NCBI GenBank assembly: GCA_037200525.1
Contig: JBBCGG010000001.1
Coordinates: 2,522,501-2,586,500 of the forward strand
Reading direction: 5' to 3'
DNA length: 64,000 bases
From: Methylocella sp.
GTDB lineage: Bacteria > Pseudomonadota > Alphaproteobacteria > Rhizobiales > Beijerinckiaceae
Under the pieces are notes generated by a model. That model was not told the DNA's origin, searched no databases, and was given only the letters and a program-made list of their open reading frames with translations. Position numbers and translations under genes: made by a program. Below, in pieces: positions 1-64,000 of this stretch (its first letter is position 1; every line of letters begins with the position of its first letter).

Positions 1-1543
1 CTGCTTCAGCGACTTCGAATTTCGTCTCGCGCTCAAAGATGCGAATTGCGCCTATATCGTGTTTGGTGATTTTGCCGCGGCGGCAGAGCATCGGCAAAAG
101 CCATTTCGGATCGGCGTTTTTTTTGCTGCCGATATCGAGTTTGAACCACACGCCTTTGGCGTCCCAGGATCGCGGCCCCGACTCGCGCTCTGTCGGCCTT
201 GCGTCGCGAAGCGGGCGCGGCTCGCGCCCCTGTCCCGGATCTTGCACTTCCTCGGGGGCCGGCAGCCGCGCGCGATAGACGCGAACCAGCGCGGCGGCGA
301 TGTCCTCGGCGGACCGCTCAACAAGCAGCGATCTCGCCATGACGAGATCATCCTCGCTGTTGTCCTCAGTCAAGAGAGCGTCCTGCAAGAGGCGCTCCTG
401 ATCGAGCTTGCGGATTTCATCGGCGGAAGGCGGTCCGCTCCAGATCGGTTGAACGCCAGCCGTCGCAAGCAATTGCTCGGCGCGACGGCGGCGCGCATTA
501 GGGATGAGCAGGACGCTCACGCCTTTGCGGCCTGCGCGGCCGGTGCGCCCGCTGCGGTGTTGCAGGATTTCCGCATCATGCGGGAGGTCGGCGTGAATGA
601 CCAGCGTGAGGCCAGGAAGGTCGATGCCGCGGGCCGCGACATCCGTTGCGACGCAGACGCGGGCGCGTCCGTCGCGCAACGCTTGAAGCGCGTGATTGCG
701 TTCGTTCTGGCTAAGCTCGCCCGAGAGCAGAACGGCGGAGAAGCCGCGCTCGAGAAGAATAGCTTGCAGATGGCGAACAGACTCGCGCGTATTGCAGAAC
801 ACCAGCGCGCTTTGAGCCTCGACAAGCCGCAGCACATTTACGACGACGTGTTCGATCTCGTTCGGGGCGACGCGAATGGCGCGGTATTCGATATCGGCGT
901 GGCCGCTCTCGCCGCCGGCGACCTCAATCCGCACGGCATCGCGTTGATAGCGCTTGGCCAGCGTTGCGATGGCCTTGGGCAAAGTGGCCGAGAACAACAG
1001 CGTTCGCCGGTCCTGGGGCGTCGTGTCGAGGATAAATCCGAGATCCTCCCGAAAGCCGAGATCGAGCATCTCGTCGGCCTCGTCGAGAACCACCGCTTTG
1101 AGTTTTGAGACGTCGAGGGCGCCGCGCTCGATGTGGTCGCGCAAGCGTCCCGGCGTGCCGATGACGATATGCGCCCCGGCGGCGAGTTCGCGCCGCTCGC
1201 GTCTTGGCTCCATGCCGCCGACGCAGGAGACGACGCGCGCGCCCGCATATTGATAAAGCCACGCCAATTCGCGCTGCACCTGGAGCGCTAGCTCGCGCGT
1301 CGGCGCGACAATAAGAGCCAAAGGTTCAGCCGCAGGCCCCATCCGCGCGGCGTCGCCAAGCAAAGTGGAGGCGATCGCCAGTCCATAGGCCACGGTCTTG
1401 CCGGAGCCCGTTTGGGCGGAGACCAGCAGATCGCGCTCGGCGGCGTTGGCTTCGAGCACCGCCGTCTGGACGGGGGTCGGATCATTGTAGTTTCGCTCAG
1501 CGAGCGCGCGCTCCAGAGCGGGAGCCGTCGGAAGAAATGCCAA
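1..1543 (-). CDS. DEAD-box ATP-dependent RNA helicase (DeaD/CsdA-like), cut by window edge
   Basis: The frame is open from a TTG start to the window edge, so the C-terminus is missing. Reading the minus strand gives a Q-motif (DPTPVQ), motif I SAQTGSGKT, PTRELA, GTPGR, motif II DEAD, motif III SAT, then the second RecA domain with ATDVAARGID and HRSGRTGRAG. A linker rich in charged residues follows, and then the start of a DbpA-type RNA-binding domain (PKWLLPMLCRRG, DIGAIRIF). This is the layout of DeaD-type helicases that unwind structured RNA during ribosome assembly or cold adaptation. No ATG exists between the upstream in-frame stop and the Q-motif; the TTG at the right end has an AAAGG-like ribosome site about 11 bases upstream. 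Confident in family; the exact paralogue is not certain. Confidence 0.88.
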   Translation of the reverse strand, partial: MAFLPTAPALERALAERNYNDPTPVQTAVLEANAAERDLLVSAQTGSGKTVAYGLAIASTLLGDAARMGPAAEPLALIVAPTRELALQVQRELAWLYQYAGARVVSCVGGMEPRRERRELAAGAHIVIGTPGRLRDHIERGALDVSKLKAVVLDEADEMLDLGFREDLGFILDTTPQDRRTLLFSATLPKAIATLAKRYQRDAVRIEVAGGESGHADIEYRAIRVAPNEIEHVVVNVLRLVEAQSALVFCNTRESVRHLQAILLERGFSAVLLSGELSQNERNHALQALRDGRARVCVATDVAARGIDLPGLTLVIHADLPHDAEILQHRSGRTGRAGRKGVSVLLIPNARRRRAEQLLATAGVQPIWSGPPSADEIRKLDQERLLQDALLTEDNSEDDLVMARSLLVERSAEDIAAALVRVYRARLPAPEEVQDPGQGREPRPLRDARPTERESGPRSWDAKGVWFKLDIGSKKNADPKWLLPMLCRRGKITKHDIGAIRIFERETKFEVAEA

Positions 1544-1730
1544 TTCGTAGCTTGCCTTTTATGCAAGAGGTTGTGTCGTCTGCGGCTAAGCGGCGCCGTG
1601 CATCGGAGGGGCGGAGAGGCCGATCCGGGCGGAACACAAGAACGTCATACGTTGATTTGGCCGGGAGCGCCATCAGGTCCGTCGCCGCAGCCTGCCTGTG
1701 GCGGTCTCTTCTGATGGCCCGAAGAGGGGG

Positions 1731-2237
1731 CTACGGTCCGGCGGACGAGGTCAGGATCTTCGCCATGAGTTTTGCGACCGACACATTTTCCGCTGCCGCC
1801 TGCAAGCTGAGCTTGCGATAGACGTCAGGCGGCAAAGCGACATTTGCAATAATTAACGTCCCCGGCGAGGACGGGTTTATGACCGTCTCGCGCTGCACCA
1901 AAGCCGCGAAACGTCTGACCCTGGCCTCTTTCTCCTCGAGGCTGAGCTCGGCGGCGCCGGCCACCAGCGGGCAATAGGCCGCAACCAATGCATCCACCAG
2001 ATGCGCGTAGGACATTGAAGGATCCACGACCTCTAGTCGATTAATGAGATCGCTGACGAGATTTGCGGTATCGACGATATCGCCGCTAGCCAGGATCCGA
2101 TTATCGGCCGGAGTCAGCGCGCCGGACAGCGCGCTCTCCGAGACTGGACCACAATCCAGATCCTTCCCTGCGCCCGCCATCGCTGGCATGACGCAGCAGA
2201 AGGCCCAAAATAGACCCGCGATCGCGCACGTCTTCAT
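1731..2237 (-). CDS. Exported protein of unknown function
   Basis: A 168-residue protein with a clear Sec signal peptide (MKTCAIAGLFWAFCCVMPAMAGA, written here only as evidence of a hydrophobic core ending in AMA). The mature part is mostly helical and soluble, with two cysteines in the first half (DCGP and AAYCP), and no domain that I recognise. Likely periplasmic. It lies just upstream of the end of the DUF1269 gene's reading direction and on the same strand, but the 34-base gap and its own start suggest it may be transcribed with that gene. Function not assigned. Confidence 0.6.
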   Translation of the reverse strand: MKTCAIAGLFWAFCCVMPAMAGAGKDLDCGPVSESALSGALTPADNRILASGDIVDTANLVSDLINRLEVVDPSMSYAHLVDALVAAYCPLVAGAAELSLEEKEARVRRFAALVQRETVINPSSPGTLIIANVALPPDVYRKLSLQAAAENVSVAKLMAKILTSSAGP

Positions 2238-2271
2238 TGTCGCCCCTCGCGCTCCGGCGGTTTGTTGCAGC

Positions 2272-2883
2272 TCAGCTTGCCGCGGGCGTCGCTCCTGGGG
2301 ACGCCGCTCCTGGGGACGCCGCTCCTGGGGACGCCGCTCCTGGGGACGGTGCTCCTGGGGACGGTGCTCCTGCAGGCGCGGAAGCCGGAATCTCGTAGGG
2401 TCGCCCGGCCAATGCGGCCCGGATCGCTTCTTCTTTTGATTTGTCGAATGAAGTGCGCAAGACGGTCCCGCCGACGCCCTCCAAATCAGCCAATACCTTA
2501 TCGGTGGTCATTTTCTTGACGAGGATGAAGAGAGCGGCTCCGCCCGGCGGAATGGCTTGCGCGACGTCTTTCATGAATTGGTCGTTGATGCCGAAGTCGG
2601 CCAGTGAGCCTCCGAGCGCGCCGGAGGCGGCGCCGATCGCGGCGCCCACCAAGGGCAGTGCGAACAGAATGCCAACAAGAAGGCCCCAAAAGGCTCCCGA
2701 AGCAGCTCCAGCGGCGGTGGTGTTGAAAACCTGATTGAGCTTGATCTTGCCGTCTTCATGCTTCACCGCCACGACGGCGTCGCCCATCTCGATCAGATAT
2801 TCCTTTTGCAATTCAAATAGCTTTTGGCGAACTTCCTCGGCTTTTTGTTCGCTGGGAAATGCAATAACGAGAAGATCATTCAT
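2272..2883 (-). CDS. DUF1269 membrane-associated protein
   Basis: The protein (203 residues) opens with a ferredoxin-like fold segment (MNDLLVIAFPSEQKAEEV) and contains the glycine-rich hydrophobic hairpin typical of DUF1269 proteins (AASGAFWGLLVGILFALPLVG, residues about 58-90), followed by a second alpha/beta part (GGAALFILVKK). The family is widespread and uncharacterised; members are thought to associate with the inner membrane through the glycine zipper. The last 35 residues are an unusual Pro/Ala/Gly tail built by a tandem DNA repeat (GAPSP and GAASP units), so tail length may vary between strains. A purine-rich GAGGATG stretch precedes the ATG. Confidence 0.75.
   Translation of the reverse strand: MNDLLVIAFPSEQKAEEVRQKLFELQKEYLIEMGDAVVAVKHEDGKIKLNQVFNTTAAGAASGAFWGLLVGILFALPLVGAAIGAASGALGGSLADFGINDQFMKDVAQAIPPGGAALFILVKKMTTDKVLADLEGVGGTVLRTSFDKSKEEAIRAALAGRPYEIPASAPAGAPSPGAPSPGAASPGAASPGAASPGATPAAS
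2291..2365. repeat. Tandem 15-bp repeat, five units
   Basis: Five head-to-tail copies of GCTCCTGGGGACGCC; the last two carry GGT instead of GCC at the end. A sixth partial copy follows. The unit is a multiple of three, so copy-number change lengthens or shortens the Gly-Ala-x-Ser-Pro tail of the DUF1269 protein without breaking the frame. Confidence 0.95.
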
Positions 2884-3241
2884 GGTTCATCCTCCAATTG
2901 TGGAAATGCCAGTTCACTTGGGCGCCGCCTTAAGGTCAAGTGCGCCCTGATGGCGCGGACCCATCGAGCCGCGTTAGCTTTGTTTTCCATGAACCCGCGC
3001 CAGACTAGCGTCAATCCTTTGCATTTCAACACGCATATCGAGATTGGGGCGACAATTTCGCTACGCCCGACGGAAAACCGACAGGGGGACCGCAAAGCCG
3101 CGCTCGCGGCCGGCGCAATCGCAGATTTATTCCACTTGCTTAGGCGTCTGCGCGCTTTCAGAGCGGCGCCGCGCGCCTCTCTCTGCTATGAGTGCGCGGC
3201 GCGTTCCCGATCTCGGCGCGGTTTTAGGGAGGGGGCCCTCC
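2884..3241. other. Intergenic stretch between divergent genes, no gene seen
   Basis: About 360 bases between the DUF1269 gene and the decarboxylase. The decarboxylase frame stays open upstream of its chosen start, but that sequence is arginine-rich and unlike the family. I see no convincing RNA gene. It should hold the divergent promoters of both genes; I cannot place them reliably. Confidence 0.5.
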
Positions 3242-5596
3242 GTGGATTTTTTCAGGCATTTTACTTTTCTCGTCTGCGCTCCTGCGTTCGATGAGAAGGA
3301 CCTTGAAGGACTGCGGTTGCAGCAGATCATCTCAGCCATCGAACAGCTTGGGATGCAGGTCGTTCGCGCTCGCCGGATTGAAGACGCCGAAATCGCCGTT
3401 CAGACCGACGCGGCGATCGGTTGCATGATCGTCGATTGGGGCAAGAAAGGCGTCGAGGGAAAGACCGCCGCGCTGATCAATCTCATGCGGCGGCGCGGCC
3501 TCGAAATGCCGATCGTGATGTTGGCGCGCCGCCGTCAATTCGAGGACATTCCGGTCGAAGTGCTGGATTACATCGATGGCTATGTCTTCCTCGCGGAGGA
3601 AACTCCGGAGTTCATCGCGAAGAATCTGGTTAGCCGCCTGAAGCAATACGCGGACACGTTGAAAACGCCCTTCTTCGGCGCGCTCGTCGACTATGCGGAA
3701 GAGGGCAATCAACTCTGGACCTGCCCAGGGCACAACGGCGGCATTTTTTACGGCCGCAGCCCAATCGGTCGCATATTTGTCGAGCATTTGGGCGAGGAGA
3801 TTTTTCGCGACGATCTCGACAATTCGGTGCTCGAACTCGGCGATCTCTTGACGCATGAAGGCCCGGCGCTCCGCGCTCAGAAAGAGGCGGCTGCGATCTT
3901 CGGCGCCGAGAAAACCTATTTCGTCTTGAACGGCACCTCGTCTTCCAACAAGATCGTTCTCTCGGCCCTTGTCGCCGAAGGCGATCTCGTGCTGTTTGAT
4001 CGCAACAATCACAAAGCCGCCCATCACGGCGCGCTATCGCTCAGCGGCGGAATCCCGATCTTTCTGGAAACCGACCGCAATGCCTATGGCCTAATTGGGC
4101 CGATCTATCCAGAGGCGCTCGACGAGGCCCGCATCCGCGAAAAAATCCGCCTTCATCCGCTCGTTACGGATTCCGAGGCATGGCGACGCGAACGGCCGTT
4201 CCGCGTCGCCGTCATCGAGCAATGCACCTATGATGGGACGATCTATAACGCGCAAGTGATCCTCGAGAAAATCGGCCATCTCTGCGATTATATTCTTTTC
4301 GACGAGGCGTGGGCGGGCTTCATGAAGTTCCATCCTCTATTCGCCGATCGTTTCGCCATGGGCCTTCGCGGGCTTGGCCCCAGCTCTCCCGGAATCATGG
4401 CGACGCAATCGACGCATAAGCAGCTCGCCAGTTTTTCTCAAGCTTCCCAAATTCACGTCAAGGACCGCCATATTCGCGGTCAGGAACGGCGCGTCGGGCA
4501 TCGCCGCTTCAATGAAGCTTTTCTTCTCTACGCGTCGACGTCGCCATTCTATCCGCTGTTCGCTTCCCTCGATGTCGGCGCGCAAATGATGAAAGGCCGG
4601 TCCGGCGAAGTGCTCTGGGACGACACGATCCGGCTTGGAATCGAATTGCGGAAGAAGTTGCGGGCCGTGCAACGCGAGTTCGAGGAGAAAGAACAAGATC
4701 CCGCGCGCCGCTGGTTTTTTGAAGCCTTCGCGCCCGATCGTGTCACCCTGCCGGCGACGGCACTCGAGGGGCCGCGCGATGTCGCCTGGGAGGAGGTTTC
4801 AACCGATGAGCTCGCCGCCAATGCGCGCTACTGGGAGCTCAGTCCAGGCGCGCAATGGCATGGATTTGGCCATGTCGCGCCAGGATTCGCGATTACCGAT
4901 CCAAATAAGCTGACCTTGCTCACGCCGGGTTTTGACCGTCGTACCGGCGCTTATGCCGCGCATGGAATTCCGGCGCCGGTCGTTGCGCAATATTTGCGCG
5001 AGAACCGCATCGTTCCGGAGAAAAACGATCTCAACTCGCTGCTGTTCCTGCTGACCCCCGGCGTCGAATCGAGCAAGGCCTGGACCTTGCTCAGCGCGCT
5101 GGTCGCCTTCAAAAAGCTGCACGACGACAATGCGCGTCTCGTTGATGTGATCCCCGAATTCGTGCGCGCGCGGCCAGGCCGTTACGCCGGTCTGCGTCTG
5201 CGCGACCTTTGCGGCGAAATGCACGCGTTTTATCAAAGCTGCGGGGTGAGCAAGTTGCAGAAGGCGCAATTCGCGCCGGACCATCTGCCGGAAATGGCGA
5301 TGCCGCCGCAGGAAGCGGTGCGTCAAATGGTGCGGAACAAGGTCGATTATCTGCCGCTCGACATGATCGCCGGGCGCATTGCGACGACGCTTTTCGTCGT
5401 CTATCCGCCGGGCATAGCGACGATCGTTCCTGGCGAGCGGCTCGGCCCGCGCGCTGCGCCGATGCTCGAATATCTCAAAATGTTCGAGAGCAGCGCTAAT
5501 CTTTTTCCCGGATTCGAGGCAGAGATCCAGGGGCTCTACCGCGAGATTGGAGCTGACGGGGTGGTCCGGTTCTATACCTATGTCGTCCGCGAATAG
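3242..5596 (+). CDS. PLP-dependent Orn/Lys/Arg decarboxylase
   Basis: A fold-type I basic amino acid decarboxylase of about 784 residues, the usual size for the inducible SpeF/LdcC/AdiA class. The N-terminal response-regulator-like wing domain is present (AAIGCMIVDWGKKG), followed by the large PLP domain: GHNGGIFYGRSPIG, the substrate loop FVLNGTSSSNK, NNHKAAHHGAL, the aspartate region ILFDEAWAGF, and the Schiff-base lysine in STHKQLASFSQ (K393). The C-terminal domain with GEM and the PPGIATIVPGER segment is complete. I prefer the GTG start because it has a strong AGGGAGGG site 8 bases upstream and the protein then starts at the wing domain; an upstream ATG at 3188 is possible. Substrate (arginine, lysine or ornithine) cannot be decided. 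Likely role: polyamine synthesis or acid tolerance. Confidence 0.88.
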   Translation: MDFFRHFTFLVCAPAFDEKDLEGLRLQQIISAIEQLGMQVVRARRIEDAEIAVQTDAAIGCMIVDWGKKGVEGKTAALINLMRRRGLEMPIVMLARRRQFEDIPVEVLDYIDGYVFLAEETPEFIAKNLVSRLKQYADTLKTPFFGALVDYAEEGNQLWTCPGHNGGIFYGRSPIGRIFVEHLGEEIFRDDLDNSVLELGDLLTHEGPALRAQKEAAAIFGAEKTYFVLNGTSSSNKIVLSALVAEGDLVLFDRNNHKAAHHGALSLSGGIPIFLETDRNAYGLIGPIYPEALDEARIREKIRLHPLVTDSEAWRRERPFRVAVIEQCTYDGTIYNAQVILEKIGHLCDYILFDEAWAGFMKFHPLFADRFAMGLRGLGPSSPGIMATQSTHKQLASFSQASQIHVKDRHIRGQERRVGHRRFNEAFLLYASTSPFYPLFASLDVGAQMMKGRSGEVLWDDTIRLGIELRKKLRAVQREFEEKEQDPARRWFFEAFAPDRVTLPATALEGPRDVAWEEVSTDELAANARYWELSPGAQWHGFGHVAPGFAITDPNKLTLLTPGFDRRTGAYAAHGIPAPVVAQYLRENRIVPEKNDLNSLLFLLTPGVESSKAWTLLSALVAFKKLHDDNARLVDVIPEFVRARPGRYAGLRLRDLCGEMHAFYQSCGVSKLQKAQFAPDHLPEMAMPPQEAVRQMVRNKVDYLPLDMIAGRIATTLFVVYPPGIATIVPGERLGPRAAPMLEYLKMFESSANLFPGFEAEIQGLYREIGADGVVRFYTYVVRE

Positions 5597-5617
5597 GCGT
5601 GTTCGGAAGCCGGCCGA

Positions 5618-6199
5618 TCAATGGGCCTTGTGCGGGCCGGCGTCGCCGTGATTGAGGGTGATTTCCTTTGGAAGAGAGGCGTTGCCGGGACCAAGCGGGC
5701 GTTGCATCAGGACCGTGTCGGCCCAATGGCCAAACTTGAAGCCGACAGACCGCAACATGCCGGCGCGCTCAAAACCGAACGCCCCATGAAGCTCCAGCGA
5801 TCGCTCATTGGCGGAATCGATGTAGCAGATCATCTGGCGATATCCGGCGTCTCCGCAGGCGGCGATCAGCGCGGGAAGCAGCAGCCGTCCGACGCCGGTG
5901 CGCAGATGATCCTTATGCACGTAAATCGAATGTTTGACCGCATAGCGGTAGGCGGGACGCTTAAGAAAAGGGACGGCGTAGGCATAGCCGACGACGTCGC
6001 CATCAAGATCCGCGACGAGGTGCGGAAGGCGGCGCTTAAGCATCGCTTTGCGTCGTCGCTTGATGTCGTCTGGATGCAAAGGCTCCGCTTGAAAATCGCC
6101 GAGGCCGTTTTGGACATGATAGGCATAGATGCCGATCATGGAGGGTACGTCTTGTTCGTTGGAGGGGCGCACGGTGATAGGGGGCGGTTGATCGAGCAT
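5618..6199 (-). CDS. GNAT N-acetyltransferase, phosphinothricin acetyltransferase-like
   Basis: A 193-residue GNAT enzyme. It begins with TVRPSNEQDVPSMIGIYAYHV, the usual first strand and helix of the Pat/YncA-type subfamily, and has the acetyl-CoA loop HKDHLRTGVGRLLLPAL (R/QxxGxG/A type) and the C-terminal strand AGMLRSVGFKFGHWADTVLMQR that is characteristic of the phosphinothricin/methionine sulfone acetyltransferases. It should transfer acetyl from acetyl-CoA to an amino group of a small molecule. The gene converges with the decarboxylase, 21 bases apart. A short His/Gly tail follows the domain. Confidence 0.85.
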   Translation of the reverse strand: MLDQPPPITVRPSNEQDVPSMIGIYAYHVQNGLGDFQAEPLHPDDIKRRRKAMLKRRLPHLVADLDGDVVGYAYAVPFLKRPAYRYAVKHSIYVHKDHLRTGVGRLLLPALIAACGDAGYRQMICYIDSANERSLELHGAFGFERAGMLRSVGFKFGHWADTVLMQRPLGPGNASLPKEITLNHGDAGPHKAH

Positions 6200-6323
6200 G
6201 TATCGGTTCTGACCTCAGATTTCGGCGCGCCGCGGAGCGCGGACGCACCCTATCGATCATCCGTATGTGAAAATTTAATGACGTCTGTGCGACCTCTGTC
6301 AAGCTCTGGTTAAGGATGCGCTC

Positions 6324-7910
6324 ATGCCGGAAATGTGGTGGCGCGTTGGCTCCATCTATCAAATCTATCCGCGATCCTTTCAGGATTCGAACGGCGACGG
6401 AATCGGCGATCTGGAAGGCATCCGGAGGCGGCTCGACTACCTTGTATGGCTTGGCGTCGACGCGATCTGGATCTCCCCTTTTTACCCTTCGCCGATGCAT
6501 GATTTTGGCTATGACGTCGCCGATTATTGCGGGGTCGATCCGATCTTTGGTTCGCTCGAAGATTTCGATCGCCTGATCGCCGACGCCCACGCGCGCGGAT
6601 TGAAGGTGATTCTCGACTTCGTGCCGAACCATACCTCGATCGAGCACCCCTGGTTCAAGGAGAGCCGGGACCCTCGCACGCGCAAACGCGATTGGTACAT
6701 CTGGCGCGACGGAGCGCTGGGCGGGCGGCCCCCGAACAACTGGATCGGCAATTTCGGCGGTCCGGCGTGGACCTTTGATGAGCTAGGCGGTCAGTATTAT
6801 TATCACGCCTTTCTGCCTGAGCAGCCGGATCTGAACTGGCGCAACCCCGAAGTGCGGGAGGCAATGCACGAGGCATTGCGCTTCTGGCTGCGGCGCGGAG
6901 CAGATGGTTTTCGCGTCGATGTAATCTGGCATCTCATCAAAGACAAAGATTTCCGCGACAATCCGCCGAATCCGGCGTGGACGCCGAAAGATCCAGACAT
7001 TGAGCGTTTGCTGCAGCTTCATTCAGCCGACCAAGCCGAGGTGCATGGCGTGTTCGCCGGCTTGCGCCGCGTCGTCGATGAATTTGAGGATCGCGTATTG
7101 ATCGGCGAGATCTATCTCCCGATTGAGCGACTCGTCGCCTATTACGGAGAGAATCTGTCCGGCGCGCATCTGCCTTTCAATTTCCAGCTATTGCAGACGC
7201 CTTGGGGAGCGAGTGCAATCGCCAAGTCGATCAAGGATTATGAGGCGGCTTTGCCCGATGGCGGTTGGCCGAATTGGGTTTTAAGCAATCATGATCGGCG
7301 GCGCATCGCCGCGCGGGTCGGGCCGGCGCAAGCCCGCGTCGCCGCCATGCTGCTTTTGACGTTGCGCGGGTCGCCAACGCTCTATTACGGCGACAAGCTA
7401 GGCGTCGGCGATGTCGAAATTCCTCCGGGCGGCATACGCGATCCCTGGGCGCTGCGCGAACCGGGCCTCGGCGTCGGGCGTGACCCCGCGCGCACGCCGA
7501 TGCAATGGGACGCCAGCATTCATGCCGGTTTCTCGACGCATGAGCCGTGGTTGCCGCTAACGCATGATGTTAAGACCCGCAATGTCGCGGAGCAGGGCGC
7601 CGACCAGACGTCGATCCTCTCTCTTGTGCGCGCCCTGTTGCACTATCGGCGCCGCCGCGCATCTCTAACGCTCGGAGCTTGGCGCCTGATTGATTGCGAC
7701 GGCGATCTGCTCGCCTATGAGCGTTGCAGCGGCGAGGAGCAAACGATCGTCGTGCTGAATTTCGGAGCCAGTCCCCAGCTATGGCCGGTTCCCGCACTGA
7801 CCGCGATCCGGATAGCGATCTCGACGCAATGCGATCGACATGACGAAGCGGTCGAGTCAATTTTGCGATTGCGGGCGAACGAGGGCGTTGTGCTCGCGCT
7901 GACCCGGTGA
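6324..7910 (+). CDS. GH13 family alpha-glucosidase / trehalose synthase-like enzyme
   Basis: A complete GH13 hydrolase of 528 residues. The conserved regions are all present: YQIYPRSFQDSNGDGIGDL with the calcium-type loop, region I DFVPNHT, region II GFRVDVIWH with nucleophile D199, region III IGEIYLP with acid/base E262, and region IV SNHDRRR with D324. The layout (QIYPRSF start, PTLYYGDKLG, DPARTPMQWD) matches cytoplasmic oligo-alpha-glucosidases of alphaproteobacteria acting on sucrose, maltose or isomaltose; there is no signal peptide. The true specificity cannot be read off. It stands alone, divergent from the acetyltransferase gene. Confidence 0.88.
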   Translation: MPEMWWRVGSIYQIYPRSFQDSNGDGIGDLEGIRRRLDYLVWLGVDAIWISPFYPSPMHDFGYDVADYCGVDPIFGSLEDFDRLIADAHARGLKVILDFVPNHTSIEHPWFKESRDPRTRKRDWYIWRDGALGGRPPNNWIGNFGGPAWTFDELGGQYYYHAFLPEQPDLNWRNPEVREAMHEALRFWLRRGADGFRVDVIWHLIKDKDFRDNPPNPAWTPKDPDIERLLQLHSADQAEVHGVFAGLRRVVDEFEDRVLIGEIYLPIERLVAYYGENLSGAHLPFNFQLLQTPWGASAIAKSIKDYEAALPDGGWPNWVLSNHDRRRIAARVGPAQARVAAMLLLTLRGSPTLYYGDKLGVGDVEIPPGGIRDPWALREPGLGVGRDPARTPMQWDASIHAGFSTHEPWLPLTHDVKTRNVAEQGADQTSILSLVRALLHYRRRRASLTLGAWRLIDCDGDLLAYERCSGEEQTIVVLNFGASPQLWPVPALTAIRIAISTQCDRHDEAVESILRLRANEGVVLALTR

Positions 7911-8111
7911 CATGGGAGCCGAGCAATAGACGACGGTCGATTTCGCCGCGGATCCCTTCGCAGATGTTTTGCAGCACAAGCTGGGCTGCGCTAAAGCGGC
8001 CTCGCGGAGCGGCAGGGAGCGTTTCGTCGCCGGTTGGTGAGCGGCTGCGCCTTTACCTCGGCGGCGATTAGGAGGCTTGCCGTCGGCGGCCAGCCGCCGT
8101 AACCCTTTTAA

Positions 8112-9353
8112 ATGAACTTGACCGTCACCATCTGCGCGCTCACTTACTTTGCCGTCGCGCTCGGCAAAGTGCCGGGGTTTCGGGTCGATCGAACCGGCGC
8201 CGCACTGCTTGGCGCCATTGCGCTGATCGTCACCGAGCGCATCGGCATCGAGGTTGCCTGGGCGGCGGTGAGCGTCAGAACGGTCGCGCTGCTATTTGGC
8301 TTGATGATTGTCTCCTCGGCCTTCATCGTCTCAGGCTTTTACTCCGTCACCGCTGCGACGATCGCCAGCCTCAAGATCGGACCAAAGGCGCTGCTCGCCG
8401 TTTTCCTCGGCGCCTCGGCTCTGTTATCGGCTTTCCTGACCAATGACGTTGTGGTCCTGGCGATGACGCCGCTGCTCGTCTCAGTCACTGTGGCGCGCGG
8501 GCTCAACCCCACGCCGTTTCTCCTCGGCTTCTGCTTCGCTTCAAATATCGGACCAGCCGCAACACCGATCGGCAGCCCGCAAAATATAATTCTGGCCGAA
8601 GGGTTTGACCTGAGTTTCGTCGCATTCGTTAAGGCGACGCTTGTTCCGGCGCTTCTTTCATTGCCAGTCACCTGGGCGCTGATCGCCCTGTTCTATCGCG
8701 GCCGATGGTTCTCGGCAGGCGCCGCCGCGATGCCGACTCCGACTCCGACTCCGGCGCCGCTCGATCGCCGCGAGACGACGAAAGCGGCGGTGGTTGCGAT
8801 CGGGGTCGTTCTCGCCTTTGCGTTAACCGACTGGCCGCGTTCCCTGGTCGCGTTGGCGGCTGGGGGTCTGCTTCTGATGAATCGCAAGATTTCTTCGGGC
8901 GACGTGCTGAAGCATGTCGACGGCGATTTGATTCTGCTTCTGATGGGACTCTTCATCGTCAATGCGGCGCTCGCGGCGACAGGACTGCCCTCGGAGCTTC
9001 TTGCGTATCTTCGCCATCATGGCCTCGATCTCCAGCATCCGCTCACGCTTTTTTTCGTAAGCTCGGCGCTTAGCAACGTCGTCGGCAACAGCGCCGCCGT
9101 GTTGCTATTGACGCCCTATGCTTCAGGCGGCGCGCAGCAGCCGGACGTCACCGCCGCCGCTATGGCCTTAGGCACCGGATTTGCGAGCAATATGATTATC
9201 TTCGGGAGCCTCGCGGGGATCATCGTCGTCGAACAGGCGCGGAAGCGAGGCGTTGATATTTCATTCGGCGAATTCGCCCGCATCGGTCTTCCAGTGGCCT
9301 GCGCCACTTTGGCTCTTGCCGCTGGTTGGATCGTCTGGATGTCGGCGCATTAA
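8112..9353 (+). CDS. SLC13/ArsB/NhaD-type anion permease
   Basis: A polytopic inner membrane protein (413 residues, roughly 10-11 hydrophobic segments) of the ion transporter superfamily. The two re-entrant signature regions are visible: SAFLTNDVVVLAMTPLL in the first half with PIGSPQNIIL shortly after, and SNVVGNSAAVLLLTPY in the second half. This is the layout of YbiR/ArsB-like permeases that move anions or dicarboxylates. A run of ACTCCG hexamers encodes a PTPTPTPAP linker in the central cytoplasmic loop. The ATG follows a short TTTTAAATG with no strong ribosome site, so the start could differ slightly. Substrate unknown. Confidence 0.8.
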   Translation: MNLTVTICALTYFAVALGKVPGFRVDRTGAALLGAIALIVTERIGIEVAWAAVSVRTVALLFGLMIVSSAFIVSGFYSVTAATIASLKIGPKALLAVFLGASALLSAFLTNDVVVLAMTPLLVSVTVARGLNPTPFLLGFCFASNIGPAATPIGSPQNIILAEGFDLSFVAFVKATLVPALLSLPVTWALIALFYRGRWFSAGAAAMPTPTPTPAPLDRRETTKAAVVAIGVVLAFALTDWPRSLVALAAGGLLLMNRKISSGDVLKHVDGDLILLLMGLFIVNAALAATGLPSELLAYLRHHGLDLQHPLTLFFVSSALSNVVGNSAAVLLLTPYASGGAQQPDVTAAAMALGTGFASNMIIFGSLAGIIVVEQARKRGVDISFGEFARIGLPVACATLALAAGWIVWMSAH

Positions 9354-9406
9354 GTCTTCATGCTTGGTGAGTCTTCAGACTTGGGGCGTCGCGCCGCATC
9401 GTCTCT

Positions 9407-10270
9407 TCACTTTTCGGATTTCTTGCCGTCCTTTGACGCCGCGTCTTTCGCGATCTGATGGTATTTGCGCCTAATCTCGTCCAAATCGACGGAGGGCTTA
9501 GGAAAACGCATGCCAAGATCTTCCATCGCATCGGCGACGATCTGCGAGACGGCCAGATCGCGAAACCATTTATGGTTCGCCGGCAGGACGTACCAGGGCG
9601 CAAGCTTTGTGCTTGTCGCGCCGAGCCCCTCCTCAAAAGCGTCGACGTAATTGTCCCAGAACGGCTGCTCCGAATAGTCGGATTCGCTGATCTTCCAATT
9701 GCGCTCGGGATCGCTCAATCGCTTCTCGAAACGGGCAAGCTGCTCATCCTTGCTGATATGAAGGAAGAACTTCAAAATCACCGCTCCATTGTCGATGAGC
9801 AAGGTCTCGAAATTGCGAATATTTGCGCAGCGCTGGGCGAAGGTCTCTTTATCGATGGTTTTATGGGCCCAAGGCACGAACAGATCTTCGTAATGAGAAC
9901 GGTTGAAGATCGCCGCCCAGCCGTTCGCGGGGGCGTGCGGATGCACTCGCCAGAGGAAGTCATGCGCGAGCTCTTCAGGCGTTGGCTCTTTGAAGCTGGT
10001 GACGATGACGCCTTGTGGGTTGAAGGCGGCGAAGACGCGGCCGACGACGCCATCCTTTCCCGCCGCGTCGCTGCCTTGCAAGATGATGAGCAAGGAATGC
10101 CTCTTCTCGGCATACATCAGCGACTGCAGATGGGCGAGTTTCCGGCGATATTCCTCAGTGGCTTCGGCCGCCTCCTGCTTCGAGCCGCACCCCGCAGCAT
10201 AGGCCGGATCGCGGTCCTTCAGCTTTAGCTTGGTTGCAGCATCGACATAGAATGTCTTGCGATAATCCAT
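9407..10270 (-). CDS. Polyphosphate kinase 2 family protein
   Basis: A PPK2-fold kinase of about 287 residues. It has the P-loop ILQGSDAAGKDG, the lid region FLWRVHPHAPANGWAAIFNRSHYEDL, FFLHISKDEQLARFEKRLSDP and WKISESDYSEQPFWDNY, all diagnostic of the family that uses polyphosphate to phosphorylate nucleotides (or the reverse). The start is chosen at the second ATG because GGAGGCGGAAAT precedes it directly; an upstream ATG would add 12 residues. The class (I, II or III) is not decided here, though the short length and single domain are typical of class I or III enzymes. Cytoplasmic. Confidence 0.88.
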   Translation of the reverse strand: MDYRKTFYVDAATKLKLKDRDPAYAAGCGSKQEAAEATEEYRRKLAHLQSLMYAEKRHSLLIILQGSDAAGKDGVVGRVFAAFNPQGVIVTSFKEPTPEELAHDFLWRVHPHAPANGWAAIFNRSHYEDLFVPWAHKTIDKETFAQRCANIRNFETLLIDNGAVILKFFLHISKDEQLARFEKRLSDPERNWKISESDYSEQPFWDNYVDAFEEGLGATSTKLAPWYVLPANHKWFRDLAVSQIVADAMEDLGMRFPKPSVDLDEIRRKYHQIAKDAASKDGKKSEK

Positions 10271-10535
10271 ATTTCCGCCTCCGATTTCGCGGGAAAAATC
10301 CGTCAATTCGAGTTAGCATGACTAAGGCGGCGTCTGCACAGCTATCTTGATGGCGAGGCATTTATCGAGGGGGCGAAGCGTGCGGAGCTAGTCAGGCGTT
10401 CCTCGCGCAGAATGAAACTACGCGCATCGGGGTTCGATCTTGCTTCCGCAAGCCGCCATTTTGACAAGCGCGGCGGCGCTGCATCCCGTTCTCGCCTTCG
10501 GCGCATCGCAGAATCGTTCTTAGGCGGGGGAAAAA

Positions 10536-11981
10536 ATGAAGGTCGGCGAGATAACCGAAACGGCACCGCAGGATGACGAGAAACTTCTCGCTCGAATTGC
10601 GCTTCGCTTCGCTGCCTGGTCGCAACGTTGGTTTCCGGACGCATTCGTCTTTGCGGCAATCGCCGTCGTGGTCGTCGCTACGGCGGCGATGCTGAACGGG
10701 GCGTCTTTTCAACTCGTCGCAAAATCTTTTGGCGACGGCTTCTGGAGCCTCATTCCATTCACCCTGCAGCAGGTGATGGTAGTCGTAAGCGGCTACATCA
10801 TAGCAAGTTCGCTGCCGATGGCGCGCCTGATCGATAAGATTGCCGCGCTGCCGTCCGGCGGACGCAGCGCGATAGCCTTCATCGCCGTCATGACCATGTT
10901 TTTGTCACTCATCAATTGGGCGCTCAGCCTGATCTTTGGCGGTCTGCTCGCGCGCGCAACCGCACAGCGGACAGAGCTCAAGATGGATTATCGCGCCGCG
11001 GGAGCCGCCGCCTATCTCGGCCTGGGCTGCACCTGGGCCTTGGGCCTTAGCTCTTCGGCCGCGCAATTGCAGGCGAACGCCAGCGCGATGCCAAAGCCGC
11101 TTCTTCAAATTACAGGCGTAATCCCCTTCACGCAGACCATCTTTCTTTGGCAATCAGGGATTATGCTCGCAGTTTTGATGATTGTTTCGACGGCGATCGC
11201 ATTCTGGTCAGCCCCGTCGGAATCGCACGCGATGACCGCCGCGATGATGGGAGTCGACGTCAAGACCAAGCTGGAGCCGCTTCCGCCGCGCGAGCGCCCC
11301 GGCGAATGGCTGGAATATAGTCCGATCCTAACCCTTCTGCTGTTCGCTCTCGGAGCCGGCTGGCTAGTGGAGGAATTTGCCGGCAAAGATCCGATTTTGG
11401 CGATTTCCAACCTCAACACCTATAACTTCGCGCTATTGATGTTTGGCCTGTTGCTGCATTGGCGTCCGAGAAGCTTCCTCAACGCGGCGGCGAAGGCGGC
11501 GCCCGCAACGGTTGGGATATTGATGCAGTTTCCCCTCTACGGCGGCGTTGCGGCGATCCTGACGGGCGCTGTCGGATTTGCGGGAAATTCGCTCGCGCTG
11601 CGGCTCGCGGAATTTTTCGCCAGCGTCAATACCAAGGAAAGCTTTCCGGTCGTCATGGGGCTCTATTCCGCGGCGCTAGGCTTCTTTATTCCGTCCGGCG
11701 GCGGCAAATGGGTGCTGGAGGCGCCATATGTCATGCAGACGGCAAAGGAGCTGAAAGTTCATCTTGGCTGGGCTGTTCAGGTCTACAATTCCGCTGAGGC
11801 GCTGCCCAATCTGATCAATCCCTTTTTCATGCTGCCGCTGCTTGGCGTGCTGGGGATCAAAGCCAGAGAAATCGTCGGCTTCACGGCTTTGCAATTGGCG
11901 TTTCACCTGCCGATCGTGCTTTTTATGCTCTGGGCGTTCGCCGGCACGCTCACCTACGCGCCGCCGGTCATTCCGCAGTGA
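10536..11981 (+). CDS. atoE: AtoE-type short-chain fatty acid transporter
   Basis: A 481-residue polytopic membrane protein matching the AtoE family: RFAAWSQRWFPDAFVFA at the N-terminus, NWALSLIFGGLLAR, the conserved YLGLGCTWALGLSSSAAQLQA (membrane segment followed by a polar loop), YGGVAAILTGAV and FIPSGGGKWVLEAPYVM near the C-terminus. Family members import short-chain fatty acids such as acetoacetate or butyrate. A GGCGGGGGAAAAA ribosome site precedes the ATG. There are no ato-type CoA transferase or thiolase genes next to it, so its substrate here is inferred from the family alone. Confidence 0.85.
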   Translation: MKVGEITETAPQDDEKLLARIALRFAAWSQRWFPDAFVFAAIAVVVVATAAMLNGASFQLVAKSFGDGFWSLIPFTLQQVMVVVSGYIIASSLPMARLIDKIAALPSGGRSAIAFIAVMTMFLSLINWALSLIFGGLLARATAQRTELKMDYRAAGAAAYLGLGCTWALGLSSSAAQLQANASAMPKPLLQITGVIPFTQTIFLWQSGIMLAVLMIVSTAIAFWSAPSESHAMTAAMMGVDVKTKLEPLPPRERPGEWLEYSPILTLLLFALGAGWLVEEFAGKDPILAISNLNTYNFALLMFGLLLHWRPRSFLNAAAKAAPATVGILMQFPLYGGVAAILTGAVGFAGNSLALRLAEFFASVNTKESFPVVMGLYSAALGFFIPSGGGKWVLEAPYVMQTAKELKVHLGWAVQVYNSAEALPNLINPFFMLPLLGVLGIKAREIVGFTALQLAFHLPIVLFMLWAFAGTLTYAPPVIPQ

Positions 11982-12140
11982 GGCGGCGACAGGTTCTGGC
12001 GTGCGATCCTTTACGGGTGGAGGGGTCTCGCGTTAACTGCGGAAAAACGTGCGGCGTTTCAGAGCATCGGGGAGATTCGCTTTGGGAATTGGCTGGATCG
12101 ATGATCTTGAGAAGCGCGAGCCAAGCGTTGCCCCAGGCGT

Positions 12141-13097
12141 ATGCTCATGAGCGGTCGGGAATTATTGACCAGGCGCCGTCTGGCGCTCGGCGGTTTTTGC
12201 CTCTGCTGTTTGCCGGCGTTTCCGATGCGGGCGTTTGCTGCGGATGGCCCGTTTGCGACGGAAGAAGTCGCCGAAGGCATCCACATACGCCGCGGCTTCG
12301 ATCAAGATGCGACCGCGTCAAATGAAGACGCAATAGCAAATATCGGCTTCATCATTGGCCGCGATGGCGTCCTTGTCACCGACCCGGGCGGAAGCCTGAC
12401 CGATGGCGAAAATTTGAGAGCCACGATCCGGCAAAAGACGCAAGCGCCCATCAAATATGTGGTGATGACCCATATTCATCCCGATCACATTTTCGGCGCA
12501 GGCGCGTTTCTGCAGGACGCCCCGATTTTTGTCGGGCATCGCCGTCTCAAGGAAGCAATGTTGCAGCGCGGCGAATTTTACCGCGGCGTCCTCGCTGACC
12601 TAATGGGAGCGGAGCGAGCCGGAGCCTTGGTGCAGCCCACAATGGAGGTGCGCGATGCGGTCGAGATCTATCTTGGCGATCGCGTCATAAGCGCCCATGC
12701 TCATGGCGCGGCCCATACCACCAACGATTTAAGCTTGTTCGATAAAAAGACTGGCACGCTGTTGCCGGCGGACTTGGTTTTTGTCAAGCGCGCGCCCTCG
12801 CTGGATGGTTCATTGCAGGGTTGGTTGAAGGAACTGGCGCGCCTGAAACAGATTGACGCGTCGCGCGCCGTGCCGGGCCACGGGCCGGTTTCAGTCGCTT
12901 GGCCGGCCGGCGCCGACGACATCGATCGCTATTTGACCGCATTGTTGCAAGAAACCCGGCGGGCCGTCGCAGATGGCGTCGATATTGAAGCCGCCGCCAA
13001 AACCGTCGGCCAATCCGAAGCTGGCAATTGGACGCTTTTCGATGATTATAACAGCCGCAATGTCATTGAGGCCTATAAAGAGCTGGAATGGCAATGA
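12141..13097 (+). CDS. Quinoprotein relay system zinc metallohydrolase (MBL fold), exported
   Basis: An exported metallo-beta-lactamase fold protein, 318 residues. The N-terminus has a twin-arginine-like signal (LLTRRRLALGGFCLCC ... AFA). Metal ligands are seen in the HxHxDH motif THIHPDHIFGAG, in HAHGAAHTTND and in the C-terminal PGHGPV. The next two genes encode the SoxYZ-like carrier and the CxxCW protein, which is the known three-part quinoprotein relay set; on that basis I assign it to the relay system zinc metallohydrolase family rather than a generic MBL hydrolase. The family is linked to PQQ- or lanthanide-dependent alcohol dehydrogenases, but its reaction is not established. Two ATGs two codons apart could both start it. 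Confidence 0.82.
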   Translation: MLMSGRELLTRRRLALGGFCLCCLPAFPMRAFAADGPFATEEVAEGIHIRRGFDQDATASNEDAIANIGFIIGRDGVLVTDPGGSLTDGENLRATIRQKTQAPIKYVVMTHIHPDHIFGAGAFLQDAPIFVGHRRLKEAMLQRGEFYRGVLADLMGAERAGALVQPTMEVRDAVEIYLGDRVISAHAHGAAHTTNDLSLFDKKTGTLLPADLVFVKRAPSLDGSLQGWLKELARLKQIDASRAVPGHGPVSVAWPAGADDIDRYLTALLQETRRAVADGVDIEAAAKTVGQSEAGNWTLFDDYNSRNVIEAYKELEWQ

Positions 13098-13125
13098 TGC
13101 GCGGGACGTCCTGGGAGGAAGGTTC

Positions 13126-13926
13126 ATGAATCACTGGCTGCGACTGACTCTGATCGGCGCGCTGTTCCTGCCCCTCGCGGCTCGCGCGGATGACGACGCG
13201 GCGGCGCGCGCCTCCCGCTGGGAGGGTTTGCGGCATGACCTCTTCGGCGATAGGCAGGTGCGCGATGGCGCCGACAAGATCATATTGGACGCTCCCAATC
13301 GCGCCGAAGATGCAGCGCTGGTGCCGGTGACGATCACGGTCGCCAACCCCAAAGATGTGCGCGGCGTCTATCTGGTGATCGACGATAATCCGGCCCCTAT
13401 GGCGGCCCACGTCAAGTTTGGACCAGCGGGCGACCCGCAGATGCTGAAGCTTCGGGTTCGGGTCAATCAATACACAATCATGCACGCGATCGAAGAAACC
13501 AACGACGGCGATCTTTACGAAACCGCTCGGTTTGTGAAAGCGTCGGGCGGCTGCTCGGCTCCGGCCGGAGCCTATGACGAGCAGGCTCTGAGCGACGTCG
13601 GACAAATGAAGTTTCGCATAGCGAAGACGCTTAACCAAGACGCCTCCGTCGAGGCGCAACTGCTGATTCGCCATCCAAATTTCAACGGCATGCAAATGGA
13701 TCTGACGACGCGAGGCTATACGCCGGCGCGCTTTTTGAAGACCATAACGGCCACCTATAATGGCGAGAAGGTATGGGACATCGACAGCGATATTTCCTTA
13801 TCGACCGATCCGGCGATTACATTCCTTGTGAAGCCGCAAAAGAAAGGGACGTTGGCGGTCACGGCGAAAGACAGCGATGATGTCGTCTTTGAGCAGAGTT
13901 TCGATCTCAACCAACCGGGAAGCTGA
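13126..13926 (+). CDS. Quinoprotein dehydrogenase-associated SoxYZ-like carrier protein
   Basis: A periplasmic protein of 266 residues starting with a Sec signal (NHWLRLTLIGALFLPLAARA). The first part resembles SoxY, with the typical KDVRGVYLVIDDNPAPMAAH strand pair and a cysteine in SGGCSAPA at the position of the carrier cysteine region; the second part resembles SoxZ (LIRHPNFNGMQMD, a SoxZ-type HPM/HPN signature). This fused SoxYZ-like architecture is known from clusters of PQQ-dependent dehydrogenases. A GGGAGGAAGG ribosome site lies 5 bases before the ATG. It follows the metallohydrolase by 28 bases and touches the CxxCW gene, so the three form an operon. Confidence 0.85.
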   Translation: MNHWLRLTLIGALFLPLAARADDDAAARASRWEGLRHDLFGDRQVRDGADKIILDAPNRAEDAALVPVTITVANPKDVRGVYLVIDDNPAPMAAHVKFGPAGDPQMLKLRVRVNQYTIMHAIEETNDGDLYETARFVKASGGCSAPAGAYDEQALSDVGQMKFRIAKTLNQDASVEAQLLIRHPNFNGMQMDLTTRGYTPARFLKTITATYNGEKVWDIDSDISLSTDPAITFLVKPQKKGTLAVTAKDSDDVVFEQSFDLNQPGS

Positions 13927-13927
13927 G

Positions 13928-14485
13928 ATGCGATTTCCGCATGTTTTGATGCTGGCCGCGCTGATCGGCGTGAGCGGCGCGGCATTGGCGCAGACGCCGG
14001 AGCCGCAGGGTTTTTGGACCGGGGCCATGCATGGCGCAACGCCGGCGGCTCTCACCGGCGGCCGCGTCGTCCACACCACTGAATTGATCGGTATTTTGAA
14101 GGGCGGGGGCGTCGCCTTGGTCGATGTTTCGGAGGCTCCGAGCCGGCCCGCCAATCTTGCGCCTGATGCGGTATGGACGCCAGCGCCACATCGAAACATC
14201 GCGGGCAGCGTCTGGATTCCGGGCGCCGGAGCCGGAGAGCTTGCCGATGGCCTGAGCGCCTTCTTTCTCGGGCGCCTAGCCAGGTTGGCGGGCGATGATG
14301 CGGCGCATCCGATCGTATTTTATTGCCACCCGAACTGCTGGGGAAGCTGGAACGCGGCCAAGCGCGCGATCAAGTTCGGCTATCAAAATGTCTATTGGTA
14401 TCCAGACGGGATCGAAGGATGGCAGGACGCAGAACAGCCGCTTGCGCCCGCAAAGCCCGAGGGCGTCGAAAACGCGGGCGGCTGA
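13928..14485 (+). CDS. PQQ-dependent catabolism-associated CxxCW motif protein (rhodanese-like)
   Basis: A periplasmic rhodanese-like protein of 185 residues with signal peptide RFPHVLMLAALIGVSGAALA. The active loop reads FYCHPNCWGSWNAAKRA, i.e. the CxxCW motif that names the family, and it also has LVDVSEAPSRP and GYQNVYWYPDGIEGWQ, which match the C-terminal half of rhodanese domains. It starts one base after the stop of the SoxYZ-like gene (TGAGATG), so translation is likely coupled. Family knowledge places it in PQQ-dependent alcohol oxidation clusters; no dehydrogenase gene is next to it here. Confidence 0.87.
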   Translation: MRFPHVLMLAALIGVSGAALAQTPEPQGFWTGAMHGATPAALTGGRVVHTTELIGILKGGGVALVDVSEAPSRPANLAPDAVWTPAPHRNIAGSVWIPGAGAGELADGLSAFFLGRLARLAGDDAAHPIVFYCHPNCWGSWNAAKRAIKFGYQNVYWYPDGIEGWQDAEQPLAPAKPEGVENAGG

Positions 14486-14563
14486 CAAGCAAAAAGGCAA
14501 AAGCGTTCTGGGCCGATTTGAGGATTGAGACAGGCCAATTTTCGGCCGCCTTGCCTGGATTTC

Positions 14564-14599
14564 GATCTCTCTATAGCATTAGATCTCTCTATAGCATTA
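14564..14599. repeat. Two tandem copies of an 18-bp unit
   Basis: GATCTCTCTATAGCATTA occurs twice in direct, exact succession in the gap between the CxxCW gene and the carbonic anhydrase. The unit contains TATAGC, so the repeat could duplicate a promoter element or a binding site. No other copy seen in the window. Confidence 0.95.
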
Positions 14600-14717
14600 A
14601 AAGAGCTTGTCAGGCGGAGCGGATATTCCGTCTACGGGTCTTGCCGACGCACAGCGCTCAATCGGGACATCCCCGGTTAGCCGGAGCGCATCTTTCCGCC
14701 AAGCATGAGTTGCATCA

Positions 14718-15446
14718 ATGTCTGAACCGATGACGCCAAAGGCTGAGGCGTCGAGTGGCCGCCAATTGCTGCCGGAGCGGCTCGTCTCCGGCTATGAGGC
14801 CTTTCTTGAGGGCAGGTTTGCGCGAGAGCATGATCGCTTCCAACATTTGGCCAAGGCCGGGCAGAACCCTCGCATTTTGCTGATTGGATGCTGCGATTCC
14901 CGGGTGTCGCCGGAAGTGATTTTCGACGCCGGCCCGGGCGAGATTTTTGTCGTCCGCAACGTCGCCAATCTGGTTCCGCCCTATGCGCCAAATGATGATC
15001 TGCACGGCACTTCGGCGGCTCTCGAATATGCTGTGTTGGGATTGCGCGTTGAGCACATCGTGCTCCTCGGGCATGCGCGCTGCGGCGGCGTTCGCGCCTA
15101 CGCGGAGAGCGATTTGGACCCTTACCAGAAGCCGCTCTCGGCTGGCGATTTCATCGGCAAGTGGATCAGCTTGATCGCGCCGGCGGCAGCCAAAGTCGGC
15201 CCGGCGACGCTGCCTCTCGATGAATATTCCGAACGTCTGGCGCTGGCTTCAATCATTCAAGGTCTCGCAAATCTGCGCACCTTTCCTTCTATCGCCACGC
15301 TCGAGAAGCGCGGCATGCTGCATCTGCACGGCGCCTATTTCGGCATTCTGGAAGGAAAGCTTCTGGCGCTCGACGAGGCTACCGGCCGCTTCGCGCCCGT
15401 TTCCGAAAACGTTCACGCTGCAGCTATAGCTGCCCCGCGGTTCTGA
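14718..15446 (+). CDS. Beta-class carbonic anhydrase
   Basis: A 242-residue beta carbonic anhydrase. The zinc ligands and catalytic dyad are visible: CCDSRVSPE with C59, D60 and R62, and GHARCGG with H119 and C122. The interface and product-site segments GEIFVVRNVANLVPP and GTSAALEYAVLGLRVEHIV are intact. The enzyme interconverts CO2 and bicarbonate in the cytoplasm, which would suit carboxylation or CO2 from C1 oxidation. There is no signal peptide. An ATG 12 bases downstream is an alternative start. The tandem 18-bp repeat lies about 120 bases upstream. Confidence 0.92.
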   Translation: MSEPMTPKAEASSGRQLLPERLVSGYEAFLEGRFAREHDRFQHLAKAGQNPRILLIGCCDSRVSPEVIFDAGPGEIFVVRNVANLVPPYAPNDDLHGTSAALEYAVLGLRVEHIVLLGHARCGGVRAYAESDLDPYQKPLSAGDFIGKWISLIAPAAAKVGPATLPLDEYSERLALASIIQGLANLRTFPSIATLEKRGMLHLHGAYFGILEGKLLALDEATGRFAPVSENVHAAAIAAPRF

Positions 15447-15666
15447 CGCCGGAAACGGAATCTGTGAAAAAAGCGCCGGTCGGACCTCTTTAATCCCCAG
15501 AATCCTCGCCGGATTAATCGACCTCGCGAACCCAGAGCGGTTCGCGGCGAAAAAAGGGAAAAAGCGCTGTTGCGCAGGTCCCCGAAGAGGGCCATTCTCA
15601 TGATAGGTCGTTGCGCCTCGAAAGCGCCAAAATCAAAGAGACCAAAAAGTTGAATAGGAGGAAAAA

Positions 15667-16098
15667 ATGACAATTGCTCGCATTCTGGCGACCAAAGGGC
15701 GTCACGTGAGCACCACCCAGGCGCATCGGACATTGAGCGAAGCTCTGGCGCTCCTGGCGGCTCACAACATAGGCGCGCTCGTGGTGAGCGATTCCCAAGG
15801 CGCCGTCCTCGGCATTCTGTCCGAACGCGATATCGTTCGGGCCCTCGGCAAGGCTGGCGCCAGCGCGTTGGACGATGTTGTTTCAAAGCATATGACCGCA
15901 AAGGTCACGACCACCACCGAAGGCGAATGCGTCAGCGCGGCAATGGAGAAAATGACCAATCAGCGCTTCCGCCACTTGCCGGTGGTCAGCGAAGGGCGGC
16001 TTGTCGGCTTGGTATCGATCGGCGATTTGGTTAAGTATCGGCTCGCCGAGATGGAGCAGCAGCATCAGGCGATGCGGGAATATATTGCGACGGCTTGA
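15667..16098 (+). CDS. Stand-alone CBS-domain pair protein
   Basis: A 143-residue protein made of two CBS repeats: HRTLSEALALLAAHNIGALVV with GILSERDIVRALG, then CVSAAMEKMTNQRFRHLPVV with GLVSIGDLVKYRL. CBS pairs bind adenosine nucleotides and act as energy sensors, often on an unknown partner. An AGGAGGAAAAA ribosome site lies directly before the ATG. The C-terminal tail (AEMEQQHQAMREYIATA) is typical of alphaproteobacterial members. A strong hairpin closes the gene. Confidence 0.9.
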   Translation: MTIARILATKGRHVSTTQAHRTLSEALALLAAHNIGALVVSDSQGAVLGILSERDIVRALGKAGASALDDVVSKHMTAKVTTTTEGECVSAAMEKMTNQRFRHLPVVSEGRLVGLVSIGDLVKYRLAEMEQQHQAMREYIATA

Positions 16099-16152
16099 GC
16101 TGGTTGGAGCCTGCGGATAAGATCGTTGCGTCGGCGTATAAAGGGACTCGAG

Positions 16153-16182
16153 GCATGATCGCTCCCACAGCGGCGATCATGC
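16153..16182. terminator. Bidirectional hairpin between convergent genes
   Basis: A perfect 10-bp stem, GCATGATCGC and GCGATCATGC, with a 10-base loop, followed by TTT. It lies between the CBS gene and the convergent patatin gene, whose stop codon is two bases away, so it could end both transcripts. The T run is short. Confidence 0.65.
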
Positions 16183-16183
16183 T

Positions 16184-17305
16184 TTAGCGGGCGTCTTCGC
16201 TTGTTGGGGTTAAGGCGATCAACTCGCCGATTTCGGACATCATGCGGCGGGTCGCCTCGCGTCCGATCTCGATGAGTTCGTCGGCGCGATGAAAATCGAA
16301 AATGCCAACTCTGCTGACGCGCGCGTTGATGATCAGGTCAGGCGGGTCGCCCGCAAGGCGAGAGCGCGAAATCCGGCCCTGAGCGATATTAAATGCGTCC
16401 ATCATGGCGCTCCCGATGCCTGGAGCGCCGTCTTCGCGTTTTCCAAAATGCCGGCGCTGATCGCTTATGCCGCCAAAAAATCTTCCTTTGCGCCGTGAAT
16501 TCGGCTCTGCGGTCCCGGAGCTGAGGGCCTCGAGCGTAGGCTCGAGCGAGAGACGATCATTGATGACCGTGCCGCGAAACGCGGCATCGCCGATCAGATT
16601 GACCGCGAGGACGATTTCGGCTCCGAGCGCGCGGCAGACGGTGACCGGCACGGGGTTGACGAGCGCGCCGTCGAATAGCCAACGTCCATTGATGCGCACC
16701 GGCTCAAAAATTCCGGGCAGGGCGTAAGAGGCGCAAATAGCTTGCACGGCATCGCCCCTTGTCAGCCAGATCTCATGGCCGGTGCCAACTTCCGTCGCGA
16801 CAGCGCCAAAGCCCTTGCTGAACTCTTCAAGCCGCTGGCCGCCGAGCGCTTGAGCGAGCCGGCGCTTCAATCGTCCGCCGCTCAAAATGCCAACGCCCGA
16901 AAAAGATACATCCATCAAGCTGAACACGCTTTTTTTAGTGAGGCCTCGCGCAAACATTTCAATGGCCTCGAACTGATCGGCGGCATAGCAGCCGCCCACC
17001 ACCGCCCCGATTGAAGTGCCGGCGACAACCTCCGGATGGATGCCGTTCGCGCCAAGCTCAAGCAAGACGCCAATATGGGACCAGCCTCGCGCCGCGCCCG
17101 CGCCAAGCGCGATGCCGATTTTTGGTTGCGAGCGAGGTCGGGCCGACGCCTGAGCGGGCGCGGCTTGAGCTTCGCGGCCGTCAACCTGGGCATTCGCCTG
17201 ATTTCTCGAAGCCGGGGGCGTTTTGTCCAAGTCCTTGGTCCTCGCGAGTGCAGCGCGAATAAGCGTATCAGGTGCGGCGAACAGTGAATGTGGAGCTTTG
17301 AACAT
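16184..17305 (-). CDS. Patatin-like phospholipase (RssA-like)
   Basis: A patatin-fold lipid acyl hydrolase of about 373 residues. The oxyanion loop GIALGAGAARGWSHIG, the nucleophile elbow GTSIG and the catalytic aspartate in DGALVNPVP form the Ser-Asp dyad. A low-complexity Ala/Gln/Pro-rich stretch of about 60 residues precedes the domain. The start was set at the ATG with GGAG five bases upstream; a TTG seven codons earlier is less likely. Substrate unknown; bacterial members act at or near membranes. It lies upstream of nothing obvious in an operon sense, ending convergent with the CBS gene. Confidence 0.85.
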   Translation of the reverse strand: MFKAPHSLFAAPDTLIRAALARTKDLDKTPPASRNQANAQVDGREAQAAPAQASARPRSQPKIGIALGAGAARGWSHIGVLLELGANGIHPEVVAGTSIGAVVGGCYAADQFEAIEMFARGLTKKSVFSLMDVSFSGVGILSGGRLKRRLAQALGGQRLEEFSKGFGAVATEVGTGHEIWLTRGDAVQAICASYALPGIFEPVRINGRWLFDGALVNPVPVTVCRALGAEIVLAVNLIGDAAFRGTVINDRLSLEPTLEALSSGTAEPNSRRKGRFFGGISDQRRHFGKREDGAPGIGSAMMDAFNIAQGRISRSRLAGDPPDLIINARVSRVGIFDFHRADELIEIGREATRRMMSEIGELIALTPTSEDAR

Positions 17306-17481
17306 AAATACTCCGGTTATCGCCAATTATCCCTCTTTCAGAGTTGACAATTGTTGAAAGGAGCTGGGGTTCAAGGAAAACATGATCCGGCCAAGAAGGC
17401 GAGCGTAGCCAGGAAATTATAAGGTTTCGCTCTGAACGCAGATCGCGCCATCTGCGATCATCTCGCTTGTCAAAGCGAGCT

Positions 17482-17613
17482 CTAAATGATGTCCCGAAAA
17501 GGCGCAGAGACGGAGGCGCCAGCAGGCGTAAGCGCCGCAATGAGCAATATGATCACAACCAATATGATCACAACGATGAGTAAAAGCGCGTAGGCGAGAT
17601 AGACCTTTTTCAA
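17482..17613 (-). CDS. Small single-pass membrane peptide, 43 residues
   Basis: A short frame starting with TTG: KKVYLAYALLLIVV, then a repeated IILVV hydrophobic run, then a polar tail ending SAPFRDII. The prediction is a Lys-Lys N-terminus followed by one long transmembrane helix. GGGAGAAG sits 5 bases before the TTG, and the only nearby ATG opens a six-codon frame. The hydrophobic core is encoded by a 15-bp direct repeat (AATATGATCACAACC on the plus strand). No homologue recognised; the case rests on the ribosome site and the clean helix. Confidence 0.45.
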   Translation of the reverse strand: MKKVYLAYALLLIVVIILVVIILLIAALTPAGASVSAPFRDII

Positions 17614-17709
17614 CGAGCTTCTCCCTTCATCATTTCTTATTGATCATGCGCTCCCTTTGCCTGAATCTTTGTTATTTTTTAGAAATTCGCAACTTTTTGG
17701 CATCATGCG

Positions 17710-18135
17710 CTAGCCGAAGACAAGCGCGACTCCGCCTCCGATCGACGTGATTTTCCGGTAGAAGCAGGACCGCCGACCAGTGTGACAAGCGCCGCCGTCG
17801 CCTTGAGCGGCCACCATCAACAGCAGAGCATCCTGATCGCAATCGGTCCTGATCTCCGTCACTTTCTGAACTTGCCCGGACGTGTCGCCTTTGCGCCACA
17901 GGCTTTGTCGCGAGCGCGACCAATAATGCGCCTCGCCGGTCTCAATCGTTAGACGCAAGGCCTCGGCGTTCATATAAGCGACCATGAGGATCTGGCGATC
18001 GTCCGCCGCTTGCGTGACGCAGACGATCAATCCATCTGCATCGAAGCGCGGCGTAAAGGCGGCTCCCTCTTCCAGCTGATGTTTCAGGCTGTGTCCCGCA
18101 AGGACGCCGGGCGCATCGGATGCTGCGGTCTTCAT
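17710..18135 (-). CDS. hisI: Phosphoribosyl-AMP cyclohydrolase
   Basis: The stand-alone HisI enzyme of histidine synthesis, about 141 residues, opening the adenine ring of phosphoribosyl-AMP. Family motifs are present: [29 protein letters not shown]-like [18 protein letters not shown], the metal-binding [11 protein letters not shown], and the C-terminal [13 protein letters not shown] with its two conserved cysteines. It is the single-domain form usual in alphaproteobacteria (no HisE fusion). Start chosen at the internal ATG with GGGAGGA about 11 bases upstream; an upstream start would add a 20-residue extension. It follows folE on the same strand, 80 bases apart. Confidence 0.93.
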
Positions 18136-18216
18136 GGCGGGATTTATCCTCCCATCGTCTTTGCGCCGGAATATCGACGCTGCGGATGAGGCCAAAACGC
18201 CGGTTTGCTTAAAGGC

Positions 18217-18855
18217 TCACCTGCTGCCGCGCAGCATAGTCAGAAAGCGCACTTGCTCCGCAGGGTCGTCACGAAATACGCCGGTGAATTGCGTCGTGAT
18301 CGTCTGCGCGCCCTGTTTGCGCACGCCGCGCATCGACATGCACATATGCGTGGCTTCGATCATCACGGCGCAACCGCGCGGACGGAGATGGAGGTCGATT
18401 GCACCGATGATTTGAGCCGTCAGCGCCTCCTGGGTCTGCAAGCGCTTGGAAAAAACATCGACTAATCGGGCTAGCTTAGAGAGTCCCACCACGCCGTCCT
18501 CGGATGGGTAATAAGCAATATGGGCGACCCCGTAAAAGGGCACGACATGATGCTCGCAATGCGAGAAAAACGGGATATCGCGCACAAGAATAATGTCATC
18601 GTAGCCTTGCACATCTTCGAAGACGCGCGCCAAGACCGAGGTGGCGTCCTCCCGATAGCCCGAAAACAATTCCTCATAAGCCTTGACGAGGCGCTTTGGA
18701 GTATCGCGCAGGCCCTCGCGCGATGGGTCGTCCCCCGTCCATCGCAACAGCACGCGCACGGCTGCCTCCGCTTCCTCGCGCGTTGGCCGGGAGAGCGGAG
18801 AGGCTTCGGGTTGTGGCTGCTGACGTTCGACTAAGGACTTAACCACGGCATCCAT
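18217..18855 (-). CDS. folE: GTP cyclohydrolase I
   Basis: A 212-residue FolE, which converts GTP to dihydroneopterin triphosphate, the entry step of folate (and methanopterin-type pterin) synthesis. Motifs: the conserved [37 protein letters not shown] with the zinc-ligand Cys and His residues, [28 protein letters not shown], and the second zinc cysteine in [12 protein letters not shown]. It is followed by hisI, an arrangement seen in many Hyphomicrobiales. A divergent promoter region separates it from the Fe-S scaffold gene. Confidence 0.95.
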
Positions 18856-19036
18856 GTGGCGCCTCCAAAAGTTTGAATGATCGTCCCTGGCTTGTTTCCG
18901 CGAGCAAACGCGCCGGACGGACGTTTGCCCGGAGAGGATTGCTTGGAAATGCGTTAGATCTCGTCGCCAAACCCTGCCTTCCTATATAGGATGTCTTGAG
19001 CGGGCCGTCACCCGCAGCTTTATCCTGGGCTGAGCG

Positions 19037-19483
19037 ATGCTGACAGACGTATATAATCGTCAAATCCTCGATTTAGCGGGGAATATTCCGCGCCAGGGGC
19101 GTCTTTCCGCGCCGAGCGCTACAGCGAAAGCCCATTCGAAGCTTTGCGGTTCAACTGTTATTGTCGATCTTTTGATGGATAACGGAAAAGTGGTTGATTT
19201 CGCGCATGATGTGAACGCCTGCGCTCTTGGTCAGGCGGCCGCCTCGATCATGGCGCGACACGTAATTGGTTCAACCGCTCCAGAATTACGCGCGTTGCGC
19301 GATCAAGTACGCGCCATGCTCAAGGAAAACGGCGCTCCTCCGGCGGGTAAATGGGCGGAGATCGCCGTGCTGGAGCCGGTCCGCGACTTCAAGTCGCGGC
19401 ACGCCTCTACCTTGCTCACTTTTGAGGCGACGCTCGATTGCGTCAACCAGATTGAGGCCGCGACGCGAGAGGCGGCGGAATGA
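19037..19483 (+). CDS. Iron-sulfur cluster assembly scaffold protein (IscU/NifU N-like)
   Basis: A 148-residue IscU-fold protein. The three conserved cysteines of the scaffold are visible: KLCGSTVIVDL (C37), VNACALGQAAASIM (C62) and ATLDCVNQ near residue 135. The family holds a nascent cluster before transfer to apoproteins. It is the shorter divergent type found next to folE in Hyphomicrobiales, not the isc-operon IscU. It is divergent from folE and converges with the outer membrane protein gene. Confidence 0.83.
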   Translation: MLTDVYNRQILDLAGNIPRQGRLSAPSATAKAHSKLCGSTVIVDLLMDNGKVVDFAHDVNACALGQAAASIMARHVIGSTAPELRALRDQVRAMLKENGAPPAGKWAEIAVLEPVRDFKSRHASTLLTFEATLDCVNQIEAATREAAE

Positions 19484-19534
19484 CCCCGGACCGCCCAAGA
19501 TCGGCTAGATCAGGCTGGCTTGATCCAGTCCGAC

Positions 19535-20368
19535 CTAGAAAGAAAAGGGCGGAGTGAAGTTGAAGGAATAAGAGACGACGACCCCGGCGGTGAATTCGTT
19601 GAGCGAACCCAGATTGTTTGGGATAGGGCTCGCCGCGGCGCTGCTGACGAGGCGATTATAACCGCCAAAGGCAGTCGCGCTCCAGGTTGGGTTGAAGTCG
19701 TATTTGACGGATCCCAGAAAGCCGACCGACGTCAAGCCGCCGTTCGCTTGGAAAGGCGTCACCCGTCCATTGGCGAAGGCTTGCGCTGGGGTGACCGAGA
19801 AATAAGCGTTCATATATTGAGTGTCGCCGAAGGCGAGCCGCGGCCCAAACGCCAAGGTGAATGCGTTGATCCTCTCGATCGCGTCCAGCTCGATGTTGGC
19901 GTCGAGGCCGTTATTGCCATTAACGCCCTGGCGCACTTCGCCGCGGGCTCGGAGATGCTCATTCGCCCAAAGCTCGACGAAGCCGCCGAGCTCAATCGTC
20001 CAGCCCACATTTGGCAGGCCGAAGAAGGCGCCATTGCCGTTGCTCAATCCCCGCTCTGGTATGACGCGTCCGACGGGGCCAGCCTTGATCCACCCAAAGT
20101 CGAGAAGGGCGATGCCGAAGCCATCGTCGGGAGAACTGAACGGAAGCGGTTCGCCCGGGCGGCGGTAGGCGAAGTTACCCGTCGGCCAGACGCTGACGGC
20201 CTTCGCCCCCGGGAACGCGGTCTGCACTTCGGGACCGACGCCAACGGTGAGGGTCCAGCCCGATTCCGGCGGCGCCGGCTGGGTTGGCGGCGCGAGGTCT
20301 GCTGCGAACGCCATGGACGTCGCTGTGGAGAAGAGGCCGGCGAGAGCCAAGCATTTCACAATGGACAC
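19535..20368 (-). CDS. MipA/OmpV-like outer membrane beta-barrel protein
   Basis: An exported beta-barrel protein of about 277 residues. Choosing the GTG start gives SIVKCLALAGLF ... AFAADL as a standard signal peptide. The mature protein has alternating strands rich in Gly and aromatics (GWTLTVGVGPEVQTAFPG, TIELGGFVELWANEHLRARGEVRQG), the MipA-type FVELWAN and DIELDAI segments, and it ends in phenylalanine (FTPPFSF) as outer membrane proteins do. Role unknown; the family includes scaffolds for murein enzymes. An upstream in-frame ATG would overlap yidD and add 60 non-signal residues, so I reject it. Confidence 0.75.
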   Translation of the reverse strand: MSIVKCLALAGLFSTATSMAFAADLAPPTQPAPPESGWTLTVGVGPEVQTAFPGAKAVSVWPTGNFAYRRPGEPLPFSSPDDGFGIALLDFGWIKAGPVGRVIPERGLSNGNGAFFGLPNVGWTIELGGFVELWANEHLRARGEVRQGVNGNNGLDANIELDAIERINAFTLAFGPRLAFGDTQYMNAYFSVTPAQAFANGRVTPFQANGGLTSVGFLGSVKYDFNPTWSATAFGGYNRLVSSAAASPIPNNLGSLNEFTAGVVVSYSFNFTPPFSF

Positions 20369-20488
20369 GGGCGCACCTGGATCTTGAGTCGGAGGATTGA
20401 GAGGGTAGTATGAGGCCCGGTCGGTATTGCTACCAGTGTATTTCTGCAACACTCGCTGATCTTCGCACATCGCGACTGCTGAGCTGAG

Positions 20489-20848
20489 ATGAAAAGGCAT
20501 TTTTACATCGTCCGACTGGCGGCGCGTGGCGCCATACGGATTTATCAACTCACATTCTCATCGCTTGTCGGTTCGCAGTGCCGTCATTTGCCGACCTGCT
20601 CGTCTTATATGGACGAGGCGATCGTGCGGCATGGGCTTTGGGCAGGGGGATTCATGGGCCTCGCCCGGCTCTGCCGCTGCCATCCTTACGGCACGGCCGG
20701 ATTCGATCCAGTGCCGCCGAATCTGCCTGCGGGCTCACATTGGCTGCGACCGTGGAGCTACGGCCGTTGGCGCGGACCGCTCTTGGACCCGACTAGCTCG
20801 GATTGCGCCGAGAAGATCACGAGTCTGCCGCCTCATTCGGCCGACTGA
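20489..20848 (+). CDS. yidD: Membrane protein insertion efficiency factor YidD
   Basis: A short YidD protein of 119 residues. The signature AIRIYQLTFSSLVGSQCRHLPTCSSYMDEAIVRHGLWAGG is followed by LARLCRCHPYGTAGFDPVP, with the conserved cysteines and the HP..GG/AG FDPVP end of the domain. YidD aids YidC-dependent insertion of inner membrane proteins. The gene overlaps the non-coding upstream part of the divergent outer membrane gene and converges with rlmB. It is often found near rnpA/yidC; here it stands alone. Confidence 0.93.
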   Translation: MKRHFYIVRLAARGAIRIYQLTFSSLVGSQCRHLPTCSSYMDEAIVRHGLWAGGFMGLARLCRCHPYGTAGFDPVPPNLPAGSHWLRPWSYGRWRGPLLDPTSSDCAEKITSLPPHSAD

Positions 20849-20863
20849 ATTCAACATAAGGGA

Positions 20864-21772
20864 TCAACCCGCCAGCCGCATATGCGCCAGGGTCAGCGCT
20901 ACGGCGCAGGCGTTGGAGACATTCAGGCTTTTGATGGCGCCCGGCATATCGAGCCGCGCTACGCAATCGCAGTTCTCCCGCGTGAGGCGCCGCATGCCTT
21001 TGCCTTCGCCGCCGAGGACGAGCGCGACCGGGCGGGTCAAAGCCGTATCCGCCAGCGTTGACTCGCCTTCCGAGTCGAGCCCGACGCGCAAATAGCCCAT
21101 GTCGCCCAGTTTTTCGAGCGCTCTGGCGAGGTTGACCACGTTGATGATGGCGACATGCTCGAGTCCGCCGGACGCCGCCTTCGCCAGAACGCCGGTCAAT
21201 TCCGGCGAGTGGCGTTCGGTCATTACCAAGGCGTCGACGCCGAAAGCGGCGGCCGTCCGCAGGATCGCTCCAACATTATGCGGATCGGTGATCTGATCGA
21301 GGACGAGAACGACGCCGCTGCGCGATGTAATTTCGGAAATATCGATCGGCTCGAGAGGTCGGGCTTCGAGCATGACGCCCTGGTGGACTGCGTTGGGCCC
21401 GAGACGGCGCGAAAGATCCTCGGCCCCGACGATATGAGGGGTGAGACCGGCGCCCTCAAACTCCGCGCCGAGCCGCTCCGCCGCGGCTTTCGTCGCAAAA
21501 ACATCGAGAAGCTGTCGGCGCTTGGCGCGCAACGCCTCGCGAACGGCATGAAAGCCAAACAGCGCGACGAGTTCGCCCGAAGGCTTCCGGAAGCCCGGCG
21601 CCGCATCTGGCGCGGCGTCCCGGCGGCTCGGCGTCGCAGCGTTTTTCTGGGGCTCGCCGCGTCGGTTCTTTGCTTCGGCCCCCGACATCCATTTCGAATC
21701 GGCGACGCGCGGCGGCTTTTGGCGCGCTGGCGCGGCGGACTTACCGGCAGATCCTTTTCTCGAGTCGCGCAT
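20864..21772 (-). CDS. rlmB: 23S rRNA (guanosine-2'-O-)-methyltransferase RlmB (TrmH family)
   Basis: A SpoU/TrmH-family methyltransferase of about 303 residues. A basic low-complexity N-terminus of about 70 residues precedes the substrate-binding domain (LVALFGFHAVREALRAKRRQ) and the knotted SPOUT domain with motif 1 LVLDQITDPHNVGAILRTAAAFG, motif 2 VALVLGGEGKGMRRLTRE and motif 3 IKSLNVSNACAVALTLA. The family methylates a guanosine in 23S rRNA helix 92-type positions; RlmB is the best match. Start uncertain; an upstream ATG would add 24 residues. Confidence 0.9.
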   Translation of the reverse strand: MRDSRKGSAGKSAAPARQKPPRVADSKWMSGAEAKNRRGEPQKNAATPSRRDAAPDAAPGFRKPSGELVALFGFHAVREALRAKRRQLLDVFATKAAAERLGAEFEGAGLTPHIVGAEDLSRRLGPNAVHQGVMLEARPLEPIDISEITSRSGVVLVLDQITDPHNVGAILRTAAAFGVDALVMTERHSPELTGVLAKAASGGLEHVAIINVVNLARALEKLGDMGYLRVGLDSEGESTLADTALTRPVALVLGGEGKGMRRLTRENCDCVARLDMPGAIKSLNVSNACAVALTLAHMRLAG

Positions 21773-21945
21773 CAATGGATATCTTGGCTGATAGAGTCTT
21801 CGAATGCCGATATTGTTCCTGTCACGGCGATGCGTTCCGCGCAACCGGACTATTGTCGGCCTCGGAGCGTGATTTCAGATTGGGGTTGACACAGAGGGGC
21901 CTCGTTCGCATAAGCGCGTGCACGAATGTCCCGACGACGGGCTTT

Positions 21946-22030
21946 GGGGGAGTGTCCCGAGTGGCAAAGGGGGCGGACTGTAAATCCGCTGGCTAAGCCT
22001 TCGTAGGTTCGAGTCCTACCTCCCCCACCA
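21946..22030 (+). tRNA. tRNA-Tyr (GTA)
   Basis: Acceptor GGGGGAG pairs with CTCCCCC before A and an encoded CCA. The anticodon loop CTGTAAA gives GTA (Tyr). A long variable arm is present, as in class II tRNA-Tyr, and the T arm reads GTAGG TTCGAGT CCTAC. Accessory DNA begins directly after it. Confidence 0.97.
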
Positions 22031-22179
22031 AATTGATTTTATTGCGCTTTTTCGGATTGTGCCATCCCTCCTGCGTGCTTTTCATGTCGCAAGCACCGCA
22101 ACACGATATCATTGATTTTCAAAGACTTTCATTTTGTCGCGGCTGCTCCGCGCGACATGAAATGCGACATGTGGCTGGG

Positions 22180-22842
22180 TTATCTATCCCATCTCAACGC
22201 CGCTTCGACTGCGTGACAAAGCTCGCTCACATTGATCGTCAAGAGCCGTCTGGAGAACTGCGGAGATTTTTTCATCGGCGTACGTTCGCCTTTTGAGTAT
22301 GACTCGCGGCGAACAACGGGGTCCACCATCCCAATTGGGGCGATAAGAAAGGAAACACTGATCGCGGCCGCCTTCTCAATTCCAGACCAGCGAATCAGGT
22401 CCTCCCGAAACCCTTCGCGAGCTAGTCGTCGAATTAGAAGACTCGGGGTAAACCAGAAAATCATGTCGTTGCCGGGATCTCGCGCAACCTGCCGATCCGG
22501 CACCGCGAGATCATTTGATGGCGCGGCCGCAAGCGACAATTTCCAAGCCTCGACCACTGACCGTCCCCGCACGTCGATGATCATCTTGATAATTTCCGGA
22601 GCGACCCCAAACTCGCCCAACTCAAGACTGAACGCCAACTGGCTGACATCTGCTAAACCGTACGGAATTCGCTTGCCTTTTCCCGGTGACGCCGGCGCTA
22701 TCCCTAGCTTCTGGAAATGGCGAATTCTTGCGTCAAACGTCGCAGCATCCTGTTCGCTAACTTCATGAATAAACGCCAGCGCATCGACAATTTCTCTGTA
22801 GGTGAACGTTCGCGCGTCGCTGCTTGGCGCGGTGTCGGCCAT
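22180..22842 (-). CDS. Phage-type regulatory protein, unknown family
   Basis: A 220-residue protein at the left end of the accessory region. The first 85 residues resemble a winged MerR-like helix-turn-helix (FTYREIVDALAFIHEVSEQD, then RIRHFQKLGIAPASPGKGKR and YGLADVSQLAFSLELGEFG), seen in phage regulators of Hyphomicrobiales. The rest (SPSLLIRRLAREGFREDL, SVSFLIAPIG) has no recognised domain. It is divergent from a small excisionase-like gene, with an inverted repeat between, so it may be the repressor of the element. Assignment as regulator is inference. Confidence 0.6.
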   Translation of the reverse strand: MADTAPSSDARTFTYREIVDALAFIHEVSEQDAATFDARIRHFQKLGIAPASPGKGKRIPYGLADVSQLAFSLELGEFGVAPEIIKMIIDVRGRSVVEAWKLSLAAAPSNDLAVPDRQVARDPGNDMIFWFTPSLLIRRLAREGFREDLIRWSGIEKAAAISVSFLIAPIGMVDPVVRRESYSKGERTPMKKSPQFSRRLLTINVSELCHAVEAALRWDR

Positions 22843-22864
22843 TTGGGTCTCCTGATTAACATTT

Positions 22865-22950
22865 TGTAACGAAACCCTAGCAAAAGTTCTATTGACCTTA
22901 TGATCATTCCGTTACATATAACTATTACTATGTTTTTCGAAGGAATGACA
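22865..22950. promoter_or_regulatory. Divergent switch region with inverted repeat operator candidate
   Basis: TGTAACG (22865-22871) and CGTTACA (22910-22916) form a perfect 7-bp inverted repeat around a possible promoter for the rightward gene: TTGACC at 22892 and CATATA at 22915, 17 bases apart. Position between the putative repressor and the first rightward phage gene fits an operator. Confidence 0.45.
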
Positions 22951-23217
22951 ATGGCTTTAATAAACGAACGTCCAACGCGTGGCGTCACCGCGATTGCCCC
23001 GTCGCCGCTGGCCGAAGATATGCTCAACGGTGTCGCTGACATCAGCGCCTTCACGGGGTGGCCTGCGCGAAGGGTTTATTATATCGCGTCGACCGGACAG
23101 CTTAAGTCCATCTTCAAAATGGGGCGGCAACTCTGCGCCAGGCGATCCACGCTCCTGTTAGAAATTGCACAGCGTGAAGCGGCCGGGGGCGCCCCTCAGA
23201 ACGGCGATGGCGAATGA
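22951..23217 (+). CDS. Small helix-turn-helix DNA-binding protein (excisionase-like)
   Basis: An 88-residue protein with a winged-helix/excisionase-like core: ADISAFTGWPARRVYYIASTGQLKSIFKMG followed by QLCARRSTLLLEIAQRE. This pattern (IAxFxGWPxRRVYY ... KxGRxxxARRSTL) recurs in small phage and satellite DNA-binding proteins of alphaproteobacteria. Of the clustered ATGs, the third was chosen because GAAGGA lies six bases upstream. It is the first gene of the rightward phage block and may be the regulator or excisionase. Confidence 0.65.
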   Translation: MALINERPTRGVTAIAPSPLAEDMLNGVADISAFTGWPARRVYYIASTGQLKSIFKMGRQLCARRSTLLLEIAQREAAGGAPQNGDGE

Positions 23218-23499
23218 CCGTCGCTAGCGAGAAATGAAACTGACTCTGCTGCGGAGCGTAGCCGCAATCCATGTACCAGATCGTACAGCTGCGATTCGCT
23301 CATAAAAATATGCGATTTTTCGGTCTTTTGCTTCGCGAAATTGGACCGATACAAAAGATATATTATGCAATAATTTCAATATTTTAAGCTGAGTCTGGGC
23401 TCTAATAAGCGCGAGCGTGACCAGTACTATGCTAAAATAACATATGAGGGGAGTTGATTTGCCCCGACCAACCCCGTTCCTCTTCCACCCGAGGCACTG

Positions 23500-24315
23500 A
23501 TGCTGGATACGACCAACGGCCCGCGCCGTCAAGGAAAAAAACGACGAGGCCGTCCGCGCAAGAAAGGGCTCGCCCGGTACGCCAACGGGCGGCTCGTGAA
23601 GCCAACTGTTGCTGAGCGGGAAAAGCGGGCCGCTGAGGTCGCGCCGATGGCGCGGGTGCTAGCGCAGCCCCATCGCAGAGGAAACACCGATAGGTTAGCG
23701 GAATCGCCGTTGGGCTGCATCGTTCGGAAGCATCAGGCGCCGATACATCTATGGGTCGTCGGCTGCAATTTTGGAGAGCTGGTCCGGGTTTGGTCCGCTG
23801 CAATCGGCGCGCCTTCGCCAATCATTGCTTCGAATTTCATTCAGTGCGGACTGAAGGTCGCGCATAGACCATCCGTAGTTTGGCTCTCGAATGACAAGGG
23901 CAAAATTATCGGCGTGAAGGGGCAGAGCGACACATACGTGGCGCTGGACCACAGACCGCTGATTGACAAAGCGGCAGCAACGGCGCGCCGCGCCGAACAA
24001 TTGGCACGGAGCGGTCACTGTAAGCTGAAAAGGCTGCGGGACCCGGTGGACCGAGCTGAGGCAATCATCAAAAATGTCGTTGGCAAATCCGGGTTGAGTT
24101 TCGTGCGGCGGTTATGCGTGGACGAACGAGCCCTTGATGCCGACGCCGACGAGATGATTGCCCTCGCGGGGCTCGCGGCGCTTCGCGAGGCCGGAATGGA
24201 AATCAGACCAGACGCACCAGACCCTGAGTTGCTGACCGACGACAGCAGTGACGCGATGACACTCTACGAACAGCAAATCGAAATTCTGACCGCAGCCTGT
24301 GGAGGGCGCCGATGA
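23500..24315 (+). CDS. AT-hook-containing phage protein of unknown function
   Basis: A 271-residue protein. It begins with a very basic segment containing GRPRKKG, an AT-hook-like minor groove binding motif, then a globular part (LWVVGCNFGELVRVWSAAIGA) and a helical C-terminal third. I do not recognise a family. Its place between an excisionase-like gene and the primase suggests a part in DNA replication or its control. Its stop overlaps the next ATG by four bases (ATGA), so the two are coupled. Confidence 0.6.
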   Translation: MLDTTNGPRRQGKKRRGRPRKKGLARYANGRLVKPTVAEREKRAAEVAPMARVLAQPHRRGNTDRLAESPLGCIVRKHQAPIHLWVVGCNFGELVRVWSAAIGAPSPIIASNFIQCGLKVAHRPSVVWLSNDKGKIIGVKGQSDTYVALDHRPLIDKAAATARRAEQLARSGHCKLKRLRDPVDRAEAIIKNVVGKSGLSFVRRLCVDERALDADADEMIALAGLAALREAGMEIRPDAPDPELLTDDSSDAMTLYEQQIEILTAACGGRR

Positions 24316-24539
24316 CCATCGTTGAACTATCCAGAAAAGCCGCCTCACATCACAGGTTCGGTGACGAAACCGACGCGGCACGTTTCTTCAATACGTCGCC
24401 GTCCCGTGTGCGCCTGTTGGCCGATGTGCTGCCGGGCTGCTGGCGATGCGGCCCGCTCGTACGCTTCGATAAACGTGTCGCCGCAGAATACGCAGCCAAA
24501 CAGGTCATCGCCAGCGTCGGCGTCAAGGGCGCGTCTTAA
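24312..24539 (+). CDS. Small phage protein, possible helix-turn-helix
   Basis: A 75-residue protein: TDAARFFNTSPSRVRLLADVL resembles a short DNA-binding helix-turn-helix, and the CWRCGPLVRF segment carries a CxxC pair. No family recognised. It starts inside the stop codon of the preceding gene (ATGA), a sign of translational coupling. Confidence 0.5.
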   Translation: MTIVELSRKAASHHRFGDETDAARFFNTSPSRVRLLADVLPGCWRCGPLVRFDKRVAAEYAAKQVIASVGVKGAS

Positions 24540-24633
24540 AAATCTAATCCGCCGCCGCGCAAATTCACAACGTAGCACCGACACTAATAGCAAAAAGCGG
24601 TCTCCTGCCAGGGAAACCGCGATTGCCATCGAG

Positions 24634-24792
24634 ATGGAGTTATTAAAGGTGAAGAAGTTTTTTCAAGATGCGCCGTTAGCCCGGCTGCGTCCCCGATTCA
24701 TTGCATTTTTGCATGCCTTGAACAGCTGCGAATATATGGCTTTCATCGCGATTTTGCAAGCAACAATTCTGCTCGGAGGCGTCGTCCGATGA
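24634..24792 (+). CDS. Small phage protein with one hydrophobic helix
   Basis: A 52-residue frame: a basic N-terminal half (ELLKVKKFFQDAPLARLRPR) and a hydrophobic C-terminal helix (YMAFIAILQATILLGGVV). Its stop overlaps the following start by four bases (ATGA), which is the main support. The ribosome site is weak and no family is recognised; it could be a chance frame. Confidence 0.35.
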   Translation: MELLKVKKFFQDAPLARLRPRFIAFLHALNSCEYMAFIAILQATILLGGVVR

Positions 24793-25046
24793 GCGCTGCA
24801 ATTCACGCTTTTCCAATGCCGAAAGATACGACGGATACCGTCGACGACCTTATCGATCGCCTCTTCGATCGCCTAAACCATGCCGAACATCAGATTAGTC
24901 TACTTAGAACATTCGCGGCCATCAACGACGGCGCCGGCCTCCGCCGTCAGATTAAATTCTTGACTGTTCACGTAGCGTCCGTGGATCTCGCGATTCAACG
25001 CATCTCCGAATTGAAGAACGGGGAGATGCATGAACGCTCCCCTTGA
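24789..25046 (+). CDS. Small helical phage protein
   Basis: An 85-residue, mainly helical acidic protein (TVDDLIDRLFDRLNHAEHQISLLRTF ... HVASVDLAIQRISELKNG) with heptad-like spacing that may form a coiled coil. No family recognised. Its last 17 bases overlap the start of the primase-helicase gene, so it is part of the same replication operon. Confidence 0.5.
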   Translation: MSAAIHAFPMPKDTTDTVDDLIDRLFDRLNHAEHQISLLRTFAAINDGAGLRRQIKFLTVHVASVDLAIQRISELKNGEMHERSP

Positions 25047-26106
25047 TCCGAATAGATTCAAAGACGTCGACACTCCGACTAGGGAATTTGTTTGCGTTAA
25101 TGGAGCGCAAAAAATCCTTACCGACATGGCGGCCCTTAATGCGAGATTTGCTCTTCTGCAGGCACCCGGCGGGGCAAGCATTTACATCAGCCGGAGTGAT
25201 TTTCTTCCGATCCAGGATAGCGATTTAAAGCGTCGGTTAGCGTGCGAAGTTGTCGTCACTGGAAGGAAGGACGATCGTGACGTTTACAGCGCTGCCTACT
25301 CATATTGGACGGGACACGCTGAGCGCCACGTCTACAAGCACATTGCCTTCACGAGCGAGCCTCTCCCGCCGGATACGTTGAACTTATTCAGAGGGCTTGG
25401 TGTCAAGCCGAAAGCCGGGCCCTGCCAACTCATCCTCGACCACGTCATTGAGGTTATTTGCGCCGGTGACATAAACGCGTCCGATGCGATGTTGAAGCTA
25501 CTCGCGTGGCAGATTCAGAACATCGGAAAGCCCTCGCGGATAATCCCGGTTTTAAAGACCGCTAAACAGCAGGCAGGGAAAGGCATTCTGCTGGGCGAGC
25601 TGATGGCGAAGATATATGGCCAGTCAGGATTCACCGCGGCGGACACCGACCAGATTCTTGGACGCTTTAATGATGCCTTGCGTGGGACGTCTTTTATCTT
25701 CTTGGATGAGGTTCTTTTCAGCGGCGACAAACAAGCGGCGGATCAGATCAAAAGCCTCTCGACGTGTACCCAGATCGGGATCGAAACGAAAGGCTTGCCA
25801 ATCGTCCAGTGCCCAATCGGCGTCAACTTGTGGCTTGCGAGCAACCACGAGAACGCCGCCCACATCGAGGAGTGGGACCAGCGATACTGGGTAATCAACT
25901 GCTCCGAGCATCGCATCGGTGATGCGGATTATTTCGCCGAGCTAATGCGCGAAATCAATCATGGCGGCAGAGAGGCCTTCGCATATTATCTATTGATGCT
26001 CGATGTCTCCGAGTTCGTACCGAGCCGAGACATCAAGCGGGACAATGATGCCAGACAAGACATGATTATCCAGAGCGTAAACCCTTATGACGCTAAAGTG
26101 GATTGA
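25030..26106 (+). CDS. Phage primase-helicase (DUF5906-like SF3 helicase module)
   Basis: A 358-residue protein with the ATPase core of phage/plasmid primase-helicases of the DUF5906 (NrS-1 polymerase/P4-helicase) type. Walker A is KQQAGKGILLG (K184), Walker B FIFLDE (D226, E227), followed by the sensor-1-like region VNLWLASNHENAAHIEEWDQRYWVI, which is the typical asparagine-containing loop. The N-terminal third (YSAAYSYWTGHAERHVYKHIAF) is the linker domain; no primase catalytic domain is visible, so this is the helicase part only. It should unwind DNA at the element's origin, which I place about 300 bases downstream. The C-terminal extension of the family appears to continue in a second, overlapping frame. 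Confidence 0.75.
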   Translation: MNAPLDPNRFKDVDTPTREFVCVNGAQKILTDMAALNARFALLQAPGGASIYISRSDFLPIQDSDLKRRLACEVVVTGRKDDRDVYSAAYSYWTGHAERHVYKHIAFTSEPLPPDTLNLFRGLGVKPKAGPCQLILDHVIEVICAGDINASDAMLKLLAWQIQNIGKPSRIIPVLKTAKQQAGKGILLGELMAKIYGQSGFTAADTDQILGRFNDALRGTSFIFLDEVLFSGDKQAADQIKSLSTCTQIGIETKGLPIVQCPIGVNLWLASNHENAAHIEEWDQRYWVINCSEHRIGDADYFAELMREINHGGREAFAYYLLMLDVSEFVPSRDIKRDNDARQDMIIQSVNPYDAKVD

Positions 26107-26410
26107 AGCATGCTGCCACACCGAACAGCTGATCGGCCTTAAAGACATATCAACAGGCAACTGGAAGCCGTGGATTGAGGGAGAAGAGCACCCTTTCAGG
26201 GACCTATCAAACGCTTACACCGACTGGCAAAGAACCATTAAGTCGCCTATCGGACCCAAGCCAACACCCATTGGAAAACTAGGCGAGGTCTTAGGTGATG
26301 CAGGATTTGATAGCCGTCACTCAAAGTATGGAAGCAAGAGGAAGTTGCCCGGTAAGGAGCGCTGCCTCTGGAATTTGTGGCAAAAGGACGCCGGTGATGG
26401 GCAGAGGTGA
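26087..26410 (+). CDS. C-terminal part of the primase-helicase in a second frame, or a separate small gene
   Basis: A 107-residue frame in the +1 phase relative to the helicase, overlapping its end by 20 bases. LKWIEACCHTEQLIGLKDI and NAYTDWQRTIKSP look like the C-terminal extension (xxxWWxxCLxxG ... YxxW) that normally follows the helicase core in DUF5906 proteins, and PIGKLGEVLGDAGF looks like a small DNA-binding end domain. I infer that one gene was split by a frameshift (real, programmed, or a sequence error); independent translation from the internal ATG is the alternative. Confidence 0.5.
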   Translation: MTLKWIEACCHTEQLIGLKDISTGNWKPWIEGEEHPFRDLSNAYTDWQRTIKSPIGPKPTPIGKLGEVLGDAGFDSRHSKYGSKRKLPGKERCLWNLWQKDAGDGQR

Positions 26411-26632
26411 TACCCCAAGACGGCTAAATAGTATTTAGTTACAATGGATTATGGGGCAGGTGACAGGGTGACACCCATTTTCGAGTCCAGAACAAAACGG
26501 TCGTTTATTTTAGATATTTGTGATTTTGCCTGTCACCCTGTCACCAAATAATAATTATATAAATATATCAATAGCTTATATAGGTGACACCCTAATTATT
26601 TAGGGTATCACCGGGTATCACCGGGTATCATC
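26406..26632. repeat. Iteron-like repeat cluster with AT-rich segment, putative replication origin
   Basis: A 15-bp perfect inverted repeat, GGTGACAGGGTGACA (26459-26473) and TGTCACCCTGTCACC (26531-26545); each arm is itself two GGTGACA copies spaced 8 bases. Another GGTGACA lies at 26583, and three tandem 10-bp units GGGTATCAcc/tc lie at 26603-26632, with a reversed copy (GGTGATACC) at 26406. Between them 26546-26582 is nearly pure A/T. Repeats plus a melting-prone segment just after the primase-helicase gene are what an origin of a phage, satellite or plasmid looks like. Function is inference; the repeats are observed. Confidence 0.6.
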
Positions 26633-27000
26633 GACCGAAACCGAAGCCGTTGATCCATCCGAGCTGTCCGAACATAGCGTAATCAACGCCAGACCTCCTT
26701 GGGATGCCGGGGAAGTGCTCGATTTGAGCCGATATACAAACAAATCCTCGGGCTCTTTTTTCGGCTGGCCCCCAATCCTGATGAAGGCCTCGCGCATGGT
26801 CGCTAGCGACCTGCAAACGTAGAGGGTTCGGCGTCGTCGAAAACTCGGCCTTTCGTTATGACTAGCGGAATCTTAATCCGTTTTTTGTGTTCAAGTAATA
26901 CGAATAAATACAATAACTAATCTAACCATGTTGCGCGTCATCGACTGACCGTGTCGCGTCGGCGTCGAGATAGTCGTCAATTTCAACCGAAAGTAGTGCG
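26411..27000. other. Non-coding stretch holding the putative origin
   Basis: No gene with a normal start seen. The left half holds the repeats described separately. The right half (26640-27000) holds an open frame without a start codon that ends at 26822 and a weak hairpin with a run of six T after CGGAATCTTAATCCG near 26871-26891, a possible terminator. Confidence 0.4.
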
Positions 27001-27450
27001 ATGGACGATAGCAACCAAACTAGCAAAGCAGTCGCTGGCAAGACGGTAGCCACTATCGCACCACCACCGCCGCAAACCCCGAATTCGCAGACGGTTAAGT
27101 CGGCGCGGTCCAACGGCAATCGCGCCTTCGCCGTAGGAGGCGACGGCAGAACTGCTTGGGCTCGTAGGCAGCGGGATGTGACCGAACTGCATATCAGCGA
27201 CATCGGGGGCGCGGAGGGGGCCTCTGAGGCCATGCTGAGCCTATGTCGGAGGGCCGCGACCATCGAAGTTACGCTGGAGCAACTTGAGGCCAGCATGTCT
27301 GAGGGCAAGGACGTCGATTACGACTTGTACAATCGGCTTTCGGGCAACCTCCGCCGCATCCTCGAAAGCATAGGCCTCCAGCGCGTCGCTAAGGACGTAA
27401 CGCCGGACCTCAAGGCCTACATCGCATCGAAATATCCGACCCGCGCCTAA
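27001..27450 (+). CDS. Phage protein upstream of terminase, candidate small terminase subunit
   Basis: A 149-residue protein. The N-terminal half is Pro/Ser/Gly-rich and probably disordered; the C-terminal half is helical and reads EVTLEQLEASMSEGKDVD then LYNRLSGNLRRILESIGL, a pattern I know from proteins directly upstream of large terminase genes in alphaproteobacterial prophages. That placement suggests the small terminase subunit that recognises packaging sites, but no firm TerS domain is seen. A conserved C-terminal VTPDLKAYIASK helix follows. Confidence 0.5.
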   Translation: MDDSNQTSKAVAGKTVATIAPPPPQTPNSQTVKSARSNGNRAFAVGGDGRTAWARRQRDVTELHISDIGGAEGASEAMLSLCRRAATIEVTLEQLEASMSEGKDVDYDLYNRLSGNLRRILESIGLQRVAKDVTPDLKAYIASKYPTRA

Positions 27451-27632
27451 CTGCATCAGCTACCCGCCAGCCATCCACCTTGGTCCCAGGTCGACGGGCA
27501 GGGCAACACGGCGGCGCTCCACAAAGGCGGGCGGGGTAACATGGGAAGAGCAAGCGTCGCAAGTCGGCACGCGCGGGCCGGGCGTCGATCGCGTCCGGTC
27601 CGTTCGAACTATCACACGAAAGAACCTACGAC

Positions 27633-29084
27633 ATGAACATCCTCGAAGCCATTGACGACGAGCGCTTGCTCGGGTCCGCCATTCGTGACCCCGAGTCGTG
27701 GCGGCCCTGGCGCACCCTCCTGGCGGCTCTCTTCGGTTTGCCGCTAGATAGTGAGGGCGCGGGCCTTTTTCGGCAGTGTACGGGCCGCGCTGAGCTTCCG
27801 TCAGCCGCATTCGGCTTTCTGTGGCTAGCCATTGGCCGGCGCGGCGGAAAGACGTTCGCCATGGCCGTCATGGCCGTCTACATCGCCGTGTTTAAGGACT
27901 GGATGAGCAGCCTGTCGCCAGGCGAGCGTGCGGTCGTGCTGTTGGTCGCTGCCGATAGAGAGCAAGCCAAGATCCTGAGGCGCTATATCTCCGGCATCCT
28001 ATCGTCTCCGATCCTGTCGCAACACGTCGAATCTGAGACGGCGGATTCGATCGAGCTCCGTGGCAATGTCATCGTTGAAGTGGTGACCTGCTCGTATCGC
28101 ACGACCCGAGGGCGTTCGGTTTGCTGCGCCCTGCTCGATGAGGTCGCGTTCTGGCGCTCTGAAGGCTCGGCCAGCCCGGATTTCGAAGTCTTCACCGCCA
28201 TTCGCGCCTCAATGGCAACGTTTGGCGACGACGCTATGATGGTTATTGCTTCTTCGCCGTACAGCCGGCGCGGATTGCTCTGGGACGCCCACCGTAAATA
28301 TTACGGCAAGGATGACCCGCGGAACCTGTTTTGGCAGGCTGCGACACGCGTGATGAATCCGTCCGTCCCGCAAAGCTTCATTGACGCGGAGTTTGAGCGC
28401 GATGCCGCCTCGGCAGCGGCGGAATATGGCGCGGCGTTCCGCACCGACCTAGAAGCATTCGTATCTCGAGACATTATCGACTCTTGCATCGAGCCAGATT
28501 GCCACGAAATCGGACCTCAACATTCCATCGGGTACGTTGGATTTGTCGACGCCGCGGGCGGCTCTGGATCGGACAGCATGGCGATGGCGGTAGCGCACGC
28601 CGAGGGCGAAGTTGCCGTCCTTGACTGCATCAGAGGCGTAAAACCAATTTTTTCGCCCGAAAGCGTCGTCGCTGACTTCGCCGAAACGCTGAAGCGATAT
28701 GGCATTCGCCGGGTTACGGCTGACCGATGGGGCTCGGAATTCGTGACTGAGGCCTTCATGCGCCACGGCATTGTTTGCGAGCAATCTGCGAAACCGAAAT
28801 CGGACCTATATCGCGAGCTGCTACCTTTGCTGAATTCCGGCAAGGCTCGATTGCTTGATCATCCGGTTTTGATTGCCGAGCTATGCAACTTGGAACGTCG
28901 GACCGCACGCGGCGGCCGTGACAGCATCGACCATCCGCCGTCTCAACATGACGACTATGCCAATAGCTGCAGCGGCGCGCTCACTCAAGCCGTTGGCGGG
29001 CAGCGGTCTTTCCGTCGTGCCTCAATCGAAGCGGCGTTCAGCGCCGACGTTAAACCCCTCAGATTGGAGCTACCAACTTGGTAA
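27633..29084 (+). CDS. Phage terminase large subunit
   Basis: A 483-residue packaging motor. The ATPase domain has Walker A GRRGGKT (K73) and Walker B CALLDEVAFW (D169, E170), followed by the coupling-motif region VIASSPYSRRGLLWDAH. The RNase H-fold nuclease domain carries acidic residues in VGFVDAAGG (D306), VTADRWGSE (D364) and SQHDDYAN (D440, D441), so both activities look intact. It would translocate and cut concatemeric phage DNA. Length is usual. It is followed by a gene overlapping its end by seven bases; no portal or capsid gene follows, which is odd. Confidence 0.88.
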   Translation: MNILEAIDDERLLGSAIRDPESWRPWRTLLAALFGLPLDSEGAGLFRQCTGRAELPSAAFGFLWLAIGRRGGKTFAMAVMAVYIAVFKDWMSSLSPGERAVVLLVAADREQAKILRRYISGILSSPILSQHVESETADSIELRGNVIVEVVTCSYRTTRGRSVCCALLDEVAFWRSEGSASPDFEVFTAIRASMATFGDDAMMVIASSPYSRRGLLWDAHRKYYGKDDPRNLFWQAATRVMNPSVPQSFIDAEFERDAASAAAEYGAAFRTDLEAFVSRDIIDSCIEPDCHEIGPQHSIGYVGFVDAAGGSGSDSMAMAVAHAEGEVAVLDCIRGVKPIFSPESVVADFAETLKRYGIRRVTADRWGSEFVTEAFMRHGIVCEQSAKPKSDLYRELLPLLNSGKARLLDHPVLIAELCNLERRTARGGRDSIDHPPSQHDDYANSCSGALTQAVGGQRSFRRASIEAAFSADVKPLRLELPTW

Positions 29085-29704
29085 TCACTACGTCCTCTTA
29101 CACGAGCCGCATCGGCTTTGTCGTCGGGGTCAGTTTCGGCGCCCGGACATCTATCGCTGTTATCGAACGGGTGGCGCGGATTGAGAATGATGAGCGCATT
29201 CCGCCTGTCTACAACGTCCCGGCGGTCGCACAGTTCGCCGCGGATGATTCAATCGGCAAGCAGATCGATGACCTTGTTAGGATCATGGAGGCGTTACCGA
29301 ATGCTCCGTGCTCGCCAATGTTGCTAGCGGACTTAACGACTGTCGGTCGCCCCGTTGGCGTTGACATGAAGAAGGCGGGGTTACGCCCGCTGACTTGCCT
29401 CGTTCACGACGGTGCAACTGAAAACAAATCTGCCGATTTCAAATTCAGCATTCCGGCGTTGAATTTGGCGTCGGCGCTGTCCTCAATTCTTGACGCCGGA
29501 CGACTGAGGATCGCCCAAGACTTGCCCGCCGCATCGGCGCTGGCCGCAGAACTCGCCAATGCCCGCGATGGCGCCGTCGACGGCCTCGCTCGATCGGTCG
29601 CGTTGCCGATCTGGTGGCTCGAACGAAAGGCGCCCTTACCCCAAATCGACAATCCAATTTACCGCAGCAACCATCGGCCCGGCTTCATCGCCGGCCGCAC
29701 ATAG
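29078..29704 (+). CDS. Stand-alone RNase H-fold protein resembling a terminase nuclease domain
   Basis: A 208-residue protein that lines up in my reading with the nuclease domain of large terminases: a first strand VVGVSFGARTSIAVIERV, where the usual catalytic D of VGxDxG is a serine; LLADLTTVGRPVGVDMKKAG, matching the VDxTGVGxPVxDxL motif with its aspartate kept; then PALNLASALSSILDAGRLRIA (xxLVSALxxLLQxGRLxIA) and a final helix with DGAVDGLARSVALPIWW (HDDxVxAxAxAxWW). So the fold seems kept while the first acidic residue is lost. It overlaps the terminase stop. Probable non-catalytic partner or remnant; function unknown. Confidence 0.6.
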   Translation: MVITTSSYTSRIGFVVGVSFGARTSIAVIERVARIENDERIPPVYNVPAVAQFAADDSIGKQIDDLVRIMEALPNAPCSPMLLADLTTVGRPVGVDMKKAGLRPLTCLVHDGATENKSADFKFSIPALNLASALSSILDAGRLRIAQDLPAASALAAELANARDGAVDGLARSVALPIWWLERKAPLPQIDNPIYRSNHRPGFIAGRT

Positions 29705-29714
29705 GAAAAATTGA

Positions 29715-29894
29715 ATGACTGACGACATCTCACAAAAGGACGCCCGGGAGCTCACAGAGGAGCAATGGCAGCGGGTTTTGACCGGCATTGACGCCTATAG
29801 CGCCAGACGCGCTGAGCGCATGAAGGCAGAATCCGAAGCGAACATCGAACACCTTTTTGGCAAACCCAACACTCACGCCGGAGAAAAGAAATGA
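29715..29894 (+). CDS. Small phage protein, 59 residues
   Basis: A short helical charged protein: DARELTEEQWQRVLTGIDAY followed by SARRAERMKAESEANIEHLF. A TAGGAAAAA ribosome site is 8 bases upstream, and its stop overlaps the next gene's start by four bases (ATGA). No family recognised. Reads as part of the terminase operon. Confidence 0.55.
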   Translation: MTDDISQKDARELTEEQWQRVLTGIDAYSARRAERMKAESEANIEHLFGKPNTHAGEKK

Positions 29895-30475
29895 ACATGT
29901 TGAATCCCGAAGGCCTCATCAACCAGCTTGACCCCGTCGCCGCATCTACGCGTGCGGAGCTCACCGAGGCACAGGCCCGCTTCGAGCGGGAATATATCAA
30001 TGCGTGGAGCGTCGAAGTCAGCGGCAATCCCCGTGCCCAGCAGAAGTATTTTTCGACGAAGGAGCAGATCAAGTCGTTGAACCCGCGACTTGCGATCAGG
30101 GCGCTGAGCGCCGCTGCTGACATCTTCGCGCGCTATGCGACAGCCACGCCCACGGAGCGGCAGCAAGCTGCTTATCGCGGCATTCTCGATATAGACGCCG
30201 CAAATCGTGCGCATCAAGAAAAGCTCGACGCGGACCAATCCGTGTGGGCCAACATCGCTGCTCAGCAGGCACAATCCTTCAACGCTGCGGCCTTCATCGC
30301 CGAGGTAACTGGTCGCGGGATTACGCTGTCTCTCGCAGAAGATGGCTCTGTAGCCGCTATTCGAGCGTCGCTGCTAACGCCGGCTGATCTGGGGAAGGTT
30401 CGGCAGCACAAGGCGGCCATCGTTGCGGAACTTGAGGCTCGAGCCGCCGCTGTTGCTCCAACCGTCATTGCTTGA
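29891..30475 (+). CDS. Phage-operon protein with possible docking-type C-terminal tail
   Basis: A 194-residue, mostly helical protein. The first 130 residues have no recognised family. The last 50 residues (FIAEVTGRGITLSLAEDGSV, then LLTPADLGKVRQHKAAIVAELEARAA) resemble the TubC-type N-terminal docking-domain fold that also occurs as a tail on many mobile-element proteins in alphaproteobacteria. That match is from memory and tentative. It is the last clear gene of the terminase operon. Confidence 0.5.
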   Translation: MNMLNPEGLINQLDPVAASTRAELTEAQARFEREYINAWSVEVSGNPRAQQKYFSTKEQIKSLNPRLAIRALSAAADIFARYATATPTERQQAAYRGILDIDAANRAHQEKLDADQSVWANIAAQQAQSFNAAAFIAEVTGRGITLSLAEDGSVAAIRASLLTPADLGKVRQHKAAIVAELEARAAAVAPTVIA

Positions 30476-30511
30476 GGCCCCCGATGAGCACGGTAGACCG
30501 GCGATTCAAAG

Positions 30512-30658
30512 ATGGTGGGGCGTCTCGTCCATGGCGCCTTGATGCAGGGCGGTCCGAATTACCGCGAGCTGCGCAAGATCATCCATTTGCTCAGAGAGAT
30601 CGGTCGCGAGATCCGCAAGGCTTACAAAGAGTTCGTCGATGGCGGGAATGATCGCTGA
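30512..30658 (+). CDS. Possible 48-residue helical protein
   Basis: A short frame, VGRLVHGALMQGGPNYRELR then KIIHLLREIGREIRKAYKEF, forming a convincing amphipathic helix pair. There is no good ribosome site, and an overlapping frame on the opposite strand is also open, so this is weak. Confidence 0.28.
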   Translation: MVGRLVHGALMQGGPNYRELRKIIHLLREIGREIRKAYKEFVDGGNDR

Positions 30659-31283
30659 AAAGGCGGACGCCATCAACAGGCATTCCGCGTCAGCTGAAGG
30701 AGGTGGCTCCGCTCTTTCTTGACGCGCCGGCCATCCACCTGCTGACGCTGGTCCTGGGGACTGGGAGGGGTCAAAGCATTCAACGCGGATTGCTTTCGTC
30801 ATGATGCTCATGATTCCAAATACCGTGGTAGCTACATCCGTGCTTCGCAAAAGAATCGAGCCATAAATTCGGCATATGGCTCGTCGCGGCAGTCACCCAA
30901 TTCAGAAAACGAGTGAAGCTGGACTTCCTTCGACTGTTCGTCTCGAACATGTCAACGCTATGAGCAGAATTCAAAGGCTCAAGCCGGGGCGGACAATCGT
31001 TTTTGAAAAAGTCCAAAGACGATACGACCTTTGCTTCGCGCGCTTTCCGAATATCGGTCCAGATGGTCACTTGGAGCCTCCATTGTCGGCTGTAGGCTGT
31101 CCAACTCCCATTACCGTACGATTTCATGAACTCGGTAGTCCGCTACAATGGTAGCGGGTTGGCCCCGAGTCCTAAGATCACCAGGAGAGATAAATCGGGC
31201 TCAAAGCGTGCCCGTCTGAACTTCGCAGCGGGATCAGCGTTCTAGCCGCAGTCACGTTATAAATATCGAGGAACTCCGAAATC
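30659..31283. other. Stretch without a confident gene
   Basis: About 620 bases between the phage-like block and the next small gene. Short frames exist on both strands (one minus frame of 114 codons at 30506-30850 and one plus frame of 92 codons at 30876-31154), but neither has a ribosome site or recognisable sequence. Probably decayed element DNA. Confidence 0.4.
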
Positions 31284-31550
31284 ATGCACGATGTAAGCGA
31301 TGCGGAAATCGCGCTGATAAAGTTTGTTAGGAGCTGCGAGGCCGGACATCATCAGATCACGGTCAGCTGTTTGGGTCGGCGCTGGTGCGTCGAGGCAAGC
31401 GACTTCACAGTTAATGCGCGGCTCGCTGTAGGCTACGGCCAAACCTTTGATGAAGCCTGGGCTAGGGTTGCCACAAAGATAAAAATGTCGAAGAATGCGG
31501 TTGCAGGGGCTTCTGATATCCGTGTGGGAAACGGCGACCGGATGATTTGA
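31284..31550 (+). CDS. Small protein of unknown function
   Basis: An 88-residue protein: a short alpha/beta domain (HHQITVSCLGRRWCVEASDF, then RLAVGYGQTFDEAWARVATK) with the G-x-T-F-x-E-A-W pattern seen in small uncharacterised alphaproteobacterial proteins of about this size. No function assigned. It converges with the sensor kinase gene 21 bases away. Confidence 0.5.
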   Translation: MHDVSDAEIALIKFVRSCEAGHHQITVSCLGRRWCVEASDFTVNARLAVGYGQTFDEAWARVATKIKMSKNAVAGASDIRVGNGDRMI

Positions 31551-31571
31551 AAAGTAGCGCCCAATCTGACT

Positions 31572-32627
31572 TCAGGTCGCGTGTGACGTCCGCGACGTGA
31601 AGGTTGCCCGCGTGATCGACACGCTCATGCCGGCTGGTCCGCTAATCACTTCCGCCCGAGCATCGAGTTGATTTGCGAGAGCATTGACAATAGCCGTTCC
31701 CAACCCACTGCCTGTCCCAGCCGCGACGCCATCGCCTCTGCCGACGCCGTTGTCGGAGATGGTCAATTTCCAGTCTGAGTCCTCGATCTCATAAGTGACG
31801 AGGACCTGCGCGTCTGCCTTGCTGATTGGGAAGGCGTATTTAATCGCGTTGATCAGAAGCTCTGTGACGATGAGGCCGATGCTGACCGCCTTAGCCGATT
31901 CAATCATCCCCTCATCCGCCACCACTTTAATCGCGATGGACTGGCCATCTCCGATCATCGATGAGGCTAGGCTGCCGCAGAGCTTTGACAGGTAGGATCC
32001 AACCTCAATCTGTCGGATGCCCTCGGATGCATGAAGTTGCTGTTGGACTGCGGCAATCGACAGCACGCGCTGATGGGCGTCCCGCAGGTGAATCCGCGTT
32101 TCCTCCGACGTGACGGCCCGCGCTTTCAATAACAGGATGCTCGCGATCATCTGGAGGCTGTTGGCGACGCGGTGCTCCATCTCCTGGAGCAAAACCTGTT
32201 TCTGGCGCAACAGCTCTTCGGTCTGGCTTAGAAGCTCCGCCTTTTCCCGCTCACTCGCTCGCCTAGCCGTCACATCCATGAACGCGAGCAGTATTGTCGA
32301 GTTTGAGCCGTCGTCGTAGACCACTTTTCGAGCGTTTAGCAGCATGGTCCTGCATCCGAGGTTGGGAAAATCATGCTCGACCTCGAAGCCGTCCATCGTG
32401 GCGTGTTCGGAAATGATGGTCTCCAGAAGAACGCGAAGCGCCGGGATGTCCCATTGGCCTTCGCCCAACGCGTAGAGCGGACAGCCAATTGTGCTCTCAG
32501 GATCAACCTTGAATGTGCGGTAGAATGAGCGACTGGCGGCCAGCACACGAAGCCGGTCGTCGAGCACGATGAATGGCTCGGGAATTGTATTGATGATCGC
32601 CTGCGCAAGCGTCTGCGCGTCGGTCAT
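31572..32627 (-). CDS. PAS-containing sensor histidine kinase (HisKA_2/HWE-like)
   Basis: A soluble kinase of about 351 residues. A PAS domain (TIPEPFIVLDDRLRVLAASRS to MDVTARRASEREK) is followed by a coiled-coil and a HisKA_2-type dimerisation helix with the phosphorylated histidine in LQEMEHRVANSLQMIASIL, then an HATPase domain with N-box ELLINAIKYAFP and G-box ISDNGVG. This subfamily is common in alphaproteobacterial general stress and light signalling. No membrane segment is seen, so the signal is cytoplasmic. No response regulator gene is adjacent. Two further in-frame ATGs upstream (32648 and 32708) could be the start; none has a strong ribosome site. Confidence 0.85.
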   Translation of the reverse strand: MTDAQTLAQAIINTIPEPFIVLDDRLRVLAASRSFYRTFKVDPESTIGCPLYALGEGQWDIPALRVLLETIISEHATMDGFEVEHDFPNLGCRTMLLNARKVVYDDGSNSTILLAFMDVTARRASEREKAELLSQTEELLRQKQVLLQEMEHRVANSLQMIASILLLKARAVTSEETRIHLRDAHQRVLSIAAVQQQLHASEGIRQIEVGSYLSKLCGSLASSMIGDGQSIAIKVVADEGMIESAKAVSIGLIVTELLINAIKYAFPISKADAQVLVTYEIEDSDWKLTISDNGVGRGDGVAAGTGSGLGTAIVNALANQLDARAEVISGPAGMSVSITRATFTSRTSHAT

Positions 32628-32823
32628 ATTGTAACTCGAGTTCAACATTGGGGAGAACGCTTCGGCTCTAGAGCGCAGGATGGTCCTGGGAGGCTTTGAG
32701 CGGTACAACCCCGTGTATGTTACGCCTACCCTAAACAGATGTCAGTTCACAGCATCGTGTCCGGGACGAATCCCGGCATCGGCGGCACGCGGAACTTGCC
32801 CAAGCAGCCGGAGTTGCCTTAAC

Positions 32824-32864
32824 GAGTCGCCCACCAGTTAGGACCGTGGCGATACGGAGAAATC
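32824..32864 (+). promoter_or_regulatory. Duplicated leader, copy A
   Basis: The 41 bases before the first Gly-rich gene (TCGCCCACCAGTT, then CCGTGGCGAT, then GGAGA) are repeated with few changes before the third exported gene at 33999-34040. Includes the ribosome site. Confidence 0.75.
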
Positions 32865-33464
32865 ATGAGACAGTTCAGTATATTCGCGGCTACTGCTCTT
32901 GCCGCAGCGCTAGCCTGCAGCGGCCCCGCTCTAGCGCGCGGAGGTGGCGTCGGCGGTCACGGGGGCGGAGGAGGGGGCGGTCACGGGGGCTTCGGCGGTG
33001 GTGGTTTCCATGGGGGCGGTTTCGCTGCGGGCGGTTTCCACGGCGGTGGCGTTGGCGGTATGCGCAACTTTGGGAATACCGGCTTCCAGGGCCGTAGCGT
33101 GGCTGGTTTCAATAACCGCGGCTTCAGCAATCGCTTCAATAGAAACGCGTTCTTCGGCGGGTTCGGAGGGGGCGGCTGGGACGGCTATGACGATTTTGCG
33201 GACTATCCGTATGAAGGCTACGGCGATCCGTCCTATGCCTACGATTATGGTTATCCTAACAGCGCTTATCCCGGCTATCAATATGGAAACTCTGTGACGC
33301 CGGCACAGCCCCTTCAGACGGGGCGTAGCGTCGCGACCGGAGACCTTGGCAATTATTGTACAACGCCGGTTAAGACCTGTGAGCTGTTCCACGCAGCCAA
33401 CATCGGCGCTGGGTGTTCTTGCAAAGTCAGCGGTGGCCGGGCCAACGGCTTGGTTGCGCCCTGA
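32865..33464 (+). CDS. Exported Gly/His-rich protein with GFQGRSV motif and Cys-rich C-terminal domain
   Basis: A 199-residue exported protein: signal peptide (FSIFAATALAAALACSGPALA), then a long Gly/His-rich stretch of GHGGG and FHGGG units, then the motif NTGFQGRSVAGFNN, a Tyr/Gly/Asp-rich middle (GYGDPSYAYDYGYPNS) and a C-terminal domain with CTTPVKTCELFHAANIGAGC and a final CSC. The four-cysteine C-terminal pattern is known from alphaproteobacterial secreted proteins of unknown function. Poly-Gly/His could bind metals; that is inference. It is the first of a cluster of three exported small proteins; the leader is shared with the third. Confidence 0.75.
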   Translation: MRQFSIFAATALAAALACSGPALARGGGVGGHGGGGGGGHGGFGGGGFHGGGFAAGGFHGGGVGGMRNFGNTGFQGRSVAGFNNRGFSNRFNRNAFFGGFGGGGWDGYDDFADYPYEGYGDPSYAYDYGYPNSAYPGYQYGNSVTPAQPLQTGRSVATGDLGNYCTTPVKTCELFHAANIGAGCSCKVSGGRANGLVAP

Positions 33465-33639
33465 ACTCAATTCTGAAGCTCGATATTGAAGCAGCCGTGA
33501 GAATCCCGGCTGCTTTGATTTCGGGTCTCTCGGCGCACGAGAGCTTTTTTTTGCGGCTCCTCGATGAACAGCCGCCCGACTCGAGTTGGTGCCAGTATCC
33601 GATGATTGCGGGGCGAATTCCACGGGAATCGAGCACTCA

Positions 33640-33897
33640 ATGAAGCTTCTAATCGTTTTGTCCGCGGCCATGATCGCGAGCACGTCGGCCTACGCCCAAT
33701 CAGACTCAATCGACGGCCCTCGGGACCAATCTTTAACCCCGAGCGCGAGGGGCTTGTCGAGGCAGGAAGACCTGACCTCCACCCAAGTGCGGGTTCCGCA
33801 TCCCGGCGCTTCCCGGGGCTCCCGTAAGAGCCATACTGGGCCTAGTAGCCATGAAGCAGATAGTGCTGCAGAAAAAAGCATCTGCAGCAACTGTTAG
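33640..33897 (+). CDS. Exported microprotein with C-terminal CxNC tail
   Basis: An 85-residue protein with signal peptide KLLIVLSAAMIASTSAYAQ and a polar, low-complexity mature part (Ser/Pro/Arg/Gln) ending AEKSICSNC, i.e. a CxNC at the very C-terminus. A similar protein at 62464-62697 ends AENGVCFNC and shares the AYAQ cleavage site and the start of the mature part (SDSIDGP here, TGSTDPGG there). The first 18 codons of the longer frame were dropped because the ATG used gives the signal peptide. Its repeat next to another Gly/His-rich gene suggests a common role, unknown. Confidence 0.6.
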   Translation: MKLLIVLSAAMIASTSAYAQSDSIDGPRDQSLTPSARGLSRQEDLTSTQVRVPHPGASRGSRKSHTGPSSHEADSAAEKSICSNC

Positions 33898-33998
33898 GCG
33901 CCGTTCGAGCCCGCAATTCCAAAAGCGATGCTCTGCATGTCGCGGAGCGTGAAAGAGGACATCGGAACTTTGTCAGCGCAACTAGAGTTGCTCCTGAT

Positions 33999-34040
33999 GA
34001 ATCGCCCACCAGTTTGCGGCCGTGGCGATGAGGAGATGTC
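33999..34040 (+). promoter_or_regulatory. Duplicated leader, copy B
   Basis: Second copy of the leader at 32824-32864: ATCGCCCACCAGTTT, GGCCGTGGCGATG and AGGAGA align with about 36 of 46 positions kept, right up to the ATG. Points to tandem duplication of the exported Gly/His-rich gene together with its control region. Confidence 0.75.
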
Positions 34041-34307
34041 ATGAAAAGATTAGGCATATTGACGAGCGCGATGGCGCTCGGCGTTGCTGCTATTTGCAGC
34101 GGCCCTGCGTTGGCGCTCGATGGAGGCGGTCACGGCGGGACTGGAGGATTCCATGGCGGAGGTGGCCATGGGGATGGAATGCATGGCGGTGGGCGTGGCT
34201 TGGGGAACGGCGGTTTTCAGGGACGCAGCGTGGGCTTCAACCATGGGCGCCACAGGCACTTCTCCGGCGATGGGGTTTGCATACCCCCGATGGTCTGCAT
34301 CAGGTAA
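34041..34307 (+). CDS. Exported Gly/His-rich small protein with GFQGRSVGFN motif
   Basis: An 88-residue paralogue of the 32865 protein, without the Cys-rich domain. Signal peptide KRLGILTSAMALGVAAICSGPALAL is followed by GGHGGTGGFHGGGGHGDG and MHGGGRGLGNGGFQGRSVGFN, then a short end with two cysteines (GVCIPPMVCIR). The GFQGRSVGFN motif is shared with the copy at 61868-62167. Possible metal or surface binding is inference from the His-Gly composition. Confidence 0.7.
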   Translation: MKRLGILTSAMALGVAAICSGPALALDGGGHGGTGGFHGGGGHGDGMHGGGRGLGNGGFQGRSVGFNHGRHRHFSGDGVCIPPMVCIR

Positions 34308-34420
34308 TATGCAGGTGCATTCCATAGCGCTTTAAGAGATCACGTTTCGGCAAGTCATAGCGACCGCGGAGCCGACGAGCCCGCGGTCGTTTTACGAGCT
34401 GAAGTCAGCGCCGTCGGCCT

Positions 34421-34834
34421 TTATTTCGGTTCGCTCTTCTTGATCTTAGCTCGACGGTTTTTGAGCTTGGTCCGCTCGTTTTGCACGAGCGCCTTCTTTA
34501 ATCGGTTCATACCGATTTGAGGGCTGGGGTCGCCTTCGACGGTGATGGCGGAAATCTTTTCGTTCAGCGCTTCGATCTTTTCAGTTATTTCCGCGACCGC
34601 TAAAGGTTTTTTCTTTAATCGGACGCCGGGCCCCTCGCCATTTTCTTCGACGAACAATACTCCTGCAGCCTCTAACGCGGATTTCACGGCCTTCAGGGTG
34701 GATGCCTTCGGGTCCGCCTCGCCTCTTTCTATGTTATTTAATCCAGTCGTGGAAACGCCTGCTCGCTCGGCTAGCTCGGCTTGTGTGATGCCGAGCATGG
34801 CACGCGCGCCGCGGATTTGTTCAGGTGTGATCAT
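34421..34834 (-). CDS. XRE-family helix-turn-helix regulator
   Basis: A 137-residue regulator with a Cro/C1-type helix-turn-helix at residues about 5-60 (IRGARAMLGITQAELAERAG, VSTTGLNNIERGEADPKAST), which is the phage-type XRE layout, then a linker (VLFVEENGEGPGVRLKK) typical of short alphaproteobacterial XRE proteins and a long basic helical tail (LKNRRAKIKKSEPK). Its targets are unknown; the divergent small-gene cassette at 34.9-36.2 kb is a good candidate because the promoters face each other. Confidence 0.8.
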   Translation of the reverse strand: MITPEQIRGARAMLGITQAELAERAGVSTTGLNNIERGEADPKASTLKAVKSALEAAGVLFVEENGEGPGVRLKKKPLAVAEITEKIEALNEKISAITVEGDPSPQIGMNRLKKALVQNERTKLKNRRAKIKKSEPK

Positions 34835-34941
34835 ATCGCAATCTACACGGAAATAGATAATTTATCAACTACGATTGACAATTATTGTTTTTCGTATTTA
34901 ACTCAAGTCCGCTTGATATTTTATCTAGTGGAGCAACCACG

Positions 34942-35211
34942 ATGCCAAACAGCACAGTTCCGGCAGCCGATAGCGGCTTGCCAAATCTCAATCACGGAAC
35001 GAAAGACCAGAAGCCATCGATGGCCGAACCCGCCCAGCTCGCGCGTCAATGGCCGGATTACATCGACGCTGAGCTTGCCATCGACCGCACCCAATACGCT
35101 CATGCTCATCGGAGGGCTTGCGGCGCGGAGCCTCGAAACCGCTTTCGGCGGCGAGCGGGAGGCGATGGAAGAGCTGTTTACGATGGCGCTGGACCAAATC
35201 ACGACAGTTAA
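34942..35211 (+). CDS. Short frame of unknown function, possibly broken
   Basis: A 89-residue frame whose first half (LNHGTKDQKPSMAEPAQLARQWPDYIDAELAID) looks like protein, while its last 35 residues turn Arg/Gly-rich as if out of frame. A second frame starting within it carries a plausible continuation, so this may be one gene split by a frameshift. Confidence 0.3.
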   Translation: MPNSTVPAADSGLPNLNHGTKDQKPSMAEPAQLARQWPDYIDAELAIDRTQYAHAHRRACGAEPRNRFRRRAGGDGRAVYDGAGPNHDS

Positions 35212-35260
35212 GACGTGGTTCCACGAGTTCATCACCGAAGCCAAGCGGGAGGGGCTATGA
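35102..35260 (+). CDS. Short helical protein, probable second half of the preceding frame
   Basis: A 52-residue frame in a different phase from 34942: LIGGLAARSLETAFGGEREA then MEELFTMALDQITTVKTWFHEF, a convincing helical pattern. It has an ATG but no clear ribosome site. It leads by one base into the small-gene cassette that follows. Confidence 0.35.
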   Translation: MLIGGLAARSLETAFGGEREAMEELFTMALDQITTVKTWFHEFITEAKREGL

Positions 35261-35261
35261 C

Positions 35262-35633
35262 ATGACGAGGAACCTCGAGGCGTCATTCAAACTCATCGGC
35301 TTTATTGAAGAGCACAGAAAGGCCCGCCTCTCGATCAATGAGGCAGAGGAGCGCCAGAAGGCCATCGAAAATACCCGCGGATATATGTCGGACTCCCAAA
35401 GCCGCGCCCTCTATGACGAGGCAACCAAAGCCTTCAATGATGGGGTCAGCGGCTATGACAGTGCCCTCAAGTCTATTTGCGAGCATCGGTGCGCGGAGCC
35501 CGAGGACGAGCTCATGAGGCTCAGATACCTGGCCGAAGCCGCTGCCGCCTACGGCTGGCCGGATTCAGGAGTCGACACCGACCTTTTTAAACCTTTGCTC
35601 GACGGCGTCCGCGAAGGGGAGGGCCTAAAATGA
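35262..35633 (+). CDS. Helical protein of unknown function, first gene of the overlapping cassette
   Basis: A 123-residue helical protein (FKLIGFIEEHRKARLSINEA, EERQKAIENTRGYMSDSQSR). No family recognised. A GGGGCT purine run lies upstream and its stop overlaps the next start by four bases (ATGA). Confidence 0.5.
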   Translation: MTRNLEASFKLIGFIEEHRKARLSINEAEERQKAIENTRGYMSDSQSRALYDEATKAFNDGVSGYDSALKSICEHRCAEPEDELMRLRYLAEAAAAYGWPDSGVDTDLFKPLLDGVREGEGLK

Positions 35634-35860
35634 CGAAAAATACCGTGCCGTCAAAAACCGAGTTGCACGAGTATGACTTATCTGACGCCACCGTTGACGT
35701 GACCAACCTTCGCAATCTGTTGGGAACAATCAATGATTTGGTGGCGGAGATGGATCTCGGCAGCGGTGCTAACCGAAATCACGCACTTGCGCGTGTTAAT
35801 TCGCTTCTGAGAGTGGCGGAGGATTTCGCCGATCATATCCGCGAGAGGGCCGAAGCATGA
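35630..35860 (+). CDS. Small helical protein of the overlapping cassette
   Basis: A 76-residue protein (VTNLRNLLGTINDLVAEMDL, then LARVNSLLRVAEDFADHIRE) of two helices. It overlaps both neighbours by four bases (ATGA). No family recognised. Confidence 0.5.
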   Translation: MTKNTVPSKTELHEYDLSDATVDVTNLRNLLGTINDLVAEMDLGSGANRNHALARVNSLLRVAEDFADHIRERAEA

Positions 35861-36117
35861 CCAAATCACTTAACCGGAAGTCAGAAGAGCCGATGATCGA
35901 TCAAATCGACGCCGGTCTGGATCTGCTGAATACCGCCTTTCTTGCCTTGATGGCGGATCGCGGATTTCTTGATGACGACGCGATCAGCTCTGTCGCGGCG
36001 ACTCTGCAGCACGCAATGAACCGTCTCGGGCCGATTCGGGAGAAAATCAATGACGAGCACGGACGGGACACGCTTGAGTATATTAGGCAAATTCAGGAAG
36101 AGAGAGTCGAAACATGA
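35857..36117 (+). CDS. Small protein of the overlapping cassette
   Basis: An 86-residue helical protein (IDQIDAGLDLLNTAFLALMA, then ISSVAATLQHAMNRLGPIRE). Overlaps both neighbours by four bases. No family recognised. The helical makeup and tight coupling suggest that the cassette's products act together. Confidence 0.5.
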   Translation: MTKSLNRKSEEPMIDQIDAGLDLLNTAFLALMADRGFLDDDAISSVAATLQHAMNRLGPIREKINDEHGRDTLEYIRQIQEERVET

Positions 36118-36233
36118 CCCAGCCGCTTCACCGCACGTTATGGGCGCGCATTCGGATTCGGGTCGTCACGGGCTTATTGGCTCTGGCCTCTCGGATCACC
36201 GATGACCTCGAAAGGACGGCCAGCTGGCAATAA
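36114..36233 (+). CDS. Tiny basic protein at the end of the overlapping cassette
   Basis: A 39-residue basic peptide (TLWARIRIRVVTGLLALASR, amphipathic) that starts inside the preceding stop (ATGA) and ends at TAA. The start-stop overlap is its main support. Confidence 0.4.
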   Translation: MTQPLHRTLWARIRIRVVTGLLALASRITDDLERTASWQ

Positions 36234-36319
36234 ATTGAACCGGCGCTGGCCTGGCGGGTTGTGGGCGATATCAATTTAGACGACGCCAGCTTTCTTGGAG
36301 TTGGGGAAAGTTCGGCCAC

Positions 36320-36955
36320 GTGACTCAATTTGGCATTGTATTCGATAAGCTAGAACGCGATGCCTTGACCGAGCTGGTCAATATCGGGGTCAGTCGGGGA
36401 GCTTCGAGGCTGCGGAAGATCGTTGGCTCGGAAGTGCTTCTGTCTGTTCCCGCTATCGAACTGGTTGACCGCCGCACCGCAGCGACGATCCTTCAACAGC
36501 GAGAAACAGGTCAGTTTGTCGCTGTTCGCCAAAGTTTTGAAGGCGCCTTATGCGGGCATGCGTCTCTAATCTTCCCTGAATCAAATAGCCTCGAGCTGGT
36601 TCGAGCGGTCGTAGGAGGCAACGTTCCTGACAACGAAATTGCGGAAGTCGAAGATGATGCCCTTTCCGAAACCGGCAACATTGTACTCAATGCCTGCTTG
36701 GGAACAATCGCTAATATGCTGCGGCGGCCGTTGGCGATGGCTCTCCCCCAGATAACCCGATGCCCTGGTGGCATGTTGTTTGAACCTCCGGACGACAGCT
36801 CGCAGGAGGATGGAGTTCTTTTTCTCTACGTTAATTTTATGATCAGCGATCGAAATATCCGCGGCTATATCACGATGCTCATGGATCTACCGAGTTTAAA
36901 GACGCTAAAATCCTTGATCGACGTGGTCTGCCCCCTGAAAAGTGATCCTCCGTGA
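36320..36955 (+). CDS. CheC-like phosphatase, C-terminal tail replaced by IS sequence
   Basis: A 211-residue protein of the CheC/CheX/FliY family, which dephosphorylates CheY-like receivers. Both phosphatase half-sites are visible: E18 and N21 in ALTELVNIGVSRGASR, and E117, N120 and N124 in DALSETGNIVLNACLGTIAN. The glycine-rich helix end RGYITMLMDLPSL closes the domain. Residues from about 202 onward (the run VVCPLKSDPP) are encoded by the left end of the IS3-family element, so the natural C-terminus was lost or replaced; the core domain seems complete. No other chemotaxis gene is nearby. Confidence 0.75.
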   Translation: MTQFGIVFDKLERDALTELVNIGVSRGASRLRKIVGSEVLLSVPAIELVDRRTAATILQQRETGQFVAVRQSFEGALCGHASLIFPESNSLELVRAVVGGNVPDNEIAEVEDDALSETGNIVLNACLGTIANMLRRPLAMALPQITRCPGGMLFEPPDDSSQEDGVLFLYVNFMISDRNIRGYITMLMDLPSLKTLKSLIDVVCPLKSDPP

Positions 36956-36990
36956 AGTATGGGCTTATGAGCCTGATGGAGGACTGCGCA

Positions 36991-37269
36991 ATGCCGAGGA
37001 AAAGACAGAAGGCGGAAGAGATCGTCGCGAAGCTACGGCAAGTCGAAGTGCTTAGCGCGCAAGGGCGACCGGTCGCGGAGGCGATCCGCTCGATAGGGGT
37101 GACGGAAGTTACATACTATCGATGGCGGTCGGAATACGGCGGCCTGAAGGGCGATCAGGTGAAGCGGCTGAAGGAGCTGGAGGCGGAGAATACGCGGCTC
37201 CGTCGAGCGGTGTCCGATTTGACGCTTGAGAAGCTGATCCTGAAAGAGGCTGCCTCGGGAAACTTCTGA
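36991..37269 (+). CDS. IS3-family transposase OrfA
   Basis: A 92-residue helix-turn-helix protein: KRQKAEEIVAKLRQVEVLSA, GVTEVTYYRWRSEYGGLKGD and a leucine-zipper-like LKELEAENTRLRRAVSDLTL. It binds the element's ends. The phase relation to OrfB is -1, so a fused transposase is made by ribosomal frameshifting near the CTGAAAG sequence of its last codons, as is usual in this family. Confidence 0.9.
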   Translation: MPRKRQKAEEIVAKLRQVEVLSAQGRPVAEAIRSIGVTEVTYYRWRSEYGGLKGDQVKRLKELEAENTRLRRAVSDLTLEKLILKEAASGNF

Positions 37270-37292
37270 GCTCCGCGCGTCGTCGCGCCTGC

Positions 37293-38159
37293 GTGGAGCA
37301 TGTGATCGCCGAACATGGCGTTTCCGAGCGGTTCGCTTGCCGGGTTCTCGGTCAGCATCGCTCCACGCAGCGCAAGGTTCCGACCAAGCCCGATGACGAA
37401 GCGGCATTGATCGCCGACATCACGGCGCTCGCCATCCAGTACGGCCGCTATGGCTACCGCCGCATCACGGCGATGTTGTGGGAGCGAGGCTGGAAGGTCA
37501 ACGTCAAACGGGTCGAGCGGATCTGGCGACGCGAGGGGCTGAAAGTTCCGGCCAGACAACCCAAGCGCGGGCGTCTCTGGCTCAATGACGGCTCGTGCGT
37601 CCGGCTGCGCCCGCAATGCCCCAACCACGTCTGGTCCTATGACTTCGTCGAGGACCGCACTCATGATGGCAGGAAATATCGCATGCTGAATATCATCGAC
37701 GAATTTACCCGCGAATGCATCGCGATCAGGATTAACCGGAAGCTGAAGGCAGCGGACGTCATCGACGTTCTCTCGGACCTCTTCATCTTGCGAGGGGTTC
37801 CGATCCACATTCGTTCCGACAACGGCCCGGAGTTCATCGCCAAGGCGTTGCGTGACTGGATTGCCGCCGTCGGCGCGAAGACCGCCTACATCATGCCGGG
37901 CAGTCCCTGGGAGAACGGCTATTGCGAGAGCTTCAACTCGAAGCTGCGCGACGAGCTTTTGAATGGTGAAATCTTCTACACTCTCAAGGAGGCGAAGGTC
38001 GTCATTGAGCGATGGCGACGCCACTACAACACCGTGCGCCCGCACTCATCGCTGGGCTACAAGCCGCCAGCCCCGGAGACCCTGCAATGGCCGGCTTCGC
38101 AATCCGGACCAGCTTCGCCCGCCACGCCAGCAATAGCGCCAGGGCCGACAATGCACTAA
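37293..38159 (+). CDS. IS3-family transposase OrfB (DDE integrase core)
   Basis: A 288-residue integrase core. The DDE triad is visible in WSYDFVEDR, IRSDNGPEF and ENGYCESFNSKLRDE, with the typical YGYRRITAML and RPHSSLGYKPP end motifs. The frame is open upstream into the OrfA region, which fits expression by -1 frameshifting; the listed GTG start is nominal. Both frames look intact, so the element may be active. Confidence 0.92.
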   Translation: MEHVIAEHGVSERFACRVLGQHRSTQRKVPTKPDDEAALIADITALAIQYGRYGYRRITAMLWERGWKVNVKRVERIWRREGLKVPARQPKRGRLWLNDGSCVRLRPQCPNHVWSYDFVEDRTHDGRKYRMLNIIDEFTRECIAIRINRKLKAADVIDVLSDLFILRGVPIHIRSDNGPEFIAKALRDWIAAVGAKTAYIMPGSPWENGYCESFNSKLRDELLNGEIFYTLKEAKVVIERWRRHYNTVRPHSSLGYKPPAPETLQWPASQSGPASPATPAIAPGPTMH

Positions 38160-38230
38160 CATTCAAACTGGATCACCCCATGGGGGCAGGCCACTTCTGG
38201 ACGCCGCAGCCAAAGATCAGACGGGTTTGC

Positions 38231-39061
38231 TTATTTATTCGCGCCGATATATGGGCGCAGACTCGCCGCGAAATATGGATAGAAGGGCTCGACATCGGTC
38301 TCGATTGGCAGGAGTGCCTCAGCAATTGAGCGAAAGTCGACGTTTGGATAGCGGGTTTGCAGGTCGATCGAGCGCACCGTATGTGAGATCGACGCCGACG
38401 ATCCTGAAAGTGGCCGAAGCGCCACGTCTGGGTCGTCGACGATGGATTCATAGGTCAGAACGCGCTCACGGGGCAGGCGTCGGTAGACCTGAAAGATCCA
38501 CTGCAGCAATGCAATTTGGCGACCCAGCGAATTATCGATGCGATCAAGCCGCTCGCGTAGCTCGGGTACGTAGGCCTCCGCTACGGGCAGCCGTCCGTTG
38601 CGAACAGGCAAATCTACGGACTGCCAGGAGGCGAGCGCAGCGATCGGATGACGCACGATCGCATATAATGGAAATTCTTTTTCCAATCGCGGCGCCAACG
38701 CCGTGAAGATCGCGGGATGCTTGATAAAAAAATGAAAATTTGTGTCGAGCGGCTTGTCGATCTCAAGGTTTATCGGCTTGGCGATGTGGCGTCTTGGCGA
38801 GCCATCTACTGTCGTGTCCTCAAAAAAATTGTCCGCAATCATTCCATTTATGGTCAATGATGGGGCCAGCTTTTCCAACAGGATACATGTTCGCGTAGTT
38901 TCTGCAAATGTTACAATCTCCTGTATGGCACGCTCGACGTCGCCATGCACTGGCACACGCATCGGCTCGGCGAGGGCGACGCAATTTGGCAAAGTGTTCA
39001 GGCAGGCGCAAACCAAAGTGGTGCCGGAACGTGGGACGCCGGTGATGAGCGTCGTCGTCAC
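38231..39061 (-). CDS. Sulfotransferase family protein
   Basis: A 276-residue P-loop sulfotransferase. The 5'-phosphosulfate-binding loop is TGVPRSGTTLVCACLN, and the 3'-phosphate region is IVRHPIAALASWQSVD; the end domain has LPRERVLTYESIVDDPD, all typical of PAPS-dependent sulfotransferases and the related Sulfotransfer_1/3 groups. It should move a sulfuryl group to a carbohydrate or lipid. It lies 38 bases from the IS end, in an otherwise non-related neighbourhood, so acquisition with the accessory region is likely. Confidence 0.82.
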   Translation of the reverse strand: MTTTLITGVPRSGTTLVCACLNTLPNCVALAEPMRVPVHGDVERAIQEIVTFAETTRTCILLEKLAPSLTINGMIADNFFEDTTVDGSPRRHIAKPINLEIDKPLDTNFHFFIKHPAIFTALAPRLEKEFPLYAIVRHPIAALASWQSVDLPVRNGRLPVAEAYVPELRERLDRIDNSLGRQIALLQWIFQVYRRLPRERVLTYESIVDDPDVALRPLSGSSASISHTVRSIDLQTRYPNVDFRSIAEALLPIETDVEPFYPYFAASLRPYIGANK

Positions 39062-39154
39062 GTGAACCGTCCAAGGCGGTGGGCGAGAATGGCATGATAG
39101 GCTGTGCGCTCCTTTTCGATCGATGACGCATGCATCCGTATTCGTCCTGTCATG

Positions 39155-39789
39155 CTAAGCCTCCTGATCGTCCATCTTCTCGCCAGTCGCCACAATCCTT
39201 AGCTTTTCGTGCGGGAGCGGCCGTTGAAGCGCAACGGCCTCATCGAGCGATCCTTCGAGCCACGTATCCCATTGGTCGGGCGTCGTGAGCAAGACCGGCA
39301 TGGCCTTGGCGTGGATCGGGCGCACCACCTCGTTCGAATCCGCCGTCAGAAAAGAGAACAGGCGATGCTCGCGCGTCTCTCCCTTCCTCTCGCCGGTCCA
39401 TAGGGCCGGATCCCCGCGAAGGCAAAGAGCGGCCGCCTTTCATCGAGAGCGAACCAATTGGTGACCTTCGGGCGACTGTCGGTCCATTCCGAAAACGACG
39501 TCGCCGGGACAAGGCAGCGCTATTCCGTCTTGAGCCAGCACGGCCAATAGGGCGACTCCAGATTGCGGACGTTGGTGATCGGGAGCTTGCCGAGGTTCGG
39601 CGGCGGCGGGAAGCCCCAGCGCATCATGGATAGCTCGCGCTCGCCGTCCGACGCCTTGCGAATGACCGGCGCCATCGTGTCGGGGAAGATGGCCGGCATC
39701 AGCGGCAGATTGCCCGCCAGATCGCGGCGGAACCTGAACAGTTGGCGGATCGCATCCTGGTTGCGGGTCATCGAGTAAAGATTACACAT
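39155..39789 (-). pseudogene. Degenerate SRAP (YedK/HMCES) abasic-site peptidase
   Basis: The N-terminal half MCNLYSMTRNQDAIRQLF with the catalytic Cys2 and SMMRWGFPPPP, TNVRNLESPYW is normal, and homology continues after an in-frame TAG (KTE-stop-RCLVPATSFSEWTD), where a TAC codon is expected. A second break, a frameshift, lies around FAGI/RPYGP; after it the frame resumes with EHRLFSFLTADSNEVVRPIH and AKAMPVLLTTPDQW, including the conserved H of VRPIHAKAMP. Total length is not a multiple of three. SRAP proteins crosslink to abasic sites in single-stranded DNA. With two lesions this copy is probably dead. Confidence 0.82.
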
Positions 39790-40290
39790 CAGACGTCGTG
39801 ACCGCCGCGGAGAACCGCCAAAGCCTCACTTATCTCGAGGCCGAGGTCAGTTGGCTCGACGTGAACGGTATGGCCAAGCGGCTGCCATGAGAACTCGGGC
39901 CCGAGCTCGCGGGCATATTCCTGCGCCTCGGGGGGTATCCCCGTGGCCGTATTGATCCTCGATCCCCGGCGCCGAGAAGCAGAACCATTGCTTTTGCATG
40001 GGATATTCCTCCGCCAGGCGCTTCTGCCGCTCTTGCTCGCAGACCCGATAATATTCGTTCCAGTCGCCGAAAACGCTGACTTCTTCGCAGCCGCATTTCT
40101 CACATTTAAATCGACGCACCTTCGGGATATCGAGAAAGTCGAGGTCGTCGGGTCAGCCCAATTCATCAAAGCTGAATCGCTTGCTGTGGTAGCAATACAG
40201 CCCTTTGCAATTGACGCGGAAGCCCGTCATGCCCGTGCGGCGGCTGTCGGCTATGGTGGCTAGCGGTCCGGTGTATTTATCTCTCGCCAT
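39789..40290 (-). pseudogene. Degenerate zinc-ribbon protein of alphaproteobacterial type
   Basis: The frame starts ARDKYTGPLATIADSRRTGM and runs to FSFDELG, is cut by TGA, and continues in the same phase PDDLDFLDIPKVRRFKCEKC, GCEEVSVFGDWNEYY, then shifts phase near SAPGI to end as EAQEYARELGPEFSWQPLGH. The CxxH and CxxC pairs (CKGLYCYH, CEKCGCEEV) suggest a zinc ribbon, as in a common short family of Hyphomicrobiales. Its stop overlaps the SRAP start (TGATG), so both decayed genes were one operon. Confidence 0.65.
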
Positions 40291-40327
40291 ATCCAGAACA
40301 TAAACGGAACGAAAAGGGCGGGCAAGA

Positions 40328-40516
40328 TCAGGCTGGTTGTGCTTTGCCTCCGAGCTTGACGAACTCGGCCTCGAGCGCAATGACCCGCCTCTGACTCTCA
40401 AATGCCAGATAGTTGGACGCCTTAACCTGGGCATTAACAGCGTCGAACCGTTCGTCGTATTCGAGCCTGATAGTAGCTGCTATTTTCCTGGCGACTTTGA
40501 GTCGATCAATTTTCAA
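40328..40516 (-). CDS. Small protein with possible N-terminal membrane helix
   Basis: The TTG-started frame gives 62 mostly helical residues (KIDRLKVARKIAATIRLEYD ... ASNYLAFESQRRVIALEAEF). The same phase is open further upstream (to about 40588) and encodes a hydrophobic helix IFLVDVALPAAVASAVTIAI with a GAGGAGG site before it but without a usual start codon. So the real protein may be longer, or its start may be lost. Confidence 0.4.
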   Translation of the reverse strand: MKIDRLKVARKIAATIRLEYDERFDAVNAQVKASNYLAFESQRRVIALEAEFVKLGGKAQPA

Positions 40517-40775
40517 TATTGCTATCGTTACAGCGGATGCGACAGCGGCCGGTAGCGCGACGTCGACTAAAAAAATCGATAAAATATCTACGATAGCCTC
40601 CTCGGCTTACGAGCCTACCCAACAGGAGTAGATGCCCCACATCGCCCCAGCTTAACCTATGTGTCAATTGACATATCTGCGACTTATGGTTGCGATATCT
40701 GAAAAGCGGGCGGTTTTGTAAACCGGGCCGATCCGAAAGAATCTTGCGCGAAAAGGAGATTAACGAAGGTCCATT

Positions 40776-41789
40776 TTAGGTATCGAGAACGCCCTTGAAA
40801 CTTGCGGCCCGCAGCAGCCTGTCCCCAGTCCATCCGCGATAGCCGGCCTCGATATTCAGCACAGGTCTTGTCCAGACGGCCCCGGGGTGCTTGAGGCCGC
40901 AGATCGCTGGCTCTTCGGTCCGAATAAAGTCCAATCCCTCTTTCAATTCCTTTGAGACGGGTGCCGAGAAGCCCGTCCCGACCCCACCGACATAGCGGAG
41001 CCCTTCCGGCTCCTTGGCAGCCAGCAGAAGCTTGGCAACCGCCCCTTGCACGGCCGCAGATGGCTCGTAGCCGATCACGACGAACTCGCCAGACTGCACG
41101 CATTTCGTCTTGAGCCAGTCCTTGCTCGGCCCAGAGCGGTACGGTCGATCAAGTCGCTTGGAAACGATCCCCTCAAGCTCGTTTTCACACACGATCTTGA
41201 ACATCGCTGCGCCGTCACCGCCGTATTCCTCGCTAAGCAGGATCGGCGGCTTATTTCGGATGATCCCCGATAGCGCGGCGCGGCGCTCCTCGAGGGGCTT
41301 TTCGCGCAAATCCTCGCCGTCGAGAAAAAGCAGGTCGAATGCGTAAAGCATAACGTCGCCGCCGCGCAGTTTGATTGCTGCTTGCAGCTCGGCGAAGTTT
41401 GATCGGCCGGCTGCGTCCAGAATGACCGCTTCGCCGTCGATCACGGCAGACTGTATCGGGAGCAGGAGCAGGGCGCCGGCGATAGCCGGAAAGCGCGGCG
41501 TCCAGTCGAAGCCGTTGCGCGTGCGGATCGTCGCGTTGCCGCCGGCGACATAGGCTGAAACCCGGTAGCCGTCCCACTTGATTTCGTGGGTCCACTTCTC
41601 GCCGGATGGCGGCTTGGCGACCAGCGTTGGCAGGCAGGGCGGAATCCACTTAGGGAGCGGATGGTCGAAAAGGCCAGGCTGTTTCGGATCGGCCGGCTTA
41701 GGCACGATCGCGCGACTCGAAACCCGTTCCGACGCGACGTCGGTTTTACGGGCTCGCGGGCGCTGCGGCTGGGCAGGACGTTTGGCCAT
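40776..41789 (-). CDS. ATP-dependent DNA ligase, LigD-ligase-domain type, stand-alone
   Basis: A 337-residue ligase. The nucleotidyltransferase domain has the catalytic lysine in THEIKWDGYR (K71), followed by AVIDGEAVILD, AFDLLFLDG, ELEGIVSKRLDRPY and DWLKTKC, i.e. motifs I to V, then the OB-fold (FVVIGYEPSAA, GLRYVGGVGTGFS). This is the LigD ligase domain without the polymerase and phosphoesterase domains, a form found as accessory NHEJ ligases in Hyphomicrobiales. The first 40 residues are basic and Pro-rich. No Ku gene is in the window. Start chosen at the second ATG; the first one would add 14 residues. Confidence 0.88.
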   Translation of the reverse strand: MAKRPAQPQRPRARKTDVASERVSSRAIVPKPADPKQPGLFDHPLPKWIPPCLPTLVAKPPSGEKWTHEIKWDGYRVSAYVAGGNATIRTRNGFDWTPRFPAIAGALLLLPIQSAVIDGEAVILDAAGRSNFAELQAAIKLRGGDVMLYAFDLLFLDGEDLREKPLEERRAALSGIIRNKPPILLSEEYGGDGAAMFKIVCENELEGIVSKRLDRPYRSGPSKDWLKTKCVQSGEFVVIGYEPSAAVQGAVAKLLLAAKEPEGLRYVGGVGTGFSAPVSKELKEGLDFIRTEEPAICGLKHPGAVWTRPVLNIEAGYRGWTGDRLLRAASFKGVLDT

Positions 41790-41990
41790 AGTTGCAAACG
41801 TAACATAGGCCAACCGCTGGACAAAAAGCATAAGCAGACGCCCAGCGTGGAATCAACGCCGTCCTGATGCTCCTCGGAATGAAAAAGAAAGGATTGCGGC
41901 CATCGACGGGTTTCGCGAGGTTTCTGTGCGGGAAACTGTGCGGCCAATCTGTGCAGGAAGCTATACCTAAAGCTAAGTGGTTGATTTAAT

Positions 41991-42067
41991 TGGTCGGAGT
42001 GAGAGGATTCGAACCTCCGACCCCCTCGTCCCGAACGAGGTGCGCTACCAGGCTGCGCTACACTCCG
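41991..42067 (-). tRNA. tRNA-Pro (CGG)
   Basis: On the minus strand: acceptor CGGAGTG pairs with CACTCCG before A and an encoded CCA. The anticodon stem-loop CCTCG TTCGGGA CGAGG gives CGG. D and T arms (GGAGG TTCGAAT CCTCT) are complete. It marks the right limit of the accessory stretch. Confidence 0.97.
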
Positions 42068-42175
42068 ACACGCGGCAGAAACCTTGTCGACCGCATCCTG
42101 ATGAAGGTTTTATAGCGAGGTCGCCTCCCGCTAGCAAGAGGCGACCGACGTCTTATTTATGCTCGCCGATCGTTC

Positions 42176-43756
42176 TTACCGATCGGAGAAGGGCAGGGCG
42201 ACGAAGCGCACTTCTCCCTGTCCGTTGGCGACGAGAAGCAAAGCCGATTTTTTGCCGTCATTCTTCAAGGCCTGCGTTTTTTTCGTGACGTCGCTTGGAT
42301 CCTTGACCGGCTCCTGGTTGATTTCCATGATCACTTCGCCGGGCTGGATATGCTTTTCTGCGGCATCAGAATAAGGATCGACGCCGGTCACCACGACGCC
42401 AGAACCAATGCCGGGCTTGATCGAGAATTTCTGCCTGACATCGTCGGTAAGGCTCGAAAATTCCATTCCAAGCGCCTTTTCTACCTTGCTCGCAGTCGGC
42501 GCCTTGTCGGAATCGCCGTGTTTGACGGTGAGCGAGGCCTGTTTCTCATTATCCTCGAGGCGGCCGAGCTTAATCGTCTTGGTGATCTCTTTCCCCTGCC
42601 GCAGCAAAACGACGTCCACATCCTTGCCGACCGGAGCGGATGCGACGATTTTTGGCAGGTCGTGCGATTCTTTGATCTCAACCCCATCGAATTTCAGAAT
42701 TACGTCGCCAGCCAGAAGCCCCGCCGCCTTGGCCGGTCCCTTCTCATCCGTTCCCGCGACGAGCGCGCCGCGCACCGTGCCGAGATTGAGACTTTCGGCG
42801 ATTGAATCATCGACATTCTGAATGCGCACGCCGAGCCAGCCGCGCCTCGTCTCGCCAAATTTTTGCAATTGCTCGACAACCGGGATCACGGTGTCTGACG
42901 GCGTCGAGAAGCCGATGCCGATCGAGCCGCCAGAGGGCGACAGAATAGCCGTATTGATGCCGATGACCTCTCCCGCCATGTTGAACAACGGGCCGCCGGA
43001 ATTGCCTTTGTTGATCGCCGCGTCGGTTTGAAAATAATTGTCGTAGGGGCCAGAATCGATGTTGCGATTGCGCGCTGAAATAATGCCGGCGCTGACGCTT
43101 CCGCCCAACCCGAATGGATTGCCGACCGCGACCACCCAATCGCCCACGCGCATCTTTTCGCTGTCGCCGAACTTCGCCGCCTTCAGCGGCTTGTCGGGCT
43201 TGACGCGGAGCACGGCGACGTCAACCTTCGCATCCTTGCCGAGAACTTCGGCTTTCAGCTTTTGGCCGTCGGTGAAGATAACCGTCACCTCATTGGCGTC
43301 GGCGACGACGTGATTATTGGTCACAATGATGCCGGACGGATCAATGACAAAGCCGGAGCCGAGCGAATTTGATTTGCGTTCGTGGGGCCTTGGAGGCGGA
43401 GCCTCATTGCCCCCTTGGCCGCCTTGCTGGCGACGCCGGAAGAATTCTTCAAACAGATCGTCGAAGGGCGTGCCAGGCTCCAGTTGCGGCGAATTGCTGG
43501 CGTGCTTTTCGTCGATCGTCTGGGTCGCCGAAATATTGACGACGGTATCGCTCACTTCCGCGGCGAGGTCAGCGAGAGAGTCGGGGCCCTTTGCAAATGC
43601 CGGAGGCGTATCCAGAATCGGCAAAACGGCGCCGCCGGCGCCGAGGAGCAGCGCGCAGGCGATGGCCAGGCCGGAGCAAGCATTAGGCCGTAGGACATGG
43701 CTCGCGCCGGGCGCGACATCTGCGGCGCCGCGGCGCGAATTCTGGAACAAACCCAT
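42176..43756 (-). CDS. degP: Periplasmic serine protease/chaperone DegP (Do family)
   Basis: A 526-residue HtrA protease. The N-terminal hydrophobic segment (LAIACALLLGAGGAVLPIL) is a signal or anchor. The catalytic triad is H149 (TNNHVV), D179 (AKVDVAVL) and S253 (GNSGGPL). Two PDZ domains follow (RRGWLGVRIQNV and RQKFSIKPGIGSGVVVT). It degrades and refolds misfolded envelope proteins. Start set at the second ATG with GGAGGA 10 bases before. In many alphaproteobacteria degP follows hflC directly; here the DUF2252 gene and about 200 bases lie between. Confidence 0.95.
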   Translation of the reverse strand: MGLFQNSRRGAADVAPGASHVLRPNACSGLAIACALLLGAGGAVLPILDTPPAFAKGPDSLADLAAEVSDTVVNISATQTIDEKHASNSPQLEPGTPFDDLFEEFFRRRQQGGQGGNEAPPPRPHERKSNSLGSGFVIDPSGIIVTNNHVVADANEVTVIFTDGQKLKAEVLGKDAKVDVAVLRVKPDKPLKAAKFGDSEKMRVGDWVVAVGNPFGLGGSVSAGIISARNRNIDSGPYDNYFQTDAAINKGNSGGPLFNMAGEVIGINTAILSPSGGSIGIGFSTPSDTVIPVVEQLQKFGETRRGWLGVRIQNVDDSIAESLNLGTVRGALVAGTDEKGPAKAAGLLAGDVILKFDGVEIKESHDLPKIVASAPVGKDVDVVLLRQGKEITKTIKLGRLEDNEKQASLTVKHGDSDKAPTASKVEKALGMEFSSLTDDVRQKFSIKPGIGSGVVVTGVDPYSDAAEKHIQPGEVIMEINQEPVKDPSDVTKKTQALKNDGKKSALLLVANGQGEVRFVALPFSDR

Positions 43757-43981
43757 GAAAACAATCTCCTCCATCTAGCCGAGCGATGCCGCCCCGATCG
43801 CGGCGAGTGGACAGGACGAATGAGACAGAAGCCCGGCGATGTCTATCTCTCGCGTGCAATGGAGCGGAAACACGCGAAGAAATCCAGCAAAACTTCGTGA
43901 TGCTGGCAAGCGCCGGCCATATGGCTCGGCTCTGCCGATCGATCCTGGCGATCAACCGCCGGAAGACATGGATCGAGCGCA

Positions 43982-45400
43982 CTAGGCCGGAGCGGTATGG
44001 GCCGCTGTCGCGTCCTCCGTAGGCAGACCGGTGGCTTCATCGAGCGATGTCATGAGCCGGCTGTGATCGCGGTCGGTCACCCCGGCATAGGTCATGGCGA
44101 AATCGCCAAGGGCTTCGTCCAATATTTCGGCCTTTCCCATATAGCCTGCGATGAGCACGGGATCGCCGGAACGCGCATGCGCCCGGGCCAAGGTTCGGCC
44201 GCAAAGATTGGCGTAAGCCTCGAGCGCGCGGCCTTCGATGACCTCGCCAATGGAGCCGAGCCGCCGATTCTTGAGCTGGCGAACATAAAACTGGCGGTTG
44301 GAAGCCTTGTCTTCCGTCCAGCCAAGAAAAAGGTCGCTGGCGGCCTGTAAAGCGCGCTGCCCCTCGACTACCCGTTCGCCTTGGTGGATCATAGTCTGCG
44401 GCGGCGTGACGATTTTTTCAAGAACCGAGGGCAAAGCCTGCTTCACTTGCAGAAACAGCGGTTCCTGATCCGCGGTGAGGAAGAGCCCAATTGCGCAATA
44501 GGTGCCGACGCTGCCGACGCCAACGACTTTGATGGCTATGTCGGCGAGGGAGTAGCGCTCAACGAGCTCGCGGCGTTCGGGCAGCAAGGTCGCGCGGTAT
44601 GTCGTGAAGGCCGTATGCGAGTGGATTTTCTGATCATGCGTGGCGTCGGTGTCGAAATGATAGATCAGCGGCGGATGATCGGCGATATGCGGAACGCCGC
44701 CTTTCGCGGTCGCAAGATGCGGAAAATTATCATCCTCCGCTAACTCCTTTTTCGACTTTATCAAAATCGACGAGAGCTTGTCGCGCAGCTTTTCATCGCT
44801 GATGCGTTCGACTTCTTTTGCAATATCGATCCGGGAATACCAGATTGCGAGCGGCGTCATTTCCGCCAGCTCTCGGATGAATTCGCGGTACGCTTTCGCG
44901 GCCCCTTGCGCGAATGCCTTGGCCTTTTTATCCGATAAACCAGCATCGCGAGCGGCGACCGCGATGCTCGCCACAAGCCGCTTCAGGTCGACCGTGAAGT
45001 CGACGCCGGGCAAGGTCTCATCGAAATCGTTGATGTCGAACAGCATGCGTTCTTCTGGCGTATTAAAGGCGCCGAAATTCATCAAATGACAATCGCCGCA
45101 AGCCTGCACGGGAAGGCCAATTCGCGGCAGCCGGGAAAGATCGCGGGCCATCACCGCCGCGGCGCCGCGCAGGAATGTGAAGGGCGATTGCGCCATGCGC
45201 TGGTAGCGGATCGGCAGCAGATTGGGGAGGCGTTGCGCGTCCGTCTCGCACAGAATGGCGATGGGATCGCGCTCGGATTCCGGCGGACAGTCAGCGTGGC
45301 TTTCTCGCGATGCGGTTTGCCGCAACGCCCTGCCGGCCTCGTAGCGTTCGGCCCGCGACGATGTAATCCCGGATTTGCCGTTCGATGATGAATTAGCCAC
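43982..45400 (-). CDS. DUF2252 protein
   Basis: A 472-residue DUF2252 protein. Diagnostic segments: LLPIRYQRMAQSPFTFLRGAA, the metal or nucleotide loop VQACGDCHLMNFGAF, FDINDFDETLPGVDFTVDLKRL, VGVGSVGTYCAIGL, and at the end GRTLARAHARSGD. The fold is like an aminoglycoside-phosphotransferase-type kinase, but its reaction is not known. It follows hflC in this gene row after a 288-base gap with hairpins, so it is not clearly in its operon. Confidence 0.87.
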   Translation of the reverse strand: MANSSSNGKSGITSSRAERYEAGRALRQTASRESHADCPPESERDPIAILCETDAQRLPNLLPIRYQRMAQSPFTFLRGAAAVMARDLSRLPRIGLPVQACGDCHLMNFGAFNTPEERMLFDINDFDETLPGVDFTVDLKRLVASIAVAARDAGLSDKKAKAFAQGAAKAYREFIRELAEMTPLAIWYSRIDIAKEVERISDEKLRDKLSSILIKSKKELAEDDNFPHLATAKGGVPHIADHPPLIYHFDTDATHDQKIHSHTAFTTYRATLLPERRELVERYSLADIAIKVVGVGSVGTYCAIGLFLTADQEPLFLQVKQALPSVLEKIVTPPQTMIHQGERVVEGQRALQAASDLFLGWTEDKASNRQFYVRQLKNRRLGSIGEVIEGRALEAYANLCGRTLARAHARSGDPVLIAGYMGKAEILDEALGDFAMTYAGVTDRDHSRLMTSLDEATGLPTEDATAAHTAPA

Positions 45401-45610
45401 GTTCGCGCTCCATTCAAATCGATTTCACCGGCGTCGGCGGACCTTCAAGGCAGCCGGGGTGAAGGTCGAAATGAGCGCATCATACGCTTTGCAAGCCGCC
45501 TGTCATCCAAACGGATCTTTCCGTCCGTCCTCGTCGCGCCTGGCGTCTATCCGCGCCGGTCGTGAGAGGCTTCAGCTGCGCTTGATGGATCGCCTGTTAG
45601 GGTCGCCCTG

Positions 45611-45640
45611 GCGCAGGCGGGCGCAAAGCTTCGCCTGCGC
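45611..45640. repeat. Inverted repeat in the gap upstream of DUF2252
   Basis: GCGCAGGCG and CGCCTGCGC form a perfect 9-bp stem with a 12-base loop, with no T run after it. It may be a mobile palindrome or a regulatory hairpin. The rest of the gap (45401-45687) shows no gene. Confidence 0.6.
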
Positions 45641-45669
45641 GGGCCTGGGTCTGCGTGATCCGCACGATC

Positions 45670-45691
45670 CTAAAAAGCTGCGGCTTTTTAG
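45670..45691 (-). terminator. Terminator hairpin at the end of hflC
   Basis: CTAAAAAGC and GCTTTTTAG form a 9-bp stem with a 4-base loop overlapping the hflC stop codon. The AT-rich half gives a U stretch in the minus-strand transcript. A plausible intrinsic terminator for the hflKC operon. Confidence 0.6.
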
Positions 45692-46629
45692 TGAGACGCG
45701 TCCAGCTCCGCCGGGGCAACTTCTGGCGTAGCTGCAGTCGCAGCAGGCGCGCGCTGGCCGTCTGGAGAGCCAAAGAAACGGAAGAAATCGGATTTCGGGC
45801 TGAGGACGAGGCGAGTGTCGCTTGATTTCAACCCCGCCTCATAGGCTTGCATCGAGCGATAGAAAGCAAAAAAATCGGGATCCTTGCCATACGCCTCTGC
45901 GAAGATCCTATTGCGTTCGGCATCGCCTTCGCCCCTCGTCTGATCGGCTTGGCGCTGCGCGTCGCCGCGCAGCACGACGACGTCCCGATCGGCCTTTGCG
46001 GTGATCGTCTGCGCTTGCTCCGACCCTTGCGCGCGATATTCCGCGGCCTCGCGTGCCCTTTCCGTCTGCATTCGGCTGAAAACCTTTTCAGAGATCTGCT
46101 TCGGCAGATCGGCGCGACGGATTCGGACGTCAACGGCGGCGACGCCAAGGCGCTCGGACTCCGAATTCACCTGATCGCGGATTTTGGCCATCAGACTGGA
46201 GCGATCATCGCGCACGATCTGAGTGAGACTGGCTTCGCCGAGAACCCGGCGAACCGCTGAGTTCAGCACGAAGCCAAGCTGGGCGTTCGCTCGTTCGATC
46301 GTGCCGACCGTCTGATAGAACTTCAATGGGTCAACGATCTTGTAACGTATAAAGGAATCAACTTCGATGCGCGTATTGTCGGAGGCCAGAACCTCCTGCT
46401 TCGGCGCTTCGAGATCGAGAATGCGATTGTCGAAGTAAATTACGTTCTCGATGAACGGAATTTTGAAATGCAGCCCCGGCGTCGTCACAAGGCCGCGCCC
46501 CGGCACAGGTTCGCCAAAGCGCAACACGAGGGCCTGCTCGGTCTGTTGAACCGTAAATATGGAGGCGGTGAAAACAAATAGGAAAACGATAATCCCGACG
46601 AGGACCGCGAACGCGGTTGCGCCCTTCAT
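45688..46629 (-). CDS. hflC: HflC, modulator of FtsH protease
   Basis: A 313-residue SPFH/prohibitin-domain protein with one N-terminal membrane helix (GATAFAVLVGIIVFLFVFTA). The motifs TVQQTEQALVLRFGEPV, GLHFKIPFIENV and the long coiled-coil QTERAREAAEYRAQGSEQAQ are typical. With HflK it forms a large ring-like cage around FtsH and limits proteolysis. Its start overlaps the hflK stop (ATGA). The Ala/Pro tail (last 20 residues) is unlike E. coli. Confidence 0.95.
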   Translation of the reverse strand: MKGATAFAVLVGIIVFLFVFTASIFTVQQTEQALVLRFGEPVPGRGLVTTPGLHFKIPFIENVIYFDNRILDLEAPKQEVLASDNTRIEVDSFIRYKIVDPLKFYQTVGTIERANAQLGFVLNSAVRRVLGEASLTQIVRDDRSSLMAKIRDQVNSESERLGVAAVDVRIRRADLPKQISEKVFSRMQTERAREAAEYRAQGSEQAQTITAKADRDVVVLRGDAQRQADQTRGEGDAERNRIFAEAYGKDPDFFAFYRSMQAYEAGLKSSDTRLVLSPKSDFFRFFGSPDGQRAPAATAATPEVAPAELDASH

Positions 46630-47756
46630 TTGCGAGCTCCATCCGCTGGCCGTTGCGACAGAGCGGTGAGCGGCAGATAGGGGACGACGCCTTGGCCCTG
46701 CGCGCCTTGGTCTACGATCACTTTATCCATGCCGCCGAAGACGCGCTCCATGGTCTCGAGATAGATTCGTTCGCGCGTCACGGCAGGAGCCTTCTTGTAT
46801 TCATCATAGATTTGGTTGAAGCGCGAGGCTTGGCCGGTGGCTTCCGCGACGGTCTGAAGACGGTAGCCTTCGGCTTCCTGAACGGTCGCGGCGGCCTTGC
46901 CTCGCGCCTCGGGAACGACCCGATTGGCATAGGCTTCAGCCTCGTTGCGCAAACGGTTTTGATCCTGCTGAGCGGCCGTCACATCGCGGAACGCGGCGAT
47001 GACTTGCTCTGGCGGATCAACCGATTGCAATTGCACCTGCAAGATCAGGATGCCGGCTTTATACTGGTTCAAAATCTTCTGCATGAGCTCCTGCACGGCG
47101 GGCTCAATGACTTTGCGTTCTGCGGTCAGAATGCGCTGGATTTGGCTGCGGCCGATGACTTCGCGCATCGCGCTTTCGGCCACCGCTTTCACGGTTTCCC
47201 GCTGATTGGCGATGTTGAACGCGTAATCCTCGGGGTGCACCGGATCGATCTGCCAAATCACGACAAATTTGACGTCGGCGATATTTTCGTCGCCGGTCAG
47301 CATCAGGCTTTCTTCGGGCAGGTCGATCTGGGTTTGCCCATTGGGCGTGCGCACGTCGGGACGGTATGTGAACCCTATGTTGATCACATTGCGGTCTGTG
47401 ACCTGGAGCTTTTGCACGGCGCCGACGGGAAATGGCAGATTATAGTTCAGTCCGGGGCCGGTTTTGCCGGTATATTTGCCGAAAATCTTATTCAGTCCGA
47501 CTTCGTTAGGGCCGACGGTGTAAAATCCCGACAGCAGCCAGACGATAACGCCGACAAGCGCGAGCGCCAAAACGCCGCGAGCGCCGGTCAATCCATTGCC
47601 GCCGCGACCGCCCGGCATCAACTGCCTGATTTTTTCTTGTCCGCGCCGCAGAAATTCTTCGAAATCGGGCCGGGGCGAACTCGGCTTTTGCCCCCATGGC
47701 CCCCCGTTGCCGGGCTTCCACGAGCCGCCATTTCCGCCTTCATTGATCCACGGCAT
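46626..47756 (-). CDS. hflK: HflK, modulator of FtsH protease
   Basis: A 376-residue SPFH-domain protein. The Gly/Trp-rich N-terminus (PWINEGGNGGSWKPGNGG) is typical of HflK; the membrane helix is VLALALVGVIVWLLSGFY. The SPFH domain starts TVGPNEVGLNKIFGKY. The coiled-coil segment EAEAYANRVVPEARGKAAAT leads into the C-terminal part. It works together with HflC on FtsH. A GAAGAG site precedes the ATG pair; either of two ATGs two codons apart could be used. Confidence 0.95.
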   Translation of the reverse strand: MPWINEGGNGGSWKPGNGGPWGQKPSSPRPDFEEFLRRGQEKIRQLMPGGRGGNGLTGARGVLALALVGVIVWLLSGFYTVGPNEVGLNKIFGKYTGKTGPGLNYNLPFPVGAVQKLQVTDRNVINIGFTYRPDVRTPNGQTQIDLPEESLMLTGDENIADVKFVVIWQIDPVHPEDYAFNIANQRETVKAVAESAMREVIGRSQIQRILTAERKVIEPAVQELMQKILNQYKAGILILQVQLQSVDPPEQVIAAFRDVTAAQQDQNRLRNEAEAYANRVVPEARGKAAATVQEAEGYRLQTVAEATGQASRFNQIYDEYKKAPAVTRERIYLETMERVFGGMDKVIVDQGAQGQGVVPYLPLTALSQRPADGARK

Positions 47757-47864
47757 GAACATCTCTTCAAAAAAAACAACTGAGCGACGGTTGCAACGCA
47801 ATCTTCTATAGGAGACCCTCGCCGACTACAAATGGGATGGCGGCGCGCGGAGACAATGCCCCAG

Positions 47865-48398
47865 TTATGACGAGGCTTTGTCTTGGCGGCGGAATTCGAC
47901 GAAGGCGAAGCTCGCTTCGTCATTGGCCTGCGGCTGCGGCGCGATGCGCTTTTGCTCGACCCATTGCGACCAGTCGATCGGCGGGAAACTTACGTCGCCC
48001 TCCGGCGTCAAGTCGACGAAGGTCAGATACATGCGCTGGACGCGATCGAGCAAAAGCTGATAGAGGGCGCCGCCGCCGGCCAAAATGATTTCATCGGCTC
48101 CCATCGCTGCCGCGCGCGCCTGCGCCAGAGCCAAGGCAGCGTCCAAATCATGAGCGACATGGACGCTGGAGTCCGCCGCCGGGAGGAAGTCGCGGTCGCG
48201 CGTGACGATGATCGTCTCGCGTCCGGGCAGCGCGCGTCCGATGGATTGAAAGGTTTTGCGCCCCATCAGCAGAGGTTTGCCCATTGTGAGCGCGCGGAAT
48301 CGCTTCAAATCGCTCGGCAGCCGCCAGGGCAGGCGGTCACCTGCGCCGATCACCCCATTTTGCGCAATCGCCGCAACAAGCACGAGGGGTGCGCTCAC
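47865..48398 (-). CDS. folA: Dihydrofolate reductase
   Basis: A 177-residue DHFR, producing tetrahydrofolate. Motifs: LVLVAAIAQNGVIGAGDRLPW with the Met20-type loop, LPSDLKRFRALTMGKPLLMG, RKTFQSIGRALPGR, and the C-terminal GDVSFPPIDW. The catalytic acidic residue is the D of LPSDLKRF. I set the start at GTG because the protein then begins like other DHFRs and its GTGA overlaps the stop of the upstream acetyltransferase gene, a coupling sign. An upstream ATG would add 18 non-conserved residues. Confidence 0.93.
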   Translation of the reverse strand: MSAPLVLVAAIAQNGVIGAGDRLPWRLPSDLKRFRALTMGKPLLMGRKTFQSIGRALPGRETIIVTRDRDFLPAADSSVHVAHDLDAALALAQARAAAMGADEIILAGGGALYQLLLDRVQRMYLTFVDLTPEGDVSFPPIDWSQWVEQKRIAPQPQANDEASFAFVEFRRQDKASS

Positions 48399-48895
48399 GC
48401 GGGGCTGCCTAGCTGGCGCAAAGCACCGTCCTCGACGCGGCAAATTCTCCATTGCTCCATCAGCCGGGCGCCCATGCTTTTATAGAAGCGGATCGAAGGT
48501 TCGTTCCAGTCGAGCACCGACCATTCGAACCGTCCCAGGTTCTCATCGACGCAGCGGCGGCCGACATTTGTCAGCAAGGCCTTGCCGAATCCCTGGCCGC
48601 GAAAAGCAGGGCGAACGAAAAGATCTTCCAGCCAAATCCCGTGACGCCCGCGAAAACTCGAGAAGGTGTAGAACCACATAGCGATCCCCGCCGCCTCCCC
48701 ATCGCGCTCGGCGATATCGCAGAAGACGCGCGGATTGGGTCCGAACAGGGCTGCCGCCAGCCCGTCCTTCGTCGCATAAACCTCTCCGGCGAGATGTTCA
48801 TATTCAGCCAATTCGACGACCATCGCGAAGATGAGGGATGCGTCGGCGGGATCGGCGCGGCGGCTCAAAGACTTGGAAGGCTCGCTCGCGTTCAT
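48395..48895 (-). CDS. GNAT N-acetyltransferase (diamine acetyltransferase-like)
   Basis: A 166-residue GNAT enzyme with the substrate-lid segment LAEYEHLAGEVYATKDGLAA and LEDLFVRPAFRGQGFGKALL (the acetyl-CoA loop) and the C-terminal FEWSVLDWNEPSIRFYKSMG, a pattern close to spermidine/spermine-type acetyltransferases. Substrate is a guess (a polyamine or amino acid). Start at the ATG with AGAGGG upstream. Its stop overlaps the folA start, so the two are co-translated. Confidence 0.85.
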   Translation of the reverse strand: MNASEPSKSLSRRADPADASLIFAMVVELAEYEHLAGEVYATKDGLAAALFGPNPRVFCDIAERDGEAAGIAMWFYTFSSFRGRHGIWLEDLFVRPAFRGQGFGKALLTNVGRRCVDENLGRFEWSVLDWNEPSIRFYKSMGARLMEQWRICRVEDGALRQLGSPA

Positions 48896-48960
48896 TGGGA
48901 TGCCCTCTTGCGACGACGCGCCGCGCTGGATTGGCGATTTTGTCCACGGGTTGCAACAAT

Positions 48961-49866
48961 TCAAGCGGATCTGGCGCGCAGAAAGGTCGCAAGGCCGGCC
49001 GCGACGATCAATCCTGCGCCTATCATGGTCTGTATATTCGGGATTTCCGAGAAGACGATCATTCCGACTAAAGTCGCCCACAGCAGCGACGTATAGCCGA
49101 ATGGCGCGATGATGTTGGCGGGCGCCGCGGAAAAAGCCCGGATTATGCAAAAATGACTGGCGGCGCCGAGGCTGCCAAGCAGCAGCATCAAAGCGAGGTC
49201 CATGGGCTTTGGCGCGATGCCGACAAAAGGAAGGAAGGCCGCGCAGAACGCCACTCCGACGAGAGCCGAGTAAAATAAGGTCGTGAGCGGAGGATCGCTC
49301 GAATGCAACATCCGGGTCGTGATTTGATAGAGCGCGTTGCACAGAGCGGCGAGCAACGGAATCAGCATCAAAGGGGAAAGACCGATGCCCGCCTGACTAA
49401 CGATGACCCATACGCCGGCCATTCCAGCCAAAACGCTGAGCCAGCCAATGATGCGGACTTTCTCGCCGAGGAGAAAAACCGACAGGGCGGTGACGAGCAC
49501 CGGCGCCACCCATACGACGGCGGAATAATCGAGAAAATGCATCATGGTCAAAGCCAGCATGCCGAACAAAGTCGAGCCAAGAAGCAGGCCGGAGCGCAAC
49601 ATCTGCAACATAGGCCGCCGCGAGACCAAGAGACGAGGATCGCGCCAAGCGACGAATCCGGTCACCAAAACCATGTGGACGAAGTAGCGGGCGAAGGCGA
49701 CCTCGGTCAGGGGATAGGAGGTCAGCAGAATCCGCGAGGTGGAATCCTGGCACACGAACAGTAAAGTCGTGGCCAGCATCCAGAGGATTCCAGTCGTGAC
49801 CGTGGCTCCGCCCGCTGCGGGCAAAACGACGGGCGATGGCTGCGCGGCTAATCCCGAGCGGGTCAT
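48961..49866 (-). CDS. EamA/DMT-family transporter
   Basis: A 301-residue inner membrane protein with about ten hydrophobic helices arranged as two EamA repeats (LATTLLFVCQDSTSRILLTS, then LPLLAALCNALYQITTRML). The segment FGYTSLLWATLVGMIVFSEIPN is the typical last-third EamA signature. Substrate is unknown; DMT family members export or import amino acids, nucleotides or others. It lies in the thyA-to-folA interval where it is not usually found. Confidence 0.85.
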   Translation of the reverse strand: MTRSGLAAQPSPVVLPAAGGATVTTGILWMLATTLLFVCQDSTSRILLTSYPLTEVAFARYFVHMVLVTGFVAWRDPRLLVSRRPMLQMLRSGLLLGSTLFGMLALTMMHFLDYSAVVWVAPVLVTALSVFLLGEKVRIIGWLSVLAGMAGVWVIVSQAGIGLSPLMLIPLLAALCNALYQITTRMLHSSDPPLTTLFYSALVGVAFCAAFLPFVGIAPKPMDLALMLLLGSLGAASHFCIIRAFSAAPANIIAPFGYTSLLWATLVGMIVFSEIPNIQTMIGAGLIVAAGLATFLRARSA

Positions 49867-49974
49867 GGGAAGGTGAACATGTCGGCGACTCGATTGTAGG
49901 CGCTGGGTGCGCCTCAGCCCATCTGCCTGAGGGCGGGGAATGTTTTCAGCCCATCCTTAGGGGAGCGCCGGACG

Positions 49975-50784
49975 TTATACGGCGACAGGGGCCTTGATCT
50001 GCGGATGCGGGTGATAATTCTCAAGGGTAATATCTTCAAAACGGAAATCCAGGATCGATCGCACCGCCTTGTTCAGCCTGAGCTGCGGCAAGGGGCGGGG
50101 CTCGCGCTCCAGCTGCAACCGAGCCTGCTCGAGGTGATTGAGATAAAGGTGCGCATCGCCAAATGTATGAATGAAATCGCCCGGCTCAAGGCCGCAGACA
50201 TGAGCGACCATTTCGGTGAGCAGGGCATAGCTCGCAATATTGAAGGGCACGCCCAGAAACGCGTCGCCGGACCGCTGGTAAAGCTGGCAGTCAAGCTTTC
50301 GCACGCCATCTAGGTCATCGCGGACATTGAATTGGAACAGGCAATGGCAGGGCGGAAGCGCCATGGCCGAAAGATCGGCGGGATTCCATGCCGATACAAT
50401 CAAACGGCGCGAGAACGGATTGTGCTTGATTTCATTGATGACGTCCGAAATCTGGTCGATGACCCGCCCGTCTGGCGCCTGCCATGAACGCCATTGCTTG
50501 CCGTAAATCGGCCCAAGGTCTCCGTCGGCCCGAGCCCATTCATCCCAAATCCCTACGCCATTGGCTTTGAGATAGGCGACATTGGTGTCGCCCTGCAAAA
50601 ACCAAAGCAATTCATGCACGATCGATTTCCAATGCAGCTTCTTCGTCGTGACGAGCGGGAAGCCGAGGCCAAGGTCGAACCGCATTTGGTGGCCGAATAT
50701 CGAGCGCGCGCCCGTCCCGGTGCGGTCGGGTTTGAAGGCGCCCTCGCGAAGTATTTTGGCGAGGAGGTCGAGATAGGCTTGCAT
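49975..50784 (-). CDS. thyA: Thymidylate synthase
   Basis: A 269-residue ThyA. The catalytic cysteine is in [11 protein letters not shown] (C146), at the same position as the E. coli enzyme; the [33 protein letters not shown] and [13 protein letters not shown] segments and the C-terminal [10 protein letters not shown] are present. It makes dTMP from dUMP using methylene-tetrahydrofolate, with the product dihydrofolate recycled by FolA nearby. Length and all key residues are normal. Confidence 0.97.
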
Positions 50785-50965
50785 GCCTCAATCCTTGCGA
50801 TGCGTTTGAACTCGGTCATCGCGAGGCGCTCCGGCGCCAGAATCGCATGACAGCTTCGTAGATAGCCACTTAACATAATCCCGAAAGGCTGCAGACTTTT
50901 CGGATGAGATAATCACCAAATCTTGTAGACGCTGCGGCGGAGCCAAAGGCCGGGGAGGTCGAAGT

Positions 50966-51721
50966 TCACTCGAGCAGGCTTAGACCGCAGGCGATCAAAT
51001 TGTTGAAGGCGTGGAAAGCGATCGCCGGTTTTATGCTTCCGGTCATTTCGCGAATGGCGCCGAGCGTGAGGCCGACCGGAAAGATCGCCAGCGCGTAAAA
51101 ATGCGTACCCTCGTAATGCAGCGCAGCAAAAACGGTCGAAGTCAGCAGCAGCACAGTAAGAAAACTGAAATTCTGGCGCAACCGCGTGAAAATCCAGCCG
51201 CGAAAGACTAGCTCCTCGGCAACGGGCGCGAAAATCACCGCGAGAACCGAAAACGCGACGGCCGCGCCAAAATTGTCCGGCATCGTTAAGTGACCGCTTG
51301 AGTCGGGCGAGAATTTGGAGAGGGCGAAATCGGCGGAAAAGCCATAGGCCACGGTCGCGGCGACGATGAGCCAGACTTTGCGCTGCATACGCCAAGGACG
51401 CCAGGCGATGACGCCGGGCCAGTCGGTCCCTCCCTGCAATCTGGCGATCCCAATTACCGCCGCAGCGAGCGACGCGTAGATCAAGAAAGAGAGCGCGAGG
51501 CCAAAATAAAGGCCTGAATTGGCGCTGCGCGGCGATTGCAGTGCCGCGAAAAGCGATGGAGTTTTTGCCCAATGATGCAAAAAAGCATCAATCCCTAGCG
51601 CGAATCCGGCAATGAACAAAAACGCGATGCAAGCGGCGCCGAGGATCGCGCAGAGGCCAAGGCACAGCCGCAAAATTGCGAAAGCCTTCGATCCTCGAGG
51701 GGTTCTCTCAATTTCGCTCAA
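50966..51721 (-). CDS. CPBP family intramembrane metalloprotease
   Basis: A 251-residue polytopic protein with about eight hydrophobic segments. The glutamate pair of motif 1 is in VAEELVFRGWIFTRL, the histidine of motif 2 in AALHYEG and the last His/Asn in AIAFHAFNNLI, the Abi/CPBP glutamic-protease-like signature. The substrate is unknown; related members cleave CAAX-type proteins or peptides. It converges with nothing; the tmRNA gene lies just upstream, divergent. Confidence 0.85.
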   Translation of the reverse strand: MSEIERTPRGSKAFAILRLCLGLCAILGAACIAFLFIAGFALGIDAFLHHWAKTPSLFAALQSPRSANSGLYFGLALSFLIYASLAAAVIGIARLQGGTDWPGVIAWRPWRMQRKVWLIVAATVAYGFSADFALSKFSPDSSGHLTMPDNFGAAVAFSVLAVIFAPVAEELVFRGWIFTRLRQNFSFLTVLLLTSTVFAALHYEGTHFYALAIFPVGLTLGAIREMTGSIKPAIAFHAFNNLIACGLSLLE

Positions 51722-51795
51722 ATGAATCCGCGCGGCTTTGTGTATTTCACATTCATGGTTATATTGGATGCGTCGCGTTCTGCGCGACTATGGCG

Positions 51796-52100
51796 ATAAA
51801 CGGCGTCGAAATAAGCTCTTCGGACCCGGGGGCGGTACCCGGCGCCTCCACCAAAATCCGTCTTGAGCGGAGCCGGATTTTGGCGGGGGCGAAATAGGTT
51901 CGACGGGGAGTGTAAAGGACTGTCTTTTGCCCGGCATGGTACCGCCGTCATCGGGCTAAACCTTATAGTTGCCAATGACAACTATGCTCCGGTGGCCGTT
52001 GCCGCGTAATGCGGTAATAGTACCGAAATCAAGTCCTTAAGGGTTGCACTTTAAGGCGGGGTTCGGAGGCACCTGGCAACAGAAGCCTCCACTTTCAAAT
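51796..52100 (+). ncRNA. ssrA: Transfer-messenger RNA, circularly permuted two-piece form
   Basis: The acceptor piece comes first, ending CGCCTCC-A-CCA (to 51853), with T stem CCGGG/CCCGG. A processed spacer with the hairpin AAAATCCG/CGGATTTT follows (51854-51881). The coding piece starts GGGGGCG (51885), which pairs with the acceptor end, then AAATAGGTTCGACGGGG. The tag frame at 51971-52009 reads ANDNYAPVAVAA then TAA. This permuted arrangement is known from alphaproteobacteria. Outer ends are approximate. tmRNA rescues stalled ribosomes and tags the product for ClpXP, whose adaptor SspB is encoded next door. Confidence 0.93.
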
Positions 52101-52171
52101 CATTAGAGTTTTGTGTAATTACCTAGCTTGAGCTCTAAATTCGCTGTTTTAGATTTTTGCCCGGGGGTCGA

Positions 52172-52759
52172 ATGGCCATCGATCTGATCCGTTATGATGT
52201 TCTCGTCCAGGATGCGATGCGCGGCGTCGTCAGAAAAGTGCTCGGCGATATGGCGCGCGATGGCCTTGCGGGCGAACATCATTTTTATATTACGTTTCGC
52301 ACCCACGCGCGCGGCGTGCGGCTCTCGACGCGCATGCGGGAGATCTACCCCGACGAAATGACGATCATCCTGCAGCACCAGTTCTGGGATTTGAATGTCA
52401 CAGATCAGGCTTTCGAAGTTGGTCTGTCATTCAAGAACATCCCGGAAATGCTGCTCATTCCTTTCGATGCGCTGACGCGATTCTCCGATCCAGCGGTGGG
52501 GTTCGATCTGAAATTCGAGATTGAGGACGAGGCCGAAACCAGCGCCAACGACGCCGGCAAGCCGCTTGGGCCAACTCTGGCTTCCGTGACGTCTGACGCG
52601 CCCCAGCCTCTGCGCCCACCCGCGCTGTCCTCGGTCGAAACCGCAAAACCGCGCAATGAACCTGCGCCGGCGAGCGCCGCAGAGACCGCGGGGGACGACT
52701 CGCCGCCCGAGCCGAACGATAAAGTTGTCTCGATCGACGCTTTTCGCAAAAAGCCCTGA
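52172..52759 (+). CDS. sspB: SspB, ClpXP adaptor protein (alphaproteobacterial type)
   Basis: A 195-residue SspB-alpha. The N-terminal beta domain that binds the tmRNA tag reads IDLIRYDVLVQDAMRGVVRK, HHFYITFRTHARGVRLS, MTIILQHQFWDL and FKNIPEMLLIPFDALTRFSD; a long Pro/Ala/Glu linker leads to the short C-terminal ClpX-binding tail (KVVSIDAFRKKP). It delivers ssrA-tagged proteins to ClpXP. It lies 70 bases after ssrA, so tag and adaptor genes are neighbours. GGGGGT lies before the ATG. Confidence 0.95.
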   Translation: MAIDLIRYDVLVQDAMRGVVRKVLGDMARDGLAGEHHFYITFRTHARGVRLSTRMREIYPDEMTIILQHQFWDLNVTDQAFEVGLSFKNIPEMLLIPFDALTRFSDPAVGFDLKFEIEDEAETSANDAGKPLGPTLASVTSDAPQPLRPPALSSVETAKPRNEPAPASAAETAGDDSPPEPNDKVVSIDAFRKKP

Positions 52760-52961
52760 TGGGCGAGATCGTCAATCTGCGCCGCGCTCGGCCAAGACGC
52801 GCGCCGCAGCAACGCTTGCGGCCGCGACGAATCGCTCAAAGTTTGGCCGCAGCCTCGCGGAGCGCGAAGTTGCGGCTTCCATTCGCGATCTAGATTCGTC
52901 CCGTCTCGACGCTCACAAGCGCGAGCGGCCGGACCAGACAACCGATGATCATGCAAAATGA
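52759..52961 (+). pseudogene. DUF4169 protein gene with an apparent frameshift
   Basis: Starts GEIVNLRRAR in one phase (ATG overlapping the sspB stop, TGATG) and continues in another phase as TRAAATLAAATNRSKFGRSL, AEREVAASIRDLDSSRLDAH, the rest of a DUF4169 protein. The break is at GCTCGGCCAAGACG, where GCTCGCAAGACG would restore one frame. The length (203 bases) is not a multiple of three. Its neighbour, as in other genomes, is the ribbon-helix-helix gene. A sequence error is a serious alternative to true decay. Confidence 0.7.
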
Positions 52962-53208
52962 CGCCAAGCGGGATGTTTCCGGGGTCATCGTCAAACATTC
53001 GCTGACCATTGCCGGACATCGCACCAGCATCTCGTTGGAGCGGGCGTTTTGGGATGGTCTGAAATCCGTGGCTATGGACCGGGGCGTGTCGCTCGCGACC
53101 TTGGTCGCCGAGGTCGACGCTGGACGCGGGGAGGCTAATTTGTCTTCCGCCATTCGCGTTTTCGTCTTGAGGTCAGCGCAATCCTCGATTGTTGCAGGAA
53201 GAGCCTGA
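52945..53208 (+). CDS. Ribbon-helix-helix domain protein
   Basis: An 87-residue protein: IVKHSLTIAGHRTSISLERA FWDGL (ribbon then first helix) and RGVSLATLVAEVDAGRGEAN (second helix), then AIRVFVLRSA, the pattern of the alphaproteobacterial RHH_4-type family, small DNA-binding-like proteins of unknown target. It usually follows sspB and DUF4169 in this order. Its start overlaps the DUF4169 end. Confidence 0.8.
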   Translation: MIMQNDAKRDVSGVIVKHSLTIAGHRTSISLERAFWDGLKSVAMDRGVSLATLVAEVDAGRGEANLSSAIRVFVLRSAQSSIVAGRA

Positions 53209-53219
53209 ACCAAGGGCTT

Positions 53220-56200
53220 TCATTGCGTCGCGCCAGCCTCCGCCGGCGGGGTCGCTGCTTTGGCGTCCTCCGCCGCCTTGAGCCGCTCTTTTTCCCAGCG
53301 ACGTTCCGATAGCAGGCGCTGGTAGAAAAAGGCGCGTTCATGGATGTCGAATTCATAGGATTCGATCCGCGCGCTTTCACGCATGATGGCCCGCGCCGCC
53401 AGCTCGTTGGCAAAGGCCGCCGCATCGAGCTGAGGGACCGGATTGGACAGAGGCCCTTTGAGATACAGGGTGATTTGCGGTGCCGAGCCGCTCCAGTCTT
53501 TGGGCGGCGCATTCAAAACAAAGGTCACGCTCTCGTTGAGGAGCGCCCGGCGCAGGTCGAACGAAGCGGCGATGCTGGCGCTAACGGGTTGATCCGGTTT
53601 GAAGGACACTCGATCGACCGGCGTCGGCGAAAGATGCAGCATTCCGGCGACGACGCCGAGGTCGAACTCGCGACTGCCTGCTTTCAAGGCGGCTTTCTGG
53701 AGTTCAGTTCCTAACGCCCGCGTCACATCGCCGGTCGCGAGCGTGGCGTTGTCCTTCTCGAATGCCGCCAGGACCCTTGCGAGCGCAAGGGGATCGGCGC
53801 GGGGGATCGTCAAATCGGCGATAGTCGCATGGCCCGCCCCAGCCAGCCCTCCCACCAGCGCGTCCGGACTCTGCCCGGCCCCGGCGATATCGAGATTGGC
53901 GCTGAGCCGTCCTCGTCCGCCCGCAAGATCGAGAGCTGCGTCATTGAGTTGGAGATGGCCCTCGAGCGAGACGTCGGCCCCTGTGCGGCGCAGCTTGACC
54001 TCGCCAGTTGCGGTTCCATCGCCGACGTCGAATCGCAAATCACGAAGATCGAGGAAACCCGGCGATGATGCGAGAGTGAGCCGGGCGTTCCGCGCGCTTG
54101 CGCCGACGGGGAAAAGGTTCGCGAGCGCCGGCATGCTGCGGATCGTCAAAGCGAGGTCGCTCGCGGGCAAGTCGAAAGCCGGCCGGGGAAATTTGACGCT
54201 CGACCAGATTGCGCCCGCTTTGCCGCCCTCAGGTGATCCAAGCACGAGACCAAACAGCGCTGCGGCGGAGAGCTTGTCGATGTCTATCGATCCGGTAAGC
54301 GTTTTCGCCCCGGCTTTGCCATAGGCGAGGGCTCCGCTGAACATCGCATCTGAAAGATTCGCCTTAAAATTCTCTAGCGACGCGGCGCCATTATCGTAAG
54401 CAAGGTCGCCGGACAGGGCGGCTGGAAATTTGCTCGCGAAGTCAGGAAATGCGAGCCCCGTTGTGCGCAGCAAAGGCGCAATATCTGGGCTTAATAGCCG
54501 CAAGGCGCCGCTCGCGGAGAACCGCGCCAAATCAGCGTTGATGCGTCCTTGAAACGTGAGATTTGTCGGACCGAGCGAGGCATCGAGTTTTGCGTCGGAA
54601 TCCTGGCCGGGCGGTCCGTGCGCCTTCAGTTCAATATGCCCTGGTCCAATCCCGCCGCTCTGCGATGTGGGCGCAGCAAACAGGCGCAAAAGCGAGAGAC
54701 TGTCTTTGGCGTCGGCTGTGGCCGCGATCGCCAGATTTCCGCTCTTCTTTGGATCATCGCCAATTGTCGCGGCAATTCGGGTCGCGCCAATCGTTCCCTT
54801 GGCTGAGAGAGCATTGATCGCGAACGGTTCTTGCCCGGCGGCGGCGTCCGCCGTGACATTGAGGTCGAGAGGCGCAAAATTTTCAGCGCGCGACAGAAGG
54901 GTCTGCGTCAGCGGGCTTGGCGCGATTTTGGCCAGCAGCGCGGCGAGTTGGCGCGTCCGCGGAGCGAGGACTCTTGCATCGACGTGAGCGGAACGCTCCA
55001 AGAGAGCGCCGCTGGCCGTGACGATTGCGCCGTCCAATCCTTCGAAAGTCAGTTCTTCAAGCTCGAACGCATCGCCTGCCTTGACGAGTTTAAAGCCGAG
55101 ATCGCCGATGGAGGGCCCCCCGCCCGGACCAATGCCGCCAAGCGTCACCGCATTCGCTTCCAATCGCAGCGAACCATCGCTTTTGCCTAGAAAAGCGCGG
55201 GCGTCAAAGCCGGGAAAAGAGCCAAGATCGAGCGAGGGCGTTGTAAGATCCGCCTCAATGCGGGATGGATGCGAATGGGTTGCGGGCGCATAATCGAGCG
55301 TGCCCGAAAAACGCGAGCCATCCAGCTCAGCATCCAGCTCGCGCAGCGCGGCCCCGGCGTGCGAAACATGCGCATTGGCGGAAAGATCGCCGGCGCGAAA
55401 GGGCAGGCTCTGTGGCGCGTATTGCGGCGCGATCGCCTTCAGCCAATCCGGGAGGCGGCGCGCATCGCCCGCGCTGGCCTCTATTTTGCCGCTGAAATCC
55501 GCGTCGAGACCGCGCCGCCATTGCCCATCGAGAAACAGGCGCGATCTGCCAGGGCCATGAACCTCGAACCGCAGCCCGGCCGCTTTCGCCGCATCGAGGA
55601 TGAGATTGCCCGATAGATCCGTGAAGGACTCGTCGCGAAAGGTCAGCGTTTGCGCAGCGTAGTTCACGACGAGCGGAAAGGGGGGGGTGAAGTCGAGGTC
55701 AGCCCAAGCGGCGTCGGGATCGAACGCATTGGCGGACAGCCAATGATCAAGATCGATCTGGCCGGAGCGCAGCGTCACCTTGCCTTTGGGCGTCGCGGAA
55801 AAATCGAGTTCGGCTTCTCCGTCCGCGCGCAATGGCTGATCCTCCTCGCCAATGCGCAGTTCGAGATGGTCCATCGCGGCGCGCTCCGCATCCGCATCGA
55901 GTAGGCCGGTGAGACGCCAGGGAAGGGCGGTGGCGACGCTCTCGAATTTGGCGGCCCCCGCAAAGCTTGGCGCGCCGTCGCGCAGGGACAAAACGCCGTC
56001 GAGATCGATGTGGGGACGCGAGGCGCTGGCGTCGACGACGAGCTTGAGCTTAAGCCTGCCATGATCGCCAGTGCTGGAAGCGAAGCGAAAGGCGCTGCGT
56101 TCCCCCGCGATATCCAGCGCGCCATTGCCCTTGAAGGGACCAAATAATGATCCCGCCTCGGCGTCGAGATCGATCGCGTTGAGCTCAAAACTGCGGTTCT

Positions 56201-56654
56201 TGGCGGGGTCCGCGACCGATATCGTTCCATGTTTGATGAAAATCCGCTCGAAGCGCATATGCGCTGCTGAGGCGGTTGTCGGCGGCGCTATCGCAAAAGT
56301 CCCATCTGTCGGAACAGTGATATCGAGGCGCGGCGCCTCGAGCCGGGCCTCAAGAAAATCGACGTCGCCATGCAGAAGAGGCGCAATCCCAATCTCCAGG
56401 CGCAATTTTGCGGCGGAAAGGCGCAATGGGCCGGCTTTGTCGCCGACTTCGATGTTCTCGACGACAAAATAGGGCGTCGGCAATAGTTTGAGGTCGATCG
56501 CGCCGTGAATTTGCGCCTTCGACCCCAGCATCCGCGTCAGGCGCGCTTCAATGAAGTCGCGCTGCGCGTTCCAATCAACGAAATAGGGTCCGACCAGGGC
56601 CGCGGTCAGAATAAGGATCAAGACAATCGCGAGAAAGGTCAGACTGTCGCGCAA
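53220..56654 (-). CDS. AsmA-family envelope protein, 1144 residues
   Basis: A very large protein with an N-terminal membrane helix (LTFLAIVLILILTAALVGPY) and the AsmA N-terminal domain DWNAQRDFIEARLTRMLGSK, then a long periplasmic region of beta-strand repeats (LDLGSFPGFDARAFLGKSDG, VTLGGIGPGGGPSIGDLGFK) and a C-terminal AsmA_2-like domain. AsmA/TamB-type proteins bridge the periplasm and are linked to phospholipid transport to the outer membrane. The Ala/Glu-rich end (KDWSGSAPQITLYLKGPLSN, SERRWEKERLKAAEDAKAAT) is probably on the outer side of the domain. Length is typical for the longer alphaproteobacterial members. Confidence 0.88.
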   Translation of the reverse strand: MRDSLTFLAIVLILILTAALVGPYFVDWNAQRDFIEARLTRMLGSKAQIHGAIDLKLLPTPYFVVENIEVGDKAGPLRLSAAKLRLEIGIAPLLHGDVDFLEARLEAPRLDITVPTDGTFAIAPPTTASAAHMRFERIFIKHGTISVADPAKNRSFELNAIDLDAEAGSLFGPFKGNGALDIAGERSAFRFASSTGDHGRLKLKLVVDASASRPHIDLDGVLSLRDGAPSFAGAAKFESVATALPWRLTGLLDADAERAAMDHLELRIGEEDQPLRADGEAELDFSATPKGKVTLRSGQIDLDHWLSANAFDPDAAWADLDFTPPFPLVVNYAAQTLTFRDESFTDLSGNLILDAAKAAGLRFEVHGPGRSRLFLDGQWRRGLDADFSGKIEASAGDARRLPDWLKAIAPQYAPQSLPFRAGDLSANAHVSHAGAALRELDAELDGSRFSGTLDYAPATHSHPSRIEADLTTPSLDLGSFPGFDARAFLGKSDGSLRLEANAVTLGGIGPGGGPSIGDLGFKLVKAGDAFELEELTFEGLDGAIVTASGALLERSAHVDARVLAPRTRQLAALLAKIAPSPLTQTLLSRAENFAPLDLNVTADAAAGQEPFAINALSAKGTIGATRIAATIGDDPKKSGNLAIAATADAKDSLSLLRLFAAPTSQSGGIGPGHIELKAHGPPGQDSDAKLDASLGPTNLTFQGRINADLARFSASGALRLLSPDIAPLLRTTGLAFPDFASKFPAALSGDLAYDNGAASLENFKANLSDAMFSGALAYGKAGAKTLTGSIDIDKLSAAALFGLVLGSPEGGKAGAIWSSVKFPRPAFDLPASDLALTIRSMPALANLFPVGASARNARLTLASSPGFLDLRDLRFDVGDGTATGEVKLRRTGADVSLEGHLQLNDAALDLAGGRGRLSANLDIAGAGQSPDALVGGLAGAGHATIADLTIPRADPLALARVLAAFEKDNATLATGDVTRALGTELQKAALKAGSREFDLGVVAGMLHLSPTPVDRVSFKPDQPVSASIAASFDLRRALLNESVTFVLNAPPKDWSGSAPQITLYLKGPLSNPVPQLDAAAFANELAARAIMRESARIESYEFDIHERAFFYQRLLSERRWEKERLKAAEDAKAATPPAEAGATQ

Positions 56655-56713
56655 TATCGTCTATCGGTTCGATCGAACGAGGTTCAGCGGACTTGCGCCC
56701 GTAGGACGGTTTC

Positions 56714-57661
56714 TCATGCGCTGGCCTTATCGAGCAATTGCAAGGCTTGCGCATCGAGCTTGATCGTAGCCGCCTTGGCGGTTTCCTCGAATTGCTTGAC
56801 GCTGGTCGCGCTGACGATCGGAGCTGTGACGCCGGGCTGAGCGAGCAGCCAAGCCAGCGCAATTTGCGCCGAACTCGCATGATGGCTTTTCGCTACCGCA
56901 TCCAAGGCGTCCAGAATGGCAAAGCCGCGCGGATTGAAATAATGCGCGACGCTTGAGCCCCGCGCGCTTCCTTCGGCGTCTTTTGCGCTGCGATACTTGC
57001 CCGTCAAAAAACCGGCCGCCAGGGGGTAATAGGGAATGACGCCGACGCCTTCAGCGATGCAAAGCTGTTGCAATTCGCCTTCAAACAGCGCGCGATTGGC
57101 GAGACTGTAATGCGGTTGCAGGCTTTCATAGCGAGGCAGCCCTTTCTCGGCGCTGACGACGAGGGCTTGCTTGAGGCGCGGCGCCGTGTAGTTCGAGGCT
57201 CCAATAGCCCGCACCTTGCCCGCCTCAACGAGACTGGCGAAAGCCTCCAGGGTTTCTTCGAGCGGCGTCTCGGCATCGTCGAGATGCGCCTGATAGAGAT
57301 CGATATGGTCGGTTTGCAGCCGCCGCAGCGAGGCGTCAGCCGATTTGACGAGATGCGCCTTTGAAAGGCCTTTGCCGCCAGCCTGCATATCCATTCCGAC
57401 TTTTGTGGCGATGAGGATCTTGTCGCGGCCGCCGCCGTTCTTCAGCCATTTACCGATGATCGCCTCGGATTCGCCGCCCTGGTGGCCTGGAACCCAGATC
57501 GAATACATATCGGCCGTATCGACTAGATTGAAACCCTTGTCGACGAAAGCGTCCAACAGCGCGAAAGATGTAGCTTCGTCGGCGGTCCAGCCGAACACAT
57601 TGCCGCCGAAGGCGAGCGGGCCGATTTCGAGGCCTGATGAACCAAGTTTCCGTTTATCCAT
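56714..57661 (-). CDS. Aldo/keto reductase
   Basis: A 315-residue TIM-barrel reductase. The catalytic tetrad is visible as D and Y in LVDTADMYSIW, K in ILIATKVGMD and H in LYQAHLDDAETP; RAIGASNYTAPRLKQAL and PYYPLAAGFLTGKYR are further family marks. It reduces aldehydes or ketones with NADPH; substrate not known. The start is set at ATG MDKRKLGSSGLEIG, since the upstream 48 residues are not conserved in kind. An operon partner is not evident. Confidence 0.9.
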   Translation of the reverse strand: MDKRKLGSSGLEIGPLAFGGNVFGWTADEATSFALLDAFVDKGFNLVDTADMYSIWVPGHQGGESEAIIGKWLKNGGGRDKILIATKVGMDMQAGGKGLSKAHLVKSADASLRRLQTDHIDLYQAHLDDAETPLEETLEAFASLVEAGKVRAIGASNYTAPRLKQALVVSAEKGLPRYESLQPHYSLANRALFEGELQQLCIAEGVGVIPYYPLAAGFLTGKYRSAKDAEGSARGSSVAHYFNPRGFAILDALDAVAKSHHASSAQIALAWLLAQPGVTAPIVSATSVKQFEETAKAATIKLDAQALQLLDKASA

Positions 57662-58007
57662 TACGAATGCTCCAAGATCGATCCCGCCCGTATAGGCCAG
57701 ATTAGCAGGTCCGGCGTCGAAATATGAAGGATTGCCTTCGTTTGTCCCGCCTTTCGGTCCGGACCTTTTCGGAGTGAGGTCGACAGAAAGGCTTGGCGAT
57801 CCCACATTAGGCGCAATGGCCGCATGTTATGCGGCTATCTCTTTGTTTCTACGCATAATGCTGACCGAAAAATCTGTCGCTTTCCGGTATCGCGCTTCGG
57901 GCGTAAAGAATTCGAGACGCCGCCAAACTGGCGCATAATACGTGCGCGCCGTGATTCGAGGCTTTGGCCCCAATCATTTGGCGCCCTGGCGAAGGAGCCG
58001 CAACGAT
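57662..58007. other. Intergenic stretch between divergent genes
   Basis: About 350 bases between the reductase and uvrD. No gene or RNA recognised. It must hold the divergent promoters; GGCGAAGGAGCCG near its right end is the uvrD ribosome site. Confidence 0.5.
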
Positions 58008-60387
58008 TTGACTGATCCTTTTTCTCTTGCGGATATGGAGGCCCCGGCGCCTCTGCCCGGCGGAATCGCCGCACGCGCCCGAGCGGCCGCTGGAGGCGGC
58101 CAGCGCTATCTCGATGGGCTGAACCGCGAGCAACGCGAGGCGGTCGAGGCGATCGATGGACCGGTGTTGGTGCTCGCCGGCGCTGGCACGGGAAAAAACA
58201 CGCGTCCTGACCACTAAAATCGCACATATCATCGCGCAGGGCCGCGCCAAGGCGCATGAAATCCTCGCCGTCACCTTCACCAATAAGGCGGCGCGAGAGA
58301 TGAAGGAGCGCGTCGCTGCGCTGGCCGGCCCGGTCGCCGAGGGAATGCCCTGGCTTGGCACGTTTCACGCGATTTCGACGAAAATTCTGCGCCGCCACGC
58401 AGAACTCGTCGGCCTCAAATCCGGCTTCACCATTCTCGATACGGACGATCAGATCCGCCTTCTGAAGCAGGTTCTGCAAGCCGAAAATGTGGACGACAAA
58501 CGCTGGCCCGCGCGCGCGCTCGCCTACCAGATCGACGCCTGGAAGAACCGGGGTCTTGATCCTGCGCATGTGCCTCCCGGCGAGGCGGGAGCCTTCGCCA
58601 ATGGCAAAGGCGGCCAGCTTTATACCCTGTATCAGGAACGATTGAAGATCCTCAACGCCGCTGATTTCGGCGATCTTCTGCTCGAATGCCTGCGCCTCCT
58701 GCGTGAAAATCCCGATGTTTTGAAACAATATCAGGACCGCTTTCGCTATATGCTGGTCGATGAATATCAGGACACCAACACGGTCCAATATTTGTGGCTG
58801 CGGCTGCTGGCGCAGGGGCGCCACAATGTCTGCTGCGTCGGCGATGATGATCAATCGATCTACGGCTGGCGCGGCGCCGAGGTCGATAATATTCTGCGTT
58901 TCGAATCCGATTTTCCAGGGGCCAAAATCATCCGGCTGGAGCGCAATTACCGCTCGACCGGACACATTCTGGCCGTCGCTGCAAACCTCATCGCCCATAA
59001 TGAGGGACGTCTTGGCAAGACCTTGTTCACCGATGATGAACTTGGCGAAAAACCCACTGTCGGAGGAGTTTGGGATTCCGAAGAGGAGGCTCGCGCGGTC
59101 GGCGAAGAGATCGAGCAACTGGCGCGCAGCGGGCACGGCTATGATGATTTCGCCATTCTCGTGCGCGCATCGTTTCAGATGCGCGAATTCGAGGAGCGCT
59201 TTATCACATTGGGCCTGCCTTATCGCGTGATCGGCGGCCCGCGATTTTATGAACGCGCCGAAATTCGCGATGCGCTCGCATATCTGCGCTGCGTCGCGCA
59301 GCCGGCCGACGATCTGGCTTTCGAGCGCATCTTCAACCTGCCGCGACGCGGCCTTGGCGATGCTACCTTGCAGCTCTTGCACGATCACGCGCGGCGTCAG
59401 CGCATGCCTCTGATGCAGGCCGCGCAATATATGGTTGAGACGGACGAGCTAAAGCCAAAACAGCGACAGACGCTGCGCGGTCTCCTCGGCGATTTTGCCC
59501 GTTGGGCCGCGCTGACCGACTCCAAGCCGCAAGGCGAGTTGACCGAGATGATTCTGGAAGAATCCGGCTACACCGACATGTGGAAGAAGGACCGCACCGC
59601 CGAGGCGGCGGGACGGCTTGAAAACCTGAAAGAACTTGTCCGCGCGATGGAGGAGTTTCCCGATCTTGGCGCCTTCCTCGAACATATTTCGCTGGTGATG
59701 GAAGCTGAAAATAAGGATGCCGGCCCCCGCGTGTCGATCATGACTTTGCATGCCGCCAAAGGCCTCGAATTCGAGACGGTGTTTCTCCCTGGATGGGAAG
59801 AGGGGCTGTTTCCGCACCAGCGCTCGCTTGATGAATCCGGGCGTGCGGGGCTCGAGGAGGAGCGCCGTCTCGCCTATGTCGGAATCACTCGAGCAAGGCG
59901 TCGCGCAAAGATCTATTTCGCCACCAATCGGCGGATACATGGGTTGTGGCAGACCACAATTCCCTCGCGCTTTCTCGATGAGCTTCCGGTCGATCACGTC
60001 GATGTCGTCGAGGCCGCATCTGGCTCGGCTTATGGCGGCTATGCGCAATCGCGCTTCGCCAATATGGACAGCTACGGCTCATCCTATGCGACGCCCGGCT
60101 GGCAGCGCGCTCAGCGCCGCAACGAGGAGGCCCGACAAGGGCAGGGCGGCGAAGCAAGGGCCGAGACGTTCAAGCAGAGCGCAGCGCGGCGCGGCCCGTT
60201 GCAGATTGAAGGCGAACTCGTCGCCAAATCCAGCGCGTCATCCGCTTTCGCTCGAGGGGCGCGGGTGTTTCATCAGAAATTCGGTTATGGTGACGTCGCC
60301 GCCGTGGACGGCAACAAGCTGACGGTGGATTTCGACAAGGCCGGGCGCAAGATGGTGCTGGAAAGCTTTGTCGAGGCGAAGGGGTAG
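58008..60387 (+). CDS. uvrD: UvrD/PcrA-type DNA helicase with a frameshift in Walker A
   Basis: An SF1A helicase of nucleotide-excision and mismatch repair. The first 62 codons read TDPFSLADMEAPAPLPGG, RYLDGLNREQREAVEAIDGP, VLVLAGAGTGKN and then leave frame; the other phase goes on as RVLTTKIAHIIAQGRAKAHE and holds the rest: DEYQDTN, DDDQSIYGWRGA, NYRSTGHI, MTLHAAKGLEFE and VGITRARRRAKIYF, plus the C-terminal GDVAAVDGNKLTVDF tudor-like end. The break is a run of six A in GGGAAAAAACACG; five would give GKTRVL. Start TTG with GAAGGAG 10 bases upstream. Either a homopolymer sequencing error or a real lesion removing the ATP-binding threonine. Confidence 0.88.
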
Positions 60388-60578
60388 GCGGTCTTCGCGC
60401 TCGCGTCGTGGCGCGTGCAGCAGGCAAAACGACGCGCCTGAATAATCCATTGTAAATTTGTGATTTGACGGCCGCGCGGAGCTTCGCGCATATGGTCAAG
60501 CTTTGGACTTCGGGCTCCAAGGCCTGCCGCGATATTTCAGTCGGCGCAAATGACTCCCTTTCCCGCAAGGAGTTTTCG

Positions 60579-61739
60579 ATGTCCAAAATCCCCGGTCAGC
60601 AATCCGCCAACGCTTTCGACGCGGTCATTACGCAACTGATGAATGATTACGCCGTTCCGGGCGCATCGGTGGCGGTATCTCAAAACGGCGCCATCGTCCT
60701 CGCTCGCGGCTACGGGCTGCTCGACGCGAACGATCCAAATTCTGGGGTCGCGCCCACGAATATCTTTCGCATCGCCAGCGTCACCAAACCGATTACGGCC
60801 GCGGCGGTTATGCTGCTTGTGCAGAACGGACTGCTTAATCTCGACGCGAGCGTGTGGTCTCTGCTCGCCGCGAAATTTCCCTTATTGCCGGGAAAGACCC
60901 TCACCAATGGCGTCGACCTGATCACCATTCGGCAGCTTTTGCAGCACTCGTCCGGTTGGGACGGCTCGCAATACGATCCGATGTTCGATGTGGTCGCAAT
61001 CGCGGAAGCGGAGGGCATACCCGCGCCCGCCGGCAAGGCGGCGATCATAAGGTACATGTGGTCGCAAGAACTCTACCATCAGCCGGGGCAATGCTATGCC
61101 TACGCCAACTTCAACTATCTGCTGCTGGGCCGGGTGATCGAATTGATCACCGGACAGGATTATGCGGACTATGTCACGCAAAACATCCTCGCTCCGTTCG
61201 GCGCCACAGAAACCATGCAGGGATCATCTTTCGAGAGCGGACGCTATCCGAATGAGAGCCTATACTATCCCTATGCCGGCGAAGGTCTGGAGCCTTCAGT
61301 CTTTCCGCCGGTTGGTTCCGGAGTGTTGTCGCCATACGGCTCTTTCGACCTCGAAAACATGGATTCTCATGGCGCGTGGGTATCGTCTCCCAGCGATTTG
61401 TTAGGCTTCATCAATGGCGTCTTCTCTGGCGGGCTGTTGAACCAGGATACGCTCGCCGCCATCGTAGCGAATCGGGCTACGGCTTGCGACGGCAGCGGAG
61501 CCCTCTACGGCCTCGGATGGGCTCTCACTCCTGCGGGCAACGGATTCAACATCTGGCATAGTGGCTCGTTGCCCGGGACCACCTCGATCCTAGTCAAGAC
61601 GATCTGGAGCGATGGCTCCAACGTCTGCTGGGCGGCAGTGCTCAACACGCGCAACGAAGATTGGTCGACCATCAGCGGAGCGCTCGATCAGGCGATGTGG
61701 AACGCCGTCGACACGCTCGACTTTGGTCAGGGCTCTTAA
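60579..61739 (+). CDS. Beta-lactamase-fold serine hydrolase, cytoplasmic
   Basis: A 386-residue member of the class C beta-lactamase-like (DUF/EstB) family. SxxK is S67-V-T-K70 in FRIASVTKPIT, the second motif is YAN at 175-177 (CYAYANFNY) and the third is HSG in NIWHSGSLPGTTS. It has the long helix and loops of the family's esterases or peptidases. There is no signal peptide, unlike true AmpC enzymes, so it probably works in the cytoplasm on an ester or peptide. AAGGAG precedes the ATG. Confidence 0.83.
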   Translation: MSKIPGQQSANAFDAVITQLMNDYAVPGASVAVSQNGAIVLARGYGLLDANDPNSGVAPTNIFRIASVTKPITAAAVMLLVQNGLLNLDASVWSLLAAKFPLLPGKTLTNGVDLITIRQLLQHSSGWDGSQYDPMFDVVAIAEAEGIPAPAGKAAIIRYMWSQELYHQPGQCYAYANFNYLLLGRVIELITGQDYADYVTQNILAPFGATETMQGSSFESGRYPNESLYYPYAGEGLEPSVFPPVGSGVLSPYGSFDLENMDSHGAWVSSPSDLLGFINGVFSGGLLNQDTLAAIVANRATACDGSGALYGLGWALTPAGNGFNIWHSGSLPGTTSILVKTIWSDGSNVCWAAVLNTRNEDWSTISGALDQAMWNAVDTLDFGQGS

Positions 61740-61810
61740 GGCGGCCTAGCGGCCAGATCTGAGAGCGCGCGCAGCTCGCTTCGGCGCTGTCGCGCCAGCC
61801 GAACGCCACA

Positions 61811-61842
61811 AACAAAAACGGCCGGGAGACGATGCCCGGCCG
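61811..61842 (-). terminator. Rho-independent terminator for the Gly/His-rich gene
   Basis: CGGCCGGG and CCCGGCCG form an 8-bp GC stem with an 8-base loop. In minus-strand reading a TTTTTG run follows the stem, right after the stop of the Gly/His-rich gene. Strong by appearance. Confidence 0.8.
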
Positions 61843-61867
61843 CTATGGCGTAGCTCTTCACATGCGC

Positions 61868-62167
61868 TTAGTAATAGTAATCACAGGCTCCGTAGGGATA
61901 GCTGTAAGGGTAGCCGTAGCCGGAGGCATAGCACGGAGCATAGTAGCCAAAGCCGCCCGCGCCGAAGAACACGCGTCTGTGGAAGCGTCCTGATCCGCGG
62001 TTGAAGCCCACGCTACGACCTTCAAATCCATGATTTCCGAGGTTGTGCGCTCCGCCGAAGCCGCCGCCGTGGAATCCGCCGCCGCCATGGCCGGTGCCGC
62101 CTCGCGCGAAAGCAGGGCTCAAAGTGAGAGTCGAGGCGAGCAGTGTTGCGACAAGCATCTTTTTCAT
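61868..62167 (-). CDS. Exported Gly/His-rich protein with GFEGRSVGFN motif
   Basis: A 99-residue exported protein and the third paralogue in the window. Signal peptide KKMLVATLLASTLTLSPAFA is followed by GTGHGGGGFHGGGFGGAH, then NLGNHGFEGRSVGFNRGSGR, then a Tyr/Gly-rich end (YYAPCYASGYGYPYS) with two cysteines and a final CDYYY. It aligns with the proteins at 32865 and 34041 in the signal, the GHGGG block and the NxGFxGRSV motif. The terminator behind it suggests that it is a single-gene unit. Possible metal or polysaccharide binding is inference only. Confidence 0.72.
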   Translation of the reverse strand: MKKMLVATLLASTLTLSPAFARGGTGHGGGGFHGGGFGGAHNLGNHGFEGRSVGFNRGSGRFHRRVFFGAGGFGYYAPCYASGYGYPYSYPYGACDYYY

Positions 62168-62463
62168 AGCAAGCGTCCTTTCAATAGGATGGCGATTTTC
62201 CGGAGATCGAACCGCCCCCGAGACACTTGCAAGCTACCCAAGCCCGAACGGCCCGAGTGTGATTTTCACACATCTCGGACCACTGTGGCCGACTTCGATC
62301 TCTTGATGTCTTCTGTCCGACGCGAAGCAAGTCGGGCGCGTTGTCGCTGGGCGTCGTCGGGGATCACGTTGATGTTATAATTGTAGCGCTTCTTTCGCTT
62401 GCCGAAATCGGGCTGTAACCCACGCCGTTCACCTTTCCGCCGTCCAAAACGGAGGAGAAGGCA

Positions 62464-62697
62464 ATGGTCAGAACCAGCCTGCTGGCCGCCTTTGTGGCGG
62501 CCATTATTGCGAGCGCGCCGGCGTATGCTCAAACAGGCTCAACAGATCCTGGGGGCCGCCCGGGCGATTCATCCAGCGAGGGTTACTTCACTCCGACAGA
62601 GCCAACGGTCTCGCAGCCCTCTGATACGAGGCCTTTTGACCGCGCGATCCTCAATGAAGACGATGGGGCTGAAAATGGCGTCTGCTTCAACTGTTAG
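62464..62697 (+). CDS. Exported microprotein with C-terminal CxNC tail
   Basis: A 77-residue exported protein: signal VRTSLLAAFVAAIIASAPAYAQ, a polar mature part rich in Ser/Thr/Pro/Asp (TGSTDPGGRPGDSSSEGYF) and the end DDGAENGVCFNC. It matches the protein at 33640-33897 in signal type, AYAQ site, start of the mature part and CxNC tail. A strong GGAGGAGAAGG site precedes the ATG. It is divergent from the Gly/His-rich gene 61868-62167, so one of each kind lies in each of the two loci. Confidence 0.65.
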   Translation: MVRTSLLAAFVAAIIASAPAYAQTGSTDPGGRPGDSSSEGYFTPTEPTVSQPSDTRPFDRAILNEDDGAENGVCFNC

Positions 62698-62842
62698 CAG
62701 CGTATCTTGAGGGCGAGGAGATCGCCTTCGTGTTTCAGACAGGAACGGCGTTCAAAGACGCCCGACGCTCGCTAGGCGCTTATCGAAATCGCTCTTATCT
62801 GGTGAGATCCTTCGAGGCGTTCGCCTAACCCATTGGTTTTAT

Positions 62843-62887
62843 TGGCAGGAGAGGAGGGACTCGAACCCCCAACCCCCGGTTTTGGAG
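62843..62887 (-). other. Attachment site: 3' fragment of tRNA-Trp
   Basis: On the minus strand this reads CTCCAAAACC (the CCA anticodon loop), a T arm with GTTCGAGTC and an acceptor half TCTCCTG then CCA, that is the 3' half of a tRNA-Trp. The 5' half is missing. Such a fragment is what site-specific integration into a tRNA 3' end leaves behind, and an integrase gene starts 170 bases away. Confidence 0.85.
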
Positions 62888-63058
62888 TACGGCGGCGATA
62901 GTTTCCTGGCCGTTTCCGGCCTTATCCACAGCTTTAGAACCCCTTGATTCTACTCGTGTTGTGATCTCTGTTGTTTTCCTGTCTTTTCTGGCATTAATCT
63001 TATTCTGCTTACCGAGTGCTTACCGCGCTTACCGGGAAGCAAGGCAGAGGAGCCGAAG

Positions 63059-64000
63059 ATGCCAAGGGCACGGATCAGCAAAAGATCGGTTGACGCTCTC
63101 GCTTGCCCTCCCGGAAAAGACCGTGATTTCTTATGGGATGATGCGCTCGCCGGCTTCGGTGTGGCAGCCTTCCCTTCCGGCAAAAAGGTCTATGTCACGC
63201 AATACAGGCAGAACGGCCGGTCCCGGCGCGCGACCATCGGCGAGCACGGGCGTCTAACGCCCGATGAGGCTCGCTCCGAAGCGAAGAAACTGCTCGGTGC
63301 GATCGAGAGCGGCGCTGATCCGATCGCGCAGCGGCGAGCGACGAGAACTATTCCCCTCTTCCGAGAAGTCGCCGACCAGTTCATGCGCACGCATGTCGGC
63401 GCCAAGCGCAAGGCGCGGACGCTCGACAGTTATGAGACGCTGCTTCGGCTGCACATCTTGCCCTCGATCGGTTCCTTGAGAGTAACCGATGTTCGCCGCT
63501 CCAACGTGTCGAAGATCCATGCTGACCTTGCTGACCATCCAGGCGCGGCAAACAGGTCCCTCTCCGTCATCTCCGCTATCTGGAATTGGGCCGCAATCCA
63601 GCATGAGGACCTCGCCTTACCGGCAAACCCGGCCAAAGGCATCAAACGCAACCCCGAAGAGGGACGTGAGAGATATCTCACGACCGATGAGCTGGCCCGG
63701 CTGGGCGATGTGCTGGCAGAGGCCGAAACGAGCGGCCTTGCCTACCGCGTGGATGAGAGCAGGCCGGCGGCAAAACACGCCCCAAAGCCAGAGAATCGGC
63801 GCCGGAGAATTGACCCCTTCGCGATCGGCGCGATCCGCCTCTTGATCCTGACTGGAGCTCGCCTTCGCGAAATTCTAACCGCGAAATGGGACTATATCGA
63901 TTTTGAGCGCGGGCTCTTGAATCTCCCGACTTCGAAGACCGGCAAGAAGAGCCTCTTCTTGTCAGCCGCGGCTCTCGAGGTTCTCGCGGCATTACCCCGC
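63059..64000 (+). CDS. Tyrosine recombinase / phage integrase, cut by window edge
   Basis: A tyrosine integrase of the long type with a DUF4102 N-terminal domain (ISKRSVDALACPPGKDRDFL, WDDALAGFGVAAFPSGKK), the core-binding helix region (FREVADQFMRTHVGAKRK) and the start of the catalytic domain with the first Arg in ILTGARLREIL. The box-II residues and the Tyr lie beyond the window. It starts at ATG with AGAGGAGCCGAAG upstream. It is the integrase of an element that used tRNA-Trp, whose fragment lies just to the left, and whose cargo lies to the right. Confidence 0.88.
   Translation, partial: MPRARISKRSVDALACPPGKDRDFLWDDALAGFGVAAFPSGKKVYVTQYRQNGRSRRATIGEHGRLTPDEARSEAKKLLGAIESGADPIAQRRATRTIPLFREVADQFMRTHVGAKRKARTLDSYETLLRLHILPSIGSLRVTDVRRSNVSKIHADLADHPGAANRSLSVISAIWNWAAIQHEDLALPANPAKGIKRNPEEGRERYLTTDELARLGDVLAEAETSGLAYRVDESRPAAKHAPKPENRRRRIDPFAIGAIRLLILTGARLREILTAKWDYIDFERGLLNLPTSKTGKKSLFLSAAALEVLAALPR

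Follow-up and report, generated by a model that had tools for sequence, protein, structure and literature searches.

The open reading frame at the end of the analysed window (the whole stretch of 64,000 nucleotides of Methylocella sp. DNA) encodes one of eight dispersed copies, within a single genome, of a small exported protein ending in a C-terminal CxxC motif. These CxxC-tail microproteins are a new family of a familiar broad kind, the small exported thiol proteins, found so far only in Beijerinckiaceae and apparently restricted to this lineage. The group is known for methane- and methanol-using bacteria, in which periplasmic metal handling is central. The family has no Pfam or NCBIfam model, although 33 of the 199 sampled Beijerinckiaceae genomes carry a member. 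Its eightfold expansion in one species and its synteny with mtnA lend themselves readily to genetic testing.

Eight copies in one genome

The genome of the window (Methylocella/Methylocapsa group) is a single contig of 5,244,354 bases. BLAST with the 77-residue protein returned seven further sites (best E 5e-7), the copy at 33640 reaching only E 0.5, and a profile of the eight sequences was then used to place the copies at 0.42, 1.79, 1.91, 2.556, 2.585, 3.23, 4.16, and 4.37 Mb. The profile values for the copies (E 4.7e-37 to 1.1e-26; 1.1e-26 and 6.5e-32 for the two in the window) are circular, since the profile was built from them and both window copies are rows of it. The next matches (E 0.4 and 2) cover only the N-terminal positions 1-26 and 3-37. 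Since BLAST and the profile find seven other copies, and the congeners give strong independent matches, the family is not a chance resemblance.

The two window ORFs, with tails of the form A-E-x-x-[IV]-C-x-N-C and a Ser/Asp/Gly/Pro-rich run after AYAQ, are present as the preliminary description had reported them (Table 1). The putative signal peptide of the 33640 ORF, read from the sequence, likewise ends in AYA before Q; the ATG at 33640 is internal to a longer TTG frame (33586-33897). The signal peptides point to export of both proteins via Sec. The DNA of c2585k resembles that of c419k between 62401 and 62535 (67% by blastn), i.e. from -63 to +72, and that of c1906k from about -32, closer to the start codon. 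The further upstream likeness, including GTTATNNNTGTANCGCT at 62374, was observed by eye. This similarity of upstream and start regions suggests that the three copies arose by duplication together with the promoter region.

Table 1. Coordinates of the microprotein genes, their parts, and neighbouring genes (window positions unless a locus is given)
Feature	Position	Strand	Remarks
CxxC-tail exported microprotein, copy c2585k	62464..62697	+	77 aa; ends AENGVCFNC
Second CxxC-tail exported microprotein, copy c2556k	33640..33897	+	85 aa; ends AEKSICSNC
Putative Sec-type signal peptide of the 62464 ORF	62464..62529	+	residues 1-22; putative cleavage between APAYA and Q; read from sequence
C-terminal V-C-F-N-C (CxxC) motif of the 62464 ORF	62680..62694	+	
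Upstream and signal-peptide DNA of c2585k, similar in c419k and c1906k	62374..62535	+	
Gly/His-rich exported protein adjoining the 62464 ORF	61868..62167	-	not a conserved partner
Gly/His-rich exported protein upstream of the 33640 ORF	32865..33464	+	not a conserved partner
Second, shorter Gly/His-rich exported protein, downstream of the 33640 ORF	34041..34307	+	
TonB-dependent receptor and PepSY_TM genes near c1906k and c4369k	L050:2844-5195, L050:1509-2750, L045:9453-11783		

Signal peptide and tail are kept in all eight diverged copies, and the only invariant positions of their alignment are one alanine of the signal peptide and, in the tail, the C, N, and C. The pattern search proposed in the preliminary description was carried out on the genome as a DNA pattern of tail plus stop codon: it gave eight matches (three in the reversed control), of which five are family copies and three are implausible as exported proteins. 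The remaining three copies have extra residues after the second cysteine and therefore cannot match this pattern. Purifying selection is observed in three of four orthologue pairs (dN/dS of 0.24, 0.32, and 0.17); the fourth gives 0.98 with only 8 differences. The protein tree, of low resolution (0 of 20 inner branches starred), tends to place the eight copies together and to separate them from ten orthologues of other genomes that are linked to mtnA (80/87).

Mobile-element traces were seen close to some copies. Beside c2585k the region 62845-64000 holds, on the reverse strand, a stretch that by eye resembles a tRNA 3' end, and a tyrosine integrase-like ORF runs from 63059 past the end of the window (426 aa in locus L047); the region is probably the edge of an integrated element. 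ARAGORN found no whole tRNA in locus L047. IS3-like transposase frames, also recognised by eye, lie about 3 kb or less from two microprotein copies (window 36952-38159 and L048:5195-6085), with the same antisense frame standing open at both sites.

Tail, architecture, and distribution

For the description of the tail, 59 distinct members were collected by a regular expression requiring C..C at the end; 58 were counted by script, and L013, which ends in GICKNC, was added by eye. The first cysteine is preceded by I in 54 and by V in 4 of the 58, and the third position of the C-x-x-C is N in 30, G in 26, A in 1, and R in 1. The chain stops at the second cysteine in 36 members and continues for 1-5 residues in the other 22. 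Exactly two cysteines occur in the last 60 residues of all 58, a figure that is partly circular because the expression demanded the pair. The tail is thus better described as [IV]-C-x-[N/G]-C, and the CxNC end of the preliminary description represents the asparagine variant of a C-terminal CxxC: the conserved terminal cysteine pair stands, while asparagine is only one of its forms and the pair is not always terminal. One counted copy (L136) has an internal stop and was included by its tail alone. Left out were a signal peptide without the rest (L054), a tail-less fragment and a contig end (L125 and L130), spurious frames (L133-L135), weak congener matches (L024-L030, L035-L037), matches from outside the bacterial family (L074-L076, L113-L117, L120, L121), and second entries for loci in the set. 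Three distant members from one genus (g424; L105, L106, L108) end in T/S-S-V-C-K-G-C and have a different middle, PTPTEQHYEHKA or PTPLDRAQEHRA.

The mature part comprises ~55-70 residues, its only two cysteines being those of the tail, typically with a core N/Y-[IL]-T-x-T-G-x-T-V-P-x-P-G ... T-x-L-D-R-x-I; in both window copies the TxTGxTVPxPG core is degenerate, and the signal peptide and tail are present. Residues from a disorder-prone set make up 67-82% of the mature part in the eight copies. The AF2 model of a relative (L066) has low overall confidence (pLDDT 60.5, pTM 0.27) and contains a helix at 68-86, ending just before G87-C88, with pLDDT 83 (71-80). In the model of the more diverged window copy only a weak, short helix (60-66) appears (pLDDT 55.7, pTM 0.21); the remainder is modelled as coil of low confidence. 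The mature protein is predicted to be mostly disordered, with a helix running into the first cysteine in a typical member, and the preference for G or N in the tail would fit a helix cap before the second cysteine.

That no family with this tail had been described, as first stated, agrees with the searches: eight members (the two window copies and six relatives) stay below the cut-off of every Pfam and NCBIfam model, a profile search of the PDB gave no relative, and a literature search gave no publication on such a family and, in the library searched, no occurrence of the tail strings SICSNC, SICKGC, GICTGC, and GICIGC. The portion available of a paper on lanthanum in M. silvestris (PMC9291206) names no such protein. 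An AMO family search of the genome had no match, the controls also being without one.

The homologues that the preliminary description had asked for exist. A strong match is present in 12 of 14 congeners, with 1-3 copies each (independent best E 1.6e-27 to 2.2e-14; G008 has three, one with an internal stop). In the family-level sample 36 of 199 genomes match at E<=0.01, the genome of the window included; removal of three spurious rows (G825, G872, G886) leaves the 33 given above, in 10 of 43 genera. Members occur in Methylocella silvestris, M. tundrae, Methylocapsa aurea, M. palsarum, M. acidiphila, two Beijerinckia (including Beijerinckia mobilis), and MAGs, several loci of named species being nearly identical to loci of the sampled congeners, which places the window in the Methylocella/Methylocapsa group. 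The family offers a motif that is short and testable, along with members from named species. Beyond the bacterial family, 385 class-level and 397 order-level genomes gave nothing convincing: the partial matches looked like frames with no relation to the family or like a signal peptide alone. No more than 13-18 candidates per genome were scored in these searches, which overlooked some in-family members that the family-level search had recovered, so rare members elsewhere may exist. A plasmid tblastn with two queries gave no match.

Genes adjoining the microproteins

The recurrent neighbour is mtnA. Among the 59 distinct members, 17 distinct loci showed the mtnA motif, and at every one of them mtnA follows the microprotein gene in the same orientation; at many of the other loci only 1.5 kb to either side was read. 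The gap is 44-218 nt at the 14 of these 17 loci that have a recognised mtnA start, and the linkage is kept in other genera of the bacterial family. In the genome of the window mtnA accompanies the copy at 1.793 Mb; the product of this neighbour matches PF01008, and the name mtnA is a reading of that match. The copy directly upstream of mtnA is probably the ancestral one. A gene divergent from the pair (L044:8512-9456 and equivalents) has a C-terminal region WVVRDVYDG...GWIVVTSRGLVD; at L044:8512-9456 no Pfam match above cut-off was obtained.

A Pfam scan of 30 hand-chosen neighbour proteins of the eight copies gave a mixed, non-recurring set (regulators, sugar, efflux, transport). Two TonB-dependent receptor genes lie 1.3 kb from c1906k and 2.7 kb from c4369k, with a PepSY_TM gene beside the latter; this is a faint hint of a metal-uptake context, and since such receptors were not counted genome-wide, their proximity to two of the eight copies may be due to chance.

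The Gly/His-rich exported proteins of the window share a GFxGRSVGFN-like core outside their low-complexity repeats. Nine matches in the genome merge into 8 genes. Two of the eight microprotein copies have such a gene within 500 nt, and a third has one at 4.1 kb (three within 5 kb). Random placement equalled the observed proximity in 1 of 20000 trials at 500 nt, 6 of 20000 at 1 kb, and 2 of 20000 at 5 kb, a test that is post hoc because the preliminary description had already chosen these loci. Eleven congeners carry both gene types (G001, G002, G003, G005-G011, G013), and linkage was found in none: in G001, G009, G010, and G011 both types lie on one contig, more than 60 kb apart, and in the other seven they lie on different contigs, where an assembly gap might in principle have split neighbouring genes.

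These neighbourhoods bear on two explanations of the family. The pairing with Gly/His-rich genes, first read as a hint of a two-part secreted system, draws on the two close pairs and on how rarely random placement reproduces them; against it, six of the eight copies have no such gene within 1 kb, the arrangements at the two window loci differ (divergent at one, tandem at the other), and the pair was not seen linked in the congeners. With two of eight copies here and none of 11 congeners linked, the system is unsupported; we rejected it as a general arrangement and regard it as very improbable. The link with mtnA could instead mean that the microprotein is an accessory of methionine salvage, working with mtnA, and that the other copies are stray duplicates. 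Its conserved position and orientation upstream of mtnA, retained across genera, speak for this, yet MtnA is cytosolic and the microprotein is predicted to be exported, seven of the eight copies are not linked to mtnA, and a search of 10 loci with Rfam found neither a riboswitch nor any other match; a role in salvage is improbable.

The cysteine pair and comparison with known systems

No feature of the protein is more strongly constrained than the cysteine pair, which is hence its likely working site. The leading, though tentative, reading takes the exported pair as a putative ligand of two thiols for a soft metal ion, for instance Cu(I). After export via Sec, the pair in the tail would bind the ion, or otherwise act as a small redox disulfide; expansion to eight copies would have given versions differing in regulation or location, and the Gly/His-rich neighbours would be separate genes. 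As no histidine is conserved, a second chain or ligands from elsewhere would have to complete a metal site, and the short, low-confidence helix (60-66) predicted for the window copy counts against this reading. The fuller picture, somewhat more doubtful, is of a minimal periplasmic soft-metal/thiol buffer: a mostly disordered protein whose only active site would be a helix-capped C-terminal thiol pair, ancestral at mtnA (sulfur salvage) and amplified to eight diversified copies in one species of the Methylocella group.

Of the functions first listed for the tail, disulfide formation, metal binding, and modification are all candidates, and heme binding of the c type is unlikely. A disulfide, redox-active or structural, formed by periplasmic oxidation and serving envelope thiol balance rather than metal, would account for exactly two cysteines at CxxC spacing in every counted tail, and oxidation is the normal state of exported CxxC pairs. 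No thioredoxin family match was found with Pfam, however, no stable fold is predicted by AF2, and the structural use of a disulfide in a floppy tail is not obvious, which leaves this reading rather unlikely. A thioredoxin-like oxidoreductase in particular is not supported, there being no Pfam match and the low-confidence AF2 models consisting of a signal helix, coil, and a C-terminal helix only. The tail could also be a substrate for modification, the protein being a RiPP precursor, bufferin-like or otherwise, with modified cysteines. A Sec signal peptide with a conserved cysteine motif resembles MNIO-modified precursors, among which the accessible part of a published account names a CxxC precursor family lacking a signal peptide (PMC12452194), and the genome has one MNIO gene. 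This sole PF05114 match (2798632-2799423) is ~213 kb from the nearest microprotein copy, in a bufferin-like cluster of its own with two small exported precursors containing cysteine (by eye), which argues against the microproteins being bufferins; visual inspection of the ORFs listed for the eight loci and the Pfam scan of the 30 neighbours revealed no modification enzyme. A modified precursor is improbable, and a bufferin/MNIO precursor was rejected on its neighbourhood, which has no adjacent MNIO or partner gene. The MNIO cluster itself (L123; G000:C1:2798632-2799423 and flanks) comprises the PF05114 gene with its probable partner, one DoxX-like protein, and the two precursors in tandem, all but the MNIO being named by eye.

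The microproteins share features with several known systems. Bufferins (BufA, with PF05114 enzymes) are also small, with a Sec signal peptide and conserved cysteines, and probably act outside the cytoplasm; the microproteins differ in having one CxxC only, no adjacent MNIO, and, for eight members, no Pfam or NCBIfam match to bufferin precursor families at E<=1. The Gly/His-rich proteins of the same genus are likewise small, exported, and close to two of the eight copies, but differ in sequence and show no linkage in congeners. With c-type cytochromes, whose heme motif is CxxCH, the family has an exported CxxC in common; no histidine follows the second cysteine in any of the 59 tails, and c-type heme was rejected for this reason. 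Metallochaperones and zinc knuckles, as CxxC metal/thiol proteins, share the C-x-[N/G]-C pair, whereas in the microproteins it stands at most five residues from the C-terminus, after a helix of a mostly disordered chain, and is not accompanied by a second cysteine pair.
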